This document shows positions 1-64,000 of a DNA stretch of 64,000 nt, one piece after another. The notes beneath the pieces are model-generated. The model did not search any database and was not told the origin of the DNA. It was given only the letters and a program-made list of their open reading frames with translations. Position numbers and translations under genes: made by a program. Origin of the DNA: Leuconostoc gasicomitatum LMG 18811 (lineage in GTDB: Bacteria > Bacillota > Bacilli > Lactobacillales > Lactobacillaceae); contig NC_014319.1 in NCBI RefSeq assembly GCF_000196855.1, forward strand, positions 1,054,001-1,118,000, read 5' to 3'. Position 1 is the stretch's first letter. Each line of letters starts with the position of its first letter.

Positions 1-319
1 GATTGATTCCACTAATCTTATTTTTAATCAAATATTTGATGTTACTTTGAAGGCTGTTTGAATTATCGGAATACCCGGCTTCAAAATCTAAACTCCTGAA
101 CATATCTCCTGTTAGACTGCTAAAAATGCCAACATTTTCATTTAAAGATACCTGTTGTCCATCTTCCTTGTTCTTATCTGCTGCAGAGCCATAGCTACTG
201 CTGGCCACAACTTTTATTTTTTCATGTTGTAATGCTTTTGCACTATCCCTATTCCAGACATTCAGTAACGTTAGCGGTCTGTTAGGGTTATGCATTTTAG
301 CAAAGTCATTGTTATTCAT
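1..319 (-). CDS. PEP mutase / isocitrate lyase family protein, N-terminal part (cut by window edge)
   Basis: An open frame starts at the ATG at 317-319 and runs off the left edge, giving about 106 residues. The start is preceded by AAAGGAAC, a usable ribosome site. The translation begins MNNNDFAKMHNPNRPLTLLN, followed by VWNRDSAKA, a VVASSSYGSA segment and DFEAGYSD. This is the order seen in the phosphoenolpyruvate mutase/isocitrate lyase superfamily: an LxNVWD-like strand, an ATSS strand and the D-x-E-x-GYG metal/substrate loop. Members are (beta/alpha)8 lyases acting on small 2-oxo or phosphonate acids. The substrate cannot be assigned and the C-terminal half is missing, so this is a family-level call. 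Confidence 0.75.
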   Translation of the reverse strand, partial: MNNNDFAKMHNPNRPLTLLNVWNRDSAKALQHEKIKVVASSSYGSAADKNKEDGQQVSLNENVGIFSSLTGDMFRSLDFEAGYSDNSNSLQSNIKYLIKNKISGIN

Positions 320-937
320 TAGTAAGTTCCTTTTCTTTTATAGGGTATGTACAGTATAAATAATTTTTTTAATTAATACATACGAAAAATGAACAACTAT
401 TTTTTTAAACAACAAGGACTCTAACCAATTACAAGTATCTAGAGGATAGTTTTAAATGACACCCTTAGCCATTCTAATCCATTTCTTCAGAGCGATATAT
501 TTCACCACTTTGTACGAATACCTGATGCGAGCATGAATATTCATGTTTAATCGTGTGCGTTTATCAAGGTATGAAAAATATAGTGAATTACCATGAGGCA
601 ATTCACGTAGAATCAATGGCAGTGTATATCCCAGTGATCTAGTTTTATCTGATTGAGTCATTTTTTAATATTCAATCATGTGACGTTGATTTTCATTTAA
701 ATGTAACCGACGTTTAAATTTTTTGGTGTTTCATCATTCATGAAGAATGCTTTCTTATTTTCATGTTTAGATTAAATTTTCTTGTATTAAATTTATTATT
801 TCACATATATGTTTATTATTTTATTTTTAAAACTGATTTTACTCTGCTAGTCACTAAAAAGTTTGTAATAAAATTTCATTGTATAATATGCTTATAATAG
901 TAATTACTACATTTCAATTTCAGTGAGGGAATTTCAT
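320..937. other. AT-rich intergenic stretch
   Basis: About 600 bases between the divergent PEP-mutase-like gene and the HAD gene. It contains a 69-codon minus-strand frame (452-661) with no ribosome site or recognisable motif, which I do not accept as a gene. TATAAT-like hexamers lie at 882-887 and 893-898 ahead of the HAD gene, but neither has a well-spaced -35 box. I see no terminator, repeat or RNA gene here. Confidence 0.5.
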
Positions 938-1462
938 ATGATGAAGATAAAATATACAACAGTATTTATTGATCGCGACGGTACCATTGGTGGTAATGGC
1001 CATTTCAAGTCGTTGCAAGATTTCAGACTATTTCCCTATACAGTTAACGCCATTAAGAGATTAAAAGCAAATGGTATGCAAGTATTTGGTCTATCCAATC
1101 AAACGCATATTGAAGATGGGGAAATGAACTATTATGATTTTTTTAATTCACTACTGTCAATAGGCTTCGATGATGCTTTTATTTGTCCTCACTCTGAAAA
1201 CACTAACTGCAATTGCCGAAAACCTAAACAAGGATTAATCGAACAGGCCCATGCAAAATATGATTTCGACAATAGTCAATCAATCATTATTGGTGATCGT
1301 TACTCATCTGATATGCAGTTGGCTCTGGATTGTAAAATGCTAGGAATTCACGTATCTACAGGAAAATCTGAATTGAATTCTCCACTGAATAACAAAGATA
1401 TTACCGAAGGCATTATCAAAGTTAAAAATCTAGAAGCAGCTGTTGATTATATAGTTGTGTAA
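938..1462 (+). CDS. HAD-superfamily phosphatase (subfamily IIIA)
   Basis: A protein of about 174 residues. The HAD motifs are in order: motif I FIDRDGTIGG near the N-terminus (nucleophile Asp and acid/base Asp), motif II with Ser/Asn in VFGLSNQT, Lys in CRKPKQGL, and motif IV IIIGDRYSSDMQLA. A Cys/His cluster (CPHSENTNCNCRKP) resembles the zinc loop of histidinol-phosphate and heptose-bisphosphate phosphatases. It probably dephosphorylates a small cytosolic metabolite of unknown identity. I chose ATG 938 rather than GTG 923 because GAGGGA at 925-930 is well spaced from 938; ATG 941 is equally possible. The gene stands alone. Confidence 0.8.
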   Translation: MMKIKYTTVFIDRDGTIGGNGHFKSLQDFRLFPYTVNAIKRLKANGMQVFGLSNQTHIEDGEMNYYDFFNSLLSIGFDDAFICPHSENTNCNCRKPKQGLIEQAHAKYDFDNSQSIIIGDRYSSDMQLALDCKMLGIHVSTGKSELNSPLNNKDITEGIIKVKNLEAAVDYIVV

Positions 1463-1754
1463 TTAGGACCTGTGGCCTTTTATCGCCATCACATTTTAGC
1501 TTATTAATCATCTGACTTTGTTTATCATGTGCTTTTTTTGTTAAAAGACTTTTTCCGTTTATAAACATTAATTTAGATATGGCAGATTGCAAGTCGAAAC
1601 AGTCAATCACCAAGACAAATCTTTCAGCAACATATGATGTTCGGTTAATTATTGCAATCTGCCTAAGAAAAAATAACAATGGTACTACGATATAACAAAG
1701 AGCCATGACGCTAACCACGGTTCCTAGTAAATCTGTTTTGACAGTAACTAACAA
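1422..1754 (-). pseudogene. Possible decayed membrane-protein gene, 110-codon frame
   Basis: This frame starts at TTG with no ribosome site and its end overlaps the HAD gene. It encodes one hydrophobic stretch (VVSVMALCYIVVPLLFFL) and then a polar tail containing VAERFVLVIDC. The DNA for that tail (GTTGCTGAAAGATTTGTCTT on the minus strand) is matched in decayed form near 39.9 kb and 10.58 kb, so this may be one degraded copy of a repeated gene. An inverted repeat GGCAGATTGCAA/TTGCAATCTGCC lies inside it at 1581-1592 and 1652-1663. I do not recognise the family. It may not be translated at all. Confidence 0.25.
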
Positions 1755-1771
1755 TAGTTATTAAAAAATCA

Positions 1772-1861
1772 TTATCTGGTTAAATATAAGTGGGTTACTT
1801 TTTCGATTAACAAAACTACGAACGTCAAAATACCTAAGATGAATTCACCAAAAGCACCCAT
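1772..1861 (-). CDS. Possible small hydrophobic peptide, 29 residues
   Basis: ATG at 1859-1861 opens a 29-codon frame: MGAFGEFILGILTFVVLLIE followed by a short KVTHLYLTR tail. One membrane-spanning segment with a charged end has the shape of type I toxins or holin-like peptides. There is no clear ribosome site, and it sits just upstream, on the same strand, of the doubtful 110-codon membrane frame, so the two could be pieces of one decayed gene. This is inferred from shape only. Confidence 0.25.
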   Translation of the reverse strand: MGAFGEFILGILTFVVLLIEKVTHLYLTR

Positions 1862-1915
1862 GAGTTGTTATGCTGTACACTTATGCCATTATATTATTTT
1901 TTTCAGCTAAATTAA

Positions 1916-4171
1916 TTAACTAATTGACTTATGATGATATTCTCTTAGTGCAATAGACGTACGCGTGTGCGCAGTGTGTATTAGTTCAAAAGGTGTTCCT
2001 TCAAAAAGCACTTTACCACCATCTTCACCAGCCCCTGGGCCCATATCAATAACCCAATCAGCCTGACTAATAAAGCGTAAATTATGCTCAACTACGATAA
2101 TTGTGACATGATGCTTCACAACTAATTTTTTGAGTAAATCGATGATTTGCTGGATATTTGACTCGTGTAACCCACTAGTTGGTTCATCTAATACAATAAT
2201 GCTATTTTTGTCTTTTAATAGATTCTTAGCTAACTTTAAACGCTGTAATTCACCACCAGAAAGCGTATTCATCGATTGCCCAACTCTGATATAATCAAGT
2301 CCACAATTTTGAAGGTTTTCCGTTACATGCTCAAACACCGGAAAAACTTGAGATAGCTGAGCCGCAGAAAATTCTAACACTTCGTGAATGTTATAACCAT
2401 TTACACTAGCATTCAGTATTTCGTCAGAGTAGCGTGAGCCTTGGCAAACTTCACAAGTAGATACCTCATCACCTAAATAAGCTAGATCTAACTTAACAAC
2501 TCCCAATCCCTTACAAACCGGACAGGCACCTTTACCATTGAAAGAAAACAAGGATTCCTTGTATCCGGTAGCATTTGAAAATAGTTTTCTTAGTTTATCA
2601 AATTCACCTAAATATGTTAAAACATTAGATCTGGAACTCGTGTGGATAGGTTTTTGATCTAATACTGTGACTGAAGATTGCGTTTTGATAAATGCATAGA
2701 GAAGCGAGCTTTTCCCTGATCCTGCAGGACCCGATATTACTGTTAGCGCATTTTTAGGAATTTTAGCATCAATATCTACTAAATTGTGAAAGTTCAAATG
2801 ATTCAATCTAATAAATTGTTTTTTTAGTAAATCACTTTTGTTAATTATACCAGGATGTCTTAGTGCTTTGCCAGTAACCGTTGAACTGACAAGTAATTTC
2901 TCATATGTGCCCTGAAAAGTCACATATCCTCCTTTTTCACCTGCTTCTTCACCTAAATTAATAATATTATCGGCTATTTTAATGATGTCTGGATCATGAT
3001 CAACAACTACAACTGTGTTTCCTTTTCGAGTAAGTAATTTAAAAATTTTGTTTATGCCAATTAAATCATAAGGATGAAGGCCAACACTTGGCTCATCAAA
3101 AATATATAAAACACCTGACAAGGCACTATTGAGATGATTAGCTAATTTAATTCGTTGTGCCTCTCCGCCAGAGAGTGTACTTGTGCGGCGATCAAGACTT
3201 AGATACGAGAGCCCAAGAGTTATTAGACTATTAATTTTCAAATTCAAATCTACCAGTAAAGTTTGAGCGTTGCCATCATTTACTCCTGCTAACCATCTTT
3301 TAAGGGCAATAAGTGGCAAAGCGCTACAATCTGATATTGTTTTGTGATTTAACTGAGCTGTTCGTGCGTCTTCATTCAGTCGTGTTCCATAACATTCGGG
3401 ACAACTAATTTTTTGAGTAATATCGTTTAATTCCTTGCTATATTTGCTATTTTCTTGGTTAAAAAAAGATTTTTTCAGTCGCGGTATGATTCCAAGATAC
3501 TTGGCCGTTTTATGCCATGCAATTGTAGGTGCTTCAGGAATCTGTTCTTCACCATATAACAATAAATTTACCGATTCACTTGTCCACTTTACCAAAGGAA
3601 GATTATTATCAAAAAAGCCAGATTCAGTGTAACGTGTTAATCGCCAGCCACCAGGCTGAAATGTTGAAAATTGAATGGCACCCTGATTAAGCGATAAACT
3701 TTTATCAAGAAGCTGATTAATATTTATTTCTTGAATATACCCCAATCCTTCGCATTTTTGACACATACCAGCCGGATTGTTAAATGAATAAGCCATTGAG
3801 TACCCAATAAATGGCCGTGCTTTTCGAGAAAAAAGTAGACGCAACGCAGTATAAATTTCAGTAAAGGTGCCGACAGTTGAACGTGCATTACCACTAATAC
3901 CTTTTTGATTAACAACCACAGAAAAGGGCAAATTTTGAATAGTGTCTATATCCGGTTTTGTATATTTTGGTAGAAGCTGTTGAATATAGGCACTATAATT
4001 TTTGTTTATTTCTCTCTGACTTTCTGCTGCTAATGTTTCAAATGCTAAAGAAGATTTGCCCGATCCAGAAACACCGGTTAAAACGGTTATTTTGTTTACT
4101 GGAATATTAACATCCACATTCTTTAAGTTATTGGTTTTAGCGCCTTTGACAATAATATTACTATGAACCAC
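1916..4171 (-). CDS. Short UvrA-like tandem ABC ATPase
   Basis: 751 residues with two ABC modules. Module 1 has Walker A GVSGSGKSSLAFETL near residue 33, zinc-type Cys pairs, signature TLSGGEAQRIKLA and Walker B VLYIFDEPSVGLHP. Module 2 has GPAGSGKSSLL near residue 484, a CPVCKGLG..CEVCQGSRY zinc site, TLSGGELQRLKLA and IIVLDEPTSGLHE. True UvrA is about 940 residues; the part lost is mainly the UvrB-binding/insertion region, so this belongs to the short UvrA paralogues often linked to drug or antibiotic self-protection, not the core repair UvrA. Its start overlaps the end of the MarR gene by 11 bases, giving a two-gene operon with translational coupling. The substrate is unknown. Confidence 0.85.
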   Translation of the reverse strand: MVHSNIIVKGAKTNNLKNVDVNIPVNKITVLTGVSGSGKSSLAFETLAAESQREINKNYSAYIQQLLPKYTKPDIDTIQNLPFSVVVNQKGISGNARSTVGTFTEIYTALRLLFSRKARPFIGYSMAYSFNNPAGMCQKCEGLGYIQEININQLLDKSLSLNQGAIQFSTFQPGGWRLTRYTESGFFDNNLPLVKWTSESVNLLLYGEEQIPEAPTIAWHKTAKYLGIIPRLKKSFFNQENSKYSKELNDITQKISCPECYGTRLNEDARTAQLNHKTISDCSALPLIALKRWLAGVNDGNAQTLLVDLNLKINSLITLGLSYLSLDRRTSTLSGGEAQRIKLANHLNSALSGVLYIFDEPSVGLHPYDLIGINKIFKLLTRKGNTVVVVDHDPDIIKIADNIINLGEEAGEKGGYVTFQGTYEKLLVSSTVTGKALRHPGIINKSDLLKKQFIRLNHLNFHNLVDIDAKIPKNALTVISGPAGSGKSSLLYAFIKTQSSVTVLDQKPIHTSSRSNVLTYLGEFDKLRKLFSNATGYKESLFSFNGKGACPVCKGLGVVKLDLAYLGDEVSTCEVCQGSRYSDEILNASVNGYNIHEVLEFSAAQLSQVFPVFEHVTENLQNCGLDYIRVGQSMNTLSGGELQRLKLAKNLLKDKNSIIVLDEPTSGLHESNIQQIIDLLKKLVVKHHVTIIVVEHNLRFISQADWVIDMGPGAGEDGGKVLFEGTPFELIHTAHTRTSIALREYHHKSIS

Positions 4172-4592
4172 TGTGTCCCCTTCTTTCTCGTAGTTCTAAC
4201 ACAAATTTTTCAGCCAGTTCGGAGAATAATTTCTGTTCATCGCTTGTAAAACAAGCCTTAGCATCAGACAATAATTCATCGTGCTTTTCATCAGTTTTAG
4301 TGAGGAAGATAAGTCCTATGTCAGTCAACTTAGTAATCATTTCGCGGCGATCAAGTTGAGCTGGTGTTTGATTGATATAACCCAATTCATGTAATATTGT
4401 TAGGTTTTTCGAAAGTTTTGATTTTGTAATACCAAGATGTTTACTCAGTTCTTTTGGCAATAGTGATTTTAACTTCAATAAACTTAAAATATCATATTGT
4501 AGCCATGAAACTTCTGCAGGATTGACGAGATTACGTTCCGCCACCAATTCACATTGTAATTGTGATAATATTATTTTAAATTTTTCGTCCAT
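4161..4592 (-). CDS. MarR-family transcriptional regulator
   Basis: 143 residues with a winged helix: helices around LLPKELSKHLGITKSKLSKNL (recognition helix) followed by the wing INQTPAQLDRREMITKLTDIG with the conserved D-R-R-E. It is the first gene of the operon with the short UvrA-like ABC protein. ATG 4592 has a strong GGAGGG site, which lies within the end of a 46-bp perfect palindrome that also covers the -10 box. This indicates autorepression, probably relieved by a toxic ligand, with the ABC protein as the response gene. The ligand is not deducible. Confidence 0.85.
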   Translation of the reverse strand: MDEKFKIILSQLQCELVAERNLVNPAEVSWLQYDILSLLKLKSLLPKELSKHLGITKSKLSKNLTILHELGYINQTPAQLDRREMITKLTDIGLIFLTKTDEKHDELLSDAKACFTSDEQKLFSELAEKFVLELRERRGHSGS

Positions 4593-4603
4593 AACAAGTT
4601 CCC

Positions 4604-4649
4604 TCCATAAAAGGTATAGTTTCTATATAGAAACTATACCTTTTATGGA
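4604..4649 (-). promoter_or_regulatory. 46-bp perfect palindromic operator over the marR promoter
   Basis: Bases 4604-4626 are the exact reverse complement of 4627-4649, with core TAGTTTCTATATAGAAACTA. On the minus strand a promoter fits: -35 TTGATT (4656-4661), a 17-base spacer and -10 TATAGT (4633-4638). The palindrome therefore covers the -10, the start point and the ribosome site of the MarR gene. It could bind the regulator as DNA and, as RNA, could fold to hide the GGAGGG site. Confidence 0.8.
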
Positions 4650-4869
4650 ACTAAAAATCAACTATCTACTGCTAACGTATCAATTAATACGTGTTCGCCA
4701 TTCATAACACAATGATTCAAATACTAAAATTTTAATCATTATTTATATTTCTACAACTGCTATTTTATTAACCATCTTCATTTCAATATACTAATTAATC
4801 GACCACCAGTTCAACTATGCAAGCTATCAACACCTTAAATTTGTGAAAAATCCACACTGTAATGAAATC

Positions 4870-4895
4870 ATAGAAAAAAGGCGTAGTGTGTGAAG
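4870..4895. terminator. Left half of a terminator-like hairpin split by the IS
   Basis: AAAAAAGGCGTAGTGTGTGA just left of the IS pairs with TCATGTGACTACGTCTTTT just right of it (about 6337-6355). The stem GRCGTAGT/ACTACGTC, flanked by an A-run and a T-run, reads as one bidirectional intrinsic terminator interrupted near its loop. It would have served leftward transcription from the alpha/beta hydrolase gene. Confidence 0.6.
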
Positions 4896-4953
4896 TGAAC
4901 CCAATAACTTGGACAGAATAAAAAATCTGTTCAGAAAGTTATTGGGTTTTTCT

Positions 4954-5454
4954 ATGTCAAAATATTCATATGAATTTAAATTAATGGTCGTTAAGGAATG
5001 GTTATCTGGTCAAAATAGTTTGATTGAATTAGTCAAAAAATATGCCATCAATAATGATCACGCGATTCGCGAATGGCGTGATGAGTATCTCGTGACTGGT
5101 TCCATTGGTTTTAAAAACCAGAAAACCTATTCAGCAGATTTTAAAATGACCGTGTTGAACTATCTTGAAACACACTCACAATCAGAGGCGGCACGCTATT
5201 TTGCGGTCTTCCCTAGTACAACAATCGCTAATTGGTTGAGAACGTATCGAAAATTCGGGTACAATGGGTTAAAACCTAAACCGAAAGGCCGGCAACCAAC
5301 AATGGGACGCAAACGCATTCATCCACTCACACCCGAACAACAAGAACTCGCTGACTTAAAGCAAGAGAATTATCAACTCAAGATGAAAGTGGCGATATTA
5401 GAAAAATTAAAAGCCTTAGTGGATCAACGAACCGAGAAAAACAAACGGCAGTAA
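4954..5454 (+). CDS. IS150-group transposase OrfA
   Basis: 166 residues from ATG 4954. An upstream TTG at 4909 lies inside the inverted repeat and is unlikely. It has two helix-turn-helix units, around SYEFKLMVVKEWLSGQNSLIE and YSADFKMTVLNYLETHSQSE, then basic residues and a C-terminal coiled stretch (QQELADLKQENYQLKMKVAIL). It binds the IS ends and contributes the N-terminal part of the OrfAB transposase. The orfB frame is open across the end of this gene, so a -1 shift is expected near the A-rich GAAAAAC at 5436-5442. This slip site is weaker than the A-AAA-AAG of IS150, so its exact position is an inference. Confidence 0.9.
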   Translation: MSKYSYEFKLMVVKEWLSGQNSLIELVKKYAINNDHAIREWRDEYLVTGSIGFKNQKTYSADFKMTVLNYLETHSQSEAARYFAVFPSTTIANWLRTYRKFGYNGLKPKPKGRQPTMGRKRIHPLTPEQQELADLKQENYQLKMKVAILEKLKALVDQRTEKNKRQ

Positions 5455-5483
5455 CGTCACTAAGGCGGACTAAATATTTTAAA

Positions 5484-6302
5484 GTGGATGATTTATTAGC
5501 TCTAATTGGCTTGAAACGCAGTACCTATTATTATCTAGAAGCTCATCCGCTCAATACGGCATCAGACAACAAAATAGCAGACGTAATCCGTCAAATTAAG
5601 TCACCTCAATTCCAAACCGAATATGGGTATCGTCGCGTGACAACGTTGTTGCACGACCAAGGTTATTTGGTGAATCACAAGCGCGTGCTCCGCATTATGC
5701 GTCAAAACGCACTCCTCAGCACCACGTATAACACGCGTAAGCGTCGCTATAATTCATATCGCGGTACGGTTGGGCGGATTGCCGAACGCGTTATCAAACG
5801 CAATTTTCAAGCACAAGAACCCTATCAAAAGATCGTCACAGACGTCACTGAAATTCAGTTGAACGATCATAATAAAGCTTATTTGACGGCGTTTGTCGAT
5901 TTATATGCAGGCGAAGTCCTGTCGTATCATTTAGCCAAAACACCAACCATGACGCTTGTCATGCGACCATTAAAAGCATTGTCAAAGCATCGTGGAGCTA
6001 TTATTCATAGTGATCAGGGATTCCATTATCAGACACCGATGTTCATTAACACGTTGAAGGATTTTGGCATGACGCAAAGCATGAGCCGTAAATCAACACC
6101 AGTCGACAATGCACCGATTGAGAGCTTTTTCCATATTTTGAAAGCCAATATCGTGCATCATAAACAGTACGAATCATTTCATGATTTCAAAGTGGTCGTT
6201 GACGACTTTATCAATTATTACAACAATCACCGGATCAAACAAAAACTCAACGGTCTGTCGCCGGTTCAATATCGGCAACTTACCACTGAGTCTGTTAGTT
6301 AA
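5484..6302 (+). CDS. IS150-group transposase OrfB (DDE integrase domain)
   Basis: 272 residues from GTG 5484, although the frame is open well upstream and the working protein is probably the OrfAB fusion made by a -1 frameshift. An N-terminal HTH_21 segment (YGYRRVTTLLHDQGYLVNHK) precedes the RNase H-like core with the DDE triad: Asp in IVTDVTEIQ, Asp in IHSDQGFHYQ and Glu in NAPIESFFHILK. The C-terminal IXXYYNNHRIKQKLNGLSP motif is typical. It catalyses strand transfer of the IS. It appears intact and potentially active. Confidence 0.92.
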   Translation: MDDLLALIGLKRSTYYYLEAHPLNTASDNKIADVIRQIKSPQFQTEYGYRRVTTLLHDQGYLVNHKRVLRIMRQNALLSTTYNTRKRRYNSYRGTVGRIAERVIKRNFQAQEPYQKIVTDVTEIQLNDHNKAYLTAFVDLYAGEVLSYHLAKTPTMTLVMRPLKALSKHRGAIIHSDQGFHYQTPMFINTLKDFGMTQSMSRKSTPVDNAPIESFFHILKANIVHHKQYESFHDFKVVVDDFINYYNNHRIKQKLNGLSPVQYRQLTTESVS

Positions 6303-6334
6303 TTAATTCTATGTTGTCCAACTATTGGGGTTCA

Positions 6335-6584
6335 CATCATGTGACTACGTCTTTTAGAAAACCCGTTTCAATGATGTTAATTCATAATTACTGATCATCC
6401 TCTTGTCATACAACAATGTATTTTCTTTAAAATAACAGAGCGTCCATAAGATAATAAACGCAGATTCTTTAGGATTGTTTTAAACAATTACCATCAAAGT
6501 CTCTGCATCTTTTTGTGCAAAGTGTGCCATTTAATTTCGCAATCTGCACTATATTTAAGTCAAGAATAAGAAATTATCCAATTT
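6335..6584. other. Intergenic stretch with IS flank and repeat copy D
   Basis: This contains the right half of the interrupted hairpin (to about 6355) and one copy of the dispersed hairpin terminator (about 6460-6520). Beyond the repeat, GCAATCTGCA at 6539-6548 resembles the inverted-repeat arm found at 1652-1663. No gene is evident. Confidence 0.5.
6458..6518 (+). repeat. Dispersed hairpin terminator, copy D
   Basis: This copy reads on the plus strand: GCAGATTCTTTAGGATTG, a short A/T loop, CAATTACCATCAAAGTCTCTGC, then ATCTTTTTG. It matches the copies at 39668, 40990 and 10390 (on the opposite strand) in arm sequence, loop and the following TTTGC. It would stop rightward transcription leaving the IS. 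Confidence 0.65.
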
Positions 6585-7388
6585 TTATTGGTTTTTGTTA
6601 TTGATTAGTTTGTTAAATAGAGAATAGATAGTGTCAGGTTGATCTATCATGATATTGTGACCAGCAGAAGAAAGTAATGTTATATCGGCATTTTCTTTTT
6701 GTACAAATAATGCAAGTTGTTGTTTATAGCCTACAATATGATCATATCTTCCCAATACGACTTGAATTTTTGTTTCACTACCAAAATGATCTAATTCTTT
6801 TTCAAAAGATAGCCCATAACTATTTTTTTGCAATTTTCCTATAAATACCTGATTAGCTTTTTGCAGTCCAGGTAAAATGAGTTCTTGATATGCTAACCAA
6901 CTTGTTTCATTGATCATAACATTCATTGCTTCAAAGTCAGAAAAAAAAGCATCATTCGTCGTAATCTTTATTTCATCGCCAAATTCATTTTTGTGCTTTT
7001 CAGTTATTCTTAAATTATCGTCAGCAATTACTACAGGACAAGTTAAAAACATTGCGCTTACCTGATTCTGGTAGTGATGAGCAATTGCTTGAGCTAAATA
7101 CCCACCATATGAATGTCCATATACGATAAATGACTTTTCTCCGATGATATGATCGATGAATGCAACTAGTTTTTTAAATATTGCGTTAGAAGAAGGCTCT
7201 TCAATTATCGCCGAATCACCCATACCTGGAAGATCCAAATATATACGCTTGAAATTAATGATTTGTGAATCTCTTTCAAAAAATATTTGTGTAGAATTTT
7301 TATCTAAAAATAAACCATGAAGAAATAAGATTAGCTCTCCTTCACCTAAATCCTGGTATTGAATACCATTATATTGTTTAAGTACCAT
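6585..7388 (-). CDS. Alpha/beta-hydrolase fold protein
   Basis: 267 residues. The oxyanion segment ILFLHGLF, the nucleophile elbow GHSYGG (Ser), the acid in VLGRYDHIVG and the base in SAGHNIMIDQP form a complete Ser-Asp-His triad in the expected order. There is no signal peptide, so it is cytosolic; an esterase or related hydrolase with unknown substrate. ATG 7388 has GGGAGA upstream. It lies 133 bases downstream of the PhzF gene on the same strand and could be cotranscribed with it. Confidence 0.85.
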   Translation of the reverse strand: MVLKQYNGIQYQDLGEGELILFLHGLFLDKNSTQIFFERDSQIINFKRIYLDLPGMGDSAIIEEPSSNAIFKKLVAFIDHIIGEKSFIVYGHSYGGYLAQAIAHHYQNQVSAMFLTCPVVIADDNLRITEKHKNEFGDEIKITTNDAFFSDFEAMNVMINETSWLAYQELILPGLQKANQVFIGKLQKNSYGLSFEKELDHFGSETKIQVVLGRYDHIVGYKQQLALFVQKENADITLLSSAGHNIMIDQPDTIYSLFNKLINNKNQ

Positions 7389-7521
7389 AAAATCTCCCTA
7401 TACGTCATATAAATATTTCAAGTCAAACCGTAGATATGCCTAAAATTCTAGAATACACAGCGCTCAAAATCAAAAAATTCCGCACAACATTTAAATTGTG
7501 ATCAAACATTTATATAAAAAA

Positions 7522-8373
7522 TCAAACTGATAATGACTTCTTTTCAACTAGATAGCCATAACCTCCAACAAAAACTGCATCAATCATATCATCATGCGTT
7601 TTTAAATTAACAACTATTCGCGAAGGGCTATTTAGATTATAGCCTTGCTCAAAAATATATTGTGATTTTTTTTCAACATATTTAAAGAGATAACAAGCTA
7701 ATGCACAGTTGGAAGTTCCTGTTGCAGACTCTTCATCAATGTCGTAAAGAGGCGCAAAATTTCTACAAATTGCAGTAATGTTGTCCATGCCTTCTTCTAG
7801 AGCAAAGGCATGGACACCAATGACGTTTTGTTCTTTACTCAATTCTGTCATAACACTAAAGTTAGGATCTAATTGTTGTAAATGCTTAGTTGATTTTATT
7901 GGCACCATAATGTCTCTTAAACCAGTAGACACAATCTGAATTGGTAGTTTATCATTGATTGAACTAGTATCTAAACAGTCATTAAATAAATCTAATGATA
8001 ATTCATTAAAAAAAGTTGGTGTATTTTGTGCCATGAATACCATACCATCTGGATCAACTTCAATAGACAACACACCCGATTTAGTCTCTATTGTATAATT
8101 ATTTTTAGATAATTTATTCAATAAATTCAGAATTGCAAATGTGCCTATTGTGGCGTGACCACAAAGTGGCACTTCTTCAGTGGGTGTAAAATATTCTAAA
8201 CAAAAATCAGCTACGCTTGAACTTGTTATAAACGCAGTTTCAGCATAGCCTAATTTTTTTGCAATTGCCATTTTTTGAACTGAACTCAAATCAGGTCTAT
8301 CAAAAACTAGTCCAGCTTTGTTCCCACCAACGTTATCCTTGCTAAAAGCACTTGCAACATAAACGTCAACCAT
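7522..8373 (-). CDS. PhzF-family isomerase/epimerase
   Basis: 283 residues, the usual PhzF length. N-terminal DVYVASAFSKDNVGGNKAGLV, catalytic Glu in LGYAETAFI, FTPTEEVPLCGHATIG and the second-half DIDEESATGTSNCALACYL are the family hallmarks of the two-lobed diaminopimelate-epimerase-like fold. Such proteins isomerise small metabolites without a cofactor; in this setting the substrate is unknown. The start at 8373 has AGAGGA at suitable spacing. Confidence 0.88.
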   Translation of the reverse strand: MVDVYVASAFSKDNVGGNKAGLVFDRPDLSSVQKMAIAKKLGYAETAFITSSSVADFCLEYFTPTEEVPLCGHATIGTFAILNLLNKLSKNNYTIETKSGVLSIEVDPDGMVFMAQNTPTFFNELSLDLFNDCLDTSSINDKLPIQIVSTGLRDIMVPIKSTKHLQQLDPNFSVMTELSKEQNVIGVHAFALEEGMDNITAICRNFAPLYDIDEESATGTSNCALACYLFKYVEKKSQYIFEQGYNLNSPSRIVVNLKTHDDMIDAVFVGGYGYLVEKKSLSV

Positions 8374-8500
8374 TTTTATTTTCCTCTTTGATTATCTATA
8401 AATTTACTTGTTTCAGTGATTATACAGATAAATTTGGTTAATTACAACAGATTTAATGAATGAAATTTGAGAACTTGCTTCAATTTTACACTAGTACAAT

Positions 8501-10261
8501 CTAATCTAATGATTGCAAATTATATCGCTCAACTAAATTAATGAGCCTATTAGCATAGGTTGGATCAGTCGCATATCCAGCTGCCTGTAAACCATTCGCC
8601 ATATTCACATAATTTTTTGCATTAATGACACCATTGCCAGCATAGCGACTATTCGTCAATAAGAATTTCGTATGATCCTGAAATGAAGCCATCTGTGAAC
8701 TATAAGCTCTGAATGGTGCCGAGATCGTCACCCACTTACCGTTTACATACTCAGAAGTTTTCATATTAACAATTGCGCCTTGCCAACCAGTTCCCTGTTT
8801 AATGCCAAACAAGTTATAGTAAGGTGCTGAAGTTAAAATTGATTGTCCCCAACCACTTTCAAGAATGGCTTGAGCGACAGTGATAGAAGGTAAAACGCCT
8901 GTCCCAATTGTCGCAATTTTTGCATCTGCCACAGCTGTTTTCAGCCAAGCAGCTTGATAGATACTCAATCCAGCCGTCGAGATATTCCCCGCTACTGGTG
9001 TTGATATCTCAGATGTAACAGGAGTCGCCGTTGATGTCGTTGTCCCAGAAATTTTCAACACTTGCCCAACGTAAATTGTACTTGTCAACTTCAAACCATT
9101 TAAAGTCAATAACGTATTAACGTTCATGCCTAATTTTGCAGCGATGCCATACAAGGTTTCTCCAGAGTTAACCTTGTAACTATTCGTGGTTGTGGTTGGC
9201 TTTGAAGTTGTTGTTGTGCTTGTCGTACTTGATGTCGTTGTATTTATAACTTGTTGCAAAGTTAACTTTTGATCAGGATAAATAATGGCTCCACGTGATA
9301 ATTTATTCCAAGATAATAAGTTTGACAGTGTGACACCATTTTTGTTAGCGATTGCAGTAAGCGTATCTCCAGATTTAACCACATATGTTGTACTGGTGCT
9401 GGTCGTTGGCTTAGAAGCTGACGGAGCTGACTGACTTGTACTAGCAACAGTACCAGAAACTTTCAAAATCTGTCCAATGCGAATAGCATTGAGATTAGTA
9501 ATTTTGTTTAAAACCGCAATTTGAACGAGGCTCATATGGTGGTTTGCAGCTATTTTGGATAGGGTATCACCTGACTTAACAGTATATGACGCTGTATTCA
9601 CCTTAGCTGTTGTTGTCGTAGTAGACTTTACGGGTTGTACTGCACTGCTTGTTCGTGTTACTTTCAATACTTGTCCAACTCGAAGCATGTTCACATTTGT
9701 TATTTTATTTAACGTGGCCAACTGTGCTAACGTCATTTTGTTTGAACTAGCAATTTTTGATAGCGTATCACCAGATTTCACCGTGTAAGTTGCTGTACTT
9801 GTAGTAATTTCCGGACTGCTTGTTTTGGCATTACTTTGATTTGTGGAAATGCTCGTTCCAGCTATCTTTAGAACTTGTCCAACACGAAGGACGTTAACAT
9901 TGCTAATTTGATTCAAAGTAGCAATTTGGGAAAGGCTCATATTATGATTTGAAGCAATTTTTGATAAGGTATCACCAGATTTAACGGTATATGTATTATT
10001 CGACTTTGTCGTAGTTTTTGTAGATGTGGTCGTACTAGAAGATGTTGCTTTGCCTAATATTAACTTTTGACCAGAATAAATGGTATCGGAGTTCAAGTGA
10101 TTAGCTAATTTAATCTCACTGACGCTCAAATTATTTTTTAATGCAATGACATACAATGTATCCCCGGGTTTAACATTGTATGTGGTACTCGCAGAAACTT
10201 CAACTACCTGTCCACCCACAACTGATGCTGCAACTGCAGTCACTAACAAATATTTTTTCAT
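8501..10261 (-). CDS. Secreted LysM-repeat glucosaminidase (GH73)
   Basis: 586 residues. The ATG at 10261 gives a proper signal peptide (MKKYLLVTAVAASVVGGQ..VSA) and has a GAGAG site; a TTG 24 bases upstream is less likely. Six LysM domains (each starting like YTVKSGDTLSKIA) are separated by Ser/Thr-rich linkers and bind peptidoglycan. The C-terminal catalytic domain has AILESGWGQS, where Glu is the expected catalytic acid, and YYNLFGIK. It is a cell-wall N-acetylglucosaminidase or muramidase of the FlgJ/GH73 type for cell separation. Near-identical LysM units suggest repeat-number variation between strains. Confidence 0.93.
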   Translation of the reverse strand: MKKYLLVTAVAASVVGGQVVEVSASTTYNVKPGDTLYVIALKNNLSVSEIKLANHLNSDTIYSGQKLILGKATSSSTTTSTKTTTKSNNTYTVKSGDTLSKIASNHNMSLSQIATLNQISNVNVLRVGQVLKIAGTSISTNQSNAKTSSPEITTSTATYTVKSGDTLSKIASSNKMTLAQLATLNKITNVNMLRVGQVLKVTRTSSAVQPVKSTTTTTAKVNTASYTVKSGDTLSKIAANHHMSLVQIAVLNKITNLNAIRIGQILKVSGTVASTSQSAPSASKPTTSTSTTYVVKSGDTLTAIANKNGVTLSNLLSWNKLSRGAIIYPDQKLTLQQVINTTTSSTTSTTTTSKPTTTTNSYKVNSGETLYGIAAKLGMNVNTLLTLNGLKLTSTIYVGQVLKISGTTTSTATPVTSEISTPVAGNISTAGLSIYQAAWLKTAVADAKIATIGTGVLPSITVAQAILESGWGQSILTSAPYYNLFGIKQGTGWQGAIVNMKTSEYVNGKWVTISAPFRAYSSQMASFQDHTKFLLTNSRYAGNGVINAKNYVNMANGLQAAGYATDPTYANRLINLVERYNLQSLD

Positions 10262-10296
10262 ATATTCTCTCACTTTCAAAATCAACAGATAAGTAA

Positions 10297-10324
10297 ATTA
10301 TAACATATTTCGTAAGATTGTTAA
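10297..10324 (-). promoter_or_regulatory. Promoter of the LysM glucosaminidase gene
   Basis: Minus-strand -35 TTAACA (10319-10324), a 16-base spacer and -10 TATAAT (10297-10302), 36 bases ahead of the ATG. No operator is evident. Confidence 0.6.
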
Positions 10325-10384
10325 GAAAAACTTAAGAAGATTAAGATAAACTTTTCGATAATATTAATTGATCAACATAACACA

Positions 10385-10445
10385 AAAAAAGAAACAAAGC
10401 CTTTAATAGTAATTGCCTAAAACTAACCATAAAGGATCTGTAACT
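10385..10445 (-). repeat. Dispersed hairpin terminator, copy C (degraded)
   Basis: Read on the minus strand it gives ACAGATCCTTTATGGTTAGT, a short loop with GGCAATTACTATTAAAGG, then TTTCTTTTTTTGTG. The right-hand box AGATATAAG before the stem matches copies A and B. The outer stem has lost pairing (CAGATCC against GGCTTTG), so terminator activity is doubtful. Further upstream, TTTCTGAAAGACTGG (10579-10593) matches the VAERLV box of copy A. Confidence 0.55.
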
Positions 10446-10730
10446 TATATCTCGTGAACATACTGTCATTGGAACGTTTCATTTCAAAGGAACGAAAAAT
10501 TGAAACAATGAGTTCGATCAAATATATCAGTAACTGAATACTAGGCCAATGAAGCCAATTAGCTAGTAGCCACCTAGACCAGTCTTTCAGAAACATGTCG
10601 TGTTCAGTTAATTTTTTGTAATTTGCTTTTCACATACTTCTTTTAAAAATATTAGCTTTTCAATTAAATAAATAGACCAAAATAAAAAAAGACAATTGAT
10701 TGCCCTTTTCGTTCTTCTCACAAAAAACAG

Positions 10731-10946
10731 TCACATTAGTGTTTGAATAAAAGCAATAATTAATACAACAGTGAGTGCTTTCTTCATATTTTCGGCATTA
10801 ATTATCTTGTACGTTTTTGTTGTGATGGGTTGTAATTCTTCTTCTTCGTATAATCTTACCAGATGAGTTAAGATTTTGTGTTGACTAATCATATCTTCAG
10901 TTTGGTCGTACGATTTGCTATACATCCACTCCCAACTGAATGTCAC
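10731..10946 (-). CDS. Possible small tail-anchored membrane protein
   Basis: Up to 71 residues from GTG 10946, or 63 from the ATG at 10922. GGGAG stands before that ATG but very close to it. The N-terminal part is polar and acidic (LYEEEELQP) and the end is one membrane helix (MKKALTVVLIIAFIQTLM). A short hairpin GGCAATCAATTGTC followed by TTTTTTT lies just downstream (about 10688-10710), consistent with a transcription unit. I do not recognise the family; existence is uncertain. Confidence 0.3.
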   Translation of the reverse strand: MTFSWEWMYSKSYDQTEDMISQHKILTHLVRLYEEEELQPITTKTYKIINAENMKKALTVVLIIAFIQTLM

Positions 10947-11101
10947 TCGCTTTTTAGTTAGCTTCTGAAGGTCAATTAATTTATGATTTTCAGTGGTAGC
11001 ATATGAAAAAACAACTACACTCAGATGATTAAATGAACAATCACACCAGAAAAATTCCGTATCATTTTTGGTGATTAACTATCGACAATTTTTGAAATTA
11101 T
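10947..11101. other. Intergenic stretch
   Basis: Together with 10286-10730 this makes an 860-base region whose only contents I can support are repeat copy C, the doubtful small membrane frame and the YczE terminator. No additional gene or RNA is evident. Confidence 0.4.
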
Positions 11102-11132
11102 AAAACGCATAGCTGCAACAGCTATGCGTTTT
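11102..11132 (-). terminator. Intrinsic terminator of the YczE-like gene
   Basis: AAAACGCATAGCTG and CAGCTATGCGTTTT form a perfect 14-bp stem with a 3-base loop. It lies 14 bases after the YczE-like stop codon and is followed on the minus strand by TTTTATAATTT. Confidence 0.85.
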
Positions 11133-11145
11133 TACATTTTTTATA

Positions 11146-11778
11146 TTATATATTACGTTTTATTTTTTTGAATAGCTGACGCCAGTATTGCACAATATAG
11201 CCAGTTAACGTAGCAATTAAAAACGTTCCTATACCAAGCGGTCCACCAAATATAATAGCTAATACAAAAAATAACAAATCTTGAACAGATCTTGTCAGGC
11301 GGTAACTGGCCCATTTTTTCTTACTAAACAATGGCGCGATTGCATCGTATGGAGAAACGCCTAGATTGACGCTCGTGTATATGCCAATTCCCAGTGAAAA
11401 CAGAAGCATGCCAATAACAAATAAAAATATATTTTCAAAATAAGAAAAATTTCCAAACCAAGACATAGTTATAGGCGCTAGTTTCGGCGTGAAATAAGCG
11501 ACAATGTATCCAGGTAAAGACATATTGATTAAAGTGCCAATACCAAATTGCGTTTTATCAAAGAACAACACGCCTAAAAACAGCAGTGCATTAAACGCCA
11601 ATTGGTAATTCCCCAAGTTCCAATGACATGTATCTGATATCCCAACATCTGCTGCCGTAACCGGATCAATGCCTATGTTCGCCAAACGAAATAAGACAAT
11701 ACCAAATGCAATTATAACAGTGCCGACAATAGATAAACCAAGACGAAGAGAAAATACCCCTAATTTTTTATTGAACAA
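11146..11778 (-). CDS. YczE/YitT-like integral membrane protein
   Basis: 210 residues with about five hydrophobic helices. The repeated motif FRLANIGIDPVTA and YTSVNLGVSPYDAI (an NxGxxPxD loop in each half) is typical of the YczE/YyaS group of membrane proteins, which has internal duplication. Its role is unknown; some relatives sit next to transport or antibiotic genes. A single-gene unit with its own strong terminator. RBS GAGGGAAAAA precedes ATG 11778. Confidence 0.8.
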   Translation of the reverse strand: MFNKKLGVFSLRLGLSIVGTVIIAFGIVLFRLANIGIDPVTAADVGISDTCHWNLGNYQLAFNALLFLGVLFFDKTQFGIGTLINMSLPGYIVAYFTPKLAPITMSWFGNFSYFENIFLFVIGMLLFSLGIGIYTSVNLGVSPYDAIAPLFSKKKWASYRLTRSVQDLLFFVLAIIFGGPLGIGTFLIATLTGYIVQYWRQLFKKIKRNI

Positions 11779-11938
11779 ATTTTTCCCTCAACTTACTATT
11801 TGTAGGTGAATTATAAATGTTGTACTCAAACTTGTCAATAAATTATATCGTTATTGAAAAAGGCTACTTGCCATTTCACAACAGCGTTTATCCACTTTAG
11901 CCTTAAGTTATTCGTCTTTCAGCAGATCAAACAAATGA

Positions 11939-12290
11939 TTATTTTATGTTGTTGTTGATTGCGTCGACAATTTTTTCAGCATTGTCTGCTCCTAGAATCA
12001 AGCGGTTAAATTTTTCGTTACGCAACTGAATCACGATTGGTTTAGCCTCTTTTTTTATGTTGAAAAAAACTTTTTTCACCATTTTTATCATAACTACCAG
12101 CCCAGTATCCCGGTAAAGCAGTTCCAAGATTTCGAAATCCCTTATTTTCATTTAATATACCCATATCAATTGAAGCACCAACTACATTTTGCCAAGGAAT
12201 TTCCAGTTTTGATTTAAACGATGCTATTTTATCTATTCCTTGCGGGATGACAATTAACATTTGATTGGTTATCTCGATTTTATTTTCCAT
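11939..12290 (-). pseudogene. PH-domain protein gene, frameshifted in a T7 run
   Basis: Two overlapping frames make one protein. The first (from ATG 12290, RBS GAGGT) reads MENKIEITNQMLIVIPQGID through GTALPGYWAGSYDKNGEKSFF. The second continues NIKKEAKPIVIQLRNEKFNR to the stop at 11939. Together they give about 116 residues resembling small bacterial PH-domain proteins, which carry a G-T-x-x-PG strand followed by an IVIxLxxExYxRLI strand. The break is at seven T residues (plus-strand A-run 12063-12069); six would restore the frame. It follows the TetR gene by 10 bases. It could be a pseudogene, a slippage switch or an assembly error. Confidence 0.7.
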
Positions 12291-12300
12291 TATCTTTACC

Positions 12301-12666
12301 TCATTTCATTATTCCACTATTTTTTAACAGCACAAACCCCAGTTGTTTGGCAATTTCTTCATGCTGATTGTCTAAATACCACGTTTCAACTATGTCAAAA
12401 ACTTTTTTATTTCGTGCCGTTACTTCTAGCATCGCTACTATCAGTAATCCCCATTTCAAATCATCTTCTCCTGTTTTTAAACATAGTTCCAATGTGGCGA
12501 CAAACATGCCGAGTTTACTTCCGAAAGTCCCATAAAGACTTCCTCTGAGAAGACCAGTTTTCTCAACAATATCGTCTAGAGAGGTGCCGTTGTACCCTCG
12601 ACTCACGAATAACTGCGCAATTTTTATGAGAACATCATTCGTGTTAAAACTTTTATTTTTACCCAT
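12301..12666 (-). CDS. Short TetR/AcrR-family regulator
   Basis: 121 residues from ATG 12666; a TTG six bases upstream is possible. The N-terminal helix-turn-helix is complete (FVSRGYNGTSLDDIVEKTGLLRGSLYGTFGSKLGMF). The ligand domain is much shorter than the usual 120-150 residues, yet the ending AKQLGFVLLKNSGI is family-like, so an internal deletion rather than a C-terminal truncation is likely. It lies just after a 34-bp inverted repeat that should be its operator and is cotranscribed with the PH-domain gene. Confidence 0.8.
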   Translation of the reverse strand: MGKNKSFNTNDVLIKIAQLFVSRGYNGTSLDDIVEKTGLLRGSLYGTFGSKLGMFVATLELCLKTGEDDLKWGLLIVAMLEVTARNKKVFDIVETWYLDNQHEEIAKQLGFVLLKNSGIMK

Positions 12667-12676
12667 AAACAAAGTA

Positions 12677-12710
12677 TATATTTATTTGACTGTTTAGTCA
12701 AATAAATATA
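12677..12710 (-). promoter_or_regulatory. TetR-type operator
   Basis: Perfect 15-bp arms TATATTTATTTGACT and AGTCAAATAAATATA surround GTTT. The core TTGACTGTTTAGTCAA is the classic shape of TetR/AcrR operators. It lies 11 bases upstream of the TetR start codon, so autorepression is the natural reading. Confidence 0.8.
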
Positions 12711-12741
12711 ATTGTGTTTCCCATGATTTGGAAAAATAAAA

Positions 12742-12791
12742 ACGCCCTTATGAAAACAGTTTAAATAATAAACCTGTTTTCATAAGGGCGT
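12742..12791 (-). terminator. Intrinsic terminator of the ClC gene
   Basis: An 18-bp perfect stem, ACGCCCTTATGAAAACAG against its complement, with a 14-base loop, followed on the minus strand by TTTTTATTTTT. It starts 42 bases after the ClC stop. Confidence 0.9.
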
Positions 12792-12832
12792 GTATCAATC
12801 ACATATTTCCCAAATTCAATGAGTTGTGATAG

Positions 12833-14353
12833 TTAGAATTGACCCCTGAAAGCTTTTGAGTCACTTTGACTCATTCTGATGTCAATAATATCACCAGCTC
12901 GTAAAACTAAATCACCTTTCGGTATTAATAAGTTATCAGATCTTTTAACCAGTGTAATTAAGCTATTAGGCACTAATTTCAAGTCTCGTATTTGTTGATC
13001 TTCCATAATCCCACCTGCTAAAACTGATATTTCTATGGTGGTCATGTCAGATGATGTCATGCCTTGCTTGCTTCTTTTTAGTAATCTTTCCAGCAGAGAC
13101 TCATAAATTGGGGCACCATTCAGTAAGTCAACAATTAAATACGCAACTAAACTGACTAATGCTAAGGGCAAGATATGAGTTATGCTGCCTACCATTTCAA
13201 TAATAAGAATGATTGCTGTAAATGGCGCTTTACCAATACAAGCAAAATAACCAGCCATACCGATAACAACAAAATTCAAAATATAAGACGTAGGCATGAG
13301 ATTAAAATACACAAACAAATTGGCAAACAAGGCACCGCTCAATGCGCCTAACGTTAGGATAGGTAAAAATATACCACCTGGTAGCCCAGACCCATAACTA
13401 ATCATAGAAAAAATAAATCGTACCATTAGCATCACTAAAAGCACCTTAACATTCATTGGTGTGTCTTTTAAAGATAAAATCAGACTGTTACCGCCACCTA
13501 GTAGATTTGGCCAAAAAATACCGACTGGCATTAATAACATGAAAGGTATGATACCATAAAAATATTTTGGTATTTTTAATCTAGCGTACGTTGCCAAACT
13601 AAACAGCAATACTTTTTGATATAAAAATCCAAACAAACCTAATGCTATACCAAATATTAACAGTAACCAATATAACCTCACGGGAAAAATATTTAAATGA
13701 CCAACAGCTAAGACTGGTGTCTGACCAAACATAACTGTTGAAACAAAATCAGCAACTGTTGCACCAGTCAAAGCGCCTACCCAAACAAATGGTGAGATAC
13801 TGTGATAAACTTCCTCTAATACAAACATTACACCGGCTAGTGGTGCATTAAATGCAGCGGATAAGCCTGCGGCTGCGCCACTTGCAATCAAACTTTTTGT
13901 TTTATTGTGGCTCAATTGCCGGTATTTTGCAATACCCTGACCGATTGAAGCGCCTAATTGTATAGATGGCCCCTCTCGCCCTAACATTAAACCACTACCA
14001 ATAGCCAGAATACCTGCCACAAATTTACGCCAAAGCGTAGACCACCACTTAACAGTCAATTCGCCCATTAACAGACCTTCGACTTGCGGTATGCCAGAAC
14101 CGGAAATATTTGGTTCTCTTTTTAACAACCAGGATACGAAAAATAAGCACAACACATTTAATATGATAACAATGATTAGCGCTTGAAAATTACCATGACC
14201 AATACTCACATATAAAGACTGAAAATATGATAAGGATTTTTCAATCGACAATCTAAATAAACTAACTACTAATCCTGTAAAAAAACCTATAACTGCACCG
14301 TACAAAACAATGGCAAGTTTAGAAGTATTAAAATGAAATCTTTTTTTTAACAT
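12833..14353 (-). CDS. ClC-family chloride channel/transporter with TrkA-C domain
   Basis: About 506 residues. The selectivity motifs are all present: GSGIPQVEG, GREGPSIQLG (with the gating glutamate) and GSGLPGGIFLP. The membrane core of about 420 residues is followed by a C-terminal RCK_C/TrkA-C domain ending in LVLRAGDIIDIRMSQ. The gating glutamate favours a Cl-/H+ exchanger, which would help acid resistance in this kind of organism. A TTG 18 bases upstream is an alternative start; neither has a clear ribosome site. Monocistronic, with its own terminator, and divergent from the XRE-cupin gene. Confidence 0.88.
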   Translation of the reverse strand: MLKKRFHFNTSKLAIVLYGAVIGFFTGLVVSLFRLSIEKSLSYFQSLYVSIGHGNFQALIIVIILNVLCLFFVSWLLKREPNISGSGIPQVEGLLMGELTVKWWSTLWRKFVAGILAIGSGLMLGREGPSIQLGASIGQGIAKYRQLSHNKTKSLIASGAAAGLSAAFNAPLAGVMFVLEEVYHSISPFVWVGALTGATVADFVSTVMFGQTPVLAVGHLNIFPVRLYWLLLIFGIALGLFGFLYQKVLLFSLATYARLKIPKYFYGIIPFMLLMPVGIFWPNLLGGGNSLILSLKDTPMNVKVLLVMLMVRFIFSMISYGSGLPGGIFLPILTLGALSGALFANLFVYFNLMPTSYILNFVVIGMAGYFACIGKAPFTAIILIIEMVGSITHILPLALVSLVAYLIVDLLNGAPIYESLLERLLKRSKQGMTSSDMTTIEISVLAGGIMEDQQIRDLKLVPNSLITLVKRSDNLLIPKGDLVLRAGDIIDIRMSQSDSKAFRGQF

Positions 14354-14502
14354 AGCATTAGTGTACAACAAAATGAGATGTTACTTCAACTTCATTTTTC
14401 TATTCGTGCCATTGCTCGCTTTCTTATTCATTCGCCAGCAACGATTTTTCATGAGATTAAATGCTCAACATCTTATATTGACTTAATTGTTTCATAAAAA
14501 AC

Positions 14503-14531
14503 TTGTCAAAAATAAATTCAGTGTGTATAAT
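14503..14531 (+). promoter_or_regulatory. Promoter of the XRE-cupin/exporter operon
   Basis: -35 TTGTCA (14503-14508), a 17-base spacer and -10 TATAAT (14526-14531), 46 bases before the start codon. This is close to the sigma-A consensus. Confidence 0.8.
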
Positions 14532-14577
14532 TCCATTATATTGAATTTAATTTCATAAAGTAAATAAGAGGGCGCTA

Positions 14578-15132
14578 ATGATTGGAAAACGAGTTGGAGA
14601 AAACTTGAAAAAGGTACGTATTGAAAAAAATATGACTTTAGATAATGTTGCAGAAATGACCGATGTCAGTAAACCAACACTGCATAATATTGAAACTGGC
14701 AAAACTTCACCATCAATTGATAATCTTTGGAAAATTTCGAGTGGTTTAGGTATTCCTATTAATTATTTTTTTTCAAAGGCTGGCATTGATTTTGAACTTG
14801 TCAAGCAATCCGATTTACATCCGATTGCTACTGAGAATATAGGTGTCACGATTCAAGCAACATTTAATACCTCTGTAAATGATAATTTCGAAATTTTCAA
14901 GATTTCCCTTAGTGGTCAGGCAGAAAGATATTCAGAACCACATGTTGATAACACAATTGAAATGCTAATCGTAGCAAGGGGTGCGTTAACAATTGTTGTT
15001 AACGATGAAAGCCATACGATTCAAGCGGGAGAATTGGCTAAATTTGATGCACAAGTGGGCCACCGATATATCAATCAAGAAGCAGACGACTGTGAATTCT
15101 ATTGTATTATGCTGTATGACAATACACGATAA
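14578..15132 (+). CDS. XRE-cupin transcriptional regulator
   Basis: 184 residues. The N-terminal HTH_3 (RIEKNMTLDNVAEMTDVSKP through TSPSIDNLWKISSGL) is followed from about residue 105 by a double-stranded beta-helix cupin (SEPHVDNTIEMLIVARGALT, IQAGELAKFDAQVGHRYIN). Proteins of this build sense small ligands and control metabolic or export genes. RBS GAGGG precedes ATG 14578. It is 12 bases upstream of an exporter gene on the same strand, so it probably controls its own operon. Confidence 0.88.
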   Translation: MIGKRVGENLKKVRIEKNMTLDNVAEMTDVSKPTLHNIETGKTSPSIDNLWKISSGLGIPINYFFSKAGIDFELVKQSDLHPIATENIGVTIQATFNTSVNDNFEIFKISLSGQAERYSEPHVDNTIEMLIVARGALTIVVNDESHTIQAGELAKFDAQVGHRYINQEADDCEFYCIMLYDNTR

Positions 15133-15144
15133 AGTGAGGTATTT

Positions 15145-16098
15145 ATGATGATTGCTAAAATATTAAAGGCCCCTAATTTTATTGGTATTGTGTCGGCATT
15201 TTTCTTTTCGTTGACTTTCGTTCTGAATGAATTGATGGCAAAAAGTACTGGCTCATGGATTTGGTCTGCAATATTGAGATACTTATGGATGATGCCCCTG
15301 CTATTACTGATTCATTTTTTATTTAGTGATAGTTTCTCAATAAAACACGTCATTAAACGCATCAAATTAAACAAAATGCAGTGGCTTATAGGTAGCCATC
15401 TGTGCTTCGTTTTGTTTTACGTACCACTTTGTTTTGCTAATAGTATATTTCCAGGTTGGCTTACTGCAAGTATGTGGCAAATTACTATCGTGTTGGGGGT
15501 TCTTATTTCACCCTTAGTTAACACGACAAAAAACAGCAGGTATAGAATTCCTCGACAAAAAATCCCACTATCAATTTTGCCATGGCTATTTTTAATACTT
15601 ATTGGTGTCGCTTTAACCGTATTAAACTACTTAATGGTTGACGGTGTGATTCTAAACTTTGGTATTGCGCTAGTTATGATGTTTGTAGCTGCTATCAGTT
15701 ATCCGATGGGTAATAGGATGGTGATGCCTGTCAGTGCTTCCCTAAATGGGTTCGAGAGATTATTTGGTATGCTAGTTTGTACTTACCCCACATGGTTATG
15801 CCTATCCGTAGGGACTTATATTAAGTTCGGCGGACCATCTTTTGGTCAAGTGGAAACAACATTTCTAGTCGCTCTTTTTTCCGGTGTGATAGCAACAGGT
15901 CTATTCTTCCATGCAACTTCACTAGTCATGACCGATATGAAAAAACTAGCAAATATTGAGTCAACCCAATCAATGGAAATCATATTTTCAATATTGCTAG
16001 GGATTATAATTTTAGGCAATAGTTTGCCAAACTTTGTTATAGTACTTGGTATAGTTATTATTATTCTTGGTATTTATGGCGGTAATATGAATCGGTAG
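15145..16098 (+). CDS. EmrE-type multidrug/metabolite exporter (DMT superfamily)
   Basis: 317 residues with about ten hydrophobic segments and little else. The N-terminal FFFSLTFVLNELMAKSTGSW and WQITIVLGVLISPLV match the large multidrug-resistance efflux family (Pfam EmrE-like, DMT fold) found in Firmicutes. It is the second gene of the XRE-cupin operon, so it probably exports the compound sensed by that regulator. ATG 15145 follows GTGAGG; ATG 15148 is equally possible. The substrate is unknown. Confidence 0.8.
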   Translation: MMIAKILKAPNFIGIVSAFFFSLTFVLNELMAKSTGSWIWSAILRYLWMMPLLLLIHFLFSDSFSIKHVIKRIKLNKMQWLIGSHLCFVLFYVPLCFANSIFPGWLTASMWQITIVLGVLISPLVNTTKNSRYRIPRQKIPLSILPWLFLILIGVALTVLNYLMVDGVILNFGIALVMMFVAAISYPMGNRMVMPVSASLNGFERLFGMLVCTYPTWLCLSVGTYIKFGGPSFGQVETTFLVALFSGVIATGLFFHATSLVMTDMKKLANIESTQSMEIIFSILLGIIILGNSLPNFVIVLGIVIIILGIYGGNMNR

Positions 16099-16299
16099 CG
16101 TCGTAATTAACATTATTTCATATTTTTAATTGTTTAGTATATTTAAAAAATAGATAATTCTCATGACTATTTATTAAGCTATACAATACAATCTAAGACG
16201 TCAGTAATGTTGAAATAAGATACCCTCTTATTGGTAAATTCATACGACTAACAGCCAGACAAACAATACATTGTACACAATACCTTTAATACTCATAAC

Positions 16300-16333
16300 A
16301 AAACGCGATCCAAAATATTTTGGATCGCGTTTT
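16300..16333 (-). terminator. Intrinsic terminator (palindromic) of pox
   Basis: AAAACGCGATCCAAAAT and its exact complement make a 34-bp perfect palindrome with T-runs on both strands. It abuts the stop codon of the pyruvate oxidase gene and can also stop rightward transcripts from the exporter gene. Confidence 0.88.
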
Positions 16334-16334
16334 T

Positions 16335-18155
16335 TTAGAAGCTATACTTGTTGTCGCTAGTTTCTTTAATGTATGTTGACGTTAGTCCCTCATCCTCAAG
16401 GAATTCACGGAATGGCACTAATTCTTGTGCTTCGTATCTTTCTTTATAAGCATTAACAACGTCTTCACTGTACAAGCTAGTATCCAACTTCAATGTTTCT
16501 ACAGGTATTGGACGGTCCTTAGTGATTTTTGCATCAATAACAACAACTCGTCCTTGATTATAGTAGTCGACTGCCTCTTTCATAATACGGTCAATATCTT
16601 CAATGCGGTTTACAGTCAAACCAACAGCACCCTGTGCTTCGGCAATTTTAGCATAATCAACATCAGTAAAGTCAACGCCAAAGTTATACGTGTTTGTATC
16701 TTCATACTTGTTCTTGATGAAACCATATTCAGTATTTGTGAAGACAACGTTGATCACAGGCAAGTCATACCGAACATTTGTGACAACATCTGGATACGTC
16801 ATGGAAAAAGCGCCATCACCCATTAAATTCCAAACTTGACGATCTGGGTAAGTATTCTTAGCGCCAATACCTCCTGGCAACCCAATACCCATTGTTGCAA
16901 ACAGTGGTGATGTGCGCCACATATTCTTGGGTGTCATGTGCAAATGACGAACTGACATTTGTGTCACGTTACCAACATCAGTTGAGAAGATGGCATCTTC
17001 CGCTGCGTACTTATTAATAGCATTGTAAACTTGATAAGCTTGAAGATCACCTTCAGTCTTTTGTTCAAGCTTATTCATGTAATCACGCCAATTTTGCACG
17101 TTTTTAACGTTAGCCTGCCACCATGCTGATTCTGTAATTGGGGAAACTTTGGCAAGTATTTCATCAATCGCTTCACCCGCATCACCTAGAATAGCAACAT
17201 CAGTTTGGTGACGTTTGCCTAACATTGCAGGATTATTGTCGATTTGAATAAACTTATCAACATGACGGAATGTACCCTCAACCTCTGAGAATGGGAAATT
17301 TGTTCCGACAAACAATACAGTGTCTGCTTCAAGAACAGCTTCGTTAGCTGGCTTCCAACCAACTCGGAATGTCGATCCAGTGAAAGCTTCGAAATCCCAT
17401 TCGAAAGTCTCGAAGTTCTTACCAGTTGTGATAATTGGTGCCTTAATCTTGTGTGCCAACTCTTGGACTGCTGAACCGTGACCCATCGTGCCGACACCAG
17501 CATAAATTACTGGACGCTTTGCTTGGTTCAACAACGCAACAGCTTCATCGATGTCTGTTGCGTCAACAGGTGCCGACTTATATTCTTTATATTTCAAACC
17601 TGACGAATATAATGGTGATGAATAAATTGAATTAGCATCAATTTCTGAAAATCCAAAATCAGCAGGTACTTCAAGAACGGCAACACCACGCTTCGCAATT
17701 GCTGTTCGGATTGCATCATCAACCAAGTGAGGTAATTGTTCCGCAGTAGCCACACGACGATTATAAACGGCAATGTTTTCATACATTGGGTTCTGATTCA
17801 ACTCTTGGAACGAATCCATATTCAACTCTCGCACTGGCTTTGATCCTAAAATGGCCAATACTGGTGTATTATCCATTGCTGCATCATATAGCCCGTTAAT
17901 CAAATGCGTCGCACCAGGTCCACCTGATCCGACGGCAACACCCAACTTACCGCCAAATTTCCATTGCATGACGGCAGCCATAGCAGCGACTTCTTCATGT
18001 TTCACTTGCAAGAATTTGATATTATTTTCAGGATGTCCCATCGCATCCATCAAACCACTCAATGTTCCGGAAGGAATCCCGTATATTGTGTGAACACCCC
18101 ATCCTTCCATGACTTTCAAAGCTGCTAACCCAGCTGATATTTTTTTATCTAACAT
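16335..18155 (-). CDS. pox: Pyruvate oxidase (ThDP/FAD dependent)
   Basis: 606 residues, the usual length. It oxidises pyruvate with O2 and phosphate to acetyl phosphate, CO2 and H2O2. Visible features are the N-terminal [15 protein letters not shown] with the ThDP-activating Glu in [11 protein letters not shown], the central FAD-binding region ([14 protein letters not shown]), and the C-terminal ThDP motif [33 protein letters not shown] 18155 has a very strong AGGAGGAG site. A cre site lies just after the predicted transcription start, so glucose should repress it; acetyl phosphate would feed the acetate kinase encoded near 53 kb. Confidence 0.95.
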
Positions 18156-18192
18156 CTGATATCTCCTCCTAAATGAAAAAAAGCGTCATGTA

Positions 18193-18206
18193 TGAAAGCG
18201 CTTTCA
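18193..18206. promoter_or_regulatory. cre site (CcpA) in the pox promoter
   Basis: TGAAAGCGCTTTCA is a perfect match to the cre consensus and a perfect palindrome. The promoter is -35 TTGATT (18244-18249), 17 bases, -10 TATAAT (18221-18226), so the cre lies about 10-23 bases after the start point, a roadblock position. Confidence 0.88.
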
Positions 18207-18700
18207 TAGCGATAAATAAAATTATATCTCAAATAATACACAAAATCAAGTCACTCAGTTAATTATTTGAATCTGTTATGATTTGAACTATATAAATCCC
18301 ATTAATTTAGCAAATTGTTGCGCACTTAACTCAATCATTCACCATTGAGTTAAGTACCATCTATCTCCTATTTACTATGGCTTTTGCTGACCCAATGACA
18401 TGTCAATCCGTACCGAATCCCAATACTAATCTTATCAGATTTTTATCTAACCTAAAGCAGACCTTGCAACAGCATTGACACTAGAAAATTAGGCCACATT
18501 AATGAAATTCCGATTAATAAAATATCGATTACTCAGAAGATCGTGTTAAAAATCAGGCATTGCATTAATCACTGCTCAGCTTCTTTTTTGATTGTTTTTC
18601 TAGTCATCAGTATAGGTAAAATAAAGTATGTTAAAAAAATCTAATAGTTCAGCCAGATTTTTATTCTGTCCAAACTATTAGATTCTATTCATCACATTAA
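18207..18700. other. Intergenic stretch between pox and a small membrane gene
   Basis: About 490 bases holding the pox promoter, a 12-bp inverted repeat ACTTAACTCAAT/ATTGAGTTAAGT (18324-18335 and 18344-18355) with no T-run, and the terminator at 18638-18684. No coding frame of any quality is present. Confidence 0.5.
18638..18684 (-). terminator. Terminator built from an IS-end-like hairpin
   Basis: On the minus strand AATCTAATAGTT pairs perfectly with AACTATTAGATT, followed by TTTTT. The loop TTGGACAGAATAAAAATCTG is almost identical to the left end of the IS at 4909-4929, one A shorter. It terminates the small membrane gene at 18701. Confidence 0.8.
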
Positions 18701-18934
18701 CTACTTTACTGTTTTTAAATTCATCCTTTGAAAAAAATACATGGTTATACCAAAAAGAATACCTTCAATAACGTACACTATCATTATGTGCCATGATGTT
18801 AACTCTCTAAAACCTGGAGACATGGTGCCATTACCAATAAAGGTCAATGTTCCAAAACATACACCTTGTCTAATAGATATATACACTAAACGTTTCTTTT
18901 GGCTTTGAAAATCTTTTGCTTCGATCCTTTCCAA
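18701..18934 (-). CDS. Small two-helix membrane protein, start uncertain
   Basis: Up to 77 residues, starting at TTG 18934 with no ribosome site; no internal ATG gives a sensible start. Two hydrophobic segments (CFGTLTFIGNGT region and WHIMIVYVIEGILFGITMYF) are joined by a loop. It has its own strong terminator 16 bases after the stop, which supports transcription. The family is not recognised. It shares the operator-containing intergenic region with the divergent glucosidase gene. It may be a 5'-truncated relic. Confidence 0.45.
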   Translation of the reverse strand: MERIEAKDFQSQKKRLVYISIRQGVCFGTLTFIGNGTMSPGFRELTSWHIMIVYVIEGILFGITMYFFQRMNLKTVK

Positions 18935-18982
18935 TTGCGCAAACGTTTACTCACTCTGTATAAAAGCATTGTAAACGTTTAC
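18935..18982 (+). promoter_or_regulatory. Promoter and two LacI/CcpA-type operators of the glucosidase gene
   Basis: GCAAACGTTTAC (18939-18950) and GTAAACGTTTAC (18971-18982) have centres 32 bases apart, about three helical turns. A promoter fits between them: -35 TTGCGC (18935-18940), an 18-base spacer and -10 TATAAA (18959-18964). The first operator covers the spacer and the second covers the start point. A LacI-family sugar repressor or CcpA would bind; the same core is upstream of the sugar porter at 28406. Confidence 0.75.
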
Positions 18983-19028
18983 TCAACATGTTATTCTGTA
19001 CTCATAAATATAAAAGGAAAATACGCTC

Positions 19029-20699
19029 ATGGCAAAACAGTGGTTTAAAGATTCAGTGGTTTATCAAATATATCCTATGAGTTTTCAGGATAGTAATAAT
19101 GACGGTATCGGTGATTTAACTGGTATTAAACAACGTTTACACTATATTCAAAATTTAGGCGCAGATGTCATTTGGTTAAACCCAATTTATGTATCCCCAA
19201 ATAAAGATAATGGTTATGACATTGCTGATTACAAAAACATTAATTCAAACTATGGCACGATGCAAGATTTTGAAGAATTACTCCAACAGGCGCACCAACT
19301 TAATCTTAAAATTATGATGGATCTAGTTGTCAATCATACATCTGACCAGCATGAATGGTTCAAAGAAAGTCGTACAAGTCAAACGAATCAATATGCGGAT
19401 TACTATATTTGGAAAGATCCTGTTAACGGTCACGAACCAAACAATTGGCTAGCGGCATTCGGTGGTTCAGCCTGGACTTATGTTCCTGAACGAAAACAGT
19501 ACTATTTACACATTTTTGCCGAAAGCCAACCAGATCTTAATTGGGAAAATCCAGAAGTGCGCGAAGCCGTGTTTGATATTGAACGTTTTTGGTTAAACAA
19601 AGGCGTCGATGGTTTTCGTATGGATGTCATCAACTTAATCTCAAAACCTGATAGTTTACCAGACGTTCCTGCACCCGTAACATCTGGCACAACAATGGAT
19701 TTTGTTGCCGATGGTCATCGCTTAAATGAATTCTTACAACAGATGAATGATGAGGTTTTATCTAAATATGACACCATTACTGTTGGTGAGATGCCTGGAG
19801 CTACACCCGATGATGCGATTAAATATACTGGTTTGAATAGCCATGAATTAAATATGGTCTTCCAATTTGAACATGTCGCATTAAGTCCTAATCCAGATGT
19901 TCGAATAGGAAAATGGCATGATGAACCTGTTAAATTAGTTGAATTAAAACAATCGTTAAATCGCTGGCAAACAAGTCTTGATGGTAAAGGTTGGAACAGT
20001 CTCTATTGGAATAATCATGACCAACCTCGTGCAGTATCCCGCTTTGGCAATGATTCAAAAGAATTTAGAGATGTGTCAGCAAAAATGTTAGCTACTACTT
20101 TACACATGTTACAAGGTACCCCTTATATTTACGAAGGTGAAGAACTAGGCATGACCAATGGTCACTTTACTAAATTGGCACAATATGAAGATATTGAATC
20201 ACTTAATTTCTATGATGAGTTAGTCAATCAAAAACACCTTGTCACTTCAGAAACAATGCTCAAGTATTTAGCAAATCTGTCGCGTGATAACGCTAGAACA
20301 CCTATGCAATGGAATACAGAAGTTAACGCTGGATTCTCGACAGCAACACCTTGGTATGCACCAAATAATAATTACCCCGAAATAAATGCTCAAAAATCTC
20401 TGTCTGATAAATCTTCTGTATTTTATCACTATAAAAAGCTCATTGCGCTTCGTCATGATTCAGAAGTAATTAGATATGGTAATTTTGAACCTATTGACTG
20501 TGATGACGATCAAGTTTATGCTTATCGTCGTCATTATGAGGGGCAAACAATACTTGTTTTAAGTAACTTTACCGATAAAACCATTTCACGTGATTATCAA
20601 CAATTAAACGCAGACGAATTATTGATTAATAATTATACCGATGACCAAGGAAAGACTTTACGACCATATGAAAGTAAAGTATATCTTTTCAAAAAATAA
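19029..20699 (+). CDS. GH13 alpha-1,6-glucosidase (oligo-1,6-glucosidase / dextran glucosidase type)
   Basis: 556 residues, a typical GH13 subfamily 31 length. The conserved regions are in order: DLVVNHTS (region I), GFRMDVIN (region II, nucleophile Asp), TVGEMPGA (region III, acid Glu) and WNNHDQPR (region IV, stabilising Asp). The Val after the nucleophile is the residue associated with alpha-1,6 specificity in this subfamily. There is no signal peptide, so it cleaves imported isomalto-oligosaccharides in the cytosol. RBS AAAGGAAA precedes ATG 19029. Two operators point to sugar induction. Trehalose-6-phosphate hydrolase is a less likely alternative, because no PTS EII gene is adjacent. Confidence 0.9.
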   Translation: MAKQWFKDSVVYQIYPMSFQDSNNDGIGDLTGIKQRLHYIQNLGADVIWLNPIYVSPNKDNGYDIADYKNINSNYGTMQDFEELLQQAHQLNLKIMMDLVVNHTSDQHEWFKESRTSQTNQYADYYIWKDPVNGHEPNNWLAAFGGSAWTYVPERKQYYLHIFAESQPDLNWENPEVREAVFDIERFWLNKGVDGFRMDVINLISKPDSLPDVPAPVTSGTTMDFVADGHRLNEFLQQMNDEVLSKYDTITVGEMPGATPDDAIKYTGLNSHELNMVFQFEHVALSPNPDVRIGKWHDEPVKLVELKQSLNRWQTSLDGKGWNSLYWNNHDQPRAVSRFGNDSKEFRDVSAKMLATTLHMLQGTPYIYEGEELGMTNGHFTKLAQYEDIESLNFYDELVNQKHLVTSETMLKYLANLSRDNARTPMQWNTEVNAGFSTATPWYAPNNNYPEINAQKSLSDKSSVFYHYKKLIALRHDSEVIRYGNFEPIDCDDDQVYAYRRHYEGQTILVLSNFTDKTISRDYQQLNADELLINNYTDDQGKTLRPYESKVYLFKK

Positions 20700-20741
20700 A
20701 TAGTAGAACGGATAAAAATAAAAAACCTGCGACTAATGATG

Positions 20742-20776
20742 TGTACCCCGAAAGTTAAAGTCACTTTCGGGGTTTT
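20742..20776 (+). terminator. Terminator of the glucosidase gene, resembling an IS left end
   Basis: CCCCGAAAGT (20746-20755) pairs with ACTTTCGGGG (20763-20772), followed by TTTT. The sequence starts TGTACCCCGAAAGTTAAAGT and is followed by ATGACTAAA, a layout like the ends of some IS3-family elements. No transposase remains, so this resemblance may be chance. Confidence 0.75.
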
Positions 20777-20792
20777 CTGATGACTAAAATAG

Positions 20793-21086
20793 CTAAAAAT
20801 TTACTGGTATTTTTTTCAAAAATCGGTTCTCTTTTTCACAAAAACAAATTTTATTAAGCGAAGTATTCGTTTGGGCTTGCATGATTCCTTGAATTGAATG
20901 CTTGATTTTTACTAACTCAGCAATTTGATCCTGAATTTTTTGCTCAGCTATTTTAAAAATGTTTGCATGATCTTTTTGCATCAACAATTCTTTTATAGAT
21001 TTAATAAAGTAGCCAATTTTTCTAAACGCAATGACTTGATATAATTTGTAAAGATCTAAAAGTTCTAGCATAATACTTTTAACCAC
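20793..21086 (-). pseudogene. MerR-family regulator lacking its DNA-binding domain
   Basis: Up to 97 residues. The sequence LLDLYKLYQVIAFRKIGYFI then KSIKELLMQ and a long helix (EQKIQDQIAELVKIKHSIQG) match the second half of MerR/TipA-like regulators, where the recognition region is followed by a coiled-coil dimerisation helix. The N-terminal helix-turn-helix is absent and no other frame upstream supplies it. GTG 21086 has no ribosome site. It is probably a 5'-deleted remnant; a working DNA-free dimerisation partner is possible but unsupported. Confidence 0.5.
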
Positions 21087-21188
21087 TTGTTAGCTCTTGC
21101 AAAATTAATTATCGTGTATTTATGTAAGACATCTAATTTTAGAAAAATGCCATTACTGTATCATAAACAAACTATTCACAGGAACCAA

Positions 21189-21231
21189 AATAGCTAGCAA
21201 AGTTTTTTAAACAAAGTCTTTGCTAGCTATT
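21189..21231 (-). terminator. Terminator of the GNAT gene
   Basis: AATAGCTAGCAAAG and CTTTGCTAGCTATT form a perfect 14-bp stem with a 15-base loop, followed on the minus strand by TT. The T-run is short, so it may act mainly as an RNA-stabilising 3' hairpin. Confidence 0.65.
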
Positions 21232-21273
21232 ATTTGCTATACTTGATTACTTTAAACAGATTTTCCCTCTGTA

Positions 21274-21711
21274 TCATTTTAATTTTTTTATAAACTTCTT
21301 TTGATTCTTCGTATGAACATAATTGATATGTTCATAAAATTCGTGTGCACTTTTTCTACTCATACCAGAATTTAAACGAATAGATTTGTATCCTTTTGAT
21401 ACAGCAGTGTTTTCTAACCATGACATTAACTGTGTCCCGATACCGCTATTTTGATTGTCTCTTACCACAGCCAAAGCTAACACATTTAGAGTAGGTTCGG
21501 CATATATTTCTTCATAAACTTCAGCATGAACATAACCTAAAATTTTTTTAGTCGTCTCATCTTCATAAAGTGCTAACAAATAATGGTTAGAATCATTCAA
21601 AATCTTACGAAGTTGCGTCAAAGATTGTTCTCTTGGGTAATCATACCCCAATTCTTCACTATTTATTTTGCAAAGCGCGTCAATGTCAGTTGTCATGATA
21701 GAACGTATCAT
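21274..21711 (-). CDS. GNAT-family N-acetyltransferase
   Basis: 145 residues with the GNAT fold: beta4 LNVLALAVVRDNQNSGIGTQL, including the acetyl-CoA pyrophosphate loop (QNSGIG, the R/QxxGxG/A motif), then SWLENTAVSKGYKSIRLNSG and the final HEFYEHINYV. It transfers acetyl from acetyl-CoA to an amine on an unknown small molecule or protein. ATG 21711 has GGGGAG upstream. A single-gene unit. Confidence 0.85.
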   Translation of the reverse strand: MIRSIMTTDIDALCKINSEELGYDYPREQSLTQLRKILNDSNHYLLALYEDETTKKILGYVHAEVYEEIYAEPTLNVLALAVVRDNQNSGIGTQLMSWLENTAVSKGYKSIRLNSGMSRKSAHEFYEHINYVHTKNQKKFIKKLK

Positions 21712-22062
21712 TTTTTACTCCCCTTATTATCACCTTATAATGAATTGTATCACAGCCAACAACAAAACATTCTCGTATGTTACACGACATTTTTTACATA
21801 CTGCATAAAACTTAATTTAATCAGAATTTTCACTACCACTCTCAGTTGTCAGATAGTTGTCATCACGTTCAACTTGCACAGCACTTTCATCCCCGTTGGA
21901 TAAATCCACATAAAATTTTGTAAATCAACTATTTAATTTATCATAATGTTTTATTTATAAATTAACAATAAAAATATTTTTATTAATGATATTGATAAAA
22001 TTAATGAAAATATGGTAATATTACTATGATATTTAAATGAATAAAGAAATGAGATTAAAGTA
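21712..22062. other. Intergenic stretch upstream of a small membrane gene
   Basis: About 350 very AT-rich bases. The only signal I can support is a possible promoter for the gene at 22063: -35 TTGATA (21992-21997) and -10 TAATAT (22016-22021), 18 bases apart. No RNA gene or repeat was recognised. Confidence 0.45.
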
Positions 22063-22371
22063 ATGATTTTTATTATAGCTATCAAGATAATTATTTCACT
22101 TTACGCCTTGTTAGTGATGCTTGCATCACTAACAGAACTAAATTCTAAGAACCGTTGGGGTAATATATTAAATCTTATCAGTGGCCTCACTATATTACTA
22201 GCAAACTTCATGAGCCTAGGATCATTTAAAACAGTAACGATTATTGGACTGATAATTTTTGAGCTAACAGCTATCCTAAACGGATTACAAAACAATTCAT
22301 TTCACATCAACCATCATCTCACAAGATTTCTGATCACACTAGTTTTTATTGTTTTAATCATTTTTATCTAA
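22063..22371 (+). CDS. Small integral membrane protein, unknown function
   Basis: 102 residues with four predicted hydrophobic segments (IIAIKIIISLYALLVMLASL, LISGLTILLANFM, TVTIIGLIIFELTAIL, FLITLVFIVLIIFI) and very short loops. A possible promoter stands upstream; the ribosome site is weak (GAGATTAAAG). I do not recognise the family. It is alone on the plus strand between two minus-strand genes. Confidence 0.6.
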   Translation: MIFIIAIKIIISLYALLVMLASLTELNSKNRWGNILNLISGLTILLANFMSLGSFKTVTIIGLIIFELTAILNGLQNNSFHINHHLTRFLITLVFIVLIIFI

Positions 22372-22474
22372 ACATTTGAACCATCAGTTTGTAACTATAC
22401 TTTTCTTCTATTCTGGTGCTCTCTCATTGCGTTTATAATGCCATATTCGGTATTATCCCTCTCCAAAAAATAAA

Positions 22475-22497
22475 ACGCTCACAAATAATGTAAGCGT
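22475..22497 (-). terminator. Terminator of the ABC/RNase J-like operon
   Basis: On the minus strand ACGCTTACATTATTTGTGAGCGT forms a stem of eight pairs with one mismatch, followed by TTTATTTTTT. It lies about 105 bases after the last gene of the operon. Confidence 0.6.
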
Positions 22498-22603
22498 CAT
22501 ACTAAACTATTTATCTATATTTTGTGCGTCTACGTATAATTAACCAAATAATTTCATAGATACTAGCACGTGACTCGTGGTTAATAATCTTTGCAATCAA
22601 ACA

Positions 22604-23797
22604 CTAATAGTTCAAAGTTTCACCTTTAGTTGGTAAATAAACATTCAATCCAACTTCTCGCAAAGCTTTCGCCTCTTTTTCTGGCTTGAATGAATGCCAT
22701 GTCACTGTTTTTTTGGCACTAATGTGTTGTGCCAAAGCCACTAAATCATCTGGCGTAGCGTGTCCACTGACCCCCAGACTGCAAAATAGCACATCATTGT
22801 TAGTTAAGTAATCACTTAGTTCAGCAAAACGTGGATCATATTCACCAAGTGGTTCGCCGTTCATATGCAAGTAAACATAATCGCCATTAAACTGATCCAA
22901 ATCATGTAACTGATTAAAATGATTTTGAATCACATAGTGACCTGGCTGAGCTAAAACAGTCTCCCAATCAATCTCTTTGACATCGGTCATCCCCACCGCA
23001 AGCAGGATTGTAGCAAATTGATGATCCCAACGCATTTCACGTCCATTAGCTTGTACAGTTGCTTGCAAAGCTACTAAACGATCAATATTACGTTCATAGG
23101 GGTTGATCACAACCAATTGTTCTGAGCTCTGTAATATTTGAGCAAAATTTTGTTGCAATGACATTTCTGTATAGCGCTCATGTGCAATATCGTTTGCTTC
23201 ATCAAAACTAAATTCAGTGCCTTCTAGTAACAACAAATCAATGTTTTCGTCACGTAAAACATCTGCCCAATGATTTACACGTTCTGGATGCGGACCATCT
23301 AATCGTACGTCGCCACTATGAACGACTGTATGCTCCCCGTTTCGTATACGAATAGCTGCTGCACCACGTGCATCATGATCTGTTTCAAAGAAAGTCACCT
23401 CAAAGTCACCAAAACTAGTGGGTTTTTCAAAATCAATGACTTTAATATTTGCGTAAGGCGCAGATTCGATCCCTAATTTTGTTAAAACATAGTATAAATC
23501 AGCAGATGCTTGACTCATGTAAACATCGATAGGCTTTGTTAAATATTTCAAAGCGCCCATATGATCTAAGTGTAAATGTGAGACAAATATTGTTGTCTCA
23601 TATTCACTACTCACATCAGTAAATAAATCAGGTAAATCTGGTAGTGTGCCATTGGCTAATAAATCCCCTGTAGGTGTTTCAGATGGTGCAAAATTGACAC
23701 CAAAATCCATCACAAGCCTTGTTTTTCCCTGCGTAAATGATACAACATTCCCCCCGATTGTATTGAGTCCATTTAAGAATTTTACTTGCATACGCAT
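22604..23797 (-). CDS. Metallo-beta-lactamase-fold hydrolase, RNase J-like (beta-CASP)
   Basis: 397 residues. The metal motif HLHLDHMG, the DHDARGAAA and VVHSGDVR segments (second metal site) and a late SGHATPDDLVAL plus TVTWHSFKPE resemble motifs A-C of beta-CASP nucleases such as RNase J, though the protein is shorter than RNase J (about 555). An RNA or other phosphodiesterase role is likely but unproved. It is the last gene of the sugar ABC operon: its ATG overlaps the stop codon of the binding-protein gene (TAATG), giving translational coupling, which is unusual company for a nuclease-like protein. Confidence 0.75.
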   Translation of the reverse strand: MRMQVKFLNGLNTIGGNVVSFTQGKTRLVMDFGVNFAPSETPTGDLLANGTLPDLPDLFTDVSSEYETTIFVSHLHLDHMGALKYLTKPIDVYMSQASADLYYVLTKLGIESAPYANIKVIDFEKPTSFGDFEVTFFETDHDARGAAAIRIRNGEHTVVHSGDVRLDGPHPERVNHWADVLRDENIDLLLLEGTEFSFDEANDIAHERYTEMSLQQNFAQILQSSEQLVVINPYERNIDRLVALQATVQANGREMRWDHQFATILLAVGMTDVKEIDWETVLAQPGHYVIQNHFNQLHDLDQFNGDYVYLHMNGEPLGEYDPRFAELSDYLTNNDVLFCSLGVSGHATPDDLVALAQHISAKKTVTWHSFKPEKEAKALREVGLNVYLPTKGETLNY

Positions 23798-25095
23798 TAT
23801 TCGTTCTCTTTCAAAGTCTTCTTTGTTTGATCAGACAATGTTTTCAACGCATCTGACGCTGGTGTTTTCTTCGTTAACATTGAATCAACGGCATTTAATA
23901 AGTTTGTATGATAATCTTGGTAACCTAAGAAAGCGGTATCTGAGAATGCACCTGGCAATGAATCTGAAGCAGCTTGAGCAAGTGGATTCTTTTTCAAATA
24001 GGCTTTATAAGCGGCTGACTTGGTTGCTTTTTTAGTAATTGGCAAATAACCTGTCGATTCCGCCCACTTTTCAGTTTGCTTGTCAGACATTAGATATTTC
24101 ATGAAGGCCCATGCACCAGCTTGCTGATTCTTTGTTGCCGTTGCAGTCACCACTAAGCTGTTACCAGCCAAAACTGTTGCTGACTTACCTTTGTATGAAG
24201 GAAGTGGTGCCGTGCCCCAGTCAAAGTCTTTGGCAGCTGCAGCTTTCGTTGCTGTAATACCGGCAGATGATGAGAATGTCAAGGCTATTTTACCATTAAC
24301 AAAATTTGTGGTGCCATAGATATCAGAACCGGCTGTTTTGGCAGTGCCATCAGAAACCATGTCTGTAATCAATTTAGCTGCTGCAACAGCTTTTTTGGAA
24401 TCAACATTGACCTTGTTTTTATTCGTCACCAATGATACACCTGCTGAGCGAGCCATTGAGTTCCACTCCATATCAAATGACTTATCAAAGCCAACAGTGG
24501 CAATACCATCTTTCTTCAAAACTTCAGACATTTTAGCAGTTTCATCCCAAGTTTTTGGTACTGAAAGGCTATACTTCTTCAACAGTGTTTTGTTATAAAA
24601 CATTTCACGCACTGATGCTGAAAAAGGTGCTGAGTAGAACTCACCTTTATATTTTGATTGTTGCAAGAAACCTGGATAAATATTGTTTAATTGTTTCTTT
24701 GACAAACCATTTTTACCATCAACTTGAGGTTGAAGTGATGTTACAATGCCATCTTTAACGTAGTCAGGTACCTGTGTGTAAATTGTTTGGGCCATAACAG
24801 GCAATGTTTTAGACTTAGCACCAGCCATAATTTTTTGGTTCAAAGTCGTATAATCACCTTGAGCAGTGGCAACAATCTCATATTTACTTTGTGATTTATT
24901 GAAAGCATCAATACGCTTTTGCAACGCGTCTTTATAAGGGCCAGCCATGGCGTGCCAGAACGTTACTTTTACTGGCTTACTGGCAACAGTATTGGCACTT
25001 ACTGTTGGTGTGTGAACTGCTGACAAGCCAGCAAAAGATGAACCTGCCATAATTGTAATAGCAGCCAAAGCTGCGAATTTCTTCCCAGTACTCAT
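23797..25095 (-). CDS. Sugar ABC transporter, extracellular binding protein (family 1)
   Basis: 433 residues from ATG 25095 (AAGGAAA site); longer starts would add an implausible leader. Signal peptide MSTGKKFAALAAITIMAGSS..VSA-N, then the mature protein starting VKVTFWHAMAGPYKDALQKR, a UgpB/MsmE-like type-2 fold, ending with the usual EQTEKWAESTGYLPITKKA block. There is no lipobox cysteine, so it is either released after signal peptidase I or kept by the uncleaved helix; this is odd for a Gram-positive binding protein. It binds a sugar or sugar-phosphate and hands it to the two permeases upstream. Two hairpins precede it. Confidence 0.88.
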   Translation of the reverse strand: MSTGKKFAALAAITIMAGSSFAGLSAVHTPTVSANTVASKPVKVTFWHAMAGPYKDALQKRIDAFNKSQSKYEIVATAQGDYTTLNQKIMAGAKSKTLPVMAQTIYTQVPDYVKDGIVTSLQPQVDGKNGLSKKQLNNIYPGFLQQSKYKGEFYSAPFSASVREMFYNKTLLKKYSLSVPKTWDETAKMSEVLKKDGIATVGFDKSFDMEWNSMARSAGVSLVTNKNKVNVDSKKAVAAAKLITDMVSDGTAKTAGSDIYGTTNFVNGKIALTFSSSAGITATKAAAAKDFDWGTAPLPSYKGKSATVLAGNSLVVTATATKNQQAGAWAFMKYLMSDKQTEKWAESTGYLPITKKATKSAAYKAYLKKNPLAQAASDSLPGAFSDTAFLGYQDYHTNLLNAVDSMLTKKTPASDALKTLSDQTKKTLKENE

Positions 25096-25133
25096 GTGTA
25101 CATATTTCCTTTCGTGTTCCCAAAAAAATTTAG

Positions 25134-25184
25134 CTGCTTTTATAAGCAGTAAAAAGACGTTATTAAACATGACATCTTTTTACC
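25134..25184 (-). promoter_or_regulatory. Tandem intercistronic hairpins before the binding-protein gene
   Basis: Reading leftward, GTAAAAAGATGT pairs with ACGTCTTTTTAC (about 25149-25183). CTGCTT then pairs with AAGCAG (25134-25149), followed by CTAAATTTTTTT. The second looks like a weak terminator, the first like an RNA-stabilising stem. They sit between the second permease and the binding-protein gene and could set the protein ratio within the operon. Confidence 0.55.
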
Positions 25185-25207
25185 ACCCACAAAATGTGGA
25201 CAGTAAA

Positions 25208-26035
25208 TTAACCCTTGATTCCCCCACCAGAAATACCAGCAACAACATACTTGTTTAAGAACAGATATAAAATTACCATTGGCAAAATGACAAAAGTCGA
25301 TGCTGCCATCAATTCAGGATAATTAACACCCGAATCAGAACTAAATGCTTGCAAACCAACCGGTAACGTCCTCATTTTATCTGTATTAGTTACAATTAAT
25401 GGCCACATGAATGAATTCCATGAACCAATAATTTGTAGAAGACCAATGGCGGTAATCGATGATTTAGCATTAGGCACCAAAATTTGCCATAAAAATTTCC
25501 AATCCGAAGCACCGTCAAGTTTGGCAGCGTAATACAACTGATCAGGTACGCTTGCAAATGACTGACGTAGGGTAAAGACTGCAAAGAAACTGGCTAACCA
25601 TGGCAAAATCAAAGCGCCATATGTGTTGACAATATGTAACTGTGATAAGGTCACAAAGTTAGGGATGATCAACATTTCTCCCGGCACCATCATGGTCGCT
25701 AGTAAGATTGTGAAAAGTATTTTTTTACCGTGAAAATTCATTTTGGCAAATGCAAAAGCTGCCATAATTGCTGTAATGATTTGACCAATTGTCGTCATAA
25801 ACGATACAATCACCGAATTTAGTAGATACGTCGCAAATGGTGCTGCTTTCCAGGCAGAAATCCAATTTGTAACCTGTAGTTTTTTCGGTAGCCATGTTGG
25901 TGGCACCTGTAACGCTTCAAATCCAGTTTTAAATGACGTTAACACCATCCAAAAGAATGGCAACAGCATTGTCAAAGCACCAACTACTAACAGCAAATAA
26001 ACGATTGTGTTTGATATGATTTTTTTCATCGTCAA
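25208..26035 (-). CDS. Sugar ABC transporter permease (UgpE/MalG type)
   Basis: 275 residues, six membrane helices. The EAA loop YYAAKLDGASDWKFLWQILVPNAKSSITA (the ATPase contact) is clear and the length is typical of MalG/UgpE-type permeases. The C-terminus ISGGGIKG is usual for the family. RBS AAAGGAGT precedes the start at 26035. It lies 6 bases after the partner permease, within the ATPase-permease-permease-binding protein operon. Confidence 0.92.
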   Translation of the reverse strand: MTMKKIISNTIVYLLLVVGALTMLLPFFWMVLTSFKTGFEALQVPPTWLPKKLQVTNWISAWKAAPFATYLLNSVIVSFMTTIGQIITAIMAAFAFAKMNFHGKKILFTILLATMMVPGEMLIIPNFVTLSQLHIVNTYGALILPWLASFFAVFTLRQSFASVPDQLYYAAKLDGASDWKFLWQILVPNAKSSITAIGLLQIIGSWNSFMWPLIVTNTDKMRTLPVGLQAFSSDSGVNYPELMAASTFVILPMVILYLFLNKYVVAGISGGGIKG

Positions 26036-26041
26036 CTCCTT

Positions 26042-26938
26042 TTAGTAATGCACATGCTTTTTGCTAAACCACATTTGCAATAATGTCACAATTAAAATCA
26101 TGACAAACAATACAACACCAGCCGCTGCGGCAATACCGTACTTGTTTTGTTCGTAAAACATTCGGTAAAGATAGAAAACAACTGTCATCGCTGCATTACC
26201 AGGACCTGCTTGCCCACCAAATAAAGAAAAAATCTCATCAAACACTTTAAATGATCCAATGACTGCATTAATCGTAATCAAAAATGTCATTGGACTAATC
26301 ATTGGTACCGTGATATGCCAAAAGCGTTGCCATATACTAGCACCGTCTAAAGTCGCCGCACGATATAGACGTTTATCAACATTGTTTAAGGCAACCAGGA
26401 ATAACATGATATTAAATCCTAGACTTTTCCAAATGGCAAGAATAATTAGCGCTGGTAATGCCCAATTAGGGTCATTTAGCCAATCAATTGGATGAATACC
26501 AACAAAGCTTAAAAAGTAGTTCAACAACCCTGCATCTTTGTTATAAATCCACTTCCAAACCATTGAAATGGCAACGATGCTAGTCACAAATGGTAAAAAA
26601 TAAATCGTTCGAAAAAAACCAGCAAACAATTTAATTTGGTTCAACAAGACAGCCACTGTTAAAGAAATAACGATTTCCAAAGGGACAACGCCAATCACAA
26701 AGATTAATGTATTGGACACAGCAGCATGAAACAACGGATCTTCCCACAAATATTTAAAGTTATCAAACCCAAGCGCCATTACTTGATTGGTAAAAAAGTT
26801 ATACTGCGTATAAAAACTCATGGCTAAACTTGAAATAATCGGATACAAGCTAAAAACTGACACGATGATTAACATTGGTAAAACATACAACCAACCTTTT
26901 AACGTCTGTTTCCAAGTCGTCTTCTGATTGCGCATCAT
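26042..26938 (-). CDS. Sugar ABC transporter permease (UgpA/MalF type)
   Basis: 298 residues, six membrane helices, with the EAA loop RLYRAATLDGASIWQRFWHITVPMISPM. It is the partner of the downstream UgpE-type permease in the import channel. It overlaps the end of the ATPase gene by 4 bases (ATGA), a sign of tight translational coupling. Confidence 0.92.
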   Translation of the reverse strand: MMRNQKTTWKQTLKGWLYVLPMLIIVSVFSLYPIISSLAMSFYTQYNFFTNQVMALGFDNFKYLWEDPLFHAAVSNTLIFVIGVVPLEIVISLTVAVLLNQIKLFAGFFRTIYFLPFVTSIVAISMVWKWIYNKDAGLLNYFLSFVGIHPIDWLNDPNWALPALIILAIWKSLGFNIMLFLVALNNVDKRLYRAATLDGASIWQRFWHITVPMISPMTFLITINAVIGSFKVFDEIFSLFGGQAGPGNAAMTVVFYLYRMFYEQNKYGIAAAAGVVLFVMILIVTLLQMWFSKKHVHY

Positions 26939-27975
26939 GTGCGTTCACCCCGTAGCGGGAGCCTCTGACCTTCTTTGTCAAAGGCATAAACCCCACTTAA
27001 CGCTGCAAAAAGTGTCATTTCTTGATTAATTAACGCTGTTGTAGTCACATCAGTCGCAATTAATTGGTTTTCACCAACAGATATAGTTGCTTGATGATCA
27101 CGTCCAAATGACAAAACTTCATGAACAATCGCTTGCATTTTAATTGCAGGTTCTTTGACTTCATTTGTCAGTGCTTCAGCACGAATACCAATAGTCGCGA
27201 CCTCCCCATCAAACAATTGCGTCACTCCCGGACCAAGTTGGCGCGCCGATATGACGTTGAGTGCTGGTTCACCAATGAAATTAGCAACAAATTGATTACT
27301 TGGATTTTCATATAATGATTGTGGTTCATCATATTGTTGAATACGACCATCATTAAGCACCATTATTTTATCAGCAACATGCATGGCTTCACTTTGATCA
27401 TGAGTAACAAAAATTGTTGTCACACCGGTTTCTTTTTGAATACGACGAATTTCTTCACGCATTTCCACACGTAAACGCGCATCAAGATTAGATAAGGGTT
27501 CATCCAAAAGCAAAATATTAGGTGATTTTGCTAAAGCGCGGGCAATGGCTACACGTTGTTGCTGACCACCAGATAAATCACTTGGTTTTTTGGCGATTTG
27601 ATCATCAACTCGAACTAATTTAGCAAGATCTAAAGCACGCTGCTTCCGTGTTGCCTTATCAATTTTTGCCATTTTCATCGGGAAAATAATGTTATCCAAT
27701 ACTGTCATGTGTGGGTACAATGCGTAATTTTGAAATACCATGCCAACGCCGCGCTCTAAAGCGTCTTGTTTTGTCACATCTTTGTCTCCAAAGTAAATAT
27801 TACCAGTTGTCGCTGATAATAATCCAGAAATCAGATTCAATGTGGTAGATTTACCACCACCAGAGGGTCCCAAAAGTGCAACGAGTTGGCCATCATTGAT
27901 ATCAAAATCCATATCATGCAACACTTCGATGCCATTTGGATAAGTCAAAGTCACGTGATTAAATTTAACTTCCAA
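26935..27975 (-). CDS. Sugar ABC transporter ATPase (UgpC/MsmK type)
   Basis: 346 residues. Walker A LLGPSGGGKSTTLN, Q-loop VFQNYALYPHMTV, signature LSGGQQQRVAIARAL and Walker B NILLLDEPLSNLDA with the H-loop FVTHDQSEA are followed by a C-terminal OB-type regulatory domain (GIRAEAL..LRGER). It powers import by the downstream permeases. As the first gene of the operon it puts the ATPase ahead of the binding protein, the reverse of the commonest order. UgpC-like ATPases are often shared among several sugar importers. Confidence 0.93.
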   Translation of the reverse strand: MEVKFNHVTLTYPNGIEVLHDMDFDINDGQLVALLGPSGGGKSTTLNLISGLLSATTGNIYFGDKDVTKQDALERGVGMVFQNYALYPHMTVLDNIIFPMKMAKIDKATRKQRALDLAKLVRVDDQIAKKPSDLSGGQQQRVAIARALAKSPNILLLDEPLSNLDARLRVEMREEIRRIQKETGVTTIFVTHDQSEAMHVADKIMVLNDGRIQQYDEPQSLYENPSNQFVANFIGEPALNVISARQLGPGVTQLFDGEVATIGIRAEALTNEVKEPAIKMQAIVHEVLSFGRDHQATISVGENQLIATDVTTTALINQEMTLFAALSGVYAFDKEGQRLPLRGERT

Positions 27976-28327
27976 TGTGCTTCTCTCTTTTCGTTATAAG
28001 ATAATGCTACTATGCTATCGCACAAATAAAATGTGAACCAAGACAACTATTGTCTATGCTTTTAAATATAACAAAACTGAGTCACGATTCTGTAAATATT
28101 AGATAGAGAGTTTATCGTCATTGTAAATATTAACTTTATTGGATAGATTATAATAATTAACCTCATGTCATATCTGATAAATCAGAAAGCTTACTTTGAC
28201 TAAACCTATGCAATATCCATTGTCTAAAAAGTACATACGGACTGACTTCAGGCAATGGCATATTTTTTTAAATAGAGAAAATAATATAGCCATACACAAC
28301 ATTTTTGACAAATGACATTAAGGTTAG
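27976..28327. other. Intergenic region between divergent transporter operons
   Basis: About 350 bases. Contents: a 15-base palindrome AGACAACTATTGTCT around 28040-28054 in the ABC-operon promoter region, a TATAAT at 28149-28154 on the plus strand, and a plus-strand terminator-like hairpin ending at 28271. The last two together suggest a short RNA rather than a leader of the porter gene, which has its own promoter further right. Confidence 0.5.
28161..28271 (+). ncRNA. Candidate small RNA with orphan terminator
   Basis: A 13-bp stem, ATATCCATTGTCT against AGGCAATGGCATAT (one bulge and one G-U), with a 24-base loop, is followed by TTTTTTT. It ends a plus-strand transcript although both flanking genes point away from it. 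TATAAT at 28149-28154 would start an RNA of about 110 bases that also holds a small hairpin, CTGATAAATCAG. No convincing -35 box is present. Confidence 0.4.
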
Positions 28328-28376
28328 TTGCTTTTAACAACTAACAGAGATATAATCACTAATGTAAACGTTTACA
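28328..28376 (+). promoter_or_regulatory. Promoter and cre/LacI-type operator of the sugar porter gene
   Basis: -35 TTGCTT (28328-28333), a 17-base spacer and -10 TATAAT (28351-28356). TGTAAACGTTTACA (28363-28376) sits exactly at the start point and matches the operators of the glucosidase gene. A separate inverted repeat GTTAGTTG/CAACTAAC (28323-28330 and 28338-28345) straddles the -35 box and may bind a second regulator. Confidence 0.78.
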
Positions 28377-28405
28377 AAATAAATGGATACTTAGGAGACA
28401 ACAAT

Positions 28406-29857
28406 ATGAATCACACAAGACATTTATCAACAAATTTTGTCTATTTTTTCGGTGCCCTTGGTGGGCTGTTGTTTGGATACGATACAGGCGTCATATCAGG
28501 TGCTATGCTTTTTATAGGAAAGGAATTAGATATTAAATCAGGTTCCTTTCAAGATGGCTTTATTACAGCATCTGTGCTTCTTGGTGCCATAATTGGTGCT
28601 GCCGTTATAGGCCCACTATCTGATAAATTAGGACGTAAAAAACTTTTACTAATTGCCGCAATAATATTTTTTACAGGTGCATTAGGATCTGGTATAGGAA
28701 TCAATTACACTGTATTAGTCGTGTCACGTGTTATTCTTGGTATTGCTGTAGGAGCAGCTTCAGCTTTGATTCCTACATATTTAGCTGAATTATCACCAGC
28801 TGATAAGCGCGGTGGTATCGGCACACTATTTCAATTAATGATTATGACAGGTATTTTCTTCGCCTATGTTTCAAATGAATGGCTTTCACCTAACGGATTT
28901 TTAGGACTTAAAGAAAATGTTGGTTGGCATTGGATGCTTGGTTTGGCTGCAATTCCTGCTGCATTATTGTTTTTTGGTGGTCTCAGATTACCAGAATCAC
29001 CACGATTTCTTGTGCGCAACGGAAAAATTGATGACGCTAAACGTGTGCTGTCGCAAATGAATCCCAATGCGAAATTGGTCGAAGAAGAACTACACGATAT
29101 TCAATTACAAGCAAATATTCCATCTGGTGGCTTTAAAGAATTATTCGGCGTTATGGCGCGCCCAGTTCTAATAATGGCTTTGGGTTTAGCTATTTTCCAA
29201 CAAGTCATGGGATGCAATACCGTATTATATTATGCACCCAAAATTTTTATATCCGCAGGATTTAGCGAACATTTTGCGCTCCAATCCCATATTGTCATTG
29301 GCTTATTCAATGTTATTGTGACAGCTATTGCCGTTAAAATAATGGATAAAATTGATCGCAAAAAAATGCTCACCTACGGTGCAATAGGTATGGGTATTTC
29401 GTTATTACTGATGTCAACAGCGATGTTAGTGCTTCAAGCTGGTAATGGTAATCTTGGGTCATGGGTATGTGTTATTTCTCTGACGCTGTATATTGCATTC
29501 TTCTCAGCTACATGGGGTCCTGTTATGTGGGTCATGATTGGCGAAGCATTCCCATTAAATATTCGTGGCCTTGGTAACTCGTTTGGTGCAGTTATTAATT
29601 GGACAGCAAATTTTGCAGTTTCTCAAACTTTTCCTATGCTGCTTATTGCATTTACACCGGCTAATGCTATCAACTCAGAGGGAAAAGGTATTGCTAAATT
29701 ATTCTTAATATATGGCGCTCTTTGTTTTGTAGCTATTTGGTTTATTGCTAAATTTACAATTGAAACACGTAATCGCTCGTTGGAGTCAATAGAAGCTGGT
29801 TTACGTTCGAAAGCTCATGCAAAAATGCCATACAGTCACAAAAGTTCACTACTATAA
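28406..29857 (+). CDS. MFS sugar:proton symporter (sugar porter family)
   Basis: 483 residues, twelve membrane helices. ATG 28406 has AGGAG at 28393-28397; the longer frame from 28328 runs through the promoter. Sugar porter signatures are present: GGLLFGYDTGVISGA, the GPLSDKLGRKK loop 2-3, RVILGIAVGAASALIPTYLAE, LPESPRFLV and the QQVMGCNTVLYYAP helix 7 motif, ending PETRxxSLE-like (IETRNRSLESIE). It imports a monosaccharide (xylose, galactose, arabinose or inositol type) with protons. Shared operator sequence links it to the GH13 glucosidase. Confidence 0.9.
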   Translation: MNHTRHLSTNFVYFFGALGGLLFGYDTGVISGAMLFIGKELDIKSGSFQDGFITASVLLGAIIGAAVIGPLSDKLGRKKLLLIAAIIFFTGALGSGIGINYTVLVVSRVILGIAVGAASALIPTYLAELSPADKRGGIGTLFQLMIMTGIFFAYVSNEWLSPNGFLGLKENVGWHWMLGLAAIPAALLFFGGLRLPESPRFLVRNGKIDDAKRVLSQMNPNAKLVEEELHDIQLQANIPSGGFKELFGVMARPVLIMALGLAIFQQVMGCNTVLYYAPKIFISAGFSEHFALQSHIVIGLFNVIVTAIAVKIMDKIDRKKMLTYGAIGMGISLLLMSTAMLVLQAGNGNLGSWVCVISLTLYIAFFSATWGPVMWVMIGEAFPLNIRGLGNSFGAVINWTANFAVSQTFPMLLIAFTPANAINSEGKGIAKLFLIYGALCFVAIWFIAKFTIETRNRSLESIEAGLRSKAHAKMPYSHKSSLL

Positions 29858-29972
29858 GTTATTAAATCTCCTCTATGACTGGCTTGATATAGGAAAACAG
29901 ATTGACATCAATGCGTTGTTTCTAAATTAGAGTCTATGTCAAAATTCGAACAAAAATACTTGTAAAATTGAT

Positions 29973-30002
29973 GCTGAGAATATTTGATTCTCGGCTCTTT
30001 TT
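29973..30002 (+). terminator. Terminator of the sugar porter gene
   Basis: GCTGAGAAT and ATTCTCGGC make a 9-position stem with one mismatch and a 5-base loop, followed by TCTTTTT. Confidence 0.7.
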
Positions 30003-30077
30003 GACGCATTAGATAGATTATCATTCAGCACGGGTTATATTACCGTTAAAAACTATTGTAAGATTGAATCCGTTAAT

Positions 30078-30112
30078 TTTCCAAACTGTAAACACAAGAT
30101 ACAGTTTGGAAA
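30078..30112. repeat. Isolated 12-bp hairpin
   Basis: TTTCCAAACTGT and ACAGTTTGGAAA pair perfectly around an 11-base loop. It lies beyond the adhesin terminator, with no T-run on either strand, so its role is unclear. The rest of the 29858-30309 gap holds only terminators. Confidence 0.55.
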
Positions 30113-30156
30113 CATTTGTTTAACCATAGCTTGTACTGCTTTATTTTTGAACAAAA

Positions 30157-30180
30157 AAGAAGCCCAGCAAAGGGCTTCTT
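30157..30180 (-). terminator. Terminator of the adhesin gene
   Basis: AAGAAGCCC/GGGCTTCTT, with a 6-base loop, followed on the minus strand by TTTTTT. It lies 130 bases after the adhesin stop; a small open frame that spans it (30053-30271) is not a gene. Confidence 0.85.
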
Positions 30181-30309
30181 GACATGTAAATTTAGTGCTA
30201 TGTTTTAAAATTATTTCAAATTTTAATTTAACTAACTTTCTACGTATCTCAATTCTATCTCTATGACACATGATAATAGATTTGTCTCATTCTCTAGACT
30301 GTCATTAAA

Positions 30310-32235
30310 TCAATTGTCCTTGCGACGCAGCCATACAGCTATGGTAATTAAACCAATTATTATAAATCCATAAGTAGCAGTCCAAGCAATATTTTCCGAA
30401 GCAGTGTTTGGCAAACTAACTGACTTATGATTTGGCTGCCATGGCACTACAGGATTTACAGGATTGTTTGGTGTAATTGGTATGATAGGATCTATAGGTT
30501 TATCAGGATTAATAGGTGTGTGCGGCGTGTAATGATTAATCAAATCATAATTAACTATTTCTGTTTCATAACCAGATACCTTATCCTCAGTAATTGCATA
30601 ACTGATTTTCTTACCATTGTTGTCATACTTTGGCAAGTCAGTAAACTGATATTGCCAATCATCATTTGCTGTAATCGTTTTCGTTTGTATCCCCTTACCA
30701 TTAGCAAGTAGGTTTACCTTTATTGCATCAGGGCGCTTACCATCTTGGTTATTTTGATCATCCCAAGTTTTCGTCCCAGCAATTTTCGTGATATCTGATA
30801 GGGTGTTAGTAAAATCATACCCGGATTGAGAAGACATATAGTGATCAACAGACTCTTCCTTCACTGTATAAATATAGGCGTTACCGTTAGCATCGTACTT
30901 TGGTAAGTCTGTTATCGAATATTTCCAATCAGATTTGGCAGTGACAATCTTTGAATTGATCTTGACACCGTTTTGGTAAATATCGATAGTAATTGCATCA
31001 GGACGTAATCCTTCGATGTTATTATCGTCTTGCCATGTCTTGATACCGTCAATTGTTTCGGTGGTTTCACCATCACCACCACCACCATTATCAGGTGAAT
31101 AAACATCAATGGTTTGCTTCTCAATATTTTCACCAGTTAATTGACCGGAGTTTTCATATTTTGTCGATGTACCACCATCGGTGGCCTTTGTATCATAGTC
31201 AACAAGGACTGTATCTGTTAATTCATGTAGATTAACGTGAAACTTCAACGTACTATCCTCAAAAATATCAGAACTGGGCACGTCATTTAATTGCGTAAAG
31301 TCTGTCCCATCACTATTGTATTCAACATGATAGGCTTGAATTGATCCTGGTACAAGATTTTGATTCCCACCAACAAAATCTGTATAAACAGCGTTTTTAA
31401 TATCAACCTTGGCATAATTCAAACGCACCCGCCAATGAATAATTGTCGGATCATTTGAATCATACCAACCCCACTTGTACAACTCTTCATCAGGATCAGG
31501 ACCGTCGTTTCCTGGATCAATATCAATATCAGTAGAACCACCATTGCCCCAATCAACAGGCACCGTTGTATCTTCTTCAACTTGTGTATGATCCCAATGA
31601 ACCCAAATATTAAATTTACCACTAATACCATTTTTAGCAGACTGTTCGGCATAATCAGTAAATGTAATTGTGACTTTACCAGTGTTATGATCTGCAACTG
31701 CGTGCCCAATAACATTACCAGCAACATCGGTGATATCGAATTTGACATCAGTAGCCATGGTTAACACACTCGGCACCGTCACTGTCATCGTGTCATCTGT
31801 TTTGATATTGGTACCTGCAGGCACTGTCATATCCCAATGTGCCTGCATATCATCGTAAATGTCGAAATTTGTTTGTGGCTTACCATTTTCGTCTTCTAGT
31901 TCAGCATGTGTAATAAATTGATCTCCCCAATCTTTACCAGCTGTGATAGTAGGCGCACGTGGCTGCGTTGAACTTGATTTTATTTTACCAGTTTTAATCG
32001 TGTTATCTGTTGCCGGCGTGACTTTGGGTAACCCAGCCACTACATTTTTACTTGCCTCTTGCTTTTCAGTCGACTTTTCAACTGGTTGAATATCAGAATT
32101 TGATATGACATTAGAAGAAGTCATTGCAGTACTCAAATTGTCAGTGTTGGATTCTGCCAAGACTGAAACCGGTGTAACAAAAAAAGTACTCATAATAATT
32201 AATAAGCTAAAAAAAGTTGCTGTCTTTTTGAACAT
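30310..32235 (-). CDS. Wall-anchored Cna-type adhesin
   Basis: 641 residues. Signal peptide (to about residue 28, VSVLAES), then a low-complexity Ser/Thr/Lys stretch. Next is an MSCRAMM-like region of about 280 residues (collagen-binding/adhesive domain, e.g. KDWGDQFITHAELEDENGKP) and two Cna-B repeats (GIKTWQDDNNIEGLRPDAIT and GTKTWDDQNNQDGKRPDAIK). A proline-rich stalk, the sorting motif LPNTA, a membrane helix and a RRKDN tail follow. Ala instead of Gly in the sorting motif is atypical. The protein should be displayed on the cell surface and may bind matrix or plant polymers. RBS AAAGGAG precedes ATG 32235. It follows the poly-GlcNAc cluster on the same strand. Confidence 0.9.
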   Translation of the reverse strand: MFKKTATFFSLLIIMSTFFVTPVSVLAESNTDNLSTAMTSSNVISNSDIQPVEKSTEKQEASKNVVAGLPKVTPATDNTIKTGKIKSSSTQPRAPTITAGKDWGDQFITHAELEDENGKPQTNFDIYDDMQAHWDMTVPAGTNIKTDDTMTVTVPSVLTMATDVKFDITDVAGNVIGHAVADHNTGKVTITFTDYAEQSAKNGISGKFNIWVHWDHTQVEEDTTVPVDWGNGGSTDIDIDPGNDGPDPDEELYKWGWYDSNDPTIIHWRVRLNYAKVDIKNAVYTDFVGGNQNLVPGSIQAYHVEYNSDGTDFTQLNDVPSSDIFEDSTLKFHVNLHELTDTVLVDYDTKATDGGTSTKYENSGQLTGENIEKQTIDVYSPDNGGGGDGETTETIDGIKTWQDDNNIEGLRPDAITIDIYQNGVKINSKIVTAKSDWKYSITDLPKYDANGNAYIYTVKEESVDHYMSSQSGYDFTNTLSDITKIAGTKTWDDQNNQDGKRPDAIKVNLLANGKGIQTKTITANDDWQYQFTDLPKYDNNGKKISYAITEDKVSGYETEIVNYDLINHYTPHTPINPDKPIDPIIPITPNNPVNPVVPWQPNHKSVSLPNTASENIAWTATYGFIIIGLITIAVWLRRKDN

Positions 32236-32443
32236 CTTTGTTCTCCTTTTAATATATTTCGTGAATTTAATTCATCATTTTCCCCAAGTTATCATAAGAT
32301 AATGACGTATCATTCATTATTGCTATCTAGAGATTGTCTTCACCTGAGCTCATAAAAATATTTGTCAAACCAATACTTTTACGGCATATTATTAGCCATA
32401 CTAAAGGTGATCTATCCATTACCATTACACATGTTAGCAGGTG

Positions 32444-32779
32444 TCAGAAACGATCACCCCCCTCGGTAGTAACTCTTGACAGGATTGCTGTTTTTGGATT
32501 AATAATAATTTTATCAACATACGTCGTTTGTTGTGACATATTTTCTGTGTTTACTTGATATACTACTGGTTGGATAACTATTTGTTTCGCATTATTTTTG
32601 GGGGTCATTACCTTGCTTTTCAATAAACGACGTTGTTTTGTTGCTAACACTTTATAGAAATTAGTATTATTAGCATTATTACTGACAGTTAATATCTCGA
32701 TAATAGTCACTAACATCATCAAAAAAATACTTGAAACAGCTAATAAATGCAGAAAAAGAACTATTCTTTTAGACACCAT
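32444..32779 (-). CDS. Small membrane-anchored protein of the poly-GlcNAc cluster
   Basis: 111 residues. One N-terminal helix (VLFLHLLAVSSIFLMMLVTI) is followed by a polar extracellular tail rich in Asn, Gln and Lys. I do not recognise the family. ATG 32779 has AAAGGA upstream and the gene lies 57 bases after the deacetylase gene, so it is probably the last gene of the poly-GlcNAc operon. It may be an accessory part of the export complex, an inference from position only. Confidence 0.6.
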   Translation of the reverse strand: MVSKRIVLFLHLLAVSSIFLMMLVTIIEILTVSNNANNTNFYKVLATKQRRLLKSKVMTPKNNAKQIVIQPVVYQVNTENMSQQTTYVDKIIINPKTAILSRVTTEGGDRF

Positions 32780-32836
32780 TCATTTTTCCTTTCAATTGAT
32801 GAATTTTATATTTCAATGAATTTCTATGCCATGTTA

Positions 32837-33745
32837 CTATTTGACTTCGAGCCATTTTTGTAGTTCGGTAAAATTTGAATTCGTAACGATAAATCTAGGG
32901 ACATGTTTTAGAATGTCTGGCATATTATTAGACACAATACCAGGTTCTAAAAGAAATATCGCCGCCATACCATGCGATGACATATATTCTGTCAACGATT
33001 TACTAGAGCTACCATATGGATAGGCAAAAACTGTTGGATCAATTGACAATTCTTTTTTTAGCTTTTGCTTTGATTTTTGGTAGTCTTTTATGATTGCTTT
33101 TTGTGATAATTTCCCACTAGATAAAATAGGGTGGTTATCTACTTGGTAATGTAAATCATTTGTATGTAGCCCTACCGTAACATTTGATTTCATCGCTAAC
33201 TGCGTAATTTCTGACCAAGAAGCCAATTGCTCCCCATCTAAATTTTGCCCAACTTTACCAGTAATAACAAAAAAAGTAAAAGGTATACTCAGTTCGGCCA
33301 ATTTTTGAGAAGCGTTTCTTGGCAACGTTGTATCAATATCATCAAAAGTAATGACAACGTGTCTACCACGAATCGTATTATTTTTAGTATGTTTAATAAA
33401 TTGTGACATTGACCAAACACTGATATGATTCTTTTTTAACCAATCCATCTGCCTGATAAATTCGTCTTGAGACACATTATATTCTTGAAGTTGTGGATTT
33501 TTAGATATTTTTTGCGCAAAGCTCACGGTAGCATTATTTTTCAATATACGATGATAAGCTAGTACGATAACGCCGTCTTTAACATTGCTGTTCTTTTCAG
33601 CAAAATTTAAATAGGAATAATCTACTTTTTGTGTTACTTTTTGTCGTGCTTTTCCTTGTTGTATCCCAGAAAAAAACATTAGAATCAAAAGAGTTACCAT
33701 TGTAAGAATCATATAGAGAACCAAACGCCTCTTTTTGTTAGTCAT
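32837..33745 (-). CDS. Polysaccharide deacetylase (PgaB/IcaB type)
   Basis: 302 residues from ATG 33745, which overlaps the end of the pgaD-like gene and has GAGG ten bases upstream; frames from 33778 would overlap more. One N-terminal membrane helix (LYMILTMVTLLILMFFSGI) anchors an extracellular NodB domain: VLAYHRI, VVITFDDIDTT (metal Asp pair), HTNDLHY and FAYPYGSSS. Family members remove acetyl groups from poly-beta-1,6-N-acetylglucosamine so that it sticks to cells. Position after the synthase genes supports this role. Confidence 0.88.
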   Translation of the reverse strand: MTNKKRRLVLYMILTMVTLLILMFFSGIQQGKARQKVTQKVDYSYLNFAEKNSNVKDGVIVLAYHRILKNNATVSFAQKISKNPQLQEYNVSQDEFIRQMDWLKKNHISVWSMSQFIKHTKNNTIRGRHVVITFDDIDTTLPRNASQKLAELSIPFTFFVITGKVGQNLDGEQLASWSEITQLAMKSNVTVGLHTNDLHYQVDNHPILSSGKLSQKAIIKDYQKSKQKLKKELSIDPTVFAYPYGSSSKSLTEYMSSHGMAAIFLLEPGIVSNNMPDILKHVPRFIVTNSNFTELQKWLEVK

Positions 33746-34019
33746 AACATGATGCCTCATTTTTTGACAATAATCCAAATAGTGTGGGAATGATAATTAA
33801 GGTTAAACAAATCATTATAATATGAATACCTTCGTCCACACTTGCGCTGTTCATACCAAGTAATAATTCTAATACAACAAATCTATCAGAATAAACATGA
33901 CTTTTAATGGCTAACGTTGAAAATATAATAAATAAATTGAATAACCATGCAAGTAGCGTGATAACAAACGTGATTGTGTTGCCTATTTTATTACTTCGCC
34001 GAATAATTATATTTGGCAT
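33738..34019 (-). CDS. PgaD/IcaD-like synthase subunit
   Basis: 93 residues from ATG 34019 (GGAGGT site); longer starts lack a site. Two membrane helices (FVITLLAWLFNLFIIFSTLA and IIMICLTLIIIPTLFGLLS) with short polar ends match the PgaD/IcaD shape: a small membrane protein needed for full activity of the synthase. Sequence similarity alone is weak, so the call rests on size, topology and position between the synthase and deacetylase genes. Confidence 0.78.
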   Translation of the reverse strand: MPNIIIRRSNKIGNTITFVITLLAWLFNLFIIFSTLAIKSHVYSDRFVVLELLLGMNSASVDEGIHIIMICLTLIIIPTLFGLLSKNEASCYD

Positions 34020-34023
34020 TAGT

Positions 34024-35241
34024 TTACCTCCCACGATCTGGACTGCTCCAAGATCCTCTCTGCTTATGAAAAAAAGCAACATTTAATTGTGATATAATGG
34101 CTGTTATTAATACCGTAATCCAATAGAATGTACTATAAAACGGTATGACGAATAATTCTTGCACGCCTACTTGTGATTGCCCATGATCTTGTACAATACC
34201 TTGTAACATCATGCTAAAGAACAAAAGAATATATATCATTATTACAACACCTGGTAATGAAAATGTTTGCGTATCAATCGTGACTACTAAATACTGAATA
34301 GAGGTAATAACGACTGTCCATGACCAAATATGGCTTAAACATACGTCAACCAATAATAGCTTTTGCCGTTTATTAGTGCCTTTGAATGTCCACTTCAAAT
34401 TCTTCAATAGTACCTCGATGCCACCAACTGACCAGCGAACACGTTGTTTAATATAACCGTGGATTGTTTCTGGTGCCAGTATATAAACTAAAGCATGCGG
34501 TGTATAGCGAATTCGCCAATTCTTCTTACGTAAACGCCAAGTAATGTCAATATCTTCAGTTATGGCTGTGCTATCAAATCCTGCCACTGACATCAGTGCC
34601 TCACGTCGATAGAGCACAACAACCCCTGCCACTGTCATAATGCCACCATATAAAAAATCTTGCGCGCGTTTAATCCGATCAATAATTCCAACATATTCCA
34701 GAGTTTGAAGCTTTGCCAGCAAAGTTGTTCTATTTCTAACAACAGGCTTTCCAGTCACTGCAGCAACTGTTTCATCAGTCATCTGTTTAAGCAAATTTTC
34801 AATCACGTCATGTGCTAATATTGCATCAGCATCTGTTACTAATATATATGGCGAATTTATTTGTTTAATCGCTTGATTTAATGCTGCTGCTTTCCCAAGG
34901 TTTTTAGATAATTCAATTAGCCGTACTGGTGTACTTTCATGTTTATTTAACCAATTTTTGACCAAGTTAACTGAATTATCGGTACTCTTATCGTCAACTA
35001 TGACAACATCACAATTAGCATATGTTAATTGTGTAAAAGATGACAATGTTTCAACTATATTATTTTCTTCATTAAATATTGACATTAAAATTGTCACTTT
35101 TTCATTAGTGTTTGGTTCGTTGAATTTTTCATGATTGAAATGAAACGAAGAAAGCCAAGAACCGATAATCCATATCAATGACATAAATATCGGATAGTAA
35201 GTTGTAAAATCTTGCACCAATTCGGAAATATAGGTCATCAT
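34024..35241 (-). CDS. pgaC: Poly-beta-1,6-N-acetylglucosamine synthase (PgaC/IcaA type)
   Basis: 405 residues. One N-terminal helix, a GT2 domain with VTILMSIFNEENNI, VVIVDDKSTDNS (UDP-binding Asp), VTDADAIL (metal DxD), TAITEDIDIT (base Asp) and QRVRWSVGG (QxxRW), then three C-terminal helices and the family ending SWSSPDRG. It polymerises UDP-GlcNAc into the biofilm polymer and translocates it. RBS GGAGGAG. It is next to acyltransferase, PgaD and deacetylase genes, an ica/pga-like operon. Confidence 0.92.
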   Translation of the reverse strand: MMTYISELVQDFTTYYPIFMSLIWIIGSWLSSFHFNHEKFNEPNTNEKVTILMSIFNEENNIVETLSSFTQLTYANCDVVIVDDKSTDNSVNLVKNWLNKHESTPVRLIELSKNLGKAAALNQAIKQINSPYILVTDADAILAHDVIENLLKQMTDETVAAVTGKPVVRNRTTLLAKLQTLEYVGIIDRIKRAQDFLYGGIMTVAGVVVLYRREALMSVAGFDSTAITEDIDITWRLRKKNWRIRYTPHALVYILAPETIHGYIKQRVRWSVGGIEVLLKNLKWTFKGTNKRQKLLLVDVCLSHIWSWTVVITSIQYLVVTIDTQTFSLPGVVIMIYILLFFSMMLQGIVQDHGQSQVGVQELFVIPFYSTFYWITVLITAIISQLNVAFFHKQRGSWSSPDRGR

Positions 35242-35242
35242 T

Positions 35243-36273
35243 TTACGCTCTCCTCCGTTGATAAATAAGTGACATTATTTTTTCCAAAACATAAGCTAAC
35301 AAACTCGCAAGTGTAAATGATAATAAAACAACAACTGGAGCCCACACAAAGCGCGAGGCAATATTAGGTACCAAGTGATTAAAATAATGATAGATGAGAC
35401 TGTCAGTTAAATCTGAAAATAAATAAATAGTTAAAGTCATATTAGATAGTAAAATAAGTAAATTATGAAACTTAGTTGTTTTTTTAGGCTGGCCTATTTT
35501 TAAAATCAGTAGTGAAATCAGAATAGCGACTAGAAATGGCTGGTAACCCATATAATCATTTGCATCAGTCCAAGAAAAAATCCGACCATAATTGTCTATC
35601 AAAGATAAAAATGAAATCATACTAAAAATTGAAACAGACCATATTAATAACCGCTTAGTATTGATTTTTTTGATTTGTTCTAGGTAAGTTTTAAAGTAAA
35701 GCCCAACGTAATAGTACCCAATCGGATAAGCATTAGTCCACCAATCAGGTAGTATTTTACCTAACCCATTAAATAACGATGGCAAAAAAATAAAATCGTT
35801 GAAACCATAATAATATATATATGATACTGCTTACTTAAATCATAGTTCCAAGCTGCATTTAACAACGGTATGAGGAGATATAGACCAATATACATTTCAA
35901 CATACCAAGAATAACTATCTGTTGAAAAATCAAGTAATCCCAGTAGCGCATCCTGCATAGAAATATCATTTTGAAATATAATCGTTTGCATAAGCCAATC
36001 GATCATTGATACTAAGACATAAAGTATGATTACTCTAAAAATTTTTGCAATGTATTGATCGCTAAGTTTCTTGGTTCCCATTAAAAATCCTGTTGCAATA
36101 ATGAATAATGGTACTGATGTTATAAAAACCAACCGCAAGACAATTCCTAAACTGGCAGAAAATGATTGCATGTCAATGTCATAAAATCCTGTATTGAGTA
36201 GAAAATGCACTGAAATAACAAAAAAAATAGCCATAACCTTTAATACATCTATTTGATAAACACGGTTTCCCAT
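35243..36273 (-). pseudogene. IcaC-like membrane acyltransferase, frameshifted in a T7 run
   Basis: Two frames make one acyltransferase-3 protein of about 345 residues. The first (ATG 36273) begins YQIDVLKVMAIFFVISVHFL and ends prematurely after STILFF; the second resumes PSLFNGLGKILPDWWTNAYP and runs to the stop at 35243. The join is a run of seven T residues (plus-strand A-run 35784-35790); eight would restore the frame. IcaC-type proteins, with about ten helices, modify poly-GlcNAc, probably by O-succinylation. It is the first gene of the cluster. Loss of frame could be phase variation, decay or an assembly error. Confidence 0.8.
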
Positions 36274-36389
36274 ATAAGTATGCCCCTAATAAAAGTTTTC
36301 ACAAAAGTAATATGATAAATTAATAATTTAATTATATAGTGACGATTACCATTATTTTTCTCCAAATTTTCAAAAAAATTCAAAACAAA

Positions 36390-36413
36390 AAAAGCTTAAT
36401 AAATTAAGCTTTT
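36390..36413 (-). terminator. Terminator of the lectin/MucBP gene
   Basis: AAAAGCTTAAT/ATTAAGCTTTT, an 11-bp perfect stem, followed on the minus strand by a T-run. It overlaps the stop codon and separates the lectin gene from the poly-GlcNAc genes, which therefore need their own promoter in 36274-36389. Confidence 0.82.
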
Positions 36414-38037
36414 ATCTATCAGAAAAAGTGGTTGTTGTAGCTAAAACTGCTAAGACCTTTGTAAAACTACTAATTTTATAGTTAAAAGGACTAGGTTGTG
36501 CTTGTCGGCTTAATTTCTTTTCAATCGCCATGCCTTGATCCAGTGTTGTCATATACATTGATTTATCTTTTTTTGGATGAGAAATGATATTAACAGAATT
36601 GTTTAATTCAAATTTATAAAACGTTAATTGTTGTTTTCGGGGCGAATCGTTCTGATCATCATTAGCTGCAACTATTTCTGGTATTATATTTTCTTTTTCG
36701 GGGAGAACAACGGTTTGATCTTGTGGCTCTTGATTCTCATTATGCTGGTCCATTGCCTGATTTGGTGTTTTGTTTGATGTTTTGTTTGATGCTTCATTAG
36801 TATCAATTTGTTCATTTTTTTTGGATAATTCAATATTAAAATAAAAATTTTGCTGATCCGTTCTAGGAATTGTAAACGTGCCCGGCCATTCATTACGTGT
36901 CACTTGATATTTTTTTAAAACTTCTAGCACAGGCATTGTGGCATAATTAATTGTCTCACCTGTATTTCCAGAAAACACCTCTTTGCGCAATGTTCTATCA
37001 TTATACCGAAAATTAACAATAACATGGTGTTGCATTGGTTGATAATAAAAATTAATCTCTGAATCTGTTTCGTTAAATATACCTGAACTATTTTGTGATT
37101 GGTTAGACAGAATATACCCTGGAATTTTTTCTTCGTTTATTTTATAGGTTTCACCAATATTACCAGTAAATTTGGTAGACGGCAGTAAATTATTTTTCCT
37201 GTTATCAAGATAGTTTACTGTAACAGATGATGTGAAAGGTTTGTAATTTGTATCGTCAATCATAATCTGCTGAACATTATGATTTCTACCCGTTGCTGCT
37301 GAAAATACCAAGTACATAGGGCTTTGAAATTTTTGCATATTTTTATAATGCCAAACTTGATTATCATAAGTAACTGTAAATGAGCTAGACTGACTATTAT
37401 ATGAAACAATGAGCGATTTAAACTGGTTGTTAAATTTCTCATCAATTTGTTGTGCTTCATCCGTTATTGTGTGAATAACACCTTCATTTTTGGAATCAAA
37501 GAACGCGCCAAAACTTTGGCCATCCCCTTGCCTATGGCCAAACTGAGGAGGATCTGCTTCAAAAGAGCCTTCCTCAGGAAAACGATTAAAATAGGTATCA
37601 ATTTTAAACCCAAAGATATGCGAGATACCACCTAATCCTAAACTTCCCCCATTTTTTTGATTGACCTTTTTTATTTGATCAGCAGGAACGAAGCTAACAG
37701 CCATACCATCCCCACCATCATGTTGTTGCGATTTATTGCCAATGTTGACGCTCAAATTTAAAGAAACATCATTTGAAAAATTAATCGGTGTTTTAATATA
37801 AGCTGTTCCTGATTGCTCAGTATTATCTGATGTCAGTGTTATCAAACTATCATTTACTGAAGATGAACCATTTAAGATAAGTTGACTAGCTAAACTGTTT
37901 TGATTGAGTAATTGCGACAGCGTAATAGTTTTAGCACTGACCTTATAGTTTGATGTTATCGAACTAAATGATAGCAACATAACAGATACTGTGGCCATAT
38001 AAAACAAAGGCCTGATTCTAACTTGTTTGTTTTTCAT
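36412..38037 (-). CDS. Secreted L-type lectin / MucBP-domain adhesin
   Basis: 541 residues. Signal peptide (to about 35, KVSAKT), then an L-type (legume-like) lectin domain of about 220 residues with DGGDGMAVSFVPAD and GFKIDTYFN, then two MucBP-like modules (VTVNYLDNRKNNLLPSTKFT; VIVNFRYNDRTLRKEVFSGN). The tail has NKTPNQ-type low complexity. It has no LPxTG motif or C-terminal anchor helix; the last 20 residues are only mildly hydrophobic. It should be secreted and held by an unknown means, or truncated. Its ATG overlaps the stop of the upstream regulator gene by 4 bases. Confidence 0.82.
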   Translation of the reverse strand: MKNKQVRIRPLFYMATVSVMLLSFSSITSNYKVSAKTITLSQLLNQNSLASQLILNGSSSVNDSLITLTSDNTEQSGTAYIKTPINFSNDVSLNLSVNIGNKSQQHDGGDGMAVSFVPADQIKKVNQKNGGSLGLGGISHIFGFKIDTYFNRFPEEGSFEADPPQFGHRQGDGQSFGAFFDSKNEGVIHTITDEAQQIDEKFNNQFKSLIVSYNSQSSSFTVTYDNQVWHYKNMQKFQSPMYLVFSAATGRNHNVQQIMIDDTNYKPFTSSVTVNYLDNRKNNLLPSTKFTGNIGETYKINEEKIPGYILSNQSQNSSGIFNETDSEINFYYQPMQHHVIVNFRYNDRTLRKEVFSGNTGETINYATMPVLEVLKKYQVTRNEWPGTFTIPRTDQQNFYFNIELSKKNEQIDTNEASNKTSNKTPNQAMDQHNENQEPQDQTVVLPEKENIIPEIVAANDDQNDSPRKQQLTFYKFELNNSVNIISHPKKDKSMYMTTLDQGMAIEKKLSRQAQPSPFNYKISSFTKVLAVLATTTTFSDR

Positions 38038-39419
38038 TTTACACTTTTCATTTTTTTGATTTTCACAATTAGCTCACCCAATGCCGTCCAATCACTTAAT
38101 GTAGGTGGCTTTTTCCAGATTACTTGTTCTCCAAGTACATCATCGTCAATCATATCAGATAAATAAATATCAGCAATTTTATCTGTACATGCGAAATCGA
38201 CACTCGCATGATTAATATGACTTTTAAGCATTGCAATCATCATATCATTAGTAATTGGTGTTGCTGAAAAATTAACACTAATATTCACCCTATCAATGCT
38301 TGTATTCGTAATGTTTCTAAACATGATACCTATAAGATTGAAACAAAATAATTCACGCTGATAATTATTGACTATCGTTTCTTGTATGTTAATAATATCA
38401 ATAAGGTAGGTTATTAATTTAAAAATTGATGGATAGATATCACGAAAATAATTTAGATTGACTTCCCCTTCATTTGTTACAAACCATTGATTTTTAAATC
38501 CAAAACGTAAACTATAAACTGAAATTTTATAACTCAACTGTGCTATTTCATTCTTCGTTGATTTAGAGAAAAAATTTTCTAAGGCTGGCGTGATATCATT
38601 TTGCAAAAGTATAATTTTATCACTTACATATTGTGAATACTTATAATTTTTATTTTCTAATAAAAAGTCAAAAATATCTAACATTTCTAGCAATACTGAC
38701 AAAATTTTATCCGAATCATTGCCTATAAAAGAGGTAATAATTATTGGTAGCGATACAACAGTATGAATTGCAACTTCTCTATTTTCAAAAAGTGCCTGAT
38801 TATTATACAACATTTCAGATACACAGAAGTTGATAAGTAACATTTTTTGCCGCTGATTCAAATCATTAATGAAATGATTTTCCAATAGAAACTTTAGCAT
38901 TTCTTGGCCGATTACTTTGATACGATCAGAAAACATTGGTTTCTCATCAAAATAATTATAGATAACATAGCCAGCTTGAATAAATTCAAAAGAATCATTA
39001 TCATTCACAAGGCCATTTAGTATTTTTTTCTGTGAAAAGAAGTATGACGGACTCCATCCATAATCGTATTGAATCGTTGTATAAGTTGGCAAAGAACCTG
39101 TTAAAACCCTCGTCTCAAGAAGTGGTTTCAAAGCCGAAAGATTAAAATAATACTGTGACATTTTATATAAATGATATCTCGTCACACGATATCTAGGATA
39201 AACCAATCCTTTTTGTAGTAATAACCAATCTGAATCTAAAATGTTATGCAAATCTATATTCAAGGAATCTAAGATTTCACGCAACATATAATTAGAAACA
39301 GCAAACTCTTGTTCTAAAGTTTTGGTCTCATAAAATTTTTGATCAGTTTCTAAGACATAGTTCATTAACTCAATTTTCAACAAATCATTTTTATTAATGA
39401 ATGACACTAACGAATTCAT
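38034..39419 (-). CDS. Mga-like transcriptional regulator
   Basis: 461 residues. An N-terminal HTH (YETKTLEQEFAVSNYMLREI) is followed by a Mga-type helical region (LETRVLTGSLPTYTTIQYDY and WSPSYFFSQKKIL) and a C-terminal part that may be EIIB-like (FACTDKIADIYLSDMIDD). Mga-type proteins activate surface-adhesin genes and are often controlled by PTS phosphorylation. It overlaps the lectin gene by 4 bases (ATGA), so the two are coupled, and it may also control the poly-GlcNAc and adhesin genes downstream. The family is inferred from layout and weak motifs. Confidence 0.65.
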   Translation of the reverse strand: MNSLVSFINKNDLLKIELMNYVLETDQKFYETKTLEQEFAVSNYMLREILDSLNIDLHNILDSDWLLLQKGLVYPRYRVTRYHLYKMSQYYFNLSALKPLLETRVLTGSLPTYTTIQYDYGWSPSYFFSQKKILNGLVNDNDSFEFIQAGYVIYNYFDEKPMFSDRIKVIGQEMLKFLLENHFINDLNQRQKMLLINFCVSEMLYNNQALFENREVAIHTVVSLPIIITSFIGNDSDKILSVLLEMLDIFDFLLENKNYKYSQYVSDKIILLQNDITPALENFFSKSTKNEIAQLSYKISVYSLRFGFKNQWFVTNEGEVNLNYFRDIYPSIFKLITYLIDIINIQETIVNNYQRELFCFNLIGIMFRNITNTSIDRVNISVNFSATPITNDMMIAMLKSHINHASVDFACTDKIADIYLSDMIDDDVLGEQVIWKKPPTLSDWTALGELIVKIKKMKSVK

Positions 39420-39929
39420 AACGCTCCTTGCATATTTTAAATATTTTTATAGATTGCCATGTTGTTTATCATGCAATATACTGTCATTTACTTCATTCTT
39501 TCTAATTATACTATAATCGCTGATCTTTATTTTTTTGTAATTTTTAAAAAAATCAAAAATCAAAAAAATAAATCTACTCGACATTAGATTTAATTTTTTA
39601 AAATAATTAACAACCGTACTGTTTATGGTTAGATTATAAATTTAAATCGAACACTTTGCATAAAAAACTGCAGATTCTTTAATGGTCATTGTCTAAAACT
39701 AACCATAAAGAATCTGCAGCTTATATCTTCTATTTTATCATGTCATGCATTGAAAGCATTGCTTCAACTGTTCGATTTTTCAACCTTTATTCTTCAACAA
39801 TTGATTACAATTGAATCGTATCTTACTATAAATGGTAATGTGTTAGCAACTCATCACAGTGTACTTAAGCTGACTGTACAAGCAATTGCCAAAACAAGTC
39901 TTTCAGCAACCTGCAATATTATATTAACT
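39420..39929. other. Intergenic region with repeat copy A and a decayed gene fragment
   Basis: About 510 bases. It holds the promoter region of the Mga-like gene (minus-strand TATAAT near 39500), repeat copy A at 39668-39719, and upstream of it a minus-strand box at 39887-39909 whose frame reads LQVAERLVLAIACTVSLS and then stops. The same VAER box occurs in the doubtful 110-codon frame near 1.62 kb. Confidence 0.5.
39661..39720 (-). repeat. Dispersed hairpin terminator, copy A (best preserved)
   Basis: CTGCAGATTCTTTAATGGTC (39668-39687) pairs with TAACCATAAAGAATCTGCAG (39700-39719), with one bulge and one mismatch, around a 12-base loop; on the minus strand it ends with TTTTTTA. AGATATAAG precedes the stem. 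It lies 210 bases after the MarR gene and could end that operon. Related copies are near 6.46, 10.39 and 40.99 kb. Confidence 0.75.
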
Positions 39930-40391
39930 TTATGTCCGATCAGCTAATATTAATAATTGAAGCAACTCATTGAACTTGTTTTTATCATCCTTTAGAACAG
40001 AAAAGAATTTCTGATCTACTTTTTCCACTACTGGTAACGTCTCATTAATAATGTCTGAACCACTTTGCGTCAATTTTATAATTTTTGATCTCGTGTCTTT
40101 TTTTGAAACTTCACGTACAACAAATCCTGATTTTTCCAGGTTTTTTATAATCACCGAAACAGTCATAACATCAATATCAGAATGCTTTGAAATGTTGACT
40201 TGATTAACTTCATCATTCTGCTGTGTCAAATAAGCTAATGTTGATAATACAATAAATTGAGGATGTGTTAAATCATACTGGCGTAATTTAGTTTTAATTA
40301 ATGTGTGCCATGCGTTATAAACTTTAATAAAAGAAAACCCTAACGAATTAGCCGCGTTATCTTTAAATTCTGAATTAAATTTTTGAATCAT
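39930..40391 (-). CDS. MarR-family transcriptional regulator
   Basis: 153 residues from ATG 40391; a longer frame to 40466 overlaps the upstream gene too far. Winged helix: QFIVLSTLAYLTQ, recognition helix DVMTVSVIIKNLEKSGFVVR and wing EVSKKDTRSKIIKLTQSG with the conserved D-x-R. It overlaps the SRPBCC gene by 17 bases. An AT-rich interrupted repeat ahead of the SRPBCC gene may be its operator. It probably senses a small hydrophobic compound. Confidence 0.82.
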   Translation of the reverse strand: MIQKFNSEFKDNAANSLGFSFIKVYNAWHTLIKTKLRQYDLTHPQFIVLSTLAYLTQQNDEVNQVNISKHSDIDVMTVSVIIKNLEKSGFVVREVSKKDTRSKIIKLTQSGSDIINETLPVVEKVDQKFFSVLKDDKNKFNELLQLLILADRT

Positions 40392-40809
40392 TAGTAGCAA
40401 CCTCAATAAGTGAAAAAACGCTTGCTGGAACGTTTTCAAATATCTTAGAAATGAATTGCAAATCATTAGCTTTTGGTTCTCTGTTTAAAGGCACAAATTC
40501 AACAGAATGTCTAATGACTGTTTCTTTATGATGAGTTTCTATCAACTCATGAATAAAATTAATATCTCCCATATTTGGAATAGTTGTTTTATCAATAAAA
40601 ACTTCCTCGGGAATAACTTTAACAAGTTCAAATGACATAGGCGGCATGTTCGTCAAGGTCATACTACCCTTAGTATTAGTTTCAAATAATCCTTCTAAGG
40701 AAATTTTCTCTAAATCATTTTCCCAAGTAAACCATTTGTTGACGTTTTCGTATAACGACCATACATCTGTAATTGAAGCGCTTGTTTTCTGCTCAAAACT
40801 ATATTTCAT
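40375..40809 (-). CDS. SRPBCC-family (START/polyketide-cyclase-like) protein
   Basis: 144 residues. YSFEQKTSASITDVWSLYEN followed by VNKWFTWENDLEKISLEG is the classic SRPBCC opening (helix-grip fold around a hydrophobic ligand), and the C-terminal helix carries FENVPASVFSLIEVAT. It could bind or modify a lipid or aromatic compound; no catalytic residue is recognisable. RBS AAAGGAAAA precedes ATG 40809. It is cotranscribed with a MarR regulator, a pairing that suggests response to a xenobiotic. Confidence 0.75.
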   Translation of the reverse strand: MKYSFEQKTSASITDVWSLYENVNKWFTWENDLEKISLEGLFETNTKGSMTLTNMPPMSFELVKVIPEEVFIDKTTIPNMGDINFIHELIETHHKETVIRHSVEFVPLNREPKANDLQFISKIFENVPASVFSLIEVATNDSKI

Positions 40810-40980
40810 ATTCTCTTTTTTCCTTTTTATAAGTATACATATAATATAAACTATTATTATTTATATGTCAATAATTTTTTATTAAAACATACTAGATTAT
40901 CTTTTACAATCATCACAACAATTTTAAGTAGCAAGCGTTACACCAAATGGTAGAATGCTTATTTTAACCAAATTTTGCGC

Positions 40981-41041
40981 ACAAAAAAAGCTGCAGAAAC
41001 TTTAATGGTCATTGTCAAAATCAACCATAAAAATCCACAGC
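40981..41041 (-). repeat. Dispersed hairpin terminator, copy B
   Basis: CTGCAGAAACTTTAATGGTC pairs with TCAACCATAAAAATCCACAG around a short loop; on the minus strand it ends with CTTTTTTTG. AGACATAAG precedes the stem. It lies about 90 bases after the MATE stop codon and is the natural terminator of that gene. A smaller hairpin, CTGAG/CTCAG, lies just before it (41078-41096). Confidence 0.75.
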
Positions 41042-41133
41042 TTATGTCTTCTAATTTATCATCACATGCCTGTACTACCACTGAGACAATACCTCAGCTT
41101 AATTTTTCTATTCAAGACTTAACGAGCACATCA

Positions 41134-42486
41134 TTAATATTGTTCATTTATATTTTTTTGCTGTTCACGAAGTTTCTTAGTAATTTTTCTATAAGCCGGA
41201 ATCATCACAATTAGTGATCCAATCCAAGCCAGTACATTAGCTAAGCTGGCCCCAAAAAAGCCAAAGGGCCCGACCAATGTAATGGCTGCCACAGTTCGCA
41301 TCATCAATTCTGCAATGCCTGCAAAAGTTGGTGTTTTGGAATCATTTAACCCTTGCAAGACATATCGAATAATAAATAGTGCTGATAGAATATAATAAAA
41401 AGCACCATTGGCCCAGAAATATTGTTGCGCCAACTCAAGTACACGTTGCTGATCTGCGCCTACAAACAGCATGACCGCAAAATCACCAAAGGAAATTTCT
41501 AAAATTCCCATGAATAGGCCAAACCCCATACTCATGAATAACGCCTGCTTCACCCCAATAAGAATACGTTCATATTGTTTAGCACCGTAATTTTGGGCAG
41601 CAAAAGTTGCCATTGTAATACCAAATGACATTAACGGTAACGTAGCGACTTGATCAATACGTTGGGCAGCCGTCGTTGCGGCCACTGCATCTGTTCCTAA
41701 TGTGTTAAGAGCTCCCTGTAGTACAAGTGCGCCAATAGCGATTATCGAGCTTTGGAAACCCATTGGTAATCCAGCACGTAAATGGATTCTAATATCTACC
41801 GGATCCCATTTGAAATCAGAACGATGAACTTGCAATAAAGGAGAAAAACGATAAATATGCCAAAAGCTTAATATTGTTGATACAAGCTGTGCAATAACTG
41901 TTGCCAGAGCGGCACCGGCAACGCCGTAGTTCAAACCGATAATAAACCATAGTTCAAGTATAATGTTAATGATCATGCCAACAATAAGATAAACTAACGG
42001 TGAGCGTGAATCACCAATCGCACGCAGTGAATTCGCCGTAACATTGTAACCCATTGTAGCAAAAATACCGCCTAAGATAATGGCGATAAAAATAAATGCT
42101 TGATTAAAAATTTCTGCAGGTGTTTGCATGATTTTTAATAATGGATAGACAGCGAGTAAACTCAAAATCGTGACAATAACGGTTGTTAATGCTGAAACAA
42201 TCAATGTTGAAGCCATACTTTTACGCACACCCGCAATATCACGAGCACCATAACGTTGTGCAGTAATAATGGATAAACCAGCCGTAAATCCTTGCACAAA
42301 TCCTAAAATCAAAAACATAATAGATCCGGTGGCACCAACGGCTGCCAAAGATTTAACGCCTAATGTTTGTCCAACAATAACAGTATCAGAAAAATTGTAA
42401 AGTTGTTGAAAAAGATTCCCAATAACCAATGGTATAGTGAAAAACAAAATTTGCTTAGCTGGTGAACCTTGAGTTAAATCTCGCAT
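41134..42486 (-). CDS. MATE-family efflux transporter
   Basis: 450 residues in twelve membrane helices. The two-fold MATE repeat is visible: GSPAKQILFFTIPLVIGNLF with NFSDTVIVGQTLGVKSLAAVG in the first half and AGLPMGFQSSIIAIGALVLQ in the second. It expels cationic drugs or metabolites by Na+ or H+ exchange. RBS TGGAGATG precedes ATG 42486. A single-gene unit ended by repeat copy B. Confidence 0.92.
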   Translation of the reverse strand: MRDLTQGSPAKQILFFTIPLVIGNLFQQLYNFSDTVIVGQTLGVKSLAAVGATGSIMFLILGFVQGFTAGLSIITAQRYGARDIAGVRKSMASTLIVSALTTVIVTILSLLAVYPLLKIMQTPAEIFNQAFIFIAIILGGIFATMGYNVTANSLRAIGDSRSPLVYLIVGMIINIILELWFIIGLNYGVAGAALATVIAQLVSTILSFWHIYRFSPLLQVHRSDFKWDPVDIRIHLRAGLPMGFQSSIIAIGALVLQGALNTLGTDAVAATTAAQRIDQVATLPLMSFGITMATFAAQNYGAKQYERILIGVKQALFMSMGFGLFMGILEISFGDFAVMLFVGADQQRVLELAQQYFWANGAFYYILSALFIIRYVLQGLNDSKTPTFAGIAELMMRTVAAITLVGPFGFFGASLANVLAWIGSLIVMIPAYRKITKKLREQQKNINEQY

Positions 42487-42632
42487 AATCAGTCACATCT
42501 CCAAAAATAAGTAGTCATAAGCTAAATACCTATTTTACCGGAATAACATCTGTTTGACTAGTCTTTGATTTAAGTTTTTAGCAAATTTATTGCAGGGTCT
42601 TCAAAATTAAACTATCTTTTTGTAGCGGGATT

Positions 42633-42681
42633 AACACCACAAACGCCATTTTTTTCTTAATGGCCTGTGTTGCTGTTTTTT
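42633..42681 (+). terminator. Terminator-like hairpin on the plus strand
   Basis: AACACCACAAACGCCATT pairs imperfectly with AATGGCCTGTGTTGCTGTT, followed by TTTTTT on the plus strand. Both neighbouring genes are on the minus strand, so it has no obvious client. It could be a minus-strand operon-end hairpin with a poor T-run. Confidence 0.4.
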
Positions 42682-42740
42682 AGTAATATATTATTCATTT
42701 AATGTATACCAAATCGTGTTTTTAATACCCGCAAGGTATA

Positions 42741-43034
42741 TCAAATTTTCTTTTCGACACTGTCATAACGTTCAATGACTCGCGTTACATTTTTTTTGCC
42801 AGTATAAATTGCGTAGCCAACAGTTAATATAACTAGTATTCCAATCACGCATAACGCTATGCCGGAACCAAAAAACCAGATATTTTTATTTTTGAAAAAA
42901 TAAATGAATAGCACACCAACACCTGTCAATAATGAGAAAATTGATTGCCAATGTTGTAAATTACGAATCATACGTTCTTGAAATAATATTTCTATTTTAT
43001 AAGCTTTTTCTGTTTTGTCAGTATTTACTGTCAT
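42741..43034 (-). CDS. Small membrane protein at the end of the PTS operon
   Basis: 97 residues from ATG 43034, which has GAGGTGAGGG upstream. Polar N-terminus, then two membrane helices (IFSLLTGVGVLFIYFFK and WFFGSGIALCVIGILVILTVGYAIY) and a basic tail. It resembles the small DUF202-type proteins in outline, but I do not recognise it with confidence. It follows the EIID gene by about 20 bases in the mannose-class PTS operon and may be an accessory membrane part. Confidence 0.65.
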   Translation of the reverse strand: MTVNTDKTEKAYKIEILFQERMIRNLQHWQSIFSLLTGVGVLFIYFFKNKNIWFFGSGIALCVIGILVILTVGYAIYTGKKNVTRVIERYDSVEKKI

Positions 43035-43054
43035 TACCCTCACCTCAACGTTAA

Positions 43055-43909
43055 TTAGTATGTTAAGCCTGGATTAAAGAAACCAACTAATACACCAACA
43101 AGTGCAACAACTACCAAAATTAGCATAACTTTAATAGGAGAAATATTTTTTTTAGCCATTAACCACCAGCAGAGAACTATGAACAAAGCTGTCAACAATC
43201 CAGGATATACAGAATCAAGTTGATTTTGTAACACTAAATATGACTTTCCAGAACCATTTGTGAGCTTAAATGATGTTTTTACCGTCACCCAAGTTGCAGC
43301 GACACCACCAACAACCATACCACCAATGGTCGCAATCGCTTTCCTAATTGCTTTCCCCTGTGCACCAATTAAAATACCGACAGCCTTGTCACCTAATTCG
43401 TAGCCTTTGAAATAAGCAAAACGCATACCGAAGTAACCAAGTAAGTTCCATACAATAATGTAAAATATTGCACCTAAAGGTGATCCGCCTGATGACATAC
43501 CAAGTGCAATACCTAAGATTACTGGGATTAATGTTCCAACAACAAGTGAATCTCCAATGCCTGCAATGGGACCCATAAGACCTGCACGTAAACCATTAAT
43601 CGTGGTATCATCCACCTCACCATCATCAATTCCTTGACTAGCACGTGCTTCTTCTAAACTAGCTGTAATACCCACGATGACAGTTCCAAGTTGTGGTTCT
43701 GTATTGAAAAAAGCAGTATAGGTTTTCATTGCTTTTTCCTGATCTTCTTTGTTATCATATAGTTCTTCAACAATAGGCAACATAGAAGTTAGGTAACCAA
43801 ATGTCTGCATATGTTCTTGAGAAAAAGCTGTCAAATGACCATAGAACCAATGATGAAAAGATTTATTTAAAGTTTTACGAGAAAGTGTCTTTTTTTCTAT
43901 ATTTGCCAT
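43055..43909 (-). CDS. PTS mannose-class EIID component
   Basis: 284 residues from ATG 43909, preceded by GAGGAGGA; upstream ATGs lie inside the EIIC gene. Motifs TLNKSFHHWFYGHLTAFSQE, MQTFGYLTSMLPIVEELYDN, NGLRAGLMGPIAGIGDSLVV and the C-terminal membrane helices are standard for ManZ-type EIID. It forms the sugar channel with EIIC. Substrate not deducible (mannose, fructose, sorbose or amino sugars). Confidence 0.93.
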   Translation of the reverse strand: MANIEKKTLSRKTLNKSFHHWFYGHLTAFSQEHMQTFGYLTSMLPIVEELYDNKEDQEKAMKTYTAFFNTEPQLGTVIVGITASLEEARASQGIDDGEVDDTTINGLRAGLMGPIAGIGDSLVVGTLIPVILGIALGMSSGGSPLGAIFYIIVWNLLGYFGMRFAYFKGYELGDKAVGILIGAQGKAIRKAIATIGGMVVGGVAATWVTVKTSFKLTNGSGKSYLVLQNQLDSVYPGLLTALFIVLCWWLMAKKNISPIKVMLILVVVALVGVLVGFFNPGLTY

Positions 43910-43910
43910 C

Positions 43911-44771
43911 TTAAATATCCTCCTCTTCCTCATCATCAATTATTGTGTCATTTGAACCATTTAGTATTGGTTGTCGATTAATACTAATTGCCATATCCAA
44001 CTTGTAAAAGATCATTGCAAAAATAAGTGAGATTACAGTAACTGAAACTAGGTTTAATTTTAGTGACGCCGCAAATGTAAATCCAACAAAAAATGGTATA
44101 AAATCAATTGGACCCTCAACTATTTGTTTTAACAAAATAGCTATACCAACACAAGGTAGCAATGCCCCAACAGTAAATAATGTTTTCATTGGGATACCAT
44201 CCATAGGTAACGCTGTTCTAAGTGCATGAACAGCACTCGAACCAAAATGCGTCATTAATACTGTTGGAATGAAAGAGAAAAATAAATGTGAAATCCAAGG
44301 GTAACCCCAATCAACCGCGTATAGTTTTTTAAACTCACCTTTTTCAACTGCACGCCAACCTATATGCTGCCAAACTAAATTCATCGTTGCAGTACCGTAG
44401 AATAATACGGTACCGACAGTACCCACCAACGTGCCCATTGACTTAGCTAAATCAGCGGCATTACCAGATGTTGCTGCTAAACCTTGTGCATGGATAGCAA
44501 CCATAGCAAGTGGTATACCAATGTATGATACCGCTCGTAAATCTGCAGAAACAGTCCCACCTGGAGTTACTAATGCAATATAAACTAACTGCATAGCCAC
44601 ACCAGCTGCAATACCCGTTTTTAAGTCTCCTAGAACAAGTCCACAGACTAAACCACCAACTAATGGACGTCCTAATGTATAATTACCAATTGTAGATCCT
44701 GCCATTCCTGGCATAGACGACAAACTGGCAAAAATGCCTAGAATACTTGCTTGTATCCAACTAATTGTCAT
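43911..44771 (-). CDS. PTS mannose-class EIIC component
   Basis: 286 residues from ATG 44771 (GGTGAGG site). Multi-helix membrane protein with GRPLVGGLVCGLVLGDLKTG and GVAMQLVYIALVTPGGTVSA, typical of ManY/SorC-type EIIC. The C-terminus ends in an acidic tail DDEEEEDI, similar in nature to the DENDDDI end of the EIIA of the same operon. It forms the membrane pathway together with EIID. Confidence 0.93.
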   Translation of the reverse strand: MTISWIQASILGIFASLSSMPGMAGSTIGNYTLGRPLVGGLVCGLVLGDLKTGIAAGVAMQLVYIALVTPGGTVSADLRAVSYIGIPLAMVAIHAQGLAATSGNAADLAKSMGTLVGTVGTVLFYGTATMNLVWQHIGWRAVEKGEFKKLYAVDWGYPWISHLFFSFIPTVLMTHFGSSAVHALRTALPMDGIPMKTLFTVGALLPCVGIAILLKQIVEGPIDFIPFFVGFTFAASLKLNLVSVTVISLIFAMIFYKLDMAISINRQPILNGSNDTIIDDEEEEDI

Positions 44772-44795
44772 ATTCCTCACCTTTTCTATATCAAG

Positions 44796-45290
44796 TTACA
44801 AATTAAACTTTCCTTTAAAATCATTCCAATAGCCAATTGAAACGTCAGGTAATAATTGGAATTTAACCTGATAACCTTGCGCTTGAATTGCTTCAAATGC
44901 TACAGCTTCTTCAGGAATGATAGATTGATTATTACCTAATTTGATAGCATGAGGTCGATCATTAGCAGGTCCAACAATGATTTTTTTAACATCCCCTGGT
45001 ACAAATCCAAAGTCAACAAGGATTGTTTTCATGTCTTGTGGTGTTTTTGTTATGAGAAAATATTGGCGTTTAGAAGCTAATACTTGCGCCTGTTTTTCCT
45101 TAAAATGTGCCAACGTCCAAACAAACGTCTTTTTTTCAGAAGCACTTATAAAGGCCTCTTTTAAAACAGGATTCGATGCGGCAGCATCGTTTACCGCTAT
45201 TAAACCATCGCAGGGGTATTCCTTTGCCCAACGTGTAACTGTTTGTCCGTGAATAATTCTATCATCAATACGTACAAATGAAATACTCAT
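44796..45290 (-). CDS. PTS mannose-class EIIB component
   Basis: 164 residues, cytosolic. ISFVRIDDRIIHGQTVTRWA holds the phosphorylated His (IIHGQ). The Rossmann-like fold and length match the IIB-Man family. It accepts phosphate from the separate EIIA and passes it to the sugar. Spacing to EIIA is about 15 bases. Confidence 0.94.
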   Translation of the reverse strand: MSISFVRIDDRIIHGQTVTRWAKEYPCDGLIAVNDAAASNPVLKEAFISASEKKTFVWTLAHFKEKQAQVLASKRQYFLITKTPQDMKTILVDFGFVPGDVKKIIVGPANDRPHAIKLGNNQSIIPEEAVAFEAIQAQGYQVKFQLLPDVSIGYWNDFKGKFNL

Positions 45291-45305
45291 AACCTATTCT
45301 CCTTT

Positions 45306-45740
45306 TTAAATATCATCATCATTTTCATCTGGTTTTTCAACTAATGAAAATTGTTTCACTGATGATACTCCTTCTTTCATAATAGCTGTTCCTAAGTCCT
45401 GTTGGCTGAGACTATCTTTTAAAATAGCAGCATTCAGCGCCATTGGAAAGTTCATGCCACCAAAAATAATGGATTTTTCTAGTTTCCCTTCTTGATTCAA
45501 AACGTTAGTTATTGTAGTTAAAGGGCTCCCTCCCATGATATCTCCCAATACAACGAGTTCCGCATCGTCAGTTAATTCAGAAACAAATTTTTGAAAACGC
45601 GTAGCCAAAACTTTTGTGTCTTCACCTGATTGCAACCCGATCGCTCGCACTGAATCCATGTTATCACCAACAAACATGCCTAGCGCATCTTTCAAACCTT
45701 CTGAAAACTTACCATGACTTACCAAAATAAGATATTTCAT
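45306..45740 (-). CDS. PTS mannose-class EIIA component
   Basis: 144 residues, cytosolic. YLILVSHGKFSEGLKDAL holds the phosphorylated His (SHG), followed by VVLGDIMGGSPLTT and the IIFGGMNFPMALNA helix. It takes phosphate from HPr. First gene of the operon EIIA-EIIB-EIIC-EIID-small membrane protein; no LevR-type activator gene is adjacent. RBS GGGAGGAAAAA precedes ATG 45740. A cre site lies just ahead. Confidence 0.94.
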   Translation of the reverse strand: MKYLILVSHGKFSEGLKDALGMFVGDNMDSVRAIGLQSGEDTKVLATRFQKFVSELTDDAELVVLGDIMGGSPLTTITNVLNQEGKLEKSIIFGGMNFPMALNAAILKDSLSQQDLGTAIMKEGVSSVKQFSLVEKPDENDDDI

Positions 45741-45777
45741 TTTTTCCTCCCACTTTTATTGAAATGACTCTTTTATA

Positions 45778-45833
45778 TGTAAGCGCTTACATACCTTAAT
45801 TAATATTTTACGCTTTTTTTTAGAAAAAAACAA
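45778..45833 (-). promoter_or_regulatory. Promoter and cre site of the PTS operon
   Basis: TGTAAGCGCTTACA (45778-45791) lies inside an 18-bp perfect palindrome and matches cre. The minus-strand promoter is -35 TTGTTT (45828-45833), a 17-base spacer, -10 TAAAAT (45805-45810), so the cre is a few bases downstream of the start point. CcpA repression is expected. Confidence 0.82.
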
Positions 45834-45866
45834 CAACGTTCCTCAATAATAAGAAAATAATAAAAA

Positions 45867-45946
45867 AGCCTGTCTTGACTAAAAATTTTTTTCAAATAGT
45901 TAGAAAAAATCTAACAGATTTGGTTAATTTTAGTCATGACTAAGCT
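45867..45946 (-). terminator. Long hairpin terminator of topA
   Basis: On the minus strand AAGCTTAGTCATGACTAAAA pairs with TTTTTAGTCAAGACAGGCTT over about 22 positions with a few mismatches, then TTTTTTATTATTT. An inner small hairpin GTTAG/CTAAC sits in the loop. Confidence 0.65.
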
Positions 45947-45994
45947 TTTGACATATATTTATGAGTTGAAACTGTACTAAATACTAATCTAATA

Positions 45995-48085
45995 TTATGC
46001 TTTTGATACTTCATCTTCAGGCACTTTTGGTGTGGTACCATCCGCCAAAGTTTTTTCTGTTGGCTTATCCCAAGATACAAATTCACAATCTGGGTAACGA
46101 GAACAACCATAAAATGTACGTTGACGCTTCGTTTTTCGTTCAACAATTTGACCTTTATGGCATTTCGGACATAGCAACCCAATTTCTTTAATAATTGTTT
46201 GTGTGTTACGGCAATCTGGAAATCGTGCGCAAGCATAAAATTTGCCATAACGGCCCATTTTAACAATCATTGGTGCACCGCAAGTTTCGCAATTCATACC
46301 AGCAAGTTCATCATGCATAATAACTTTTTCTAATGTAGCTGCTGCCTGCTCAACTTCTTTTGAAAACGGTTTATAAAAAGAATCAATCACCGGTACCCAG
46401 TGCTTATCACCTACTTCTACCTCATCTAGCTCATGCTCTATGCTAGCTGTAAAATGTGTGTCTGTTATATCTGGGAAGCTCTCTTCGACAATTGTTTGTA
46501 CAATTTCACCCAATTCAGTGGGCACAAATTTGCGCGCATCAATTCTAACATAGTTTCGTCGTTGGATTGTGTCTAACGTTGGTGCATAAGTTGATGGTCT
46601 GCCAACACCGTTTTCTTCCAAAGCTTTAATTAACGCAGCTTCAGAGTAGCGCGCCGGCGGTAATGTGAAATGTTGCTCTGGATTCGTATTCGTTAATTTA
46701 ACTTTGTCTCCAACTGATAAATCAGGTAAGGCGTTATCTTTTTCTTTAGCTGCTGGATATGCTTTAGTAAATCCTTGAAATTTTGTTTTAGAACCGTTTG
46801 CGCGAAAAACAACATTATTTTGTTCAATTGTCACGGCCATGGTATCCAGTATTTCTGGGGTCATTTGACTTGCAACAAAACGTGACCAGATTAGCGAATA
46901 TAGTTTAAATTGGTCTGGTGTTAATTTATCTTTTATGCTTTCAGGTGTTCTTGTCACATCAGTTGGGCGGACAGCTTCATGCGCATCTTGAGCGCCTTCA
47001 GGCAACTTACCCTGAATCGGCTTATGTTGCGAGTATGCCTCTCCCCAAGTATCATGAATATATAAAGCAGCTGCATTACGAGCCAGAGAAGAAATACGTG
47101 TTGAATCCGTACGCATATACGTAATCAGACCAATTTGGCCAATACCACGCCCTAAATTAACCCCTTCATATAATTGTTGTGCAGCCATCATCGTTTTACG
47201 TGTTCTAAAATTCAACTGTGTATTAGCAGTTTGTTGCATTGTTGACGTTGTAAAGGGCTGCTGTGGATTACGTTTACGTTCCTTAGCTTCAACTTTGACA
47301 ATATTAAAATCAGCAGATTGATCAATCTGCTTTAAAACATATTGAACACTCTCATTATCCGGTAATGGTTGTTTTTTACCGTCAAAACCATAGAATGAAG
47401 ATTTAAACTTTGAACGAGATTTCTTAAATTCTGAATCTAATGTCCAATATTCTTCTGGTTCAAATGCCTGAATTTTACGTTCACGCGAAATAATCAGTCC
47501 AAGTGCGACTGATTGCACACGTCCTGCAGATAAACCACGTTTAACTGTTTTCCACAAAATTGGCGAAATTGAATAACCTACTAAGCGATCTAAAATACGA
47601 CGTGCTTGTTGGGCATCAACAAGGTCTTGATTTATCTTGCGCGGTATCTTAAAGGCGTTTTTAATGGTATCCTTTGTAATCTCATTAAAAACCACACGAT
47701 TAGGTTCTTCAGGATTTAACTCTAAAATATGTTGTAAATGCCAAGCAATAGCTTCTCCTTCACGATCTGGATCACTTGCGAGATAAACTTTTTTAGCTGC
47801 TTTTGCTTCTTTACGTAAACCCTTAATAACATCCCCTTTACCGCGGATGTTAATATATTTGGGATCGTAATCATTTTCAACATCAACGCCAAGCGTTGAC
47901 TTTGGTAAATCACGAATGTGTCCTAAACTCGCAACGACTTTATATGAGCTTCCGAGATACTTCTCTATCGTCTTTGCCTTCGATGGGCTTTCCACAATGA
48001 CAAGATTTTTCTTAACTTTAGCTCGTTTACGTTTTGTTGTTTTCTTTGTAACTAATTTGGTTGTTTTATTTTTTGTCTCTACCAT
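45995..48085 (-). CDS. topA: DNA topoisomerase I
   Basis: 696 residues, the usual Firmicutes length. A basic N-terminal tail ([13 protein letters not shown]) precedes the TOPRIM domain ([30 protein letters not shown]). The catalytic Tyr lies in [10 protein letters not shown], and two C-terminal Cys4 zinc fingers start CETCGAPM and CPKCHKGQ. It relaxes negative supercoils behind polymerases. It follows dprA, 39 bases away, the usual dprA-topA pair of lactic acid bacteria. The ribosome site is modest (AAGG, 10 bases before ATG). Confidence 0.96.
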
Positions 48086-48124
48086 TAGATATGCCTTATA
48101 ATTTACTTCTTAGTATATAGCATA

Positions 48125-48991
48125 TCAGATTGTATCAAGTATTTGGACACTTTCTATAATATCTTGGGATTTTGTGATTAACTTGGCACCCAAACTAAGT
48201 AATTCATTCGTACCTTGTGATTCTTCTGAAAAAATAGATCCTGGAATTGATAATACTTCACGATTATTTTGTAAGGCAGCATTAGCAGTAATTAAACTAC
48301 CTGACTTTATTTTTGCCTCAACGACTAAAGTGGCTGAGGATAATCCAGCAATAATTCGATTTCTTGCTGGAAAGTGAGAGCGATGTGGTCCGATACCAGG
48401 ACCGTACTCACTGACTACTAATCCTTGTTGCGCAATCTGCTTTTGCAGTGACGTGTTACGTCTAGGATATGCCACATCCGTACCAGTACCGATAACTGCA
48501 ATCGGGACACCATTGTTAGCAAAAGTAATTTGATGAGCCATGACGTCTATTCCTTGTGCCAATCCAGAAACAATTGCAATGCTAGATTGAATAACTGGTG
48601 GTAACAAATGACGCAAACTATTTAGACCATAAATCGTAGCTGAGCGGGTACCTACGACTGATAAACTCGGTAAATTTAAAGCTGCCAAGTGTCCTTCATA
48701 AAACAACACAAGTGGTGGCTCAAATATTTCTCGCAAACGTTGCGGGTAGTTATCATCAGGGTAAGTAATATAATTACCCTTAAAATTACTTGCGCGTTGT
48801 AATGCCGTCGCATAGGTTGCACGAATTCTATCATGGTAACCACGATGAGTTATTTGTAGTAATAAATCTAGCGGCCAAGGATAAATACTTGGTAACAAGT
48901 TAGAATTCATTGCTTCAATAAGACGAGACTCAGTCGCAATGCCAATCCCTTGTGTCAAATGAATTGCCAGTAATTGTTGGTTTAAGTTCAT
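48125..48991 (-). CDS. dprA: DNA-processing protein DprA
   Basis: 288 residues. The extended Rossmann fold shows LSVVGTRSAT, IVSGLAQGIDVMAHQ, VIGTGTDVAYPRRN and FPARNRIIAGLS, which bind single-stranded DNA. It protects incoming DNA and loads RecA in natural transformation. The gene is intact; competence itself cannot be judged from this window. Pairing with topA is conserved in related bacteria. Confidence 0.94.
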   Translation of the reverse strand: MNLNQQLLAIHLTQGIGIATESRLIEAMNSNLLPSIYPWPLDLLLQITHRGYHDRIRATYATALQRASNFKGNYITYPDDNYPQRLREIFEPPLVLFYEGHLAALNLPSLSVVGTRSATIYGLNSLRHLLPPVIQSSIAIVSGLAQGIDVMAHQITFANNGVPIAVIGTGTDVAYPRRNTSLQKQIAQQGLVVSEYGPGIGPHRSHFPARNRIIAGLSSATLVVEAKIKSGSLITANAALQNNREVLSIPGSIFSEESQGTNELLSLGAKLITKSQDIIESVQILDTI

Positions 48992-49085
48992 ATCGTTTTC
49001 CTCAGAAAATAATACGTTGTAACCAGCAGTGTATCACAAAAAAATTATGATATACTGGCTATTCTGAAACAATTAAAATAACAAT

Positions 49086-50966
49086 CTATCCTGCGACAAT
49101 TTCGCTCAAATACTCCCATCGATCCATTTTCTTATCAAGTTCTGCTTCAAGTTTGTCGGATTCTTTTTGCAAATCGCCAAGCTTAACATAGTCAGTACCA
49201 TTTTTTGCCATGTCGTCTGGTATAGCAGCTAATCTAGCTTCTAACTTTGCAATATCATCTTCAATTGTTTCCCATTCTTTTTTTTCGTTATAGGTTAATT
49301 TCTTCTTTTGTATTGTAACTGATTTAGATTTTGAAACAGCTATCTTTTCTGATACGTTTAGTCGATCATCTGCATGCTCTATTAAATATTGACTAAATAA
49401 ACCATCATAACGTTCAACAACGCCCTGACCTTGGAACATATATAACTGACTTGCTACCTTATCTAAAAAGTAACGGTCATGAGAAACAGTAATGACAGCT
49501 CCAGAAAATCCTGACAAAAAATCCTCTAACACGGTCAACGTCCCAATATCTAAATCGTTTGTTGGTTCATCTAACAATAAAACATTTGGTTGTTGTAATA
49601 AAAGCTTCAAGAGATACAATCGCCTTTTTTCACCACCAGACAACTTACGTATCAATGTACCGTGCATGAAAGGCGGAAACAAAAATTGCTCTAGCAATTC
49701 TGAAACACTCACCTGATTACCATTTTTATCCGTCACCGATTCAGCAACATCTGATAAATAAGCAATAACTCTTTTATCATCTGGTATTTCTTCTGTACTT
49801 TGCGTGTAATAGGCCATTTTGACTGTTTCACCTAATTCAATCACGCCACTTGTTACAGGTAAACGACCTGCAATTGCATTCAAAAAGGTTGACTTGCCGG
49901 CACCGTTTTCACCAGTGATACCAATTCGATCGCCTGCTGCTATACGCAAATTAAAATTTTCCAATATGATTTTATCATCAAACTTAATACTAGCATTGTC
50001 AATAACAATCACTTTTTTTCCCAAACGCTGCTGTCCTAAATTAACAGCAACATCGTCGTCTAATTTTAAATTACCCATCTGTGACTCTAATTCAGAAAAA
50101 GCATTCTCACGAGCTGTTTGTTTCGTTGTCCGCGCGCGTGCTGACTTACGCATCCAAGCCAACTCTTGCTTATAAAGCTGTTGCTGCTTATGATCAGCTA
50201 CCTTACTTTGTTCAACACGTTGGGATTTGCCAATCATATAGTCTTGATAATTGCCTTTATATTCATATAAATCACCAAATGATAGTTCGAAAATACGCGT
50301 CGTTACTGCATCCAAAAAATAACGATCATGGGTTACTGCCAAGACAACGCCTTTATAATTAGCCAGATATTTTTCTAACCAAGCAATTGAATCAAAATCT
50401 AGGTGGTTTGTTGGTTCATCTAAAATTAATAGATCAGGCGCTTCAATTAATATTTGTGCTAAACCGACACGTTTACGCTGCCCACCCGATAATTCGCCAA
50501 TTTGACGTTGCAAATCAGGCATATGTAATTGCGTTAAAATTGCTTTGACTTGTGCCTCAGTTGTCCACGCTTCGTCACGATCCATTGCATTTTGTGCATC
50601 TTCGAAATTTTGCGCAATTTTAATATTAGTCGGTTGTTCACCAAATTGTTGCAATGCATACTGATATTGTCTAATTGTTTTGAAAACTGGTTGGTCCCCC
50701 GATAAAATAGCATCCATAACTAAAGCATTGTCATCTAATGTTGGATTTTGTGTTAGATACCCAATACTATAATCATTTTGTTTGAATATTTTACCTGAAT
50801 CAGCCAAATTGACACCAGAAATAGCATTGAGTAGGGAAGTTTTTCCAGACCCATTAACACCAATCAGACCAATACGGTCACCTTCTGTCATTAAAAATGA
50901 GATATCATTAAATAATACCTTCTCGCCATATGTACTTTTTAAATTGTCTACTCTAAATTGTTTCAT
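49086..50966 (-). CDS. ABC-F family ATPase (Uup-like)
   Basis: 626 residues, no membrane segments. Two ABC modules: Walker A GVNGSGKTSLLNA with LSGGQRKRVGLAQ and DLLILDEPTNHLDFDS, then GENGAGKSTFLNA with LSGGEKRRLYLLK and NVLLLDEPTNDLDIGT. The linker between them (YKQELAWMRKSARARTTKQT) is the ABC-F P-site region, and the C-terminus is a coiled coil (DDIAKLEARLAAIPDD). Uup-type proteins act at the ribosome or at DNA recombination intermediates. It is not an exporter. It runs divergent to pyrD. Confidence 0.9.
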   Translation of the reverse strand: MKQFRVDNLKSTYGEKVLFNDISFLMTEGDRIGLIGVNGSGKTSLLNAISGVNLADSGKIFKQNDYSIGYLTQNPTLDDNALVMDAILSGDQPVFKTIRQYQYALQQFGEQPTNIKIAQNFEDAQNAMDRDEAWTTEAQVKAILTQLHMPDLQRQIGELSGGQRKRVGLAQILIEAPDLLILDEPTNHLDFDSIAWLEKYLANYKGVVLAVTHDRYFLDAVTTRIFELSFGDLYEYKGNYQDYMIGKSQRVEQSKVADHKQQQLYKQELAWMRKSARARTTKQTARENAFSELESQMGNLKLDDDVAVNLGQQRLGKKVIVIDNASIKFDDKIILENFNLRIAAGDRIGITGENGAGKSTFLNAIAGRLPVTSGVIELGETVKMAYYTQSTEEIPDDKRVIAYLSDVAESVTDKNGNQVSVSELLEQFLFPPFMHGTLIRKLSGGEKRRLYLLKLLLQQPNVLLLDEPTNDLDIGTLTVLEDFLSGFSGAVITVSHDRYFLDKVASQLYMFQGQGVVERYDGLFSQYLIEHADDRLNVSEKIAVSKSKSVTIQKKKLTYNEKKEWETIEDDIAKLEARLAAIPDDMAKNGTDYVKLGDLQKESDKLEAELDKKMDRWEYLSEIVAG

Positions 50967-51069
50967 ATTATTATTATACCCAACATTGCTCCTTTTTATC
51001 GTGTTATTTTTTTGTTATACTTAGATAAACATTTCACGAGAAAATCATATTAGTCAGAGGAAACCAATT

Positions 51070-52008
51070 ATGCAACTCACAGCCAATATTCAAAACTACC
51101 ATTTTAATCACATTTTGCTTAACGCTGCTGGTGTCATGTGTCAAACTAGCATGGAGTTAGATACAGTTCTAGCATCTGAATATACTGGAGCAGTTGTTAC
51201 TAAATCTGCCACGCCCTTGGTACGTCCTGGTAACCCTGCACCACGTTATTATGAACTAAATAATGGTTTAGGAACGATTAATTCAATGGGATTGCCAAAT
51301 GAAGGCTTTGACTATTACATGGACTATGTTGACACTAAAGAAACTTATAAGCCCATTTTCTTTTCAATTGCTGGTTTATCCAAACAAGAAAACATTGCGA
51401 TGTTGCATCAATTACAAGATGCTGATTTTGATGGTCTCATTGAATTAAATCTATCATGCCCAAATGTTCCTGGTAAACCTCAAACGGGTTATGATTTTGA
51501 AGCCACAGAACAAATACTAACTGAAGTTTTTGCTTTCTTTAAAAAACCTTTAGGGGTTAAATTACCACCCTATTTTGACATTGTTCATTTTGATGATATT
51601 GCGGCGATCCTAAATAAATTTCCTTTAGCTTTTGTTAATACGATTAATTCAATTGGCAACGGATTAGTCATTGATCAAGATACTGATACTGTCGTTATTA
51701 AACCCAAAGCAGGTTTCGGTGGTATTGGCGGCACATTGGTCAAAGCAACAGCTTTAGCTAATGTTCGTGCACTGCGCGACAGATTAAATACAACTATTAA
51801 AATCATTGGTACAGGTGGTGTAACAACTGGTCGTGATGTATATGACCATCTATTGTGTGGTGCTGATTTAGTTGAAGTTGGTTCGCAACTTGCTATTGAA
51901 GGTATTACTGTCTTTGAACGATTAGAGAAAGAACTAACCGAGATACTCACAGAAAAAGGTTATGATTCTTTGGATGATGTACGTGGACAATTAAAAATTA
52001 TGTCATAA
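51070..52008 (+). CDS. pyrD: Dihydroorotate dehydrogenase, class 1A (fumarate type)
   Basis: 312 residues, the class 1A length, with no N-terminal membrane helix. ILLNAAGVMC, TKSATPLVRPGNPAPRYYEL, SMGLPNEG, the active-site Cys in LSCPNVPGKPQ, and GTGGVTTGRDVYDHLLCGAD (FMN phosphate). Class 1A enzymes oxidise dihydroorotate using fumarate in the cytosol, with no PyrK partner. It stands alone between ABC-F and ackA rather than in a pyr operon. RBS AGAGGAAA precedes ATG 51070. No PyrR leader was seen. Confidence 0.94.
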   Translation: MQLTANIQNYHFNHILLNAAGVMCQTSMELDTVLASEYTGAVVTKSATPLVRPGNPAPRYYELNNGLGTINSMGLPNEGFDYYMDYVDTKETYKPIFFSIAGLSKQENIAMLHQLQDADFDGLIELNLSCPNVPGKPQTGYDFEATEQILTEVFAFFKKPLGVKLPPYFDIVHFDDIAAILNKFPLAFVNTINSIGNGLVIDQDTDTVVIKPKAGFGGIGGTLVKATALANVRALRDRLNTTIKIIGTGGVTTGRDVYDHLLCGADLVEVGSQLAIEGITVFERLEKELTEILTEKGYDSLDDVRGQLKIMS

Positions 52009-52013
52009 ATCAT

Positions 52014-52049
52014 AAAAAGGTTGATATTTCAAAAGTATCAACCTTTTTT
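52014..52049 (+). terminator. Terminator of pyrD
   Basis: AAAAAGGTTGATA/TATCAACCTTTTT, a 13-bp perfect stem with a 9-base loop and T-run, 6 bases after the stop. Confidence 0.92.
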
Positions 52050-52072
52050 ATAAGCTCTAACAACAAAATAAA

Positions 52073-52100
52073 AAACAAGCTGATTAAAGACAGCTTGTTT
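52073..52100 (-). terminator. Terminator of ackA
   Basis: AAACAAGCTG/CAGCTTGTTT, a 10-bp stem with an 8-base loop, followed on the minus strand by TTTATTTTG. It stands back-to-back with the pyrD terminator. Confidence 0.88.
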
Positions 52101-52124
52101 CAAGAATATAATGATTTTAGTTTT

Positions 52125-53372
52125 TTACCGTAATGATTCCACATCACGCGCAATCATTAATTCTTCATTAGTTGGAATCAATAATCCAGTAACAGTTGAG
52201 TCTTCAGTAGTTAAAATGACTTCTTTACCACGGACATTATTAGCATCAGTATCTATTTTAACGCCAGCAAATGCCAATGATTCCAAAACTTTTGCACGTG
52301 TTACAGCATCATTTTCACCGATACCAGCAGTAAAGATAAGCGCATCAACACGTCCTAATTCAGCAAAATACTGTCCAGCGTAACGAATGACACGATCATA
52401 GAACATATCAAGCGCTAATTTAGCATGCGTATTAGTTTCTTGAACTTCTTCTAAATCACGCATATCACTTGAAATTGTTGAAATACCAAGTAAACCAGAT
52501 TTTTTGTTTAATATTGACAGCATTTCTTCATTTGACAGACCTTCGCGCTCTTGAATATAGTAAACTAATGATGGATCAACATCCCCAGAGCGTGTTGCCA
52601 TCGTCAATCCTGCTAATGGCGTGAATCCCATTGATGTATCATATGATTTACCATTCTTAATAGCTGTAATTGAAGCACCCGCACCTAAATGGAATGAAAT
52701 TGCATTAAATTCATCAAGTGGAATACCTAATTTTTTAGCTGCACGTTCCGTCACATAGCGATGCGATGTGCCATGTGCACCATATTTACGTGCGCCATAT
52801 CGTGCATAATATTCGTAAGGAATACTATAGAGATAATTTTTTTCAGGCATTGTTTGGTGAAAAGAAGTATCAAATACTGCCACAGACAATGCATTTGGTA
52901 GCAGTTTTTGAAAGGCACGGATGCCCATAGCATTAGCTGGATTATGTAATGGTGCGTAATCTGCCAAACGATCAATTTTTGTCAAAACTTCTTCAGTTAC
53001 AACAACAGAATGATTAAACCATTCACCACCAGCAACAACACGGTGTCCGACACCTGTAATTTCATTGAAATCTTTAACGATGCCAAGATCTGTCATTTTC
53101 TGTAACAAAATATCGATTGCCTGATCATGATCCTTAATTGACATTTCATGTTCAAACTTTTGACCACCATTTTTTGTTAGTGTGATATGCCCTTCTTCAG
53201 CACCAATTAAACGCTTTGGTTCAATGTTTTGACCATATTTAATGGTAATTTCAGCATTTTCCTGACCAATGCGTTCAATAATTCCCTGCATTAATACTTT
53301 TTCTTCGGGCATTTCTAGCAATTGAAATTTCAGTGATGAACTGCCGGCGTTGACCGCCATTACTTTTGACAT
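52125..53372 (-). CDS. ackA: Acetate kinase
   Basis: 415 residues. VMAVNAGSSSLKFQL, GHRVVAGGEWF, AVFDTSFHQTMPEKNYLY, HLGAGASITAI, GDVDPSLV and IFTAGIGEND are the ASKHA-fold acetate kinase motifs. It makes ATP from acetyl phosphate, the product of the pyruvate oxidase encoded at 16-18 kb and of phosphoketolase. RBS AAAGGAAAA precedes ATG 53372. No cre site was found upstream. Confidence 0.96.
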   Translation of the reverse strand: MSKVMAVNAGSSSLKFQLLEMPEEKVLMQGIIERIGQENAEITIKYGQNIEPKRLIGAEEGHITLTKNGGQKFEHEMSIKDHDQAIDILLQKMTDLGIVKDFNEITGVGHRVVAGGEWFNHSVVVTEEVLTKIDRLADYAPLHNPANAMGIRAFQKLLPNALSVAVFDTSFHQTMPEKNYLYSIPYEYYARYGARKYGAHGTSHRYVTERAAKKLGIPLDEFNAISFHLGAGASITAIKNGKSYDTSMGFTPLAGLTMATRSGDVDPSLVYYIQEREGLSNEEMLSILNKKSGLLGISTISSDMRDLEEVQETNTHAKLALDMFYDRVIRYAGQYFAELGRVDALIFTAGIGENDAVTRAKVLESLAFAGVKIDTDANNVRGKEVILTTEDSTVTGLLIPTNEELMIARDVESLR

Positions 53373-53526
53373 AATGTTTTCCTTTTTACCTTTAAGTTTA
53401 AGTATACCTTCACAACATACGCCGCTTGATATGTCATAGAATTATTGTAACATTTTTTGAAAGTAAAGGACACGTTGATATGTGTTACAATATTGATACA
53501 TATAAATTGACTCGTGTAGGTATAAA

Positions 53527-54429
53527 ATGATTAAAAAATGGCTCTTAAGTAATTTAATTGGCATTGTAATAACTGCCCTTGTATTAATAACAACATTTGG
53601 TTTGATTCTCTCTCTTGTTAATAAAGATAAAATAGCAACACGACCAAATAATGTACAATTTCGTACTGGACCTGGTCGAACATATAAATCTACGGCATCT
53701 CTGAAAAGTGGTACAGACCTCATCATTTTAAACAAGACACGTGGTTGGTACAAAGTTCGACGTACCGATAATGAGAAAATCGGCTGGGTCGCTGGCTGGG
53801 TTGCTGAATCAAAAACATTGCGTACAGCCACACCAATTAGTGAAGCTACAATTGTTTTAGACCCAGGTCATGGTGGTAATCCAGACAAAAAATACGACGG
53901 TTTATCTGGCGATAATGGCTCAGCATCCGTTAACGGTAAATTTTTTGAAAAAACATATACATTACGTACAGCGCGACAAATGCGCTCATCATTACAAAAA
54001 ACTGGTGCACGTGTATTTATGACACGTGATAAAGACGTTCTTGTCCCGTTACTCCATATTCCACGTCTAGCCGAACATTATCAAGCAGATGCACAAATTT
54101 CAATTCACTTTGATCACGATGGCAATGAGGATAGCGCAACAACAGCAAGTGGCGTTTCTCAATTCTATTATCATCAAAATAGTTACGCATTGGTTACTGC
54201 GCTTAAAAATGCGCTCGATGGCCTACCCATTAACAATCGTGGTATTGATAGAACGCAGTATCTTGTATTAGACCATGTTACTCGGCCCGCCGTACTACTC
54301 GAACTAGGCTACATCAATAACCCAGAAAATTTTAAAAAAATTCGTACAGAAAAATATCAACAACAAATTGCAACTTTGGTCACCCACGGATTAACTACTT
54401 ACTTTAAACAAAATACGGAGATAAAATAA
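53527..54429 (+). CDS. N-acetylmuramoyl-L-alanine amidase with SH3 domain
   Basis: 300 residues. One N-terminal signal-anchor helix (GIVITALVLITTFGLILSLV), then a bacterial SH3 domain (VQFRTGPGRTYKSTASLKSG to VAGWV), then an Amidase_3 domain. The zinc and catalytic residues are in VLDPGHGG, FFEKTYTL, ISIHFDHD and LLELGYINN. It cuts the stem peptide from peptidoglycan outside the cell. ATG 53527 follows an AGG site. Its stop overlaps the next ATG (TAATG). Confidence 0.9.
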   Translation: MIKKWLLSNLIGIVITALVLITTFGLILSLVNKDKIATRPNNVQFRTGPGRTYKSTASLKSGTDLIILNKTRGWYKVRRTDNEKIGWVAGWVAESKTLRTATPISEATIVLDPGHGGNPDKKYDGLSGDNGSASVNGKFFEKTYTLRTARQMRSSLQKTGARVFMTRDKDVLVPLLHIPRLAEHYQADAQISIHFDHDGNEDSATTASGVSQFYYHQNSYALVTALKNALDGLPINNRGIDRTQYLVLDHVTRPAVLLELGYINNPENFKKIRTEKYQQQIATLVTHGLTTYFKQNTEIK

Positions 54430-54728
54430 TGGCTTTATTTAAAAAAACAAAGCAAGCGTTTGAAGACAACATTGCTAATCAAACAACAGAGCAAGTAGAA
54501 GAACATTTGGATGGTATGATTGTTCAGCCATTTGCCTATAAAAAACTATTAATTATCTATCGTATTGAAGAATATCCAAGTACGAGTAATCATATTGATA
54601 ATAAAATTCTAACTTTTGACAAAAAAGAACCGCTATCAGAACATCGTTACAATGACATCATCTCACGTTTAAAAAATGATGATAGTGATCGCATTTCTAT
54701 TGTTAATATTTTGCCATTAGTGGATTAA
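54429..54728 (+). CDS. Small cytosolic protein coupled to the amidase gene
   Basis: 99 residues, hydrophilic, no membrane segment. A helical N-terminus (LFKKTKQAFEDNIANQTTEQ) is followed by a mixed region. I do not recognise a family. The start ATG overlaps the amidase stop by one base, so it is translationally coupled, and a strong terminator follows. Real gene very likely, function unknown. Confidence 0.75.
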   Translation: MALFKKTKQAFEDNIANQTTEQVEEHLDGMIVQPFAYKKLLIIYRIEEYPSTSNHIDNKILTFDKKEPLSEHRYNDIISRLKNDDSDRISIVNILPLVD

Positions 54729-54745
54729 AAATCATATAGCAACAA

Positions 54746-54782
54746 AAACGACACGCTTCTTTTTAAGAGATCGTGTCGTTTT
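54746..54782. terminator. Bidirectional terminator
   Basis: AAACGACACG/CGTGTCGTTT, with a loop of about 16 bases and T-runs on both strands. It serves the amidase operon from the left and DoxX from the right. Confidence 0.87.
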
Positions 54783-54788
54783 TTGTCG

Positions 54789-55301
54789 TTATACTTTAAT
54801 ATCATTTTTCAAAAAAGGAAACTTTTGACGTAAATAAGGTGTAACCCAATGATCTAAACCAATTTTTCCAGAGTTATAGCCGCCAATCAACAAAAGCGCA
54901 CCAATAATTATAAATGTCGGATTAACGGACACAACACCAGCGCCGAGATAAGAAAAATTCATGACTAGTCCAAAAAAGGCTGCAGCCAGTGTTAGTGTGC
55001 CAAATATTAAACCTAAGCCCACTAATAGTTCACCCCAAGAGACAAGAAATGAAAAAATTTCCGTATTTTTGCCATGGCTTGTTGTGACATTCAAAAACCA
55101 ATCATACCATGGAAATGCCTTCGTCTTATCTGGTGTTAAGACAGGGTTTTTGATCGCACCTATAATTAGTCCAGAAGCATCAAATCCACCGCTAGTTGTT
55201 ATTTTTTCCCAACCATCCAAGGTCCACTGATAGCCCAAATACACGCGTAAAATTGTTAAAATCCACATTGCGACTGGTGAGTTACGAAGCCATGTCATCA
55301 T
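54789..55301 (-). CDS. DoxX-family membrane protein
   Basis: 170 residues, four helices. LRVYLGYQWTLDGWEKIT and the FGLVMNFSYLGAGVVSVNP region match DoxX/quinol-oxidase-like proteins. An extracytosolic loop carries FPWYDWFLNVTTSHG. Role unknown; relatives associate with thiol or redox homeostasis. ATG 55301 or 55298. Confidence 0.82.
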   Translation of the reverse strand: MMTWLRNSPVAMWILTILRVYLGYQWTLDGWEKITTSGGFDASGLIIGAIKNPVLTPDKTKAFPWYDWFLNVTTSHGKNTEIFSFLVSWGELLVGLGLIFGTLTLAAAFFGLVMNFSYLGAGVVSVNPTFIIIGALLLIGGYNSGKIGLDHWVTPYLRQKFPFLKNDIKV

Positions 55302-55465
55302 AATCTATTCTCCTTATACTATGCGTAGTCATCATAATTTCTATTACAAATAGTAAGTATATAGAACACATTGTGAAAAGTCAAACAATTTGATTTGAAT
55401 AACATGACTTTAGCATAATGCGCATTTTATTATCTACAACAGATAGGTTAGTAATAATCATATTA

Positions 55466-56005
55466 TTATTTTCTTTGACTCAAAATATGACTCACTTTTT
55501 GATCATGTCCTTCTAATGGTAAAGATGTCACAAGTTGCACGCCTAGAGCCAATGATACAGTATCACCACAAAATAGCGATAGAAAACGATCATAGTAGCC
55601 AGCGCCATAACCTAGTCGCTCCCCATATACGGTAAACGCTAGACCTGGTACAATTGCTAAATCAATCAAAGTAATATCGAAAATAGTGCTATCTATTGGT
55701 TCTTTAATATTCATTTGACCTAAATTAAAGTTAGAACCAGACGTTATTTCAACAAATACCATTTGCTTATTAATAATTTTAGGTACAACTGTTCGCTTAC
55801 TTTCTGACCACGCACGAGCAATAATTGGTTGTGTATTGATTTCTGTGGCTGTACTCAAAAAAACAGCAATTATTTGGGCTTTTTGCCACTGATTGCTGCG
55901 AAATAGTAACTTTCGTAATGCCGTTTCCTCTTGCATGCGCTGAAATCCAACGTAATTAGCCAATCGCTGTTTTTGCAGAGTACGCACTATTTTTTTATCT
56001 AACAT
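55466..56005 (-). CDS. 5-formyltetrahydrofolate cyclo-ligase
   Basis: 179 residues from ATG 56005; a TTG at 56017 would overlap glyA. LRKLLFRSNQWQKAQIIAVF, the VVPKI strand, and the C-terminal GLAFTVYGERLGYGAGYYDRFLS (nucleotide/folate loop) are diagnostic. It converts 5-formyl-THF to methenyl-THF with ATP. It overlaps the 3' end of glyA, whose side reaction makes 5-formyl-THF, a sensible one-carbon pair. Confidence 0.92.
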   Translation of the reverse strand: MLDKKIVRTLQKQRLANYVGFQRMQEETALRKLLFRSNQWQKAQIIAVFLSTATEINTQPIIARAWSESKRTVVPKIINKQMVFVEITSGSNFNLGQMNIKEPIDSTIFDITLIDLAIVPGLAFTVYGERLGYGAGYYDRFLSLFCGDTVSLALGVQLVTSLPLEGHDQKVSHILSQRK

Positions 56006-56009
56006 ATCT

Positions 56010-57242
56010 TTATTCAAACAAATGTGTCATAGCTAAAATTTCAGTATCCTTTTTAACTTCTTTTAGTACTTTTAGATCATCATAGTTATGAATAGCTGTG
56101 ACAATTAACTCGGCAACTTGTCGCGCATCAGCCTCGTTAAAGCCCCGTGTTGTCATCGCAGGTGTGCCAATTCGAATACCAGAGGTTACAAATGGACTCA
56201 AAGTTTCATTTGGTAACGCTTCTTTGTTTGTGGTAATCGAAACCGTATCTAACAATTCTTGTGTTTGCTTACCGTTTAAACCGGTTTTTGTCAAATCCAA
56301 GTTAAACAAATGATTATCTGTCCCGCCAGCCACAACACGAATGTCTTCAGTATGATTAAAAACATCAGCCATTGCTTGTGCATTTTTAATGACTTGTGCA
56401 GCATATACTTTAAATTCAGGTTGTAAGGCTTCACCAAATGCAATTGCTTTACCGGCTATCACGTGCTCCAAAGGGCCACCTTGTGAACCTGGGAAAATTG
56501 CGGAATTAAGTTTTTTAGCATATTGTTCTTGTGATAAGATAACACCGCCACGAGGTCCACGTAAAGTTTTGTGTGTCGTTGAAGTTACCACATCAGCAAT
56601 ACCGACTGGATTTGGATGCAATCCCGCAGCAACAAGGCCCGCAATATGTGCCATATCAACCATCAAATAAGCACCAACTTCATCAGCAATTTCACGGAAC
56701 TTTGTAAAATCAATGATACGTGAATAGGCAGATGCACCAGCGACTATTAATTGTGGCTTGACTTCTCGTGCCTGTTTTGCAATAGCCTCATAGTCTAGTC
56801 GTTCTGTCTCAGAATTCAATCCATAGGTATAAGAATCATACATCTTCCCTGAAAATGACACCTTAGCACCATGTGTCAGGTGTCCACCTGCATCTAAATT
56901 CATTCCTAAAATCTTGTCGCCGGGTTTCAAAAATGCCATATAAGCTGCAGCATTCGCCTGCGATCCTGAATGTGGTTGCACGTTGGCATATTCTGCACCA
57001 AAGAGTTCTTTTAATCGATCAATAGCCAGTTGTTCAACAACATCGACATACTCTGTTCCACCGTAGTATCGCTTATACGGGTATCCTTCAGCGTACTTAT
57101 TAGTTAACACAGAACCTTGCGCCGCACGAACACCTTTTGAGGCAAAGTTTTCTGAAGCAATTAATTCAATCGTACGATTTTGACGCGCACCTTCTTGCTG
57201 AATTGCACTCCAAACCTCGGGATCTCGTTCTTTAAATGACAT
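56010..57242 (-). CDS. glyA: Serine hydroxymethyltransferase
   Basis: 410 residues. [54 protein letters not shown] and the PLP lysine in [17 protein letters not shown]. It interconverts serine and glycine and loads one-carbon units onto THF. RBS AGGAGAA precedes ATG 57242. Cotranscribed with 5-FCL. Confidence 0.96.
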
Positions 57243-57355
57243 GTTATTCTCCTAATCGATTAATAATCTAATTATAACGTATTTTACGTTATTTTTAAGT
57301 TTAATAGTCCGGATAAATACGAATTATTAAAAATAATAAATGAAATAGTTCGTGT

Positions 57356-58819
57356 TTAAAAAATTTCATGCTTGAGGGTAGCTAAAATTTGTTTTGAATC
57401 TATCACCTGTTTATGTCGTATTGGTTTATTAAATAATGTTGCAATTTGAATAGGAATTTCAGTTCCTGTCATTTTTGATAATTGAGCAAGTGCGGCTTGT
57501 CCGGACACCGGCGCCATATTAAGTGCCTGTAATACAGTTTCTGAAAACTTGTAAGGACTTGCTGTTGCGGCAATCAACGTTGGTCCTGTCACAGCCGTTT
57601 GTTCATAAGCATAACGACCAACGGCTGTATGAGGATCAATTGTATAGTTTGTCGCGTTGGCAATCTTTTTAATTGTTTCAGATACTTGATCTTGTGTTGC
57701 AAACGCAGCAACAAATTTGTTTAAGTTGGCACGTGTATCAGGTTTGATAACATAGGCCCCATCTTCCTGTAATGCTGTCATATATGCCTGAATTTCATCA
57801 CTATTTTGACCACTAGCAAAATATAATAAACGTTCTAAATTACTAGATACCAAGATATCCATGGCCGGTGCGTTTGTCACTTTGAAATGACGGTTACTAT
57901 CGTATTTACCTGTTGTAAAGAAATCCGTTAACACATTGTTTTCGTTTGAAGCGACAATGAACTGTTTCACGGGTAATCCAATTTGACTCGCATAGTAAGC
58001 TGCCAAAACATTGCCAAAGTTACCTGTTGGCACCACAATGTTAATTTCATCTCCAGCTTTAATTTTTTCGTCTTTAATCAGTTGAGCATAAGCATATATA
58101 TAATAAACAATTTGTGGGACAAGGCGTCCAATATTTATCGAATTTGCAGATGAAAATCGCAGACCTTCTGCCTTTAAATCTTTTGCTAATGATTCATCAG
58201 CAAGTAAGGTCTTAACTGCCTTTTGAGCGTCATCAAAATTACCAGTAATTGCAATGACATGCGCATTATCAGCCGTTTCTGTTTGCATTTGTTGCCTTTG
58301 AATCTCACTGACACCTTCTTCTGGATAAAAAACAATTATTTCTGTCTGAGAAACATCCCCAAAGCCACTCATAGCAGCTGTGCCTGTGTCTCCTGATGTG
58401 GCCGTGAGAATAACAATCTTATCACTCATAGCCTGCTTTTTTGCAGCAGTAGTCATTAAATGTGGTAGTGCCTGTAGAGCAACGTCTTTAAAGGCAAGGG
58501 TTGGACCATGAAATAACTCAATGTATGTTAAATCGTTTTCTTCGTGGAATGATACCACATTGTCAGTTTCCCATTGCTTACCATAAGCTTTCTTAATAAT
58601 GTAATCGATTTCAGAGACACTAAAATCATCAAAAAAGGCATCAAATATTAATGTTGCCAAATCGGAATAAGTTTGCGTTTTTAAGACCGACCAGTCAAGT
58701 GATATTTCAGGCCACTTTTCTGGTACATATAACCCGCCATCTGGTGAAATACCATTCAAAATAGCTTGACTTGCTGTTACTGCCGGTGCTTGACCACGTG
58801 TGGAAACGTATTTCATCAT
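57356..58819 (-). CDS. thrC: Threonine synthase
   Basis: 487 residues (ATG 58819 or 58816; AAGGAAG site). YVSTRGQAPAVTASQAILNG, the PLP lysine in GPTLAFKDVALQALP, the LTATSGDTGTAAMSGF phosphate loop and GNFGNVLAAYYAS are the features of the long ThrC form. It makes threonine from O-phosphohomoserine supplied by ThrB. Divergent from hom-thrB-lysC across 100 bases, so the pathway is split over one shared promoter region. Confidence 0.95.
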   Translation of the reverse strand: MMKYVSTRGQAPAVTASQAILNGISPDGGLYVPEKWPEISLDWSVLKTQTYSDLATLIFDAFFDDFSVSEIDYIIKKAYGKQWETDNVVSFHEENDLTYIELFHGPTLAFKDVALQALPHLMTTAAKKQAMSDKIVILTATSGDTGTAAMSGFGDVSQTEIIVFYPEEGVSEIQRQQMQTETADNAHVIAITGNFDDAQKAVKTLLADESLAKDLKAEGLRFSSANSINIGRLVPQIVYYIYAYAQLIKDEKIKAGDEINIVVPTGNFGNVLAAYYASQIGLPVKQFIVASNENNVLTDFFTTGKYDSNRHFKVTNAPAMDILVSSNLERLLYFASGQNSDEIQAYMTALQEDGAYVIKPDTRANLNKFVAAFATQDQVSETIKKIANATNYTIDPHTAVGRYAYEQTAVTGPTLIAATASPYKFSETVLQALNMAPVSGQAALAQLSKMTGTEIPIQIATLFNKPIRHKQVIDSKQILATLKHEIF

Positions 58820-58921
58820 GTGCAACTTCCTTTTATCTGATTTATTAAATTATAACAAATAACTACATAATTATGAATAAAAATGATAGAATTATAAGAA
58901 TAACAAATAAAAGGATGGATT

Positions 58922-60208
58922 ATGGATATTGGAATTGGCCTTTTTGGCTTAGGAACAGTTGGCCGTGGCGTCGTTAAAATTTTACAAGAAAATGCAGAAC
59001 AGATTACGAAACGCACGGGTTCTCGATTAATTGTCAAACATGCAGTCATTCATAATTTGACAAAAGAACGTACCGGTTTTGTTAAAAATTTCCCTATTAC
59101 AAATCAAGCAACAGATATTTTAGACAACCCAGATATCCAAATTGTTGTTGAAGTCATGGGAACATTAGATGAAGCCTATGACCTGATCAAGCGCTCATTA
59201 AATGCCAAAAAACATGTTGTGACAGCAAACAAAGATTTAATTGCAAGTCGTGGACAAGAACTAGTAGCTATTGCTGAAATAAACGGTGTTGATTTATTTT
59301 TTGAGGCTGCAGTTGCAGGTGGTGTCCCAATTCTCCGTACACTATCAACTAGTTTCACTGCCGATGAAATTTCGCGTGTAGCAGGTATCATTAACGGTAC
59401 AAGTAATTTTATTTTAACTCAGATGGCAACTAATAACCTATCCTATGCTGATGCACTGAAATTAGCTCAAAATAAAGGTTTTGCAGAATCAGATCCGACA
59501 AATGATGTTGAAGGATTTGATGCCGCATACAAGTTAATTATTTTGTCAAACTTTGCTTTTGGCGTACAACCTGTTTTAGGTGATTTGTCAATCACTGGCA
59601 TTGCTAATGTCACCGATGCTGACATAGCTGATGCGTATGCATTCGGTTATGTTATTAAATTACTCGGTGTGGCGCAAGTGGTTGGTAATACAAAAGAAGC
59701 CATTAGCATTGAAGTTTCTCCACAGCTCGTGCCTTTCACGCATCCACTCGCTACCGTTCATAACGAAAATAACGCGGTACTTGTCAATGGTGAATCTGTT
59801 GGTGAAGTTATGTTATATGGTCCTGGCGCTGGCGAAATGCCTACAGCTAACTCTGTTTTAAGTGACTTGACAAATGTTGCGACAGATTTAGCTTTAAACA
59901 CACCGGGACATCCTTTTAATTCATTCAACCAAGATCTTGATTTAGCTAAACCTTCACAACGTATTGCACGTCGGTTTATCGTTGTTGAAGTCGATGATAC
60001 CCCTGGTGCTATGTACTCTGTTACGGGCATGTTTGCTGCAGCAAAGATGAGTTTCACTGATTTGAAACAAACACCTGCAGCTAATGGTACTGCACGTTTA
60101 GTTGCCTTAACACATCCGGCAAGCGATGCGCAACTAAATGTCATTCGCACCACACTGCGTAATGCAGATGGTATTAACTTAGCCGCGGAGTATAAAATAT
60201 TCTCATGA
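58922..60208 (+). CDS. hom: Homoserine dehydrogenase
   Basis: 428 residues. N-terminal NAD(P)-binding GIGLFGLGTVGRGVVKIL, catalytic core VTANKDLIA, FFEAAVAGGVPILRTL, INGTSNFILTQM, GFAESDPTNDVEGFDAAYKL, and a C-terminal ACT domain (FIVVEVDDTPGAMYSVTGMF) for threonine feedback. It reduces aspartate semialdehyde. RBS AAAAGGA precedes ATG 58922. First gene of hom-thrB-aspartokinase. Confidence 0.96.
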   Translation: MDIGIGLFGLGTVGRGVVKILQENAEQITKRTGSRLIVKHAVIHNLTKERTGFVKNFPITNQATDILDNPDIQIVVEVMGTLDEAYDLIKRSLNAKKHVVTANKDLIASRGQELVAIAEINGVDLFFEAAVAGGVPILRTLSTSFTADEISRVAGIINGTSNFILTQMATNNLSYADALKLAQNKGFAESDPTNDVEGFDAAYKLIILSNFAFGVQPVLGDLSITGIANVTDADIADAYAFGYVIKLLGVAQVVGNTKEAISIEVSPQLVPFTHPLATVHNENNAVLVNGESVGEVMLYGPGAGEMPTANSVLSDLTNVATDLALNTPGHPFNSFNQDLDLAKPSQRIARRFIVVEVDDTPGAMYSVTGMFAAAKMSFTDLKQTPAANGTARLVALTHPASDAQLNVIRTTLRNADGINLAAEYKIFS

Positions 60209-61086
60209 TAACAATCAAAGTACCCGCAACAAGTGCAAATGTCGGCCCCGGATTTGATTCACTAGGTGTCGCCTTACAACTTTACTTAACATTAGAAATT
60301 CACGAAGAAACGGCCACTTGGATTGTTGATCATGATTTTTCAGATACGATGCCACATGATGAGAAACACTTTATCGTGCAAACAGCACTTTCCTTATCTG
60401 CTAATATAAAACCTCACCACATCATTGTTACATCTGATATTCCTCTAGCGCGAGGTTTAGGATCATCGTCATCTGCACTAATTGCTGGATTAGCAATGGC
60501 CAACATTTTGTCTGACTTGAATTTATCCAATGATACACTATTACTCAATGCTACAGTGTTAGAAGGCCATCCTGATAATGTTGCACCTGCACTATTAGGT
60601 GGTGGTGTCGCCGCGTATTATGATGGTTCACATGTTTTCCATGCACCATTAAAAATGCCAAAAAATATTGACTTTGTGACATTTATTCCGAATTATAAAT
60701 TACTAACATCTGCAGCACGATCAGCGTTACCTGACAGTTTATCATTTCATGAGAGTGTGGCAGCAAGTGCTATTAGTAATACACTAGTCGCTGCTTTAAA
60801 TGCCAATGATTTTGCAACCGTCGGCAAATTGATTGAGCAAGATCATTTTCACGAAAATGCCCGTGCTTCGCTAGTTCCTCATTTGGCAATCATTCGTCAG
60901 ATTGCCCACAAATTAAACATTGTGGGGACTTATTTATCTGGCGCTGGACCAACAGTCATGACAATTGTCGCTAAAGAACAAACCGATAATTTACTATCGG
61001 CATTGCTGGGGGCACACCTACTCGGTCAAGTCAAAATTCTCAAACAAGATCTTATGGGTCTAACAATCATGAAAGAAGAAAACTAG
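60205..61086 (+). CDS. thrB: Homoserine kinase
   Basis: 293 residues, GHMP fold. VPATSANVGPGFDSLGVAL, the ATP loop PLARGLGSSSSALIAGL, LEGHPDNVAPALLGG and the C-terminal TYLSGAGPTVM. It phosphorylates homoserine for ThrC. The 4-base overlap with hom (ATGA) shows translational coupling. Confidence 0.95.
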   Translation: MITIKVPATSANVGPGFDSLGVALQLYLTLEIHEETATWIVDHDFSDTMPHDEKHFIVQTALSLSANIKPHHIIVTSDIPLARGLGSSSSALIAGLAMANILSDLNLSNDTLLLNATVLEGHPDNVAPALLGGGVAAYYDGSHVFHAPLKMPKNIDFVTFIPNYKLLTSAARSALPDSLSFHESVAASAISNTLVAALNANDFATVGKLIEQDHFHENARASLVPHLAIIRQIAHKLNIVGTYLSGAGPTVMTIVAKEQTDNLLSALLGAHLLGQVKILKQDLMGLTIMKEEN

Positions 61087-61087
61087 C

Positions 61088-62446
61088 ATGAAAGTCTCAA
61101 AATTTGGCGGTTCTTCCTTAGCCGACGGGCGTCAATTGCAACGTGTTTTTGATATCATTCAATCAGATAAGAATCGCAAAGTTATTGTTGTATCTGCGCC
61201 AGGAAAACGTTTTAAAGATGATACAAAAGTAACTGACTTGTTACTTTCGTATGCAAAAGCAACCGTCGAAGATACAGATGCAACAGAAATTATAGAAACA
61301 ATTAAAAATCGTTATCATGCTATTGGTGATTATTTCAAACTGCCAGCCTATGAACTAGCAGATATCGATGAACAGATTGATCATCTTTCAACAAAACATT
61401 ACCGTTCGTTTGACTATCTTTATGCTGCTTTCGCGGCACATGGTGAGTATTTAAATGCACAACTCGTCGCTAAAGTCTTTAGTCATCTCGGCATTCCTGC
61501 CCGTTTTATTGACCCACAAGAAATTGGGTTACAAGTAGATGATAATGCGCGTTCTGCAACATTCGATGTTAAATCTTATACATCAATTGCTAAACTCGAC
61601 TTAAATACAAGTGAGCGTCTCATTATACCTGGCTTTTTTGGTTATACAAAAAATGGTGATATGGCTACTTTTTCACGAGGCGGTTCCGACATCACCGGTG
61701 CCATTATGGCTCGCGGATTAAGTGCCGATTTGTATGAAAACTTTACAGATGTGAGCGCCATCTATGCTGTTAACCCAACAATTATCGATCAACCAGCTGC
61801 CATCGAGCAAATGACTTATGATGAAATGCGTGAACTATCTTATGCTGGTTTTGCTGTTTTCCATGACGAAGCTATTATTCCAGCCATTCAAGGTGGCATT
61901 CGAATCAATATCAAAAATACTAATGAACCAGATGCTCCCGGCACTTTTATTGTACCACCCACTGAAGTACAGCAAACACGGCCTGTAACAGGTATTGCAA
62001 ATTCAAATCGTTTTGCGGCCTTATACTTACACCGCTACCTTCTAAACAAAGAAGTAGGTTTTACTTTACGCATTTTAGAGATATTAAAGCGGCATAATAT
62101 TTCCTATGAACATATGCCTTCAGGAATTGATGATTTAACAATTATTTTTGATAAAACAAGTCTATCACAAGAGCAAGTTGACAACATGTTAGCAGACATA
62201 GCCTCTGATATTAAACCAGATACACTAAAATGGCTCCCTAGCTATGGCATTATCATGATTGTTGGCGAAGGCATGCGCAATCGTATTGGTGCGTTAACAG
62301 AAATTGTCACCCCTTTGAAAGAACACGGTATCAGTTTACAGATGGTCAATCAAGGTGCTAGTGAGATTTCAATTATGCTTGGCATTCAACCTGATTTAGC
62401 TGATCGTGCTGTAAAAGCCATTTATGACAACATCTTCAAAGCTTAA
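61088..62446 (+). CDS. Aspartokinase
   Basis: 452 residues. VSKFGGSSLADG (the KFGGTS motif), VVSAPGKR, FSRGGSDITGAIMARGL and YENFTDVSAIYAVNP form the kinase domain; two C-terminal ACT domains follow (SYEHMPSGIDDLTIIFDKTS; MIVGEGMRNRIGALTEIVTP). This is the long monofunctional form, probably lysine- or threonine-sensitive. It starts 1 base after the thrB stop. It commits aspartate to threonine, methionine and lysine synthesis. Confidence 0.94.
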   Translation: MKVSKFGGSSLADGRQLQRVFDIIQSDKNRKVIVVSAPGKRFKDDTKVTDLLLSYAKATVEDTDATEIIETIKNRYHAIGDYFKLPAYELADIDEQIDHLSTKHYRSFDYLYAAFAAHGEYLNAQLVAKVFSHLGIPARFIDPQEIGLQVDDNARSATFDVKSYTSIAKLDLNTSERLIIPGFFGYTKNGDMATFSRGGSDITGAIMARGLSADLYENFTDVSAIYAVNPTIIDQPAAIEQMTYDEMRELSYAGFAVFHDEAIIPAIQGGIRINIKNTNEPDAPGTFIVPPTEVQQTRPVTGIANSNRFAALYLHRYLLNKEVGFTLRILEILKRHNISYEHMPSGIDDLTIIFDKTSLSQEQVDNMLADIASDIKPDTLKWLPSYGIIMIVGEGMRNRIGALTEIVTPLKEHGISLQMVNQGASEISIMLGIQPDLADRAVKAIYDNIFKA

Positions 62447-62460
62447 AAAATGTATATTTA

Positions 62461-62559
62461 AAAAAGAAACCTTACTGAAGTGAACCTAATAACTTGGACA
62501 GAATAGAAAATCTGTTCAGAAAGTTATCAGGTTCACTTCATTTAGTTAGGTTTCTTTTT
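62461..62559 (+). terminator. Terminator of hom-thrB-lysC, interrupted by an IS-derived element
   Basis: The outer arms AAAAAGAAACCTTACT (62461-62476) and AGTTAGGTTTCTTTTT (62544-62559) form an intrinsic terminator with A and T runs. Between them lies a 57-bp IS-end-like palindrome. The whole region could form a long compound stem. Confidence 0.7.
62480..62536. mobile_element. Solo mini-element derived from the IS left end
   Basis: GTGAACCTAATAACTTGGAC to GTTATCAGGTTCAC: the first 41 bases match the left end of the IS at 4895-4938 at nearly every position. The right side then closes the palindrome. Extended arms GAAGTGAACC/GGTTCACTTC are perfect. There is no transposase sequence. It is either a relic or a non-autonomous (MITE-like) form. 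Confidence 0.75.
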
Positions 62560-62565
62560 CAGGTG

Positions 62566-62607
62566 GTCAGCAGTTAACAAACGATGCTCGTTTGTTAACA
62601 TGCTGAC
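62566..62607. repeat. Strong palindrome without T-run
   Basis: GTCAGCAGTTAACAAACG pairs with CGTTTGTTAACATGCTGAC over about 17 bp with one mismatch/bulge, and a 5-base loop. Neither strand has a T-run after it. It lies between the aspartokinase terminator and the end of ansA and could be a protein site or a 3' stabilising hairpin for ansA. Confidence 0.6.
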
Positions 62608-62671
62608 ATATCATTTTAGATAACTTTGTCTCGCATACTATGTCACATAAAATAAACATTTGTTGTTATTT

Positions 62672-63640
62672 TCAAAATTGATGCAAATAGTCATGCAAAT
62701 CATGATTATTAAGTTGATTATCTAGACCAATTAATAATTTTAAACGCGCTTTTTGACCATTAATACTAGTGGCAAAGATAACACCATCTCTTTCTAATTG
62801 TACACCGCCACCTAAATAATCATATACTGGCTCAGCAACGCCATTAAAACTTCTTGATACAATAACAACAGGAATATTTCGTGATAAAAGGTAGCGCACA
62901 CCAATTGCTGCTTCTTTAGATAAATTGCCAGCACCTAGTGCCTCAATAACAATACCATCAATATTTGCCGCTGCCAATAATTCTAATAATTGCCCATCCA
63001 TGCCCGCGTAAGCCTTCAAAACTGGAATGCTCTTCTGTACATGAGCCACTGATAATACCCGACGTTTTGGCAAATCATAGAAAAAGATAATTTGACGTTT
63101 TGTTAAGAGCCCCATTGTGCCACTGATTGGTGAACCAAACGTTGCAACATTGGTTGTATGCGTTTTTGTTACAAAACGTGCCGCATGTATTTCATCATTC
63201 ATAACCACTAAAACACCACGATTACGCGAATTTTCATTAGATGCAACACGTAAAGCAGAATGGTAATTATACAAACCATCAGATCCTAATTCATTTGAAG
63301 AGCGCATTGCCCCTGTCATAACAATTGGAAAATCTACGGATAACGTACTATCCAAAAAAAAGGACGTTTCTTCTAGTGTATCAGTTCCATGCGTAATAAC
63401 GACTCCATCGAACGCATTACCTGCTGTCAAAATACGACGTTGCAGCTGCAACATATGCTCTGGTCCAATGTGTTCACTTGGTAAATTAAAAATACTTTCA
63501 ACTGTTAAATCAACATTGGGCAGTGCCATTTTGACATCAATCAAGGGATTGTCTAATCCAGTTTCAACATCACCGTCTTGATCTTCATGCATTGAAATTG
63601 TGCCGCCCGTATGGAGCACCAAAATTTTTTTTATGGTCAT
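62672..63640 (-). CDS. ansA: L-asparaginase
   Basis: 322 residues, no signal peptide, so cytosolic type I. The catalytic Thr is in LHTGGTISM, with the second triad in VVITHGTDTLEE; SSNELGSDGLYN and the C-terminal half-domain follow. It hydrolyses asparagine to aspartate, which feeds the aspartokinase pathway encoded next door. Its start overlaps the recO end by 4 bases. Confidence 0.93.
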   Translation of the reverse strand: MTIKKILVLHTGGTISMHEDQDGDVETGLDNPLIDVKMALPNVDLTVESIFNLPSEHIGPEHMLQLQRRILTAGNAFDGVVITHGTDTLEETSFFLDSTLSVDFPIVMTGAMRSSNELGSDGLYNYHSALRVASNENSRNRGVLVVMNDEIHAARFVTKTHTTNVATFGSPISGTMGLLTKRQIIFFYDLPKRRVLSVAHVQKSIPVLKAYAGMDGQLLELLAAANIDGIVIEALGAGNLSKEAAIGVRYLLSRNIPVVIVSRSFNGVAEPVYDYLGGGVQLERDGVIFATSINGQKARLKLLIGLDNQLNNHDLHDYLHQF

Positions 63641-64000
63641 GATGTACCTTCTTTTTTTTGTCTAAAATTTTTCAATGTGCTTTGCCACGCATGCATTTGT
63701 TCAATAAATTTTTTAGCACGAGGTTTTAAGCCCAATTGATTATCATAAATATAGTCAATGACCCGTTGTAACCCTCGTTTTGTAGTCGTTGAAATTTTAA
63801 TTTGATGAATTTGCCTCAAATCTATCACACTAAATTGTCTCAAATAAAACATTGTTTTTTGATCTATCATTAACCGATGCTCATCTAGTTCATAATGATT
63901 TTCTGCAATAATACCATTGTATTTTTCAGAATAATCAAAACGGCCTGTCGTTTGCCCACTAATTGGATCAGCTCGCCAATTTGGTGCCACCCCTAAAGGT
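63637..64000 (-). CDS. recO: DNA repair protein RecO, C-terminal part (cut by window edge)
   Basis: The last 121 codons of a gene whose 5' end is beyond the window; no stop is met before the right edge. The frame PNWRADPISGQTTGRFDYSEKY (the zinc-finger region, with the cysteines replaced) then FYLRQFSVIDLRQI and STTTKRGLQRVIDYIYDNQL through KPRAKKFIEQMHAW matches the helical C-terminus of Firmicutes RecO. RecO helps RecA load on SSB-coated DNA. Identification is from motif layout; the N-terminal OB fold is not visible. Confidence 0.7.
   Translation of the reverse strand, partial: PLGVAPNWRADPISGQTTGRFDYSEKYNGIIAENHYELDEHRLMIDQKTMFYLRQFSVIDLRQIHQIKISTTTKRGLQRVIDYIYDNQLGLKPRAKKFIEQMHAWQSTLKNFRQKKEGTS

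Follow-up and report, generated by a model that had tools for sequence, protein, structure and literature searches.

A 65-bp palindrome, probably derived from an IS3-family element, in the loop of an aspartokinase terminator of Leuconostoc gasicomitatum

How did a long palindrome with the ends of an IS element come to lie inside the transcription terminator of the aspartate kinase gene of Leuconostoc gasicomitatum LMG 18811, and is it mobile? The locus belongs to a stretch of 64,000 nucleotides (hereafter the window; coordinates refer to it unless genome positions are stated). In the reading that we consider very probable, the palindrome is a 65-bp non-autonomous derivative of an IS3-family element and sits in the loop of the aspartokinase terminator, the parent IS prefers such loops, and the palindromic form arose by loss of the interior of the IS. 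The element is real, is common to both genomes of the species examined, and is part of a wider pattern.

The aspartate kinase gene occupies positions 61088-62446 of the forward strand (NF006540, 650.2 bits against a cut-off of 434), and the palindrome begins 30 bases past the final base of its stop codon. From 62461 to 62559 the forward strand reads AAAAAGAAACCTTAC (62461-62475, the left arm of the host terminator), then the 65-bp palindrome (62476-62540), then TTTAGTTAGGTTTCTTTTT (62541-62559, the right arm with its T-tract); both host arms were recognized from the inverted repeat and from an ortholog without the insertion in the closest species (genome G005). The palindrome runs from TGAAGTGAACC to GGTTCACTTCA, as read from the sequence and from comparison of its copies, and in full is TGAAGTGAACCTAATAACTTGGACAGAATAGAAAATCTGTTCAGAAAGTTATCAGGTTCACTTCA, near-perfect with an 8-base loop. 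A first-pass annotation had given it 57 bp and the ends GTGAACC and GGTTCAC. Comparison of copies moves the ends outward to TGAA and TTCA (or ATCA), so that the element measures 65 bp, 8 bp longer, and the related IS 1,449 bp; TG...CA is the form expected of IS3 ends. The same annotation was right that this copy contains no transposase and is framed by terminator arms, as the inverted repeats at 62461-62479 and 62541-62559 are 89% complementary and end in TTTTT, and the G005 ortholog is empty.

The RNA fold of 62440-62570 (131 bases) was predicted at -50 kcal/mol, compared with -21.3 +/- 3.6 for shuffled sequences (z -7.9), and the single-stranded DNA fold of 62461-62559 at -28.7 kcal/mol (z -8.9), with the whole region forming one hairpin. 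The stem is followed by a T-tract, as in an intrinsic terminator. The site was absent from the list of a simple terminator scan, which allowed loops of 3-8 bases, counted at most 20 pairs and required the T-run directly behind the stem. An Rfam search of 62300-62800 at E up to 1 returned nine matches, all to microRNA families and all below gathering scores, such as any long hairpin might give. Compared with another copy in the same genome (L002), both members of one stem pair have changed (C-G to T-A) and another pair is now a mismatch (A-C); these changes neither prove nor exclude selection for the hairpin, and the single compensatory change is the sole hint of domestication of the 65-bp element. 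Judged from the predicted fold, termination probably survives at the nested site, since the hairpin would zip down to the host arms and T-tract. The symmetric, bidirectional terminator could also serve the convergent asparaginase-like gene (62672-63640, reverse strand; TIGR00520, 214.3 bits, under the cut-off of 314.3). A second strong hairpin, GTCAGCAGTTAACAAACGA tgc TCGTTTGTTAACATGCTGAC, lies directly behind the terminator at 62566-62607 and has no T-tract (-27.5 kcal/mol over 62556-62612); among the 19 genomes of the genus, a 67-base query for it matched only in two genomes of this species.

The candidate parent of the palindrome is in the same window. The 23-base left arm starting at 62480 has one further match there, at 4895 with one mismatch (22/23 bases; shuffles expect none), which bears out the annotated match to the left end of an IS; the right arm was found in the window at its own site only. 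The match at 4895 belongs to a full-length IS3-family element of 1,449 bp on the forward strand (4891-6339), whose ends match those of the palindrome. The 4.9 kb mentioned in the first-pass annotation, if meant as a length, is instead its position in the window. Its longest open reading frames span 4909-5454, where the true start may be a later ATG, and 5484-6302. OrfA has an HTH_Tnp_1 domain and OrfB an rve integrase core (NF033516, 265.6 bits against a cut-off of 160; PF01527, PF00665 and PF13333 above their cut-offs). The ends read TGAAGTG...CACATCA, target duplications of TGTG and CAAT were seen at two copies, and one of these has an exact empty site; the element may belong to the IS150 subgroup. 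It too splits a terminator, and the window does hold a second case, as annotated: the left arm at 4874-4890 (+) ends in the duplication TGTG (4887-4890), and the repeated TGTG (6340-6343) followed by the right arm ACTACGTCTTTT occupies 6340-6355 (+). The left end of the IS itself contains a terminator-like hairpin (4898-4952, +), AACCCAATAACTT...AAGTTATTGGGTT followed by TTTC; the hairpin GTGAACCCAATAACTT...AAGTTATTGGGTTTTTC folds at -26.6 kcal/mol (z -6.8). On the reverse strand, a related IS is represented at 18654-18691 by a truncated and decayed left end that includes a short hairpin and a T-run.

The solo palindrome corresponds to this left-end hairpin with its final bases exchanged for those of the IS right end, ...GGTTCACTTCA, and the left hairpin and the right end have ATTGGG(G)TT in common. 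A route can be proposed. Comparison of sites shows that the 1.45-kb IS preferentially enters the loops of intrinsic-terminator hairpins, with duplication of 3-4 bp, and that most solos occupy the same kind of site; the transposase may recognise the dyad, either as a cruciform or as symmetric duplex. As the 3' arm of the left-end hairpin resembles the IS right end, a deletion at ATTGGG(G)TT removing all that lies between the two would leave a 65-bp palindrome. Lying in register with the host hairpin, it would form one longer fused hairpin with the host T-tract at its end.

The sequence is not unique to this site. The single-contig genome (1,954,080 bases) has three solos (genome positions 1116476, 180086 and 65709), four complete IS copies and several truncated ones. 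A 65-bp query matched in 12 of the 19 genomes of the genus, and nine solo sites were recognized in seven of them, from six species: L001, L002 and L003 in the LMG 18811 genome (G000), all three also in a second genome of the species (G004), and L023 (G016), L026 and L060 (G008), L029 (G009), L050 (G017) and L056 (G003). To be counted, a solo needed both termini, or else the full hairpin with a single terminus (as at L029); the nine are the strongest loci only, and further decayed solos may exist in the genus. In an even sample of 397 genomes of the family, taken from a larger group, 14 gave a match: 12 from the genus itself and two from another genus with matches of 25 bases. None was found in 50,697 phage records at E 1e-5, and the four matching plasmid records, all from Leuconostoc, aligned over the first 58 bases only. 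The palindrome at 62476-62540 is identical in sequence to its counterpart in G004 (L087) and 94% identical to the solo at genome position 180086. On the G004 contig concerned (C475; L087 and L088) the match to the aspartokinase gene is broken into two pieces that overlap, pointing to a frameshift or a fault in the assembly. At L056 and L050 the loop is the usual one and one or both arms are of right-end type (AATAGTTGGACAG), the pattern that an exchange or conversion of arms inside the palindrome would leave.

Eight solos retain both ends; six of these have terminator arms and four a 4-bp target duplication (ATTA, AAAA, ATTA and ATTA). Empty terminators were located for four solo sites, with loops slightly unlike the rebuilt targets. 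In G005, where the aspartokinase gene is 99% identical, GAAAAAGAAACCTTACTAGATACTCTAGTAAGGTTTCTTTTTCAGG stands where LMG 18811 has the element, and this empty terminator gives a clean terminator fold (-29.6 kcal/mol). The occupied site has no perfect duplication (TTAC/TTTA) and seven loop bases fewer than G005, so that the insertion is not cleanly readable and is either old or edited. L002 has ATTA on both sides, and its G005 counterpart is a terminator without the element and with a different loop; L023 is flanked by AAAA on both sides, its empty terminator in G003 having one base less; at L026, between two ATTA copies, the empty counterpart differs by one base and lies elsewhere in its own genome (G008), in a 98%-identical stretch. 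For a full IS copy of the LMG 18811 genome (L007), flanked by CAAT on both sides, G005 has the exact empty target AAAAAAACCGAGAATTTCAATTCTCGGTTTTT, with a single CAAT in the terminator loop.

Does the 65-bp form move as a mini-element, with full copies supplying the transposase, or did a full IS collapse in place and leave it as a scar? We consider the two about equally likely. Under the second, which has a little less than an even chance of being correct, the interior of a full IS would have been lost by template switching between the 3' arm of the left hairpin and the right end, and the remnant would never move; the deletion indeed joins two stretches sharing ATTGGG(G)TT, three solos beside four complete IS copies in one genome are no burst of mini-copies, and the duplications and empty sites are accounted for equally well. 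Against collapse, no full IS was found at the counterpart sites of the solos in relatives (62476-62540 in 19 genomes; L002, L023 and L026), and in the LMG 18811 genome all three solos end in CACTTCA, whereas four of five IS right ends read CACATCA. This second hint fades across the genus, where a hand count gave TTCA-type right ends at six of nine solos and seven of 13 IS copies. The other reading, to which we give the same chance just short of even, is that the IS transposase recognises the 65-bp form and moves it as a unit into terminator loops, like a MITE. The complete TG...CA terminal inverted repeats, the 4-bp duplications at four of eight sites and the unrelated locations in six species favour mobility; the low copy number speaks against it, as does a length of 65 bp, which is very short for a transposition substrate. 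The first-pass suggestion of a non-autonomous, terminator-targeting element stands as regards derivation from an IS, absence of a transposase, preference for the inside of terminators and empty counterpart terminators, and leaves mobility balanced against the scar.

By structure, the 65-bp form fits a MITE in the wide sense: it lacks a transposase, its terminal inverted repeats match those of a resident IS, and target duplications accompany four of the eight solos, the one at 62476-62540 being without. Likewise, MITEs such as MITEAba12 (PMC6382973; reviewed in PMC10969869) are described in the available excerpts as short, without open reading frames, with terminal inverted repeats of a resident IS and with duplications at some copies. 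MITEAba12 is longer (111-114 bp, against 65 bp) and, in the excerpts of PMC6382973, was seen to move, with no site preference beyond AT content. The excerpted texts of PMC6382973 and PMC10969869 contain no mention of a MITE between terminator arms. SPRITE, a rho-independent-terminator-like repeat of Streptococcus pneumoniae in the excerpts of PMC10969869, is alike by description as a small repeat of terminator character; unlike SPRITE as described there, the Leuconostoc element enters a pre-existing terminator.

Target preference was assessed at 61 sites with both ends: eight solos, 12 full Leuconostoc copies and 41 distant relatives (35 from a scan of named genomes and six from plasmids), the last including Anaerococcus, Paenibacillus, Latilactobacillus, Moraxella and Bacilli MAGs. 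Duplications of 3-4 bp were present at 41 of the 61 (2.82 expected). When the flanks were joined with one duplication removed, they folded at a mean of -14.27 kcal/mol, whereas joining left and right flanks of different sites gave a mean of -7.27, and none of 1000 such shuffles went below -8.47; at 23 of 61 sites the fold was under the 5% quantile of this mispaired set. In the joined 60 bases, 53 sites have a hairpin of 8 pairs or more, with a median distance of 1.0 nt between its centre and the junction. At 41 of 61 sites the centre was no more than 3 nt from the junction, a count that averaged 17.1 and never exceeded 24 in 60 shuffles of mispaired flanks; at random window positions such centring occurred at 449 of 3000 and any such hairpin at 1623 of 3000. 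An A-tract to the left together with a T-tract to the right was seen at 42 of 61 sites, against 2.7 expected from random positions at the same loci. A strict stem test of the first 53 sites was passed by 23 (mispaired mean 2.86, maximum 10.0 in 1000 shuffles): five of eight solos and 14 of 35 distant copies, each reached in 0 of 1000 shuffles, and four of ten full Leuconostoc copies, equalled in 9 of 1000. The span-pair means for the eight solos or the ten full copies alone were inside the shuffle range. An earlier centring measure, which put the junction in an apical loop at 44 of 61 sites (mispaired mean 22.0, maximum 30) and within 3 nt of the loop centre at 43 of these 44, was withdrawn as partly circular, since in loops whose median length is 5 the distance is bound to be small. 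The preference for terminator loops, with exceptions, is well supported, and the proposition that copies are unrelated to terminators fails: the preference holds for most solo and full copies and for the distant relatives.

The hairpin centre was more than 3 nt off at 12 sites (L003, L025, L044, L097, L101, L113, L118, L142, L225, L227, L228 and L230), and eight had no qualifying hairpin (L005, L050, L098, L106, L111, L125, L156 and L224). At L225, L228 and L230, which are inside strong hairpins, and at L224 (GCCGCC TGCG GGCGGC) it is the criterion that fails and not the idea; L003, L025, L044, L050, L101 and L106 look like real non-terminator sites. The exceptions include the solos L003 and L050 as well as the full copies L005, L025 and L044. 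The view of L005 as a plain insertion outside a terminator was rejected, because its left flank, taken together with the right flank of L213, resembles one terminator. These two copies (genome positions 1850976 and about 1872140, about 21 kb apart) have CTCCCA in common and look like a composite transposon or a product of IS-IS recombination; their counterparts in G004 are both on one contig, C887. In the Moraxella osloensis plasmid (L233), an IS3 element sits at the centre of a near-perfect inverted repeat of ~28 bp per arm without target duplication. Two Merdibacter IS copies, L119 and L122, have a common left flank and different right flanks, which suggests recombination between copies.

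The named-genome scan covered 58 of 79 loci, of which 35 were used, seven duplicated Leuconostoc sites and 16 lacked confident ends. Ten of 12 plasmid regions had a transposase and eight were used; at L226 and L234 the ends do not start with TG, and plasmid copies L231 and L232 have no right end. The solo L029, whose left end is lost, was excluded from all statistics, and the counts leave out IS copies interrupted by a contig end. In G017, two pairs of contig ends resemble terminator halves and, having been paired by that likeness, are no evidence. The E. coli relative L223 is doubtful. The end motifs of several distant loci (for example L098, L100, L151, L155, L156, L158 and L165) were set by eye after the flanks had been seen, which biases towards good ends. 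The 61 sites are not all independent, given the left flank common to L119 and L122 and several Anaerococcus and Paenibacillus copies from one genome.

An improbable alternative to targeting is that the IS inserts anywhere and that insertions in terminators survive as harmless. Survivors would be expected outside genes, and such places are richer in hairpins and A/T tracts (expectation 6.6 of 57 for ORF-free positions and 2.7 of 61 for positions of any kind). Controls from ORF-free positions of the same loci, which could be drawn for 57 sites, four of the 61 having too few such positions, were nevertheless exceeded: A- and T-tracts were present at 40 of 57 sites, and joined flanks ranked in the best 5% of their own controls at 30 of 57 (2.9 expected). 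Harmlessness also leaves unexplained why hairpins are centred on the junction. That the aspartokinase hairpin is an ordinary long native terminator resembling the IS ends by chance is scarcely credible: it does lie behind a gene and has the hairpin and T-tract, but the match to the IS left end, the further copies at unrelated sites and the empty G005 ortholog refute this.

The left-end hairpin of the IS was compared across copies. A hairpin with the inverted repeat as its 5' arm was present in all 12 full Leuconostoc copies, 11 of them with a T-tract. Among 53 full elements the left end had a hairpin in 36 and a T-tract as well in 29; the figures for the right end were 18 and 5. Thirty Leuconostoc left ends and solos, 25 of them distinct, were aligned; pairing holds in 94.1% of cells, and five of 20 pairs are changed on both sides, a number reached in 0 of 500 shuffles in a test that relatedness of the sequences inflates. 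Slid structures gave at most 50.9% pairing and at most three double-changed pairs. A single pair accounts for nine of the 13 double-change cells, and further pair types were unremarkable (68 of 500 shuffles). The simplest reading is that the left hairpin would act as a terminator that keeps outside transcripts from reading into the transposase gene, and would incidentally replace the split host terminator. It is not the targeting guide, since most elements from Bacilli, Erysipelotrichaceae and Clostridia MAGs lack it and many of these are nonetheless in terminator-like hairpins.

Palindromes are known targets of IS3-family elements. The nearest precedent, IS1397, inserts into the loop with a duplication of 3-4 bp. 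The excerpts of PMC1525189 report IS1397, ISKpn1 and ISPsy8 in REP palindromes, so that targeting of palindromes by IS3 elements is already known, and cite work crediting the transposase with target choice; these elements resemble the present one in family and in preferring an extragenic palindrome. As described there, the IS1397 type targets families of REP sequences, whereas the targets of the Leuconostoc IS are alike in structure (hairpin, A- and T-tracts) and not in sequence. Insertion into a palindrome was found at about two thirds of our sites, and by inspection the arms differ between sites instead of forming a repeated sequence family. Neither a left-end terminator hairpin nor a 65-bp solo form is described for the three elements in the excerpts of PMC1525189. 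An ISWco1-like IS3 element of Apilactobacillus (annotation of OX335326.1; transposase 43.7% identical) also has a left-end hairpin with a T-tract and sits inside a hairpin with A- and T-tracts, whose centre is 5.5 nt from the junction. IS1447 was set aside as a precedent, the stem-loop in the excerpts of PMC6211511 concerning slippage and not the target. No statement of terminator-loop targeting by an IS was found among the matches listed in the excerpted open-licence PMC literature; this is weak evidence for novelty of targeting terminators at large, and a mention in subscription papers or IS databases is quite possible.

What makes the locus interesting is not so much this single copy as the preference for terminator loops throughout a branch of IS3 elements, by which terminators would join the structural targets already known for IS elements. 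It offers a clean system for asking what a transposase reads in its target, the shape of the DNA (a cruciform or a single-stranded loop) or a symmetric sequence in double-stranded form, and the natural sets of empty, split and nested terminators could be used to measure the effect of insertion on read-through between genes. More tentatively, and with less than an even chance of being right, a broad IS3 branch may target extruded terminator hairpins, part of it carrying its own left-end terminator, with the 65-bp form in Leuconostoc fusing with the host hairpin. If this is true, terminators would be a safe harbour for IS elements and also a part of the genome that grows by nested mobile palindromes.
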